The notes under the pieces: generated by a model | Seen by the model: the letters and a program-made list of their open reading frames with translations, nothing else | Told to the model about the DNA's origin: nothing | Database searches by the model: none | Virus record (IMG/VR): IMGVR_UViG_3300017917_002512 | Location: 1-24,135 of that record | Source of the DNA: a virus | Reading direction: 5' to 3' (one strand) | DNA: 24,135 nt | Program-made: the position numbers and the translations under genes | In this document: piece after piece, positions 1 to 24,135 of the stretch | Layout of the letters: each line of letters opens with the position of its first letter | How positions within the stretch are numbered: position 1 is the first letter of the stretch

Positions 1-255
1 ATCAATTCCATTTGGGTCTTCAAAGAAGATAAATTCTTTCATTCCAAACATATATAGCTTTATTCTAACAGGCACAACTTTATTTTCAATACAGTAATTA
101 CTAAATCTAGTCCAACAATCTTGATAATTTGGACGTTCGTAATCACCGTATATAGTAATGCCGTTCTGCATTTCAGCAGTCCAACTCATATTTATTTTTA
201 CATGACACATGTAGTGCATGTAATCATCAAAATTTGTACAAACTTCTGTTCTCAT
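1..255 (-). CDS. Hypothetical protein, C-terminus cut by window edge
   Basis: An open minus-strand frame begins at ATG 255-253 and runs 85 codons without a stop to the left edge. Its start overlaps the TGA of the upstream gene (252-584) as ATGA, the coupling used throughout the window, which supports both the frame and the start. The visible part is rich in aromatic residues and cysteines (MRTEVCTNFDDYMHYMCHV at the N-terminus, then YGDYERPNYQDCW). I see no signal peptide or membrane segment and do not recognise a family. It is probably the last-but-unknown gene of the small-gene run following phoH. Confidence 0.7.
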   Translation of the reverse strand, partial: MRTEVCTNFDDYMHYMCHVKINMSWTAEMQNGITIYGDYERPNYQDCWTRFSNYCIENKVVPVRIKLYMFGMKEFIFFEDPNGID

Positions 256-584
256 TTCTTTATCTTATGAATAAATTTATTATATCTTGGACTAATTGGA
301 TTTGGTTCTTTCTTGGCTCTTGATTCATCAGCCGCCATAGATGCGGCCTGTGTAGAAGCAACAACACCTCGCTCTGGCTTTCTTGCATAAAGGCTTTGAG
401 CATCGGTGGTAGTCGGTTGAGTTTCTGGTTCTTGCTGTGGCTCTTCCGCCACTAATTCATCTACAAACTTTTGCACAGACGCAAAAGACCTTTTCAACTT
501 TTCAGCCATAGCAAAAACTTGCATAGCTTTATAATTTAACTTGATGTAGTTTTTATCTTTGCTCGACAATGGACCCTTTTTCAT
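252..584 (-). CDS. Small protein with possible HTH-like N-terminus
   Basis: This 110-aa frame has a good ribosome-binding site (GGAGAG) about five bases before the ATG and sits one base after the stop of the upstream gene. The first 45 residues are basic and helical. The pattern (LSSKDKNYIKLNY, then MAEKLKRSFASVQKFVDEL) resembles the small helix-turn-helix modules common in phage proteins. That is an inference from pattern only. The middle (residues 46-75) is a low-complexity E/P/Q/T linker, and the C-terminus is basic and probably disordered. It could be a small DNA-binding or accessory protein. No enzymatic motif is visible. Confidence 0.7.
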   Translation of the reverse strand: MKKGPLSSKDKNYIKLNYKAMQVFAMAEKLKRSFASVQKFVDELVAEEPQQEPETQPTTTDAQSLYARKPERGVVASTQAASMAADESRAKKEPNPISPRYNKFIHKIKK

Positions 585-585
585 T

Positions 586-948
586 TCATCTCTCCGATAA
601 TAAAAGCCTTCTTGCTGTCGTAAAATGTATCCTGTTTTTTGTTTCTAGATACTTCATAAAAGAATTGAATATTCTTTCCGTAACTTTTCTATATCCAAAC
701 ATTTCAGAAATATGCTTTCTGCTTAAATTTGAATTAGCTTCGTATGGATCTATTAATTCGCCTCTTCCAACTCTAACAAAATAATGATACTGCAAATCAC
801 TTACACTATATTTAACTTCAACTATTTTTGCAAGAGAAGAATACTCATCGCATTCTTTTCCACCCTTCCCAAAGAAAGTTGCTTTTGTTTGTATTGGGTC
901 TGGAATGCCCATTTCTCTAAATAAAATTTCATTCTCCGGATTTTGCAT
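586..948 (-). CDS. Hypothetical protein
   Basis: A 120-aa frame. I place the start at ATG 948 rather than the in-frame TTG at 951, because GGAG lies eight bases before the ATG. It overlaps the 3' end of the upstream gene (929-1225) by about 20 bases, indicating translational coupling. The sequence contains a short glycine/lysine turn (FFGKGGKECDEY), a beta-rich centre (KYSVSDLQYHYFVRVGRGE) and a helical basic C-terminus. No membrane segment or known motif is seen. I do not recognise the family, and function is unknown. Confidence 0.75.
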   Translation of the reverse strand: MQNPENEILFREMGIPDPIQTKATFFGKGGKECDEYSSLAKIVEVKYSVSDLQYHYFVRVGRGELIDPYEANSNLSRKHISEMFGYRKVTERIFNSFMKYLETKNRIHFTTARRLLLSER

Positions 949-1225
949 CAATGTTCTCCAATATGGTTTTTACTTTTTTTATGCACTCAGCTTCTGTTTG
1001 ACCTTTTACAAAAATTTGAGCTTTATTACTCATTCCGTATTTGAGTAATTCTCTTTTAGCCAAAACAGACTCACCCATAATACCATTGCTATCTAATTCT
1101 CGAATATCAATTTTAAAAGTTAAAACCGCTATATGCGGTAATGTTTTTCTTGGCTCTGCTTCTATTCTTAAACTTTCTTGATGTTTTTTCATCAACTCAG
1201 TAAAGCTTAAATCGTGTTGACTCAA
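929..1225 (-). CDS. Hypothetical protein with TTG start
   Basis: A 98-aa frame. The first in-frame ATG is residue 12, with no good ribosome-binding site. A TTG at 1225-1223 sits seven bases after GGAG and overlaps the TGA of the FmdB-like gene (TTGA), so I favour the TTG start. The protein alternates beta-like stretches (HIAVLTFKIDIREL) with helical segments and ends near a lysine-rich helix (ECIKKVKTILENI). It is soluble and unrecognised. Its position between a zinc ribbon protein and another unknown does not suggest a function. Confidence 0.7.
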   Translation of the reverse strand: MSQHDLSFTELMKKHQESLRIEAEPRKTLPHIAVLTFKIDIRELDSNGIMGESVLAKRELLKYGMSNKAQIFVKGQTEAECIKKVKTILENIDAKSGE

Positions 1226-1575
1226 GGCATTTCTCCGGTTTTAATATACTTTACCTGCTGTTCTGGTGTCATGGATTGTATAGCTCGATGTTGTTGTCTT
1301 TTTTTCTTTATTTCTTCGCTAACTGCGTTTTGAATTTTGTCATTTTCTTTTCTAGCTTCTAGTTCATACTTTCCTAATTTCGAAGTATTTCTTTCTGCGA
1401 GCTGTCCTATAGTGGATGGTTCTCCGCGAACAAACATTGTTGGAGCAGATATAAAAACCTTTTTTAAGGTTTCTTGTTTGCATATTGGACACTCAAGAGT
1501 GCTTGGTCCATTTATTGATTGTCTAACTTCCGTGATATATGCGCACGGCTCGCATTCAAAATCATAAGTAGGCAT
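1222..1575 (-). CDS. FmdB-type zinc ribbon protein
   Basis: A 117-aa protein beginning MPTYDFECEPC, the usual opening of the FmdB/CxxC zinc-ribbon family. A second pair, CPIC, at about residues 29-32 completes a four-cysteine zinc site. These small ribbons are common in bacteria and in phages, and their role is poorly defined (proposed regulatory or nucleic-acid binding). After about residue 45 it departs from short FmdB proteins into a long basic, glutamine-rich helical tail. AGGA lies ahead of the ATG. It is the first gene after the terminator that follows phoH, but I see no convincing promoter in the 30-base gap. Confidence 0.8.
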   Translation of the reverse strand: MPTYDFECEPCAYITEVRQSINGPSTLECPICKQETLKKVFISAPTMFVRGEPSTIGQLAERNTSKLGKYELEARKENDKIQNAVSEEIKKKRQQHRAIQSMTPEQQVKYIKTGEMP

Positions 1576-1594
1576 TTTGTTTAATCCTATTATT

Positions 1595-1636
1595 CAAAAA
1601 TAAAGGCTGCTGTATCTATAATAATACAAAGCAGCC
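1595..1636 (-). terminator. Rho-independent terminator after phoH
   Basis: On the minus strand GGCTGCT (1636-1630) pairs with AGCAGCC (1611-1605), with inner GTAT/ATAC pairing, followed by TTTATTTTTG. It lies 24 bases past the phoH stop, so it probably ends the nrdA-to-phoH transcription unit. Confidence 0.8.
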
Positions 1637-1660
1637 CGCAAAACACACGAATATTGACTA

Positions 1661-2332
1661 TTATCGCAATCTGCTTAAAACTCTGGCTATGATTCCATTT
1701 CTTACGATATCGGAATAATCCAGTTTGCAAATTGCTACACCTTCAAGATCGTCTAAAAGCTTCATACATTCATGTAATCCGCCATAGGCATCGCCCCTTA
1801 AATCTGTTTGATCCAAGTCTCCATTGACTACCGCTTTTGAATTTATGCCAATTCTAGTGAGGAACATTTTTATTTGCTCAAATGTAGCATTTTGTGCTTC
1901 ATCTAGAATCATAAAAGTATTGTGAAAATTTCTTCCACGCATATATTCTAATGGGCAAATTTCTATCGTATTTGTTGCTCGCATAGAATTATATGTATCC
2001 ATTCCGAGATAAAGTTTCATTTCTTCGATAATTGGAACTAAATAAGGTTGAACTTTTTCGGTTAAAGTTCCCGGCAAAAACCCAAGACCTCTTCCTGATT
2101 CTACCACTGGGCGAGTAATAACTATTTTTTCTATTTTGTTAGCAAGAATATATTCGCACGCCAAACCAACCGCAACCGCAGTTTTTCCAGATCCGGCTGG
2201 ACCAGCACAAAATGTTATGTCTGATTCTGCCATAGATATAATGTAATTTTCTTGATTTTTGGTTTTTGGTTTTAAGGTTTTGCGAGATGGCCGAACTGGT
2301 TGTTTTTGCGATGATTGTTTTTTTCTCGCCAT
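1661..2332 (-). CDS. phoH: PhoH-like ATPase
   Basis: A 223-aa P-loop ATPase of the PhoH family. After a basic 25-residue leader there is the Q-type segment (KTKNQENYIISM), a Walker A motif GPAGSGKT at about residues 43-50, the PhoH signature region around TRPVVESGRGLGFLPG, a Walker B motif MILDEAQN, and VNGDLDQTDLRG. All catalytic elements are intact and the length is normal for the family. AAGGAA precedes the ATG. PhoH is frequent in marine and freshwater phages; its cellular role (possible RNA-linked ATPase/helicase or phosphate-stress link) is unsettled. It is the last gene before a terminator. Confidence 0.95.
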   Translation of the reverse strand: MARKKQSSQKQPVRPSRKTLKPKTKNQENYIISMAESDITFCAGPAGSGKTAVAVGLACEYILANKIEKIVITRPVVESGRGLGFLPGTLTEKVQPYLVPIIEEMKLYLGMDTYNSMRATNTIEICPLEYMRGRNFHNTFMILDEAQNATFEQIKMFLTRIGINSKAVVNGDLDQTDLRGDAYGGLHECMKLLDDLEGVAICKLDYSDIVRNGIIARVLSRLR

Positions 2333-2350
2333 TTATATTTCCTTTCGGAA

Positions 2351-3316
2351 TTATGACTTTGTAAAATAAAATTCACTACTATCATTTTGATAAGTCAGAG
2401 TAGCTTCTACATTTCCACCCTCCGTATCTCCGCCAGAAAAATCGTAACCTGTTAAATAATTATCGGGACCAAGATTCCATCTAAAAGATGTACCTCCAGC
2501 ATTTGCAGCTATATTAATTGTTTTATTTGGACTGTAGTTGTAATATGCATCAGTAATATTTGGACGACTGTGATCAAATTGAGATCTAACAATTCCAGTA
2601 AAAGAAGAAGTTACAGATATTGGTATTTCAACCAATCTAAAGTCGTTTTCCCAACTTCCAACATCTAGCATATCGCGATAATTTATTTCTACGTTTATTT
2701 CAATTGATTGTAATCCATAAATAGGTTTACTATCTAGAGTATTTCCTATATTAAAAGCATCAAGAACTTCTTGTGGCAAACTAGTAAAAGATACGTCTTG
2801 CCTTTTAACAGTCAAACCATCTTGAGGCAGCGTTGAACTTAGGTCAATAGTATCATTTACTTTGGTGTAAGAATTACTAATAAAGCCAAGATCTTCTTTT
2901 ATTGGACCGTCAATTTGAATAGAATAACCAATCGATGTTAGAAGACAATTATTGTAAGTAATTTTTGAAATTGTTCCATTCAAAAATCTTTGATTGTCAC
3001 GAGAATACAACAGCGACATATCCCACGTTCTTGGGTTTGGACCTGTTCCTATAGCCGAAGACTCTAGCGGGTGAGCAGCCGAACTAAAGAAAAAATCACC
3101 ATTCTTGGGCAAAACCCTAGAAATGGTGATTCCGTATTGTGGCTTTCCGTATCTGTGTTTTTGCTGTTTATGCTTGCCGATATCTAACAGGATTTCGGTT
3201 TGAAGTTCCCAATTTACACCTGCGCTCTGAACTCCTTCTAAAAAAACTCCGTCTTTTAGAATCGCCTGACAAGCGTAAAAAATTCTGTCATTTGGGGGTG
3301 AAAATGGGTTTGGCAT
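2351..3316 (-). CDS. Putative virion structural protein (beta-rich, tail-tube-like)
   Basis: A 321-aa beta-rich protein with many asparagine, serine and threonine residues, no membrane segment and no catalytic motif. The opening MPNPFSPPNDRIFYACQAI and the repeated alternating polar/hydrophobic strands with many aromatic residues resemble phage tail-tube or other virion proteins. This is an inference from composition and layout only. The ribosome-binding site ahead of ATG 3316 is weak (no clear AGGAG), unlike neighbouring genes. A 50-base gap separates it from the MazG-like gene upstream, with no convincing promoter. It could instead be a receptor-binding or baseplate-associated protein. Confidence 0.75.
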   Translation of the reverse strand: MPNPFSPPNDRIFYACQAILKDGVFLEGVQSAGVNWELQTEILLDIGKHKQQKHRYGKPQYGITISRVLPKNGDFFFSSAAHPLESSAIGTGPNPRTWDMSLLYSRDNQRFLNGTISKITYNNCLLTSIGYSIQIDGPIKEDLGFISNSYTKVNDTIDLSSTLPQDGLTVKRQDVSFTSLPQEVLDAFNIGNTLDSKPIYGLQSIEINVEINYRDMLDVGSWENDFRLVEIPISVTSSFTGIVRSQFDHSRPNITDAYYNYSPNKTINIAANAGGTSFRWNLGPDNYLTGYDFSGGDTEGGNVEATLTYQNDSSEFYFTKS

Positions 3317-3366
3317 ATTGTTATTCTAAGTTTTGAAATGTCGCCTACAAAATAGTATACGCATTT

Positions 3367-3669
3367 TTAATCACCTTCTTTAACAAAAATACCATCCACC
3401 ATTCTTCCTTTTCTGTCTTTTATATCGTCCCAAGCCCTAGATAGACATTGAGCTAAAGTAAGATTATTTCTTTCTGCGATATTTATCATAACAACAAGCA
3501 TATCGCCTATATCATCACTGATATCTTTACCCTTGCAAACACTATCGGAAAGCTCGCCAAGTTCTTGCAGTAGTTTTAGTGTTTGGTCTTTATCAGTACT
3601 TCCATCGATTAAATTCCTGTCGCGATGCCACTGTGCAACCTTAGAAATATAACTTTCAATATCATTCAT
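3367..3669 (-). CDS. MazG-like nucleotide pyrophosphohydrolase
   Basis: A 100-aa all-alpha protein of the MazG/dUTPase-like NTP pyrophosphohydrolase superfamily. The metal-binding pattern is visible as LLQELGELSDSV near residues 30-41 (ExxE-type helix) and DDIGDMLVVMINIAE near residues 51-65 (the second acidic helix). I chose ATG 3669 because AAGGAA lies about eight bases upstream; the longer frame would add a hydrophobic leader that overlaps the previous gene. Phage MazG homologues hydrolyse non-canonical or dNTP substrates, or have been proposed to alter (p)ppGpp signalling. Its place in the same unit as nrdAB and thyX suits a nucleotide-pool role. Confidence 0.85.
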   Translation of the reverse strand: MNDIESYISKVAQWHRDRNLIDGSTDKDQTLKLLQELGELSDSVCKGKDISDDIGDMLVVMINIAERNNLTLAQCLSRAWDDIKDRKGRMVDGIFVKEGD

Positions 3670-3679
3670 TAGTTTTTCC

Positions 3680-3988
3680 TTAATCAAAAATTTCATCCAA
3701 AAGTCTTTGTACCAACCAAGAAATAACAGCACCCATAATAATTACAAGCAAAACCGAGCCATAAATTTGGCGTTCTTCGTCGGTATTAACATTTTTCTTG
3801 ATATAGGCTATACATTCTCGCCTCATTTTTTTGAAATCAGCTTCGGTTAAATTTGACATGTCATTGTCTTCAGAAAAATCATCTAACCATTCTTTTGCTT
3901 TTTCTAGACATTTTTCTGCCAATCTTTTTCTATTCGGGCTATTCACATATTTGGCATTTATTTCGTCGTATAAGTTATTGTAACTCAT
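3680..3988 (-). CDS. Small protein with C-terminal membrane segment
   Basis: A 102-aa protein. Residues 1-75 are charged and helical (two lysine-rich helices with cysteines). Residues 77-93 (YGSVLLVIIMGAVISWLV) form a single hydrophobic segment, followed by a short acidic tail. It is therefore probably tail-anchored in the inner membrane with the charged part in the cytoplasm. AAGGAG precedes the ATG, and the start overlaps the end of the upstream gene by 14 bases. I do not recognise the family. Confidence 0.75.
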   Translation of the reverse strand: MSYNNLYDEINAKYVNSPNRKRLAEKCLEKAKEWLDDFSEDNDMSNLTEADFKKMRRECIAYIKKNVNTDEERQIYGSVLLVIIMGAVISWLVQRLLDEIFD

Positions 3989-4289
3989 CTAATGCTCCTT
4001 CTGGGTTATTTTCCCCAAAAATCCAATCATATCTAAAAGGAATATCCGGGAAATAATCGATTTGGAAAACTCCGCTATTCTTTTTTAAAAGAATCGAGTT
4101 GACTGTTAAAGATAGCGAAATGTATTTATTTACTTTGATTATTGGCTTGCTTTCGATAAAAGACACTAAAAGATTTTCATTCTTTGTTTCTATTTTAACA
4201 TTTATGATATCTTTGAATTTTACGGAAAATAACTCATTAGAAAATCCATTTTCTGAGAAAATGCTACTTATTATATCATATGGATTCAT
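3975..4289 (-). CDS. Hypothetical protein
   Basis: A 104-aa, mainly beta-predicted protein with alternating hydrophobic/charged strands (VKIETKNENLLVSFIES, then LSLTVNSILLKK). GAGG precedes the ATG with normal spacing. It overlaps the next gene by 14 bases and follows a putative 23-codon reading frame by seven bases. There are no cysteines, membrane segments or catalytic motifs. Function unknown. Confidence 0.75.
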   Translation of the reverse strand: MNPYDIISSIFSENGFSNELFSVKFKDIINVKIETKNENLLVSFIESKPIIKVNKYISLSLTVNSILLKKNSGVFQIDYFPDIPFRYDWIFGENNPEGALDELQ

Positions 4290-4296
4290 TTTTGCC

Positions 4297-4368
4297 TCAC
4301 TGGTCGGTAATCATACAAAAAAATTCGAACATAAAACAAATCAAAAATAAAACAGCTATCATTTCCAT
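4297..4368 (-). CDS. Putative 23-aa membrane micropeptide
   Basis: A short frame ATG 4368 to TGA 4297 fills most of the 88-base gap between the metallophosphoesterase gene and the next gene. It encodes MEMIAVLFLICFMFEFFCM plus four polar residues, that is, one continuous hydrophobic helix. An AGGA overlaps the stop codon of the upstream gene and lies seven bases before the ATG, so it is well placed for coupled translation. Its length is the size of a single membrane span. Without conservation data it remains a candidate. Confidence 0.45.
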   Translation of the reverse strand: MEMIAVLFLICFMFEFFCMITDQ

Positions 4369-4377
4369 TTCAAGTTC

Positions 4378-5040
4378 CTATAAACTAAAAGACTCAAGTT
4401 CTGCCAAGCAACGAAATTCTGTACCTTGAATTGTTTGATTCCATGATTTATGAAAGTGTCCAAAGATCCACAAATCAGGCTTGTGAATGACCCATAAATG
4501 GTCTAGGAATTGACTTGTCATATCGTTATAGTCAGAACCCCATCCGTAAGCATCCATTATATTTGCTCCTTTGTTACCATTAAAATAATCTTTAATGATA
4601 AAAGATGGACAAGTATGAGTAAATACTACGGCTGGTTTTTTATTTTTCCATTTCTTTTCGCAGTCTCGCATTTCTTGATACGAAAGCTGCTCATTAGCCC
4701 ACCAACTACGATATGTTGGGCTTCTGTTTCTACTCATCCATTCCCCAACTCGATAAACTAAATCGATACTGAGCGCGCCACCAATCCAAAATATATTATG
4801 GCCGTCAATATCAACTGGTCCATAACGCCCAGTCCAATATTTAACATCATCATGTAACGAGTCATGCGGGTCATGATTTCCCTGTCCAACTTTATGAAAC
4901 TTTGGATCAAGCTCAGAATAATTCAGCGCATTCCAAGCCTGCCCAAATCCAAAATCTCCAATTTGAAACGAAGATCGTTCGTTCTTTACGAGATTGTAGT
5001 ATTCGTTGAATTTTCCGTGAACGTCACCGATAACTAACAC
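4378..5040 (-). CDS. Calcineurin-like metallophosphoesterase
   Basis: A 220-aa metallophosphoesterase. It carries the ordered metal-ligand motifs GDVHGK (residues 5-10), GDFGFG in place of the usual GDxVDRG (about 28-33), GNHD (about 54-57), a central THTCPS histidine, and GHFH (about 195-198). The start is GTG at 5040, overlapping the TAG of the upstream gene. It must be close to correct, because the first metal motif lies only a few residues in. Family members hydrolyse phosphomono- or diesters (proteins, nucleotides, nucleic acids), and the substrate here is unknown. It sits downstream of thyX in the nucleotide-metabolism unit. Confidence 0.9.
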   Translation of the reverse strand: MLVIGDVHGKFNEYYNLVKNERSSFQIGDFGFGQAWNALNYSELDPKFHKVGQGNHDPHDSLHDDVKYWTGRYGPVDIDGHNIFWIGGALSIDLVYRVGEWMSRNRSPTYRSWWANEQLSYQEMRDCEKKWKNKKPAVVFTHTCPSFIIKDYFNGNKGANIMDAYGWGSDYNDMTSQFLDHLWVIHKPDLWIFGHFHKSWNQTIQGTEFRCLAELESFSL

Positions 5041-5336
5041 GCTTCACCTATTTTTATATTTAACAAGATTTTTCCTTTTACCCAATATTTTCCATTTTCA
5101 TCATAATACATGATATAAAACTTATCATCAGAATCTGGTTTTAAAGCTATTCTAGTTTTATTTGAAGTCCAACTATTTAATTGTGCATACGCCTTATCTA
5201 AAAAGGCATACATTTCCATTAATGAATTTATTCCTTGATGGAATCCATCGCCTTTGCTGCGTCGATCAAAAATGCTATATTTATAGCCTTGTTCTGCATA
5301 TTTTTTTGCAAGTGTTTCTGTCCAATGTTCTGTCAT
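5034..5336 (-). CDS. Hypothetical protein
   Basis: A 100-aa soluble protein. ATG 5336 overlaps the thyX stop as TGATG; a GTG four codons upstream is possible, but the overlap and window-wide coupling style favour the ATG. The first half is helical (WTETLAKKYAEQGYKYSIF) and the second half beta-like (DDKFYIMYYDENGKYWVKGK). No known motif. It lies between thyX and the metallophosphoesterase with overlaps on both sides, so it is co-translated with them. Confidence 0.75.
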   Translation of the reverse strand: MTEHWTETLAKKYAEQGYKYSIFDRRSKGDGFHQGINSLMEMYAFLDKAYAQLNSWTSNKTRIALKPDSDDKFYIMYYDENGKYWVKGKILLNIKIGEAC

Positions 5337-6040
5337 CAGTATCCCCACGCTTCTAAAGTATACTTAAACGGATTACCTTCAATATTCTTAACTAATTGAA
5401 GCATCTGATCTGCGATTTCTCTGATTTCAAGTTGTGCGTTCGGAGAACGTCGTAACTTTAGAAAGTTAGCAAAGCTACGCATATTAAACATAATGTCGGC
5501 TTGAATCTGACTGTTGTATGTTTTAAAGAAACGAGCCGATTCTTTGGCTCGCTGGCGACCAAGAACTGGTGTTAAATCTTTAAGACATCTATGATACAAA
5601 TCATTTCCTAGCTTTGTATATTGTTCTAATTTTTTAATCCATTCTTCTGCGACAAAAGGAAATTCATTTCCATTAATGTCATGATTGAAAACTTTCCAAT
5701 GCTCTGGCTTAGTTTCTAAGATACCATCCCAATCTTCTGGTAAGTAGTACTTATCTTCTTTCAACTCTTTATATCTGGCAGACTCTGCGTTTAAACTGCT
5801 AATGCGATGTTTTAGTAAATGGATGTGAGAAGCTATGTCACAATCCACAAGAAAGTGAACAATTCCCTTTTCAAAAGGCGTTTCATGTCCATTCTCCCAC
5901 AACATCTTAATTAGTTTACCAATACGGCCACGCTTTTCATCGTTTAAATCGCGGTTAGTAGAAGTCCACGCACTGCAAGCAATAATTTCATCGCTTCCAT
6001 AATACCCATGTGGGGTCATAAGTTCAACTTTATTCTTCAT
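5336..6040 (-). CDS. thyX: Flavin-dependent thymidylate synthase
   Basis: A 234-aa ThyX. It converts dUMP to dTMP using methylenetetrahydrofolate, FAD and NADPH. The family signature is seen near residues 76-93: HIHLLKHRISSLNAESARY, matching RHRxxSxNxxSxRY with lysine in place of the first arginine. Upstream, NGHETPFEKG is the conserved HxxPFEH-like region, and the C-terminal part contains RFFKTYNSQIQADIMFNMRSFANFLKLR in the expected position for the active-site helix. GAGG precedes the ATG. With NrdAB it would supply dTTP for phage replication. Confidence 0.95.
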   Translation of the reverse strand: MKNKVELMTPHGYYGSDEIIACSAWTSTNRDLNDEKRGRIGKLIKMLWENGHETPFEKGIVHFLVDCDIASHIHLLKHRISSLNAESARYKELKEDKYYLPEDWDGILETKPEHWKVFNHDINGNEFPFVAEEWIKKLEQYTKLGNDLYHRCLKDLTPVLGRQRAKESARFFKTYNSQIQADIMFNMRSFANFLKLRRSPNAQLEIREIADQMLQLVKNIEGNPFKYTLEAWGY

Positions 6041-6094
6041 TATTTTACCTCAAAATTAAAATTAGTCCTTCCTTTTATCCCGGTTAAACGACGC

Positions 6095-6709
6095 TTACTT
6101 TAGAAATTCTTTTATTTCTTCTAAAGAGATAAAATTAGCTCTTGCTTCTCCGATAACATTTTTGCTGCTCAAAAGACCAATAACAGTTTTATCTTTTGTT
6201 AACAATGGACCACCAGACATACCATTTGTGACATTCATAAAGACACTGTATTCAAGTCTTGAATCTAGTTCATTGTCTCTTTTAACGTCGATTATTTCTT
6301 TTATATCTCCCTCTGATTTGTGCATTGTCCAAACACCTCTAGGAAAACCATAACAAATAACATTTTGACCAACAACTGCACATACAGTATCGATTTTGTA
6401 AAAAACATTTGAATCTGTTTCGATTTTAAGCAAAGCTAAATCTTTTGATTTGTCTTGTTTAACAACCGAAGCAATGTAATATTTTCCATCAAATTCAACC
6501 CTAACGTTTTTAGCATCATCAATAACATGCGCAGCAGTAAGAATTTCATTCTTAGAAATAAAAAAGCCAGATCCGCAAGCTCCGCCTCCGGTTTCCTTAT
6601 CTGGTTCACACCTTATAAAACACGTTTGACCGTAAAGACTCGAACAAATTAAAGTGAAAACAACGAGAGAAAGAAATAAAACAGACGCGGTTCTTTGCAG
6701 GGCTTTCAT
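6095..6709 (-). CDS. Exported trypsin-like serine protease
   Basis: A 204-aa protease of the trypsin/DegP-like fold (S1). The catalytic triad is visible: His in LTAAHVID (about residue 60), Asp in SKDLALLKIE (about 89), Ser in GMSGGPLL (about 164). The oxyanion-hole GGP is intact. Residues 1-28 form a signal peptide, with a basic start, a hydrophobic core LFLSLVVFTLICSS, then SLYGQT. The protein is therefore probably exported through the host Sec system. No PDZ domain follows. It overlaps nrdB as ATGA with GGAGG ahead, so it is expressed with the reductase. It may act in the periplasm or cell surface; the target is unknown. Confidence 0.9.
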   Translation of the reverse strand: MKALQRTASVLFLSLVVFTLICSSLYGQTCFIRCEPDKETGGGACGSGFFISKNEILTAAHVIDDAKNVRVEFDGKYYIASVVKQDKSKDLALLKIETDSNVFYKIDTVCAVVGQNVICYGFPRGVWTMHKSEGDIKEIIDVKRDNELDSRLEYSVFMNVTNGMSGGPLLTKDKTVIGLLSSKNVIGEARANFISLEEIKEFLK

Positions 6710-7776
6710 AATACGCCTCCGAAATCTATGTCATCTAGATCATTTTTACTCGCTCCAATTTTGTATGAGGTGATTTCGTGTTCTTGTGGAGCAACTTGAA
6801 CAGCCTCACTATTCATCCAGTGTTCTGTCCATCCTGCAATTGGATTCTTGCCAACATTTTCGTAAGGCAATCCAATCGCTTTGCGTCTTGACATTACCAG
6901 CCAGTCGATATATTGATGCAGTACAGTTTCATTGAGTCCAATAATCGAGCCATTCTTAAACAAGTATGAAGCCCATTCTTTTTCTTCTTTTGCCGCACTT
7001 TCAAACAATCTACATGCCGGTTCTTGACATTGTTGCGCAGTCTTGATAAAACCCTCAGATTCTTCTGAATGTAAAATCTTGAGTATTTGCTGAGTGTTCA
7101 TCAAGTGCAAAGCTTCGTCTCGTTTGATAAGTTTGATGATGTCTGCATTGCCAACCATCTTTTTATTTTCGGCAAAAGCAAAGCTACAAACAAAACTAAC
7201 ATAAAAACGAACAGCTTCCAAGATATTTATACTCACAATTGTCATATAAATCTGTTTTTTTATGTCGGAAATCTTGTTGGTATCACAAGCCATTCCCATC
7301 AAATTGTTGTAATCCTCGATGGCAGTATTGGCTCGTTTCATGATTTCCCGGTCTTCATAAATACCATCAAACACCTCTTTGCTGTCAGAATAAACATTTT
7401 GAATGATATAACTATAACTTTGAGAGTGAATTTTTTCGAAAAACTGCCATGTCATCAAGCAGGCTTCGAGTTCGCTATTGGTTACATACTCCAAAAGAGT
7501 TGGCACTCCTCGGCAAATAACACTATCCAACATAGTCTGATACTTTAGATTAGACGTAAAAATAAACTTTTCGTTCTCGGACATTTCCTTAAAATCCGCC
7601 CGATCTTTCTTTAATTCTATTTCTTCAGGTCGCCAAAAGTTCATCATTTGCTTGCTATCAAGCTCCTTAAAAATGGGATACTTGATAATATCGTACCTTT
7701 GGACACCCAAATCCTTTCCAAGGAAAAGGGGCTGACTCATTGGATCTACATTATTTGTATTGAAAATAGTCTTCAT
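6706..7776 (-). CDS. nrdB: Class Ia ribonucleotide reductase, beta subunit
   Basis: A 356-aa NrdB providing the diiron-tyrosyl radical for ribonucleotide reduction. The metal/radical ligands are seen: Asp in KYQTMLDSV, Glu and His in FFEKIHSQSY, where the final Tyr (about residue 120) matches the radical tyrosine, Glu in LEAVRFYVSF, and RDEALHL with the last Glu and His ligands. The start MKTIFNTNNVDPM resembles T4 NrdB (FNTN-VD). GAGG precedes the ATG with somewhat long spacing. Just upstream lies an imperfect copy of its own ribosome-binding site and first codons (7806-7837), probably a scar of the endonuclease insertion. Confidence 0.97.
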   Translation of the reverse strand: MKTIFNTNNVDPMSQPLFLGKDLGVQRYDIIKYPIFKELDSKQMMNFWRPEEIELKKDRADFKEMSENEKFIFTSNLKYQTMLDSVICRGVPTLLEYVTNSELEACLMTWQFFEKIHSQSYSYIIQNVYSDSKEVFDGIYEDREIMKRANTAIEDYNNLMGMACDTNKISDIKKQIYMTIVSINILEAVRFYVSFVCSFAFAENKKMVGNADIIKLIKRDEALHLMNTQQILKILHSEESEGFIKTAQQCQEPACRLFESAAKEEKEWASYLFKNGSIIGLNETVLHQYIDWLVMSRRKAIGLPYENVGKNPIAGWTEHWMNSEAVQVAPQEHEITSYKIGASKNDLDDIDFGGVL

Positions 7777-7837
7777 AATTTCTCTTACCTCTTAAAAATT
7801 GTCAAATTGAAAATGGTTTTCATATTTCTCTATCTCC
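7759..7837 (-). repeat. Imperfect direct repeat at the nrdB start
   Basis: Two same-strand copies of about 33 bases lie at 7759-7791 and 7806-7837. Minus strand: GAGGTAAGAGAAATTATGAAG continues as ACTATTTTCAAT in the true nrdB start. The other copy reads GAGATAGAGAAATATGAAAA then CCATTTTCAAT. They differ by a few substitutions and small indels. The upstream copy forms the last codons and stop of the HNH gene, then an ATG followed by the same first six residues (MKTIFN) as NrdB. It ends after 12 codons at TAA 7785. Confidence 0.8.
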
Positions 7838-8458
7838 TTTGCTTAAATTATCTAATGCCCAAAGAGGCTGCAAATTAGTGTAATGAAAACACTTCTGTTG
7901 TTCCTTCGGATTAGATAAATCGAAACTAGCACATGGTTTAATATGGTCAACATGCCACTCGCCATAATTTTCTCGTGTCATACCTTCTATAAAAAGAGAT
8001 TCAAGATGATCCCATAATTCATTTACTGTACAACCTAACAAGTCAATTGTAGTTGAAGTTTTTACATTAGTACTCCCTTTGCTTCTATTTAAAGCCCCAT
8101 ATAGTCTACATCTTAAATTAGATATTAACCTATAATTCTGATTATTCTGATATCTATTTTTTTCATATTCATATCTTTTGGCTTTAAAATGTTCGGTTTG
8201 TTCATATTTTCTACATCTAGCCCTATGCAGTTTTTTATTATGTTCGGTTTGAGCATAATCTTTTCGCTTTTTAATACCATGTTCCGATGCTGCATATTTT
8301 TTTCGCCTAATACGAGCCATTTTCTTTTGTTGTTCTGTAGATGTTTCTAGTCTTCTACATTCTTTGCAACAACCACGAAAACCATCTTTAGATTTTGAAT
8401 ATTTTCCAAAATCATTGATATTTTTTTCTGTTTTACATTTTGAACAAGTTTTTGTCAT
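7820..8458 (-). CDS. HNH homing endonuclease (free-standing)
   Basis: A 212-aa HNH endonuclease. The N-terminus carries a zinc-binding pair (CSKCKTEK and CCKECRR). The middle is repetitive and very basic, rich in E-H and R-K-Y segments (residues 45-100) that probably bind DNA. The C-terminus has the HNH motif: WHVDHIKPC, then LSNPKEQ, then HYTNLQPLWALDN. ATG 8458 overlaps the nrdA stop as ATGA; the longer frame uses a TTG inside nrdA. It lies between nrdA and nrdB, the location of T4 mobE, which belongs to a different endonuclease family. It probably spreads by cutting phages lacking it at this junction. Confidence 0.92.
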   Translation of the reverse strand: MTKTCSKCKTEKNINDFGKYSKSKDGFRGCCKECRRLETSTEQQKKMARIRRKKYAASEHGIKKRKDYAQTEHNKKLHRARCRKYEQTEHFKAKRYEYEKNRYQNNQNYRLISNLRCRLYGALNRSKGSTNVKTSTTIDLLGCTVNELWDHLESLFIEGMTRENYGEWHVDHIKPCASFDLSNPKEQQKCFHYTNLQPLWALDNLSKGDREI

Positions 8459-10710
8459 ATCGAACAAGCGCCTCCTTGACAATCAGAACTTTCTTCTCCT
8501 AGCATTTGAGAATGTTCTTTATCCCCGTCTGGAGTATTTGCGTAGTAAAAATTCTTTAATCCATATTTGTAACCGTAAATTTGATCTTTGATTAATACAC
8601 TCAAAGGAATATTTCCATCTGGATAATGAGAATAATTGTAATACAAATTTGTACTCATACTCATATCCACGAACTTTTGTATAACTGCTGCAACATTCAT
8701 TATAGCCTTATTGCTGGTCATTTCCCAAGCCAAAGTATAGTAATTTTTCCGCATATGGTAATTAGGAACCAACTGCTTTAAAACTCCATTTTTAGCCTTC
8801 TTGTATAAGAGCAAGCTTCTGACTGGCTCGATTCCATTTGTACTGTTCTGAATAACGCTAGACGATTCACAGGGCATTATGGCAGAAAGAGTTGAATGTC
8901 TAAGACCGTATCGCTTGACGCGCTCTCGTAACTCTTCCCAGTCCATAGTATATACCGGCTTAACGAGTTCGTCAACTGTTTTTTTGTACCAATCTATTGG
9001 CATTAATCCCTTGGCATATTTAGTATCTTTGAACTTAGGACAAGCGCCCTTTTCCTTTGCTAATTCGCAACTAGCATTGATAAGATGCCATTGAATTTCT
9101 TCCATAATTTTATGAACCAAAGGAAGTGTTTCTGGATCTTCGTACTTTAATTTATTTTTTGCCAAAAATCCAGCAAGATTGGTTACACCAATACCAAGCG
9201 ACCTTCGATTTTTAGTAAAGTTTTCTCCGGCAAAAACCGGATAATCCTGATAGTCAATAACAGCATCTAGTGTTCTTACGGCTATTTCACAAGCCTTTTG
9301 AACATCAGAAGAATCGCCATCAAAAATTTCCAGCAAATTGAGTGCTGAAAGTATACAAATACCTATTTCACCATCACGATCATCAATTGACTTTATTGGT
9401 TTCGTTGGGTGTATAATTTCTTGGCACAGATTGCTCATGTAGCACGGAATATCCCAAGACCCATGCTCGTTGGCAGTGTCGATATTCATACTATAAATAC
9501 GTCCAGTTTCAAGTCTTTCTCTTGCAAAAATTTCAGCAAGCTTTCGTGCCGATATTTTCTTTTTAAACTTTAACGACCTTGAATTTTCATATCTAAGATA
9601 CAGTTCTTCAAATTTTTCATTGTCGCCAAATGCTTCGTAAAGACCCTTTGCTTCGTGGGGACTAAACAAAGTAATTTCTTGATTTGAAATCAAACGGTCG
9701 TAAAAGAGTTTACAAAACTGAATTGAGTAATCAAGTTTGCGAACTCGATTATCATCAGTTCCAGCGTTATTCTTCAATACAAGAATATCTTCAATTTCAT
9801 AATGCCACCAAGGACAATGAACGGTTGCACTTCCTCCACGAATTCCGTTTTGAGACGTTGATTTAACAACCGATTCAAAGTTTTTTAAATACGGTATTAC
9901 TCCAGTATGAATAACCTCGCCGCCGCGAATTGGTGAGTTTATAGGACGCATACGTCCTATATTCAAGCCAATACCAGCTCGTCTAGCAGTATACTTTCCA
10001 ACCGCATGAATGCTAGAAAAAATACTATCCAAGTTATCTTCAACATCAACCAAAACACAACTAGCAAACTGACGAATATTTGTACGAACACCAGCCATAA
10101 TTGGAGTTGGAAGATTTATCTTGAATGTTGAATAACAGTCATATGCCTGTTTTACATCTTCGATTTTATCGAATAAGCACATGGCAATACACATGTATGC
10201 AAACTGAGGGGTTTCGTATATTTGTCCAGTACTTCTATTCTTTACCAGATATTTATCGATCATTTGCTGTAGACCCGCGTATGTAAACAAATCATCGCGA
10301 GTATGATCTATATATTTGCCAAACATTTCAATTTCTTCATCGTCCCATTTCTTTTCCAGAATTGGATCATAAATGCCATTGTCTATATTTCTTTTTACAA
10401 ACAATACAAAATCTACTGGCTTGTGAAGTTTGCCACAATTCCAAACTTCTTTTCTTAGCTGCATGTTTAACAATCTAGAAGCAACATATTGATAATTCGG
10501 AGCAGAAGTAGAAATTAAATCATTTGCCGACTTAATCAAAACTTGATGTATTTCTTTTGTAGAAATTCCATCGTAAATAGATAGATTGGCATTCATTTCA
10601 ACATCGGAAAATGAAACACCATTGATTCCTTTTGTAGCCCATTCAACAACTTTATGTATTTTCTCTACAGAGAATTGTTCTTGTTCGCCATTGGCTTTTG
10701 TTACTTTCAT
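8455..10710 (-). CDS. nrdA: Class Ia ribonucleotide reductase, alpha subunit
   Basis: A 751-aa NrdA that reduces NDPs to dNDPs. An N-terminal ATP-cone-like region (TKANGEQEQFSVEKIHKVVE) is followed by the ten-stranded barrel with the catalytic cysteines. These are FASCVLVDVEDN (first redox cysteine), SNLCQEI (thiyl cysteine) and IGICILSALN (second redox cysteine). The radical-transfer tyrosine pair is suggested in the C-terminal third (HMRKNYYTLAW). The tail ends CQGGACSI, the mobile cysteine pair reduced by thioredoxin or glutaredoxin, as in E. coli. ATG 10710 has GAGG upstream. No intein or intron interrupts it. A sigma-70 promoter lies 44 bases upstream. Confidence 0.97.
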   Translation of the reverse strand: MKVTKANGEQEQFSVEKIHKVVEWATKGINGVSFSDVEMNANLSIYDGISTKEIHQVLIKSANDLISTSAPNYQYVASRLLNMQLRKEVWNCGKLHKPVDFVLFVKRNIDNGIYDPILEKKWDDEEIEMFGKYIDHTRDDLFTYAGLQQMIDKYLVKNRSTGQIYETPQFAYMCIAMCLFDKIEDVKQAYDCYSTFKINLPTPIMAGVRTNIRQFASCVLVDVEDNLDSIFSSIHAVGKYTARRAGIGLNIGRMRPINSPIRGGEVIHTGVIPYLKNFESVVKSTSQNGIRGGSATVHCPWWHYEIEDILVLKNNAGTDDNRVRKLDYSIQFCKLFYDRLISNQEITLFSPHEAKGLYEAFGDNEKFEELYLRYENSRSLKFKKKISARKLAEIFARERLETGRIYSMNIDTANEHGSWDIPCYMSNLCQEIIHPTKPIKSIDDRDGEIGICILSALNLLEIFDGDSSDVQKACEIAVRTLDAVIDYQDYPVFAGENFTKNRRSLGIGVTNLAGFLAKNKLKYEDPETLPLVHKIMEEIQWHLINASCELAKEKGACPKFKDTKYAKGLMPIDWYKKTVDELVKPVYTMDWEELRERVKRYGLRHSTLSAIMPCESSSVIQNSTNGIEPVRSLLLYKKAKNGVLKQLVPNYHMRKNYYTLAWEMTSNKAIMNVAAVIQKFVDMSMSTNLYYNYSHYPDGNIPLSVLIKDQIYGYKYGLKNFYYANTPDGDKEHSQMLGEESSDCQGGACSI

Positions 10711-10753
10711 CACTTTACCTCTTTTGCAATATAAATAAGTTATCCGGTAGAGT

Positions 10754-10782
10754 ATTATACTCCATACAGATCAAAAAATCAA
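10754..10782 (-). promoter_or_regulatory. Sigma-70 promoter for the nrdA operon
   Basis: On the minus strand TTGATT (10782-10777), a 17-base spacer and TATAAT (10759-10754) match the host sigma-70 consensus closely. Transcription should start near 10747, giving a leader of about 35 bases before nrdA. It sits directly after a terminator. Confidence 0.85.
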
Positions 10783-10785
10783 TCG

Positions 10786-10827
10786 AAAAAAAATAAAACC
10801 TGCCAAGTTTTTACCTCGACAGGTTTT
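10786..10827 (-). terminator. Rho-independent terminator before nrdA
   Basis: On the minus strand AAAACCTG (10827-10820) pairs with CAGGTTTT (10802-10795). The inner part is imperfectly paired, and a T-rich tract follows. It lies 27 bases past the stop of the TM/coiled-coil gene. The A-run on the other side would also allow termination from the opposite direction. Confidence 0.85.
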
Positions 10828-10853
10828 TTAAAAATTAGATAGTTTTTCTATCT

Positions 10854-11165
10854 TTAGTTATTAAGTTTAGAAGCAAGCGCGTCTAATTTAGAATTTATCT
10901 GCATGTGAAGATTTTTAGTATCTACAGCATACAGCTTACACTCTATAACATTATTCACTACTTCTTCCATTTTGTCTTCCATCCCAGCAACACGTTTTTC
11001 AATTCCAGTCATTCTTTGACTGATTGAATCGTTGACCTTTTGTTCTAACACGATTATTTGTTTTCCTTGTTGAACCAAAGTATAAACGACCCAAGAAAAT
11101 AACGGTATAGCAAACATTCCAATAACTTCTGCTACATTTCTTATCAAAACCCAAGCTTCATTCAT
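10854..11165 (-). CDS. Membrane-anchored coiled-coil protein
   Basis: A 103-aa protein. The N-terminal region (about residues 9-32, VAEVIGMFAIPLFSWVVYTLV) is a single membrane span. Residues 35-103 form a long amphipathic, probably coiled-coil helix (QKVNDSISQRM, GIEKRVAGMEDKMEEVV). The layout (one span then coiled coil) occurs in phage holins and other small membrane-associated proteins, but nothing specific identifies it. It is the last gene before the terminator and follows a probable structural gene. Role uncertain; virion or lysis association is possible. Confidence 0.75.
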   Translation of the reverse strand: MNEAWVLIRNVAEVIGMFAIPLFSWVVYTLVQQGKQIIVLEQKVNDSISQRMTGIEKRVAGMEDKMEEVVNNVIECKLYAVDTKNLHMQINSKLDALASKLNN

Positions 11166-11213
11166 GATGGTACTCCAGTTTGTTGAATAATGGAATGTCC
11201 AGAATTTTTCAAA

Positions 11214-11894
11214 CTACATACCTGTGATTGGCTTGTAATTGAAGAAGTCTCCGCCGCTAGAAATATTTGTTGTTACGAAATCGACCTTCATAACCAACTC
11301 ACCCGGAATTGCTCGTGTAGGATTAGCAGCGCTATCGCTCTTGCGAGCAGTAGATCCGCCAACCGGATTCAGCATGTCAAGATCGGTAGCTGTTGCTGGC
11401 TTGGAAGCTGCTGTACCAGCCGCATCAACCCAGTTGTATCTACGCTTAATCTTGTTTCCGTTGTCAAATACGCCTAGCCACGAAAATTCATTTGCCCGCC
11501 ACTTTGTAAGCAGACGAGCGCCAAAATCATGAATGAACTGGTGAATAGCGTTTCTCTTGCCGTTGTCCGAACCCGGAATAAGAACCTTAGTCGAAGCAAC
11601 ACCGGCAATCGATGTGCTAATTGTTCTAATGATATACTTACCAGCTTCGAAGTAAGCAAAAGCGCCGCCAGAAACGACCTTTTGAGTTCCATACATACCG
11701 CTTGTTCCGGGATAAGCCTTGAGAACAACGCCGTATGGCTTTACTACGTTATCAACTGCGTCTTTAACCAAAAACGCTTTAGTGATAACAGAACCGGTAG
11801 TTCCATTTCCGTAAAGCGTTCCGCCTTGCTTTTGTGCTGAAAAAGAACCGCCAGTTGTGTTTTTCAAATAACTAGATTTAGGTTGCACTGCCAT
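11214..11894 (-). CDS. Probable virion structural protein
   Basis: A 226-aa protein of distinct composition: glycine, alanine, serine and threonine rich, few cysteines, and visibly higher G+C coding than its neighbours. Such composition and codon quality are typical of highly expressed virion proteins such as head decoration or tail proteins. No specific family is recognised. The N-terminus MAVQPKSSYLKNTTGGSFS looks flexible. It follows a 105-base gap containing a T4-like late promoter candidate (GATAAATA at 11947-11940), which suits late expression. It could equally be a minor capsid or fibre-associated protein. Confidence 0.7.
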   Translation of the reverse strand: MAVQPKSSYLKNTTGGSFSAQKQGGTLYGNGTTGSVITKAFLVKDAVDNVVKPYGVVLKAYPGTSGMYGTQKVVSGGAFAYFEAGKYIIRTISTSIAGVASTKVLIPGSDNGKRNAIHQFIHDFGARLLTKWRANEFSWLGVFDNGNKIKRRYNWVDAAGTAASKPATATDLDMLNPVGGSTARKSDSAANPTRAIPGELVMKVDFVTTNISSGGDFFNYKPITGM

Positions 11895-11939
11895 AATAAG
11901 ATCCCCTATTATTAAAGAAATAACTTAAGAAAAAACAAA

Positions 11940-11947
11940 TATTTATC
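11940..11947 (-). promoter_or_regulatory. Candidate T4-like late promoter
   Basis: GATAAATA on the minus strand, 46 bases before the structural gene start. It resembles the T4 late -10 element TATAAATA and lies directly downstream of a gp55-like sigma gene. It is the only such octamer in an intergenic gap; exact TATAAATA copies occur inside genes at 5276, 7221 and 13484 (approximate), so the motif is not rare here. Confidence 0.45.
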
Positions 11948-11999
11948 CCAATTATCCAAAAAGGAGATCCAGTTCCTAGATTACTATACACAATCTACG

Positions 12000-12473
12000 T
12001 CACGATTTATACATATTTCTACATGCCGTAATTGCATTTTTGAACTTTCGACGCGCTGTTTCACGCGAATAACCATTGGTTTTTCCAATTTCTTTCATGG
12101 TCATATTTTGATAAAATTTTTGCTGCAAGATATGAATTGTTTCTTCATCAAGACTATTAAGTATGTCAATAACGTCAAGCTTATCTTGGTAATGCAAATC
12201 TTGTTTTTCAATTTCTTCAAAGTTAAACTCGCTCCTTTTTGACTTAACCTTATTCTTGAAGGCGTATGTCAATTGCTGAAACAAATAAGAAGTGAATTTT
12301 GTACCCTTTGATTCATCAAACTTTCTAATACAACTCCACAGAGTATTCATTTTTATTGATTCTATATCATCTATGTCTATATTGTTTTTATACTTATTAG
12401 ACACTTTGTTCATGATACTCTTAACATCAGAATCGTTCCACTTTTCTTCAAACTCTTTATTGATATTATCCAT
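12000..12473 (-). CDS. Sigma-like RNA polymerase factor (gp55-like)
   Basis: A 157-aa protein with a small sigma-factor layout. Residues 35-85 match sigma region 2 (IRKFDESKGTKFTSYLFQQL), the part that binds the polymerase clamp and -10 DNA. Residues 105-155 match region 4 helix-turn-helix (SLDEETIHILQQKF, MTMKEIGKTNGYSRETARRK). The linker is short. Similar size and architecture occur in T4 gp55, the late sigma factor. GAGG precedes the ATG, which overlaps the upstream gene by eight bases. It probably switches host polymerase to phage late promoters. Confidence 0.8.
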   Translation of the reverse strand: MDNINKEFEEKWNDSDVKSIMNKVSNKYKNNIDIDDIESIKMNTLWSCIRKFDESKGTKFTSYLFQQLTYAFKNKVKSKRSEFNFEEIEKQDLHYQDKLDVIDILNSLDEETIHILQQKFYQNMTMKEIGKTNGYSRETARRKFKNAITACRNMYKS

Positions 12474-13113
12474 CTTCGCCTCTTAAAATAATTCCACCAA
12501 CTTTTTGTTTTAATTCCACTAATTGATTCAAACCGTCTATATACTTCTGGTCAAGATTGTCAGAAACTATATAATCCACTTTGCCAGTAGAAGCAACTAA
12601 AATAGACCAATACTTGTTATGTTTTAGTTGTTCTTTCATAAGCGCTACAGTAGCTGTCACCTCATCCGTCATTACCTCCTTTTCAGTGAAAACACAAAGC
12701 TTCTTTTCGATTTCTGATCTTACATCATGAAACTCAAATGTGCAAGGTATTCCGATGCAAAAAGAATACCTTCCCATTATTTTTAATGCCTCGATACCGT
12801 CAATATCTTCTTTAAGAGTTCTGTATATCGATTTAGTAATGTTAAAATTAGTTGTTGCAATCCAGCAGTCCCATCGGTCAGATGGTTTAAATGGAGAATC
12901 AATTGGGTAAACGCCAAATGGCGTATGCATTCCATTGAATTTATCTGGACTAAAATACAACGGAAACCCAATAGCTCCAGCCTGACTTTCATCGCCAGAC
13001 ATTGACATGTTATTTATTTCTTCTTCAAGTTTAGCAAGTTCTTCTGTATATGAGTTTATGTAATCTTCGGCTATTGCGTTCCAGCTTTTCCAAACGATTT
13101 TTTTATTTGCCAT
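12466..13113 (-). CDS. Hypothetical protein
   Basis: A 215-aa protein. I place the start at ATG 13113, with CGGAG ahead; the longer frame begins with a basic segment lacking a good site. The N-terminus has a helical coiled-coil-like part (SYTEELAKLEEEINNMSM). The middle is tryptophan and aromatic rich (SDRWDCWIATTNFNITKSIY). The end is a regular helix (YIDGLNQLVELKQK). No membrane span or catalytic motif is seen. It overlaps the sigma gene by eight bases, so it is co-expressed with it. Function unknown. Confidence 0.75.
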   Translation of the reverse strand: MANKKIVWKSWNAIAEDYINSYTEELAKLEEEINNMSMSGDESQAGAIGFPLYFSPDKFNGMHTPFGVYPIDSPFKPSDRWDCWIATTNFNITKSIYRTLKEDIDGIEALKIMGRYSFCIGIPCTFEFHDVRSEIEKKLCVFTEKEVMTDEVTATVALMKEQLKHNKYWSILVASTGKVDYIVSDNLDQKYIDGLNQLVELKQKVGGIILRGEDG

Positions 13114-13126
13114 AAACTTTCTCCGG

Positions 13127-13480
13127 TTATATACGGTAAACTTGATCTGGTGAAATAACAACCTGATCTTCGTCATTTTTTCTAACTTTAGCGTCATAGC
13201 TATTGATCAGGTTAATTACTGCCATATAATCGGCTTCGCTGTTATTTAATACGCACTGCTGTTTAATTTCTTGTAGAATTTCTTCACTAAAATTATCCAA
13301 TAAAAGCTTGTAGAAAATTGAAGCCAATCCAATTATTCCATTTTCTCCGGGAATCCAATCGCAATTGTACGACACAAAACCGTTTTTGTCAACAGTTATA
13401 CTTAATTGCGCTGAAAATTCTGTGTTTTGATCGTCAAATGGATCTTGGGACTGACATGATTGGTGTTGCATATCGTTCAT
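13127..13480 (-). CDS. Hypothetical protein
   Basis: A 117-aa acidic soluble protein. ATG 13480 has GAGG about twelve bases upstream; a second ATG lies at codon 4. The overlap of 47 bases with the upstream frame is larger than elsewhere, so one of the two starts may be wrong. The middle contains a short helical segment (SIFYKLLLDNFSEEILQEIKQ). No known motif is visible. Confidence 0.65.
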   Translation of the reverse strand: MNDMQHQSCQSQDPFDDQNTEFSAQLSITVDKNGFVSYNCDWIPGENGIIGLASIFYKLLLDNFSEEILQEIKQQCVLNNSEADYMAVINLINSYDAKVRKNDEDQVVISPDQVYRI

Positions 13481-13802
13481 CTATATTTATATCCTCAATT
13501 GATAGCATTTTTGAGCCATTTTTAGTACATATGATACCATTTTGAACTACGCAGGTGTAAATTGCTTCGCACTCGTCTGATCCTTTAGCATGAAAAAGCT
13601 TGCTTATTATTGGGCAAAGAAAGCTTACAGCTAATGATGTATGTTTTTCCAAAATTTCTTTGATTGTATCCTCTACTGTTTTTGTAGAAATATAACCACT
13701 TGGAAATTTACCGTTTTCATCTACTAGTATTTTTGTTGGCGGTATTCCATGTCTAAAAAATGGTATTGTTTCAACCACAATTATTGTTATTTTAGTTTTC
13801 AT
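13434..13802 (-). CDS. Hypothetical protein, possibly degenerate Nudix-like
   Basis: A 122-aa protein from ATG 13802 (the longer frame starts without a good site). Its order of elements recalls a Nudix hydrolase: a beta strand TKITIIVVET, then FPSGYISTKTVEDTIKEILEKH in place of the Nudix box, then LAVSFLCPIISKLF. The box, however, lacks the REUXEE catalytic residues; KEILEKH replaces them. If related, it is probably inactive. The similarity is weak and offered as speculation. The start is four codons upstream of the previous stop. Confidence 0.6.
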   Translation of the reverse strand: MKTKITIIVVETIPFFRHGIPPTKILVDENGKFPSGYISTKTVEDTIKEILEKHTSLAVSFLCPIISKLFHAKGSDECEAIYTCVVQNGIICTKNGSKMLSIEDINIDERYATPIMSVPRSI

Positions 13803-14019
13803 CCACTTGTTCTTGTGTATTATTAGCTTCGTCAATTTGATTTTTTAACTTTAACAAATTTTCAAAAACAGATTGATGTCGCGTATAATCATAAATAGCA
13901 TTGCGAAATCTATCTAAAGACCCAGACTCGGCAGGATTTGCGAGAACGCTATTTATCTCAAATGTTTTGATGCGCATTAAAGATCGACATTCCTCAATCA
14001 AAACTTCAATTATATTCAT
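13792..14019 (-). CDS. Small hypothetical protein
   Basis: A 75-aa mostly helical protein with a good site (AAAGGATATT) before ATG. It opens the unit after the terminator at 14047-14066 and ends overlapping the next gene. The composition (many E, R, Q, N) suggests a soluble regulatory or adaptor protein. Not recognised. Confidence 0.7.
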   Translation of the reverse strand: MNIIEVLIEECRSLMRIKTFEINSVLANPAESGSLDRFRNAIYDYTRHQSVFENLLKLKNQIDEANNTQEQVDEN

Positions 14020-14039
14020 AATATCCTTTCAAAATTCCC

Positions 14040-14066
14040 AAAATAAAGCGGGGCTTTCACCCCGCT
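14040..14066 (-). terminator. Rho-independent terminator
   Basis: On the minus strand AGCGGGG (14066-14060), loop TGAAAG, then CCCCGCT (14053-14047) and TTATTTTGGG. It is a strong GC stem six bases after the stop of the anchored protein at 14072. It separates the membrane-rich cluster from the downstream block. Confidence 0.9.
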
Positions 14067-14071
14067 GTTTT

Positions 14072-14527
14072 TTAAAGCGACAAACAGTAGGCTAAACCAC
14101 TAAATGTTTTGGATAATGTTGATTTTTCATTTTCCGTAACTTCGTGATTTTCTACGCCCAGTACACTGATAAACAAATCGTCTAAGCTCTTTGAAAAGCC
14201 TTCATATTTACCTTTTATCGAGTCTCCAAAAAAGTTTTTTCCTGCTTCAACATAAACATCATTCATTTTCTGAGCGTCTGTTTTATAAGAAACAAGTCTC
14301 TTTGAGAAAACATCATTGAATAAACACAAGTTTAGTTTGTCATTTTTATCTGTTACCAACTTTGCAATTGGCTCAGTTTTATCTAAAATCTGCTGTTCAG
14401 GCTTATCGATTTTAACGACTTGTACCGGTTTGTTATCGATTTTTGGAATAGCATTGATTATATTATTCCAAAAAAAACCAATTAAAACCAAAAATAACCC
14501 AACTATTACTCTTGTGCGATTATTCAT
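14072..14527 (-). CDS. N-terminally anchored protein A
   Basis: A 151-aa protein with an N-terminal membrane segment (MNNRTRVIVGLFLVLIGFFW) followed by a charged helical outer or inner domain of about 125 residues. The C-terminus (FSGLAYCLSL) is hydrophobic. The anchor closely resembles that of the gene at 15028-15453 (both MNxxxRxIIGxLxV-type), although the remainders are unrelated. GAGGG precedes the ATG. It sits last before the terminator. Function unknown; signal anchor orientation suggests the main part is periplasmic or, if inverted, cytoplasmic. Confidence 0.75.
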   Translation of the reverse strand: MNNRTRVIVGLFLVLIGFFWNNIINAIPKIDNKPVQVVKIDKPEQQILDKTEPIAKLVTDKNDKLNLCLFNDVFSKRLVSYKTDAQKMNDVYVEAGKNFFGDSIKGKYEGFSKSLDDLFISVLGVENHEVTENEKSTLSKTFSGLAYCLSL

Positions 14528-14538
14528 TTTAACCCTCT

Positions 14539-14817
14539 TTAGGTACTTGTTTTTGTCTTTATTAACAGAGGAAAAACTTCATTAAGCTTAACGCAGGCAT
14601 CGTTTAAACCAGCCTTAGCGCAAGCAGATTCTAGAGACTCCCATTTTCGTACAATATCCGTCAGAGTATGGCTTTCGTCTGAATTAGTTGTGTCAACCGA
14701 TGAATCTTTTACAGGCTTATTAAATAACGACTTCAAAGATCCAAGATATGGAACAACAACAATAGCCACACCAATGAGAATAAAAACCCATTGAACAAAA
14801 CTAATTCCAAACAACAT
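14539..14817 (-). CDS. Small membrane protein
   Basis: A 92-aa protein whose first 28 residues (MLFGISFVQWVFILIGVAIV...) form a strong membrane span. A charged, serine-rich stretch and an amphipathic helix with two cysteines follow (LESACAKAGLNDACVKL). AAGGAA precedes the ATG. It lies between the holin-like gene and anchored protein A, suggesting membrane-acting roles for this group, but no specific family is recognised. Confidence 0.75.
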   Translation of the reverse strand: MLFGISFVQWVFILIGVAIVVVPYLGSLKSLFNKPVKDSSVDTTNSDESHTLTDIVRKWESLESACAKAGLNDACVKLNEVFPLLIKTKTST

Positions 14818-14828
14818 AAATATTTCCT

Positions 14829-15005
14829 TTACTTAGTTTCCCGGATTGTATCGCCAATTACCCAAGCGACAACAATTGTAACAATACCGACTATTTGTTC
14901 TTGATTCAAAGTAATACCAAAAGTTTCTGAGGCAACTATTGAAGCCAAACCAACAGCCGAAACCCAAAATCTTCTAGATGCTAATAGCGATTTCCACTTT
15001 TCCAT
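14829..15005 (-). CDS. Holin-like small membrane protein
   Basis: A 58-aa frame with AAGGAG before ATG 15005, not obvious from length-limited gene calling. The N-terminus is MEKWKSLLASRRFWVSAVGL and the C-terminal half is ITLNQEQIVGIVTIVVAWVI followed by GDTIRETK. This two-segment plan (SRRFW at the first helix, a second helix ending in an IGD-R motif) matches a common family of small phage holins that I recall. Such proteins make inner-membrane holes for lysis. The neighbouring genes are also membrane proteins, but no endolysin is visible nearby; the papain-like peptidase is a possible partner. Confidence 0.75.
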   Translation of the reverse strand: MEKWKSLLASRRFWVSAVGLASIVASETFGITLNQEQIVGIVTIVVAWVIGDTIRETK

Positions 15006-15027
15006 GATTTTTCTCCTTTTGAGAAAA

Positions 15028-15453
15028 TTAACGATTAAACAAACGATTTAAAACACCTTTTCTAATCTGCATTTGCTGCGGTTGTTGCGGTAACTGCGGC
15101 AAAGGATTTTTTACAGCATCCGAACCGTAATTATCGTCCATAACATCTGGCACATCTCCGCTGTGATATGGGCATGGTGAAACATGACCATCTCCTTGAA
15201 CTATTTTTCCAGTTCCCTTGCAAATACACTTAGCTGCATCCGGATCTGGGCCAACTGGTTTATCATCAGGCTTTGGAACGTCTGGTTTTAATATCTTTGA
15301 TTCAGCGTCTTCAAAAGCCTTTTCTACCTTTACTATTATACCATTTACATCGTCATTAGTCAATGAGTTACTTGAAAATTTCTCACGATTTGTGAAAAAA
15401 ATAAAGCCAACTACTACCAAAGTACCGATTATAGCTCTTTGCTGTATATTCAT
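15028..15453 (-). CDS. N-terminally anchored protein B with DnaJ-like zinc-binding motif
   Basis: A 141-aa protein. Residues 1-23 (MNIQQRAIIGTLVVVGFIFF) are a membrane anchor very like that of the 14072-14527 product. A short helical stretch and a proline/aspartate linker (PDVPKPDDKPVGPDPD) follow. Then comes CICKGTGKI...SPCPYH at about residues 75-98, which resembles one half of a DnaJ-type CxCxGxG zinc motif. The tail is Q/P rich (LPQLPQQPQQMQ). Its start overlaps the stop of the peptidase gene with GAGG ahead. The zinc motif has four ligands (three Cys and one His, or four Cys), so metal binding is plausible. Confidence 0.75.
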   Translation of the reverse strand: MNIQQRAIIGTLVVVGFIFFTNREKFSSNSLTNDDVNGIIVKVEKAFEDAESKILKPDVPKPDDKPVGPDPDAAKCICKGTGKIVQGDGHVSPCPYHSGDVPDVMDDNYGSDAVKNPLPQLPQQPQQMQIRKGVLNRLFNR

Positions 15454-16376
15454 TAGAAAACCTCGCTATTACTATATATGATTTTTCTTGGAGGAAATCC
15501 ATCAACATCACTAAATACCCAAGATCCGCCTTCTGCAAGCATTCCTCTTGCATCGGATTCTCTTATCCAAAAACTTCCTTCTGGCTGATCATAAACTTTT
15601 GGACCGCTATTCCATACACCCCAACTATTTTGCACAAGAAATAAAGTTTCATTCAATCTTTCCCGTGTGTCATCACATGCAATCCAAGCCATAGCATGAG
15701 CCCAATTTCCAGATCTTTTAGCTATTCCTTTTGCATCTCGCTTACTAGAAAAACCAAATCCAGAACATACAGATAAAGCATATCCATTAGCCAAAGCATC
15801 GCGAGCTTCTTCGATTGTTCTAACGTTAGAAACTGTTTTTACTTGATGTTTTTGCGCTTCTGTTTTGTAAACAGAGTCTGGTATTCTATGGTTTGCACCA
15901 AGACTAGAATTGTATACAGATAGATTAACAGCGCCATAATCTTTTCTTACTAAAATTCCACCACTTTGGTTAACATATCTTGCTGCACCAGAACATGTCA
16001 TACCCTGACCATTATGACCTCTTGATTGATAAATTCCTTCGGTTGCTCCGCGAGCAATAAAGTCTTCGCGTTGACCATTTTTTATCTCTACTGCCCGTGT
16101 TACATCTATTGCGTTTCTTGTTGCATGACTTACGCAGTCGCCAGTAGTTTGTCGTTCGTCTGGGCCAAAGTTAGGATCAAAATCCAAAAGACATTTAAAA
16201 GGAAGACTCAGCTTACCCTTGCCGCTACCACTTAAATCATAAGCAGCCGCACCAAAAACTGGCATAGGAAGTTCGCCAAGAAGTTTTTTTACATCTTCTT
16301 CGTCGCAGATAGCACCAATAAAGCCATGTCGATAAAGATCTAGAATGTTTTTAGGTGTTTGAAAATTAGAGTCCAT
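15453..16376 (-). CDS. Papain-like cysteine peptidase (C1 family)
   Basis: A 307-aa peptidase. The catalytic elements are in order: Gln in RQTTGDCVSH (oxyanion hole) with the nucleophile Cys at about residue 81, His in NWAHAMAW (about 225), and Asn in VQNSWGVW (about 249). There is no signal peptide or pro-domain visible, although the first 70 residues could act as an inhibitory segment. GGAG precedes the ATG, overlapping the previous gene by 11 bases. Phage C1-like peptidases are seldom described; a virion, injected, or host-targeted role is possible. Confidence 0.85.
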   Translation of the reverse strand: MDSNFQTPKNILDLYRHGFIGAICDEEDVKKLLGELPMPVFGAAAYDLSGSGKGKLSLPFKCLLDFDPNFGPDERQTTGDCVSHATRNAIDVTRAVEIKNGQREDFIARGATEGIYQSRGHNGQGMTCSGAARYVNQSGGILVRKDYGAVNLSVYNSSLGANHRIPDSVYKTEAQKHQVKTVSNVRTIEEARDALANGYALSVCSGFGFSSKRDAKGIAKRSGNWAHAMAWIACDDTRERLNETLFLVQNSWGVWNSGPKVYDQPEGSFWIRESDARGMLAEGGSWVFSDVDGFPPRKIIYSNSEVF

Positions 16377-17430
16377 TTATTAACTCCTGTGCTGAATTTC
16401 GCCAACTAAATTTTTGGGCTGTTTTAACACCCTCTGTATTAACCATTTGTTGGCCATTTTGTTTCGTTTCGTGTACAATTCTCATATAATTTATTATTTG
16501 ATCTTTTGCCGACTTTTGGAGACTGGCCCATTCTCCATGAGAACCAGAGAAAAACACGCCGTCAAAAGCTGGCTCAAATCCATCCGGATTTACTAAAAAA
16601 CAATTATCTTTGTTGCAAAATTCTGTGTGAGCTGAATAGTTTGTAGCTATAACGAACTTACCACAAGACATCATTTCTAGTAATTCCAAATTCCAACCCT
16701 CGGCTCTGGCCGGAAAAACACCACAATCCGTTTGTTTCATAATATTATACACATCTTTGTGCGTTTTTTGTCTTGGAATAAATCTTATCTTGTGTCCCAT
16801 TGGGGAGTTTTTGTATAAATTCATCCATTTTTCATTATTTTGACCAATAAATGGATTATCGCACATCATCCATAGTTCAACATTATCGTCTGCCTCAAAA
16901 GCAAAATTAAAACATTCCAAAAGAATGTCATGACCTTTTCTTTTTTCCCATTTCCCACAATTGAAAAATATAGTCGGTTTTCTAACCGAAGCAAATGGTT
17001 TAAACGTTTCGGAATCCACGCCTAAAGGAACAACATGAACAGAAGGACAGCTCCATCCTTTTTGGTTGTATAAAACATTTTTAGCCCATTCAGAACAAAC
17101 AAAAAGTTTATCGCAATGAGACATACTAATTTTTTCTTCTTCTGAAAATTCGGTAAGCTCAAAAATTGGAAAGCCTATATGTTGCCCTTGGCCCACAAAT
17201 GAATGTATGTCATTTTGGTGCCAAATTTTTACGCAGGGAGATTTTTTGTGTAAGGCAGATGCTTTTCTGTTATTTAGACCAGATACGATATAATCGTCTA
17301 CAAATTCTGGGTTAGAAATAGGATATAGGGCAGTGGATGGATAAATATTGAATAACTCTTTAAATAAATTGTATCCAGCTACCCCATATCCAAGACTATT
17401 GATAGGAGCTATTAACTTGATATGATTCAA
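16366..17430 (-). CDS. Group 1 (GT4-like) glycosyltransferase
   Basis: A 354-aa GT-B glycosyltransferase. The N-terminal Rossmann half has the glycine-rich acceptor loop (APINSLGYGVAGYN). The C-terminal half has the nucleotide-sugar site: VVPLGVDSETF, FFNCGKWEKRKGHDIL, and the acidic loop PARAEGWNLELLEMMSCGKFVI, the EX7E signature of GT4. The only start near the family beginning is TTG 17430; the next ATG is far inside. The frame continues upstream through a T7 run at the end of the preceding gene, so a -1 frameshift fusion is conceivable. It probably modifies a cell-surface polymer or virion. Confidence 0.85.
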   Translation of the reverse strand: MNHIKLIAPINSLGYGVAGYNLFKELFNIYPSTALYPISNPEFVDDYIVSGLNNRKASALHKKSPCVKIWHQNDIHSFVGQGQHIGFPIFELTEFSEEEKISMSHCDKLFVCSEWAKNVLYNQKGWSCPSVHVVPLGVDSETFKPFASVRKPTIFFNCGKWEKRKGHDILLECFNFAFEADDNVELWMMCDNPFIGQNNEKWMNLYKNSPMGHKIRFIPRQKTHKDVYNIMKQTDCGVFPARAEGWNLELLEMMSCGKFVIATNYSAHTEFCNKDNCFLVNPDGFEPAFDGVFFSGSHGEWASLQKSAKDQIINYMRIVHETKQNGQQMVNTEGVKTAQKFSWRNSAQELINGL

Positions 17431-17441
17431 AATACACCCAT

Positions 17442-17687
17442 TTAAAAAAAGTAGCAGCAAGAAAATGCTAAAACAGTTCCAATTAAAACGCCCGATATAA
17501 AACAATATAAACAAACGTTTGATCTTTTGGATTGAGGTAAATCCTCTTTATTCTTATCTGCTCTTTCGGAGGCTACAGCAAGTTGAAACTCAGAAAAAAG
17601 ATAATGTTTACCATCTTCATCTTTGATGTGATAGTAAAATGGATTGGATGTTTTATAACCATCTTTATTTTCTACTTTAGTTAACAT
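17442..17687 (-). CDS. Small C-terminally anchored protein
   Basis: An 81-aa protein with ATG 17687 and GGAGG seven bases upstream. Residues 1-53 are charged. The C-terminal segment (VCLYCFISGVLIGTVLAFSC) is a membrane span ending CCYFF. The stop codon lies in the tract TTTTTTTAAA just before the glycosyltransferase. It could be a short membrane partner, or the N-terminal part of a frameshifted fusion. Confidence 0.65.
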   Translation of the reverse strand: MLTKVENKDGYKTSNPFYYHIKDEDGKHYLFSEFQLAVASERADKNKEDLPQSKRSNVCLYCFISGVLIGTVLAFSCCYFF

Positions 17688-17713
17688 ATGCACCTCCAAT
17701 TGGGTGGCTTGAC

Positions 17714-18133
17714 TTATTTACTTTTTTTATAGATATTGTAAGCCAATTCTACGGCGAGTCTCAAAGCTGAAAGTTGAATGTTGGTTCCAGCGTAGGCTTT
17801 TAAAAGTTCTATAGCCACAGTAAAAAGTAAATCTGGAAGCGACATTTTGTAAACTTTTTCAGCTATATCTATAACCAAACTGTTATCAGAATCTGCTGGC
17901 AGTTCTTTAAACTGACTTAAAAATTTAAAAACGGTTTCGTAAACATCGATAGCGTCACCTTCTGATGCGACACGTTTAAGCTCTGGTTTGAGTTCATTGT
18001 CAATCTTCGTAACAATAATTAAAGCCTGCTTAATCAAATCATTGATATCTTCAAGAATATCAATTATCTTCAAGTCGCTATTATTGACAAACCAACCAAG
18101 AAACCAATTTTTAATTGTTGTCCAGATGTTCAT
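17714..18133 (-). CDS. Hypothetical helical protein
   Basis: A 139-aa nearly all-helical protein. It begins with a tryptophan-rich amphipathic stretch (MNIWTTIKNWFLGWFVNNSD) that may associate with membrane. Several leucine-rich helices follow (INDLIKQALIIVTKI, IAIELLKAYAG-like region). GGAG precedes the ATG, overlapping the previous gene by 23 bases. No motif is recognised. A lipid-binding or virion role is possible, but unsupported. Confidence 0.7.
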   Translation of the reverse strand: MNIWTTIKNWFLGWFVNNSDLKIIDILEDINDLIKQALIIVTKIDNELKPELKRVASEGDAIDVYETVFKFLSQFKELPADSDNSLVIDIAEKVYKMSLPDLLFTVAIELLKAYAGTNIQLSALRLAVELAYNIYKKSK

Positions 18134-18422
18134 TTTTTCTCCAATCTTCGTATTGTTTTATTCTGTCTTGTAAACGTTCTTTTTCTTGGAAAAAACACGC
18201 CTCGCAGTGAGTTTTATACTTACCTTTCCATTTAGAAAGCGGCCAAGCGTATTCGTCAAAAAAGATTTTAACATTGTTCCAAAATGGCTTGTGTTGTAAT
18301 CGCCAAGCCTTACTACAAAGCATTTCATCTGCATCATTAGCCGAATGGTCCGGTGTGAATGCACTGAAAATAACATTTGTAAATTGCGAGATTATAATCA
18401 GTATTTTTATTAATGTATCCAT
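18111..18422 (-). CDS. Small protein resembling a conserved phage family
   Basis: A 103-aa protein with ATG 18422 after GGTGA. The first 20 residues are hydrophobic (MDTLIKILIIISQFTNVIF), a possible anchor or signal. The rest follows a pattern seen in many siphophage small proteins (SAFTPDHSANDADEMLCSKA, W--NN-KIFFDEYAWP, HCEACFFQEKERL), often of unknown role and near lysis genes. That family link is from memory and moderate. Cysteines at the C-terminus (HCEAC) may bind metal. Confidence 0.7.
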   Translation of the reverse strand: MDTLIKILIIISQFTNVIFSAFTPDHSANDADEMLCSKAWRLQHKPFWNNVKIFFDEYAWPLSKWKGKYKTHCEACFFQEKERLQDRIKQYEDWRKNEHLDNN

Positions 18423-18427
18423 TAATA

Positions 18428-19249
18428 TCACCACATTTTGCAGGACCAATACCGTGGGGTAGTTTTATCTTTTGCAGTATCGCACTTGTGTCTTGCCCTA
18501 AAGGACTTTCTACGCTCTGGAATATCTTTCTTTATTTCCATGTTTGGATCACCAAAACGAACAATTACCACCTTACCGCTGCTGTTTTTAACATATACGG
18601 CAAACTTCTTTGGTCCATCTGGTGTGCGAAATGGTTTATTTAATGTCACTTTTCTTCCTTGATATTCAGAAGACTTTCCTTTGTAAACAAGCATCGTGCC
18701 ATCTTTTTTGTAATTTCCTTGACGAACATAAGAATAACGCTCGCCTGTTTTAGGATTTTCATAAACATATTTACTTTGAGCCTCTTTCCAAGCGTCTGGC
18801 TTTGGACGATCTTTATCGCCGGGTTTAGCTGGACGATAGTTTTTACCTTCTCGCTCTTTCTTTTTTCGTATATTTTCCCATAATCCCGGAAGCTGAGCAG
18901 CTACATCCATTTCCTCTTCATCTTCTTCGTCCTCTTCCTCTTCTTCTTCGTCTTCGGTATCTATGATATAAACTTTATTTTCTGCGCGTATTTGCGCCAT
19001 AGTAACATATTCATCTTCGCTAGGAATATAAAAGTTATCTTCATTTAAATCTTCTGTATAACCAAATTCCTCTACGTTGTATCTAAAATCAGCAGAAGCT
19101 ATAGCCGACATATCTTCACATGCTTTTGACATACAAACAGCTACTCGTTGCTGTCTGTCTGGAAATTCTTTTGAAACTTTGTTATCTGACATACATCTGG
19201 AAATAAAATTTTCCTTTGATTCGTCTTTTCGTTTTTCTGGTAGTGGCAT
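18428..19249 (-). CDS. Conserved phage protein with acidic stretch and basic C-terminal domain
   Basis: A 273-aa protein in three parts. Residues 1-45 (MPLPEKRKDESKENFISRC, CMSKAC) resemble an N-terminal region found in cyanophage and related proteins. Residues 98-114 are an almost pure glutamate/aspartate run. The C-terminal 130 residues are basic (KFAVYVKNSSGKVVIVRFGD, RRKSFRARHKCDTAKDK, RYWSCKMW), resembling a conserved phage domain that I know only as a DUF, possibly DNA-binding or head-associated. GAGG precedes the ATG. Confidence 0.75.
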   Translation of the reverse strand: MPLPEKRKDESKENFISRCMSDNKVSKEFPDRQQRVAVCMSKACEDMSAIASADFRYNVEEFGYTEDLNEDNFYIPSEDEYVTMAQIRAENKVYIIDTEDEEEEEEDEEDEEEMDVAAQLPGLWENIRKKKEREGKNYRPAKPGDKDRPKPDAWKEAQSKYVYENPKTGERYSYVRQGNYKKDGTMLVYKGKSSEYQGRKVTLNKPFRTPDGPKKFAVYVKNSSGKVVIVRFGDPNMEIKKDIPERRKSFRARHKCDTAKDKTTPRYWSCKMW

Positions 19250-19253
19250 TATA

Positions 19254-19925
19254 TCACCTCTTAATTTCTGGAAATAAATTTGGAAACATTTTGTATTTTA
19301 AGTCTTCCCACAAAACTCCAGATAAAGTCATTGCGGCATCATTATCGCTTGGATAATGAACACCTTGCAAACATCTCGCGTAAGCAGCAATACCTACTTT
19401 ATCGAAGAAATGACTAGAATGCTCTGGGAATTTAGCAGAAAGAAAATGAGCGGCAAGGGCGGTATAACAAGTATGCCCAGAAGGATACGACGGAGTTTGG
19501 TGTGTTTTTGTTTCTGTTACGTTTATTTTTAGGCCAAAATATTTAGCCAATTGATATGGGCGAGGTCTATTGAATTTATTTTTTAATGATAATACTACTG
19601 GTCTACAAACAGACCATAAGTTTTGAAAATCATTTTCGTTGAATTTAAGACTATATTTTCTTAATGTAGATTTAAATAAGTCAAGCGGTTCTTTATCAAC
19701 CGTTTCCACTAATTTAACTCCATCGTAGTATACATGTTTTGTTAACTTTTCTAAGTATTTTAATTCACGCATTGTTACTTCTGAAGTATTTTTTGGTGGC
19801 AATGGTAAACAATTAAACCAATCAACAGTAAACTGATTACCAACATCAATTTTTTCAGTTTTCTCAGAGTATTTTAGGTTATCGATTTTTGATCTAAATT
19901 GTTCGAAAACGTCATTAGACTGCAT
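19254..19925 (-). CDS. PAP2-family phosphatase
   Basis: A 223-aa acid phosphatase of the PAP2 superfamily. Three motifs are intact: KNKFNRPRP (KxxxxxxRP type, near residue 114), YPSGHTCY (PSGH with catalytic His, near 140), and ARCLQGVHYPSDNDAA (RxxxxxHxxxD, near 185). No signal peptide or clear multi-span membrane region is seen, so it resembles soluble or vanadium-haloperoxidase-like members. ATG 19925 is chosen over TTG 19937 (GGA about seven bases before). It may dephosphorylate lipid or sugar-phosphate intermediates of the envelope. Confidence 0.85.
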   Translation of the reverse strand: MQSNDVFEQFRSKIDNLKYSEKTEKIDVGNQFTVDWFNCLPLPPKNTSEVTMRELKYLEKLTKHVYYDGVKLVETVDKEPLDLFKSTLRKYSLKFNENDFQNLWSVCRPVVLSLKNKFNRPRPYQLAKYFGLKINVTETKTHQTPSYPSGHTCYTALAAHFLSAKFPEHSSHFFDKVGIAAYARCLQGVHYPSDNDAAMTLSGVLWEDLKYKMFPNLFPEIKR

Positions 19926-19958
19926 AGTAGTATCCAATTTAAAATTTGGGCATATACA

Positions 19959-20417
19959 TTATGTACGCATTTTATGGAGTTCTGCTATAGAATCACTCAA
20001 TAATTCTTCTGCCGAAGAATATCGTTTGCACGAATGGACCTTTAAAACAAGTTCTTTTGCGTCTTTTTTAGTAACTCCGAGAGTTTTAAGACCGGATACA
20101 ACATCATCGATGATTTTTGAATCAACAACTTTTGCCACTTTTACCGGAGCTGGAGAAAATGCGACAGTTGGTTTTTTAACTTTGCTTTTTACTTGCTGTT
20201 TTACAGCGTGCTTTACTGGCCTTTCTTTGTAAACTACTCTATCCTTATACACCGGGACAGAAACTGTTTTGTAAACAGGTTTTTCTACAATTTTCACAAC
20301 AGTATTTGCATTAAAAACCTGAATTGTCCACAAAATCATTTTCAACCAGAGAGGAGTCAAAAATACAATCAAATAAAACAAAGCTAAATTAGAATTCCAA
20401 GTCCCAATGTTTTGCAT
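19959..20417 (-). CDS. Membrane protein with RuvA-C-like tail
   Basis: A 152-aa protein. Residues 10-35 form a membrane span (LALFYLIVFLTPLWLKMILW). A repeated V-x-x-P-V-Y stretch (KPVYKTVSVPVYKDRVVY) and basic linker follow. The C-terminal 45 residues (DDVVSGLKTLGVTKKDAKEL, then AEELLSDSIAEL) look like the UBA-like C-terminal domain of RuvA, which contacts RuvB. Similar tails occur in phage proteins. It probably holds a small protein-binding domain at the membrane. GGAGG precedes the ATG. Confidence 0.7.
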   Translation of the reverse strand: MQNIGTWNSNLALFYLIVFLTPLWLKMILWTIQVFNANTVVKIVEKPVYKTVSVPVYKDRVVYKERPVKHAVKQQVKSKVKKPTVAFSPAPVKVAKVVDSKIIDDVVSGLKTLGVTKKDAKELVLKVHSCKRYSSAEELLSDSIAELHKMRT

Positions 20418-20445
20418 CGCTAATCCTCCAAACTTCTTAAAAACA

Positions 20446-20670
20446 CTATTTTACAGTAGGATTTCTGAATGTCAAGCCCTTGTTTTGTATTCGTCTTATT
20501 TCGTCTTCAAGCTTGAATGTTTCGTTCTCGATTTGTCTTTTTTGTGTATTTTTTAAAAGACGTTTGAGTCTTTTAGTTTTATTTTGCTCGTTTCTTTTTA
20601 ATTGTTTTACTCGTTTCTTTTTGCCATTCTCTAACTGTTTTTGTTGTTTAGATTTATTCGGTTTTTGCAT
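20446..20670 (-). CDS. Highly basic small protein
   Basis: A 74-aa protein with ATG 20670 and AAGGAG upstream. The longer frame from 20697 lacks a good site. About 40% of residues are lysine or arginine, mostly in the first 55 (KSKQQKQLENGKKKRVKQLK); there are no cysteines or membrane segments. It is probably nucleic-acid binding, or a disordered charge-neutralising protein. Function is inferred only from charge. Confidence 0.65.
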   Translation of the reverse strand: MQKPNKSKQQKQLENGKKKRVKQLKRNEQNKTKRLKRLLKNTQKRQIENETFKLEDEIRRIQNKGLTFRNPTVK

Positions 20671-20681
20671 TTTTATTCTCC

Positions 20682-21500
20682 TTAATTTAACCACCATTTT
20701 TTCTTAACTTTTTCTAAAGTTTTAGTTTTTACTATTATCCAGTTATTATCAAATTCATCGTTTACGAATTCTTCATTTTGTTCACACATTAGAACATTTC
20801 TAACGCAATAATAAAACTTTTTGGAATTTAACTTCAATGTTCTTACCAAATGAAACCAACTCGTATTTACTAAATGTACTTCGGAAGCATTTTCAATAAC
20901 TGTCTGCCAATCATAAATTAAAGTATCTTTCCAGAAATCATATTCTAACGGGTTAATAATTTTAAGATTAGTATTAATTTTAAATTCATATTTTGATGAG
21001 CGAGAATCATTTACTACAAATGCATATGGTTTACTAATATTTAACTGTTCAAATATCTTTTTTTCAACTACTAAATCTCTTGGTATGTGTTGATATTGAT
21101 ATCTTTTTTCGTATGGAACTCCAATTATACCATAAAATACCCTTGGGAATATTACATCATCCGGTAATTTCATTTTAATTTGAAATTTTTTCCAATCATC
21201 CACGGATGGATAAAAACATCTATTGTATGGTTTAAATTCATAGTCATTGTGCTGCTTTGTTATTTCTTCATATGCCGCACTCATTCTAAGTATACCTTGT
21301 CTAGAACTTGCTATTGATGGTTTAGTATAAATTTTAATATTTGCACAATCTTTATAAAGAAATTCAGCGTGTTTTTTTCTATTTTCCCATGTGACAAACC
21401 AAACCATATCATAAACTTCAGCCAAGTATCTTACCGCACCATTCATTATGATTTGATCACCAAGACCTGTATTGTGACCTATAACTATTCCTGTTTTCAT
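20682..21500 (-). CDS. GT-B glycosyltransferase (heptosyltransferase-like)
   Basis: A 272-aa protein beginning MKTGIVIGHNTGLGDQIIMNGAVRYLAE; the GLGDQI loop near the N-terminus is the glycine-rich site of GT9-like (ADP-heptose-type) glycosyltransferases. The C-terminal half contains a conserved nucleotide-sugar-like segment (ENASEVHLVNTSWFHLVRTL) typical of this group's TxxSWFH region. It is shorter than bacterial heptosyltransferases. AGGA precedes ATG 21500. The gene starts just after the Hsp20 terminator, with no obvious promoter. Confidence 0.75.
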   Translation of the reverse strand: MKTGIVIGHNTGLGDQIIMNGAVRYLAEVYDMVWFVTWENRKKHAEFLYKDCANIKIYTKPSIASSRQGILRMSAAYEEITKQHNDYEFKPYNRCFYPSVDDWKKFQIKMKLPDDVIFPRVFYGIIGVPYEKRYQYQHIPRDLVVEKKIFEQLNISKPYAFVVNDSRSSKYEFKINTNLKIINPLEYDFWKDTLIYDWQTVIENASEVHLVNTSWFHLVRTLKLNSKKFYYCVRNVLMCEQNEEFVNDEFDNNWIIVKTKTLEKVKKKWWLN

Positions 21501-21533
21501 GTTCAATCCTATTAGTACGAGTAAGACAAGCTT

Positions 21534-21566
21534 ATAAAAAAAGATACCCCTCTAAAGGGGCATCTT
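21534..21566 (-). terminator. Rho-independent terminator after hsp20
   Basis: On the minus strand AAGATGCCCC (21566-21557) pairs with GGGGTATCTT (21550-21541), followed by seven T residues. It ends the Hsp20 transcript seven bases past its stop. Confidence 0.9.
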
Positions 21567-21572
21567 CGTAAA

Positions 21573-22049
21573 TCAAACCGTTTTATGTGATATTGTACTT
21601 GTTTCAAACGATTTAATCTTTATTTCTATTTCTTTTTCAAGTTCTGTTTTTCTGGAAACTGTAACTTCAAGCAGCCCACAATTTAGCGTTGCACTTACAA
21701 TTTCCCAAGGTTCTTCTAGCTTGAAAGTTTTTGAAAACTTTCGCGTCGATATACTTTGATATTGAGTATACTGCTCTTCGCTTTTAACTTCCGGCTCTGG
21801 CTCGTAAGATATCTTAAAACTTGTTCCGTTTGAAACTAGCTTTAAGCGATCTGGATTGATTCCAGCTAGAGCCATTTGCAAAACAATTGTATCTTCATTT
21901 ACACGAAATACATTGTGTGGCGGGTAGTTGTTAGCAGAATGAGCTTTTCTCATTTTGTTGGCAGTATCAATAAACCCATCTAAATCCCCAAGAAACCAAG
22001 GGGCAAAAGAATTACGAAGGGTTGTTGATAAAGCATTTTCAGTAATCAT
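21573..22049 (-). CDS. hsp20: Small heat shock protein (Hsp20)
   Basis: A 158-aa Hsp20-family chaperone. The alpha-crystallin domain spans about residues 45-145 (FRVNEDTIVLQMALAGINPD, TRKFSKTFKLEEP) and includes the conserved GLLEVTV strand near residue 125 and the final IEIKI. Small heat shock proteins hold unfolding proteins and are common in T4-like cyanophages. GGAGA precedes the ATG. It lies as a single-gene unit between terminators, consistent with strong separate expression. Confidence 0.92.
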   Translation of the reverse strand: MITENALSTTLRNSFAPWFLGDLDGFIDTANKMRKAHSANNYPPHNVFRVNEDTIVLQMALAGINPDRLKLVSNGTSFKISYEPEPEVKSEEQYTQYQSISTRKFSKTFKLEEPWEIVSATLNCGLLEVTVSRKTELEKEIEIKIKSFETSTISHKTV

Positions 22050-22076
22050 TTCTTTTCTCCTAAATTAAGCAAGAAA

Positions 22077-22103
22077 ATAATAGTTGCCCAAATATTGGCA
22101 CAA
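22077..22103 (-). promoter_or_regulatory. Possible promoter for hsp20
   Basis: A TATTAT (22082-22077) lies 28 bases before the Hsp20 start, with TTGTGC at 15-base spacing. The spacing is short and the -35 is weak. The support comes mainly from its place between a terminator and a single-gene unit. Confidence 0.3.
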
Positions 22104-22104
22104 C

Positions 22105-22145
22105 ATAAAAATCGGAAGGGCGAGCTACTTTTACTCGCACCCTCC
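22105..22145 (-). terminator. Rho-independent terminator after the SSB unit
   Basis: On the minus strand GGAGGG (22145-22140) and CGAG pair with CTCG and CCCTTCC (22124-22114), around the loop TAAAAGTAG, followed by GATTTTTATG. It lies about 22 bases past the stop of the coiled-coil gene. Confidence 0.8.
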
Positions 22146-22167
22146 TCTAGAACATCACACCTATGCT

Positions 22168-22377
22168 CTAGTCTAAATTATTATAATCTTGATTTCCATT
22201 AAGTTGCTCAAGTTTTTTCAAAATTTTTTCTCTATTTTTACCGAGCTTCTTTCTTCGTTTGTCTATTTGTTTCAACTCGGAAGAATTCTGCTCTAAAGAA
22301 TAAGAACGTTCTTGTAGCAAATTGAGTCTTAGTTCAATGTCTCTTAATGTATTAATCAAGTATTGTCGGTTTTTCAT
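22168..22377 (-). CDS. Small coiled-coil protein
   Basis: A 69-aa protein that is almost entirely one charged helix (TLRDIELRLNLLQERSYSLE, then KRRKKLGKNREKILKKLEQL), a probable coiled coil. The ribosome-binding site is weak. It follows the SSB gene by nine bases and is the last gene before a terminator. Function unknown; it could be a small assembly or nucleic-acid-associated protein. Confidence 0.65.
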   Translation of the reverse strand: MKNRQYLINTLRDIELRLNLLQERSYSLEQNSSELKQIDKRRKKLGKNREKILKKLEQLNGNQDYNNLD

Positions 22378-22386
22378 AACTTTAAA

Positions 22387-22737
22387 CTAGAAAGTTTCCA
22401 TATTGGCTTCTGGTCCATTCGTCGGCTTGACAACCTTCGAAAATGTACTTGGAAGAACAGTATAAGAAGTTCGGTTTACACCAGTCTTGTCTTCCCAGTT
22501 ACGTTGTCGGAGACGGCCATCAATAATAACCCGATCACCCTTGCTGAGCGAAACATTTCGGGCATAGCCAGCATGGCTTCCCCATCCGTCAACATCCATG
22601 TAAACAGTTTCTTCCTTGCCATTACCAACCGATTCGTTAACAGCAATTCGGAACGATACAAGCTCCTTGTCGGAAACAGTCTTGTACTCTGGGTCTTTAG
22701 TCAAATTGCCCTTCAAAATAACACGATTATTCAACAT
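22387..22737 (-). CDS. ssb: Single-stranded DNA-binding protein (OB-fold)
   Basis: A 116-aa bacterial-type SSB. The OB-fold landmarks are in order: MLNNRVILKGNLTKDPEYK, then SFRIAVNES, VYMDVDGWGSHAGYARNVSL, GDRVIIDGRLRQRNWEDK and SYTVLPS. It binds and protects single-stranded DNA during replication. The C-terminal tail (KPTNGPEANMETF) is short and lacks the acidic DDDIPF tip used by bacterial SSBs to recruit partners, though it ends in Phe. GGAGG precedes the ATG. Confidence 0.92.
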   Translation of the reverse strand: MLNNRVILKGNLTKDPEYKTVSDKELVSFRIAVNESVGNGKEETVYMDVDGWGSHAGYARNVSLSKGDRVIIDGRLRQRNWEDKTGVNRTSYTVLPSTFSKVVKPTNGPEANMETF

Positions 22738-22755
22738 ATTAATACCTCCAAAAAA

Positions 22756-22971
22756 TTAAACAAGTTCCCTACGATTCAATGCCTTCTTCGCCAAAATTCG
22801 AGCGTGTTCAACGCCGTATGTTCGCAAAAGATTCCTGATATGACCACCAAGTTCAGTACCACTAAACTTGTAGTAAAACTCCATACCGCTAATTCTACCG
22901 CTAGCAAAGCTATTTACAATACTAACATTCTGTCTATTCACAAGAATAGAACCCCAATCAGTAGCCATCAT
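22756..22971 (-). CDS. Small hypothetical protein
   Basis: A 71-aa protein with ATG 22971 overlapping the previous stop as ATGA and GGAG upstream. It has a beta-like N-terminal part (GSILVNRQNVSIVNSF) and a basic helical end (HARILAKKALNRREL). It immediately precedes the SSB gene, which suggests a DNA-related role, but no motif is recognised. Confidence 0.7.
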   Translation of the reverse strand: MMATDWGSILVNRQNVSIVNSFASGRISGMEFYYKFSGTELGGHIRNLLRTYGVEHARILAKKALNRRELV

Positions 22972-23393
22972 TTAGACTCTCCTTTTAAAGAAACAATAAT
23001 TAATTTATGCGGGCATCTATAAAGATTATCGCACAAATTAGACCTTTTAAACTCACCCATATATAGAACATGATAGCCGCTAGAAAAGCCACCATACTTT
23101 TTTACTTCTGAGCATTCAATATAGTTTTCACCAATTTTATTTACAGCAAATTTCCCATACGAACCCATGTACAATTTTTCTTTACTGACCGGATCTTCCC
23201 AATAAGGACCATTTCCGTAAAGCGATCTAACTATATCGCCCTTTTTTAATTTTGTCCAATCGGTAACAAGATTACTTTTCTTTTCGTAAAAGCAGTGTCC
23301 ACATTCCTCGCATTCAGCTTTTCTTGCATGAACTTTTGATTGACAAGCTGGACACTCTTTAAGTGGTATTCGCTTCTTTCTTTTTTTAGCCAT
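22968..23393 (-). CDS. Zinc-ribbon protein
   Basis: A 141-aa protein. Its N-terminus is basic (MAKKRKKRIPLKE) and leads directly into CPAC and CEEC pairs twelve residues apart, a zinc ribbon. The C-terminal 95 residues are aromatic and beta-rich (DWTKLKKGDIVRSLYGNG, YGGFSSGYHVLYMGEF). ATG 23393 is preferred over ATG 23426, because a promoter with its -10 at 23427-23432 would start transcription past the latter. AAAGG lies six bases before the ATG. Not assigned to a named family. Confidence 0.75.
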   Translation of the reverse strand: MAKKRKKRIPLKECPACQSKVHARKAECEECGHCFYEKKSNLVTDWTKLKKGDIVRSLYGNGPYWEDPVSKEKLYMGSYGKFAVNKIGENYIECSEVKKYGGFSSGYHVLYMGEFKRSNLCDNLYRCPHKLIIVSLKGESK

Positions 23394-23426
23394 CCTAAAC
23401 CTTTGTTGTTCGTTTTGATACAACAT

Positions 23427-23454
23427 ATTATATCTCGATAAACTAGATTGTCCA
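23427..23454 (-). promoter_or_regulatory. Sigma-70 promoter for the zinc-ribbon/SSB unit
   Basis: On the minus strand TGGACA (23454-23449), 16 bases and TATAAT (23432-23427). The predicted transcription start near 23420 lies upstream of ATG 23393 but past ATG 23426, and so decides the start of that gene. Confidence 0.75.
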
Positions 23455-23472
23455 CAATAAAAACAAAATTTT

Positions 23473-23874
23473 TTAGACTTTCAAATTATTAGCTTCTGCA
23501 AAATCTTTCAAGTTCTCCATCAATTGTTGTTTGAAAAGATTCAACGGAACTTTATCTGGAGCAAAACGATGATTAAAATTACAAGAATTATCGTGACAGT
23601 TTTGCAACACACTTAAAAATGTTACATCTTTATCATTATTTACTTCAAAATAGTCGTCAAGTTCTGGAAATTGTTGTAGTATGTTTTCAATAGCGTTAGC
23701 TTCCATTTCTTTGCAATAAAGACTATCGGGAATCAAAGCACCAATCAAACACTTGTTACCATTTATTCCACGATACGCGCATGTTGGACTAATGCCATCT
23801 TCCATAAAATATGACGGGCCTTGCATAGTTTTTGCGTAATCGTAAACTTTGTTGAAAATTTCTTGTCGATTCAT
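23473..23874 (-). CDS. Conserved phage/bacterial hypothetical protein
   Basis: A 133-aa protein from ATG 23874, with GGAG seven bases upstream; the longer frame would start inside the promoter -10. The layout (MNRQEIFNKVYDYAKTMQG, CAYRGINGNKCLIGALIPDS, then a helical part with NCHDNS) matches a widespread small family I recall in phages and bacteria. That family has a conserved CxYRG...KCxIGxLIPD core and no settled function. The two cysteines in that core may bind metal or form a disulfide. Confidence 0.75.
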   Translation of the reverse strand: MNRQEIFNKVYDYAKTMQGPSYFMEDGISPTCAYRGINGNKCLIGALIPDSLYCKEMEANAIENILQQFPELDDYFEVNNDKDVTFLSVLQNCHDNSCNFNHRFAPDKVPLNLFKQQLMENLKDFAEANNLKV

Positions 23875-23906
23875 AGCGTTCTCCAAATTGTTGATGTTAC
23901 AACTCA

Positions 23907-23934
23907 ATTATAGCATACAAAATAGTATTGTCAA
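23907..23934 (-). promoter_or_regulatory. Strong consensus sigma-70 promoter
   Basis: A perfect -35 TTGACA (23934-23929), 16-base spacer and perfect -10 TATAAT (23912-23907), with TG extended -10 (TGC before TATAAT). It is the strongest host-type promoter in the window and begins the 23473-23874 gene. Confidence 0.92.
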
Positions 23935-23945
23935 GCTAGAAAATT

Positions 23946-24135
23946 TCAATTTTTCTGCGCCTCACGCCAGTCGGCGTAACGTGTCAGCCAGTCGGCAAGT
24001 TGGCGAGCCTCGGCTGCGTTGCCAATCACAACGTCTCCAGACGAATCAGGCGGTCCTGCTTGCAGAATCGCAAAGTGGTCTAAATTGTTGCCCAGTTCAA
24101 CTCGAAATCCGTCATCAATCTCCATCGCCTCCGGC
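23946..24135 (-). CDS. GC-rich short protein, possibly host-derived, open at window edge
   Basis: A frame with stop at 23946-23948 and ATG at 24125 (59 residues); it also stays open to the right edge, so the true start may lie outside. GGAGG is only two bases from this ATG, a tight spacing, leaving the start uncertain. Base and codon use (CTG, GCC, CGC, GCG) are strikingly GC-rich compared with all other genes in the window. The C-terminus has a heptad-like repeat with two ADW units (LADWLTRYADW). No family is recognised. It may be a captured host gene or a composition boundary. Confidence 0.55.
   Translation of the reverse strand, partial: PEAMEIDDGFRVELGNNLDHFAILQAGPPDSSGDVVIGNAAEARQLADWLTRYADWREAQKN

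Follow-up and report, generated by a model that had tools for sequence, protein, structure and literature searches.

An HNH endonuclease gene between nrdA and nrdB of an uncultured phage is flanked by foreign-looking pieces of both neighbours: nrdA ends in a tail of another type, and behind the HNH gene the start of nrdB is present twice. The gene probably entered a phage like L001, one of its nearest relatives, by recombination with an HNH-bearing relative like L023, whereby the nrdA tail and the nrdB front of the donor were taken along.

Layout of the nrdA/nrdB junction

The window, i.e. the whole stretch of DNA analysed, is a virus record of 24,135 bases. The features of the junction are:

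8455-10713, minus strand: nrdA, ribonucleotide reductase large subunit (Pfam PF02867, 6.5e-132), with a body of the L001/L002 type that it tracks over its length
8455-8520, minus strand: foreign nrdA 3' tail (KEHSQMLGEESSDCQGGACSI*), apparently co-transferred with the HNH gene (score of 102 to the L023 tail; L034/L023 comparison)
7820-8458, minus strand: HNH endonuclease gene, 212 aa (PHROG 1035 endonuclease VII, 2.8e-18; 59% identity to the L023 HNH; invariant residues)
7785-7823, minus strand: stub with the duplicated nrdB start, MKTIFNLTIFKR*, its ATG overlapping the HNH stop (alignment and positional test)
7804-7811, minus strand: TTCAATTT, perhaps a microhomology involved in the right-hand join (common to the MKTIFNL-type nrdB front and the L001-type nrdA end)
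7786-7801, minus strand: CAATTTTTAAGAGGTA, putative remnant of the recipient nrdA end and nrdB leader (alignment to the L001 and L002 leaders)
6706-7776, minus strand: nrdB with its own start, encoding the small subunit of ribonucleotide reductase (Pfam PF00268, 4.4e-46; 96% identity to L001)

All four coding elements are encoded on the minus strand, and nrdA and nrdB are ordinary class I ribonucleotide reductase subunits. The 3' end of nrdA reads ..TGTTCGATATGA (last codons TGT TCG ATA TGA), and its TGA is overlapped by the start ATG of the HNH gene (ATGA). The HNH gene closes with the TGA at 7822-7820. This stop is overlapped in turn by an ATG at 7823-7821, where a frame of 12 codons opens (ATG AAA ACC ATT TTC AAT TTG ACA ATT TTT AAG AGG TAA). 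Only 8 nt separate the stop of this stub from the true nrdB ATG at 7776, with which nrdB begins as ATG AAG ACT ATT TTC AAT ACA AAT AAT GTA.

An nrdB promoter in the spacer was considered and rejected: TTGACA (7805-7800) lacks a -10 box at an allowed spacing, and promoter-like matches occur at the level of shuffled sequences. No terminator was found in the stub/nrdB spacer region. Directly downstream of nrdB lies a gene for a trypsin-like serine protease with an apparent signal peptide (6095-6709, minus strand; PF13365, 3.8e-20), followed by thyX. At the contig end (24000-24135) the G+C content rises to 0.55, compared to 0.35 for the whole window, which reflects either a recent acquisition or an assembly edge.

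The start of nrdB is duplicated behind the HNH gene

The best local alignment pairs 7806-7831 (copy 1) with 7759-7785 (copy 2) and spans 27 columns with 24 identities and one gap. With the nrdB start and leader against the insert it scores 37, compared to a maximum of 35 in 2000 dinucleotide shuffles and to 28 for the same query in the remainder of the window. The placement was evaluated by a positional test. Behind the stub ATG, 13 of 15 bases match nrdB codons 2-6. The window holds 876 ATGs on both strands, and apart from nrdB none of the others matches 11 or more of the 15 bases; in 3 Mb of simulated sequence with 66,223 ATGs, 13 matches never occur. The duplication of the nrdB start is real. 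Given that the coding part by itself (an 18-base match) yields only z = 2.8 when the whole insert is searched blindly, the significance rests on the leader match together with the exact placement at a start codon.

These results bear out the earlier note, according to which the 3' end of the HNH gene carries an imperfect copy of the nrdB start that encodes MKTIFN within 12 codons, and which had asked whether the copies are related beyond chance. Its extent of 33 bases including the ribosome-binding site has to be reduced: 26-27 bases are convincing, whereas the AAAGGAG resembling a ribosome-binding site (7834-7840) encodes the end of the HNH protein itself (..LSKGDR), which recurs in related proteins (..LSKGDRYYA in L124). 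AAAGGAG hence probably resembles the nrdB ribosome-binding site by coincidence.

The nrdA/nrdB junction in relatives

We compared the window to 80 IMG/VR loci, whose nrdB identity reaches 96%, and to more loci found through nrdA. In 24 of 58 distinct near-relative junctions, nrdA and nrdB share an ATGA with nothing in between. Another two, those of the nearest relatives L001 and L002, show a TAA and a short leader, and the remaining 32 hold an insert of about 100 to 3,600 bases, whose first ATG overlaps the nrdA stop as ATGA in 22 cases. The junction therefore represents an insertion hotspot, which the HNH gene of the window, to judge by its ATGA overlap, uses in the common way. Other inserts at this site (e.g. 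in L009, L014, L019, L029, L056 and L079) comprise cytidylyltransferase-like, zinc-ribbon, GFAT-like, dehydrogenase and unknown genes.

Over their lengths, both nrdA and nrdB of the window follow L001/L002. The closest relatives (L001-L004) have neither the HNH gene nor an extra start, and the second nrdB start is likewise absent from the 24 distinct junctions with ATGA overlap; the duplicated segment, whose presence in relatives lacking the endonuclease the earlier note had named as evidence against its reading, is thus not seen in any of them. A degenerate search of IMG/VR for two nrdB starts 20-50 nt apart returned no hit, and the exact junction of the window is seen in one contig. Within a genome collection the best nrdB (88%) belongs to L322 (VFHP01000007.1, 152,655 bases), which is filed under a SAR202 MAG and has the same kind of nrdA/nrdB with a cytidylyltransferase-like insert. 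It is possibly a phage contig binned with this MAG and would as such hint at the host.

Copied nrdB starts turned up at two more loci when 40 distinct inserts were surveyed. In L041, a gene of 58 residues is preceded by ATGAAAACTATTTTGATTACTA, which still overlaps the nrdA stop (z 8.5 relative to the consensus start); in L225 the copy is located between two similar FkbM-like genes (z 7.9). Insertion at the nrdA/nrdB junction can hence leave such scars. As a general habit of the HNH family the duplicated start was rejected: a duplicated downstream start is found at 1 of 102 distinct HNH 3' ends, namely that of the window.

The HNH gene is accompanied by a foreign nrdA tail

L023 carries an HNH gene at the same junction, and six contigs in all have an HNH gene of the L023 type. 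L034 is the same phage type as L023 without the HNH gene. Along 900 bases of the nrdA 3' part the two share 84-98 matches per 100-base block, and their nrdB genes are 94-97% identical. In contrast, the last ~22 codons of nrdA, beyond the conserved NTPDGD, differ (GDGDTEKDMNCDSGACAI in L034, GDKEHNEMLGEEEGGCIGGACSI in L023). Since both phages agree on either side while the nrdA end is replaced in L023, the HNH gene brought along an nrdA tail of its own.

The window repeats this pattern. Its nrdA tail (GDKEHSQMLGEESSDCQGGACSI) departs from that of the nearest relative L001 (GDGDTEKGMNCESGACSI) and, among 60 distinct tails, scores 102 to L023, the next best reaching 64 and the sister L001 44. The foreign part comprises the last ~21-22 codons, matches only the other HNH-bearing allele and is absent from all near relatives without the HNH gene. 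Tail and HNH gene occur together in 2 of 2 HNH alleles and in 0 of 57 other distinct near junctions. In the window as in L023 the foreign end is in phase with the upstream gene. The replaced nrdA tail in both L023-type alleles points to co-conversion of flanking sequence, as read from sequences rather than crosses. A third, more distant HNH gene (46%) is found in L189 at the same ATGA, where nrdA keeps an ordinary tail; the foreign tail is hence a trait of the branch of the element that comprises the window and L023.

In L023 and L241-L246, nrdA is divided into two frames, the N half after MSNLC and the C half ending VFDVTVKHNHNFYANGVLVSN before CQEI. The break looks like a split intein. A GIY-YIG-like ORF (MLHYVYKITFKTTLKTYIGMTSKSPTERIHKHY..) is located between the halves, and L034 does not show this arrangement, which we take to resemble the published 'fractured genes'.

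The HNH protein

The predicted protein belongs by sequence to the endonuclease VII-like phage proteins of PHROG 1035, whose name is annotation only, and has no Pfam HNH match. The HNH residues DH171-172, N195 and N204 as well as four cysteines (C5, C8, C31 and C34) are invariant in 16 relatives, so that a nuclease motif of the homing endonuclease class is recognisable in the translation. Structure prediction has low confidence in the HNH part; a fold search with the model and a sequence search of solved structures gave no significant match. The region was also searched against Rfam without a match. A group I intron was therefore rejected, and no known intron type was found. The HNH gene is a gene of its own that does not reside inside an intron or intein, and the junction is empty in L001-L004, L034 and others. 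Motif, empty sites and flank co-conversion fit a putative free-standing phage homing endonuclease gene.

Proposed transfer and origin of the stub

Sequence comparison establishes the insertion, the tail replacement and the duplicated start. The earlier note had proposed that the endonuclease gene arrived by recombination together with the nrdB front of its donor. This is supported by the HNH-less relatives, which lack a second start, and by the likeness of the copies beyond chance; moreover the foreign tail of ~21 codons matches the HNH-bearing allele, and the MKTIFNL of the stub equals the nrdB start of that allele. The transferred piece would consist of the last ~21 codons of the donor nrdA, the HNH gene and the first ~7 codons of the donor nrdB. 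The left join, probably homologous, lies within the conserved NTPDGD region of nrdA, which stayed intact yet took the donor tail, as its sequence shows. The right join, the least certain step, would be illegitimate and fuse codon ~7 of the donor nrdB to the nrdA end and leader of the recipient. Owing to such a non-homologous join the recipient nrdB would have kept its own start and ribosome-binding site, leaving the donor front as a stub of 12 codons. Nicking or cleavage by the HNH protein may have been the trigger, by analogy to the free-standing endonucleases of T4, and recombination at the junction would accordingly be nuclease-driven. Coupling through the start/stop overlaps (nrdA-HNH and HNH-stub) probably maintains translation along the operon.

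The right-hand edge was inspected for traces of this join. The first nrdB residues are MKTIFNL in L023 and L034, and MKTIFNT in the window as in L001; codon 7 of the stub alone separates the donor type from the own type. TTCAATTT occurs both in an nrdB of the MKTIFNL type (ATTTTCAATTTG) and in an nrdA end of the L001 type (TGTTCAATTTAA), and the right join perhaps took place through it. The spacer between stub and nrdB, CAATTTTTAAGAGGTA, shows similarity to the nrdA end plus leader in both L002 (CAATTTAAAGAGGTA) and L001 (CAATTTAACGAGGTAA). No other sequence beyond the HNH gene resembles a displaced native nrdA end, and this match is weak. An equally good alignment is obtained in 3 of 2000 (L001) and 15 of 2000 (L002) shuffles, and L075, an unrelated locus, reaches the L001 score, which makes the remnant a weak point. 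It counts against the proposed transfer that the HNH gene of L023 leads into nrdB with nothing duplicated, and that no contig with the exact donor arrangement was found among the viral loci compared.

Alternatively, the HNH gene and the nrdA tail may at first have come with only one nrdB start, which was copied later within this genome, along with part of its leader, by slippage or templated repair and then decayed. Such a separate local duplication is unlikely, yet it accounts for the extension of the copy alignment into the leader: the word AGAGAAAT precedes both starts and is absent from the L001/L002 leaders, and in L225 the copied stretch also reaches into the leader. However, a plain tandem copy would continue into nrdB ACAAATAATG.., where TTGACAATTTTTAAGAGG follows instead, and codon 7 of the stub is Leu of the L023 type.

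It appears very unlikely that the stub is a selected regulatory element, translated by ribosomes leaving the HNH gene which reinitiate at nrdB and thereby set the NrdB level. With the stop/start overlap at the HNH end, the stub stop 8 bases from the nrdB start and an unstructured region, coupling or reinitiation is possible, and for the overlap of nrdA and mobE in T4 coupling has been suggested, too (PMC2988022). Comparative support is lacking, though, as the stub occurs in one contig and at 0 of 102 other HNH 3' ends, nor is there an RNA structure: a hairpin over the nrdB start was rejected, the region being less structured than shuffles.

An assembly chimera or chance resemblance, to which the single contig with the exact junction and the unexceptional 18-base coding match would lend themselves, is scarcely credible in view of the shuffles and simulated ATGs (0/2000 and 0/66,223 as good), two copies that differ unlike typical assembly repeats, intact frames, and the HNH/tail pairing found independently in six other contigs.

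Returning to transfer from an HNH-bearing donor, a distinctly unlikely extension is that the donor nrdB front forms part of the mobile unit, as a portable start/stop coupler that allows the endonuclease gene to settle in the nrdA-nrdB overlap and passes ribosomes to nrdB, with the recoded nrdA tail conferring resistance to the element's own nuclease.

Comparison with known systems

In this region the passage of a free-standing endonuclease gene from one phage to another, together with pieces of both neighbours, can be read from the sequence, with the states before and after sequenced twice (L034/L023 and L001/window). It marks the nrdA/nrdB stop-start overlap as an entry place for many different genes and allows a concrete prediction of the target, namely the nrdA 3' end or the nrdB 5' end of HNH-less phages.

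In T4, mobility of free-standing endonucleases is accompanied by co-conversion of the flanks, and mobE is located between nrdA and nrdB (PMC2988022). The parallel to mobE, already drawn in the earlier note, applies to the location and strand, the overlap of the start codon with the nrdA stop (UAAUGA in T4) and the patchy presence. It does not extend to the proteins, for which no homology is detectable (BLASTP E 4.4). Unlike the window, T4 has nrdB.1 after mobE, and its nrdB start is not copied in the mobE region. Flank co-conversion is covered by the T4 review, whose text does not contain the word duplication (PMC2988022). The literature was also searched for partial duplications that accompany phage homing endonucleases, which gave nothing relevant.

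For the exchange of gene ends, mobile ORFs of fungal mitochondria are the closest parallel. Gene-end swapping of this kind has been described there: the upstream gene receives a foreign C-terminus, in phase, from an endonuclease ORF, and its native end is displaced (PMC3630166). Cases are known from Allomyces atp6 and from Glomus atp6, atp9, cox2 and nad3, with duplicated native sequence left beyond the ORF (PMC3630166). The fungal ORFs encode LAGLIDADG or GIY-YIG proteins, in contrast to the HNH protein and the ~21-codon tail of this phage, and the clear duplicate in the window is the start of the downstream gene. Taken together, the element seemingly works like a mobile ORF of the fungal type without being a member of that group, as an HNH protein in a phage.
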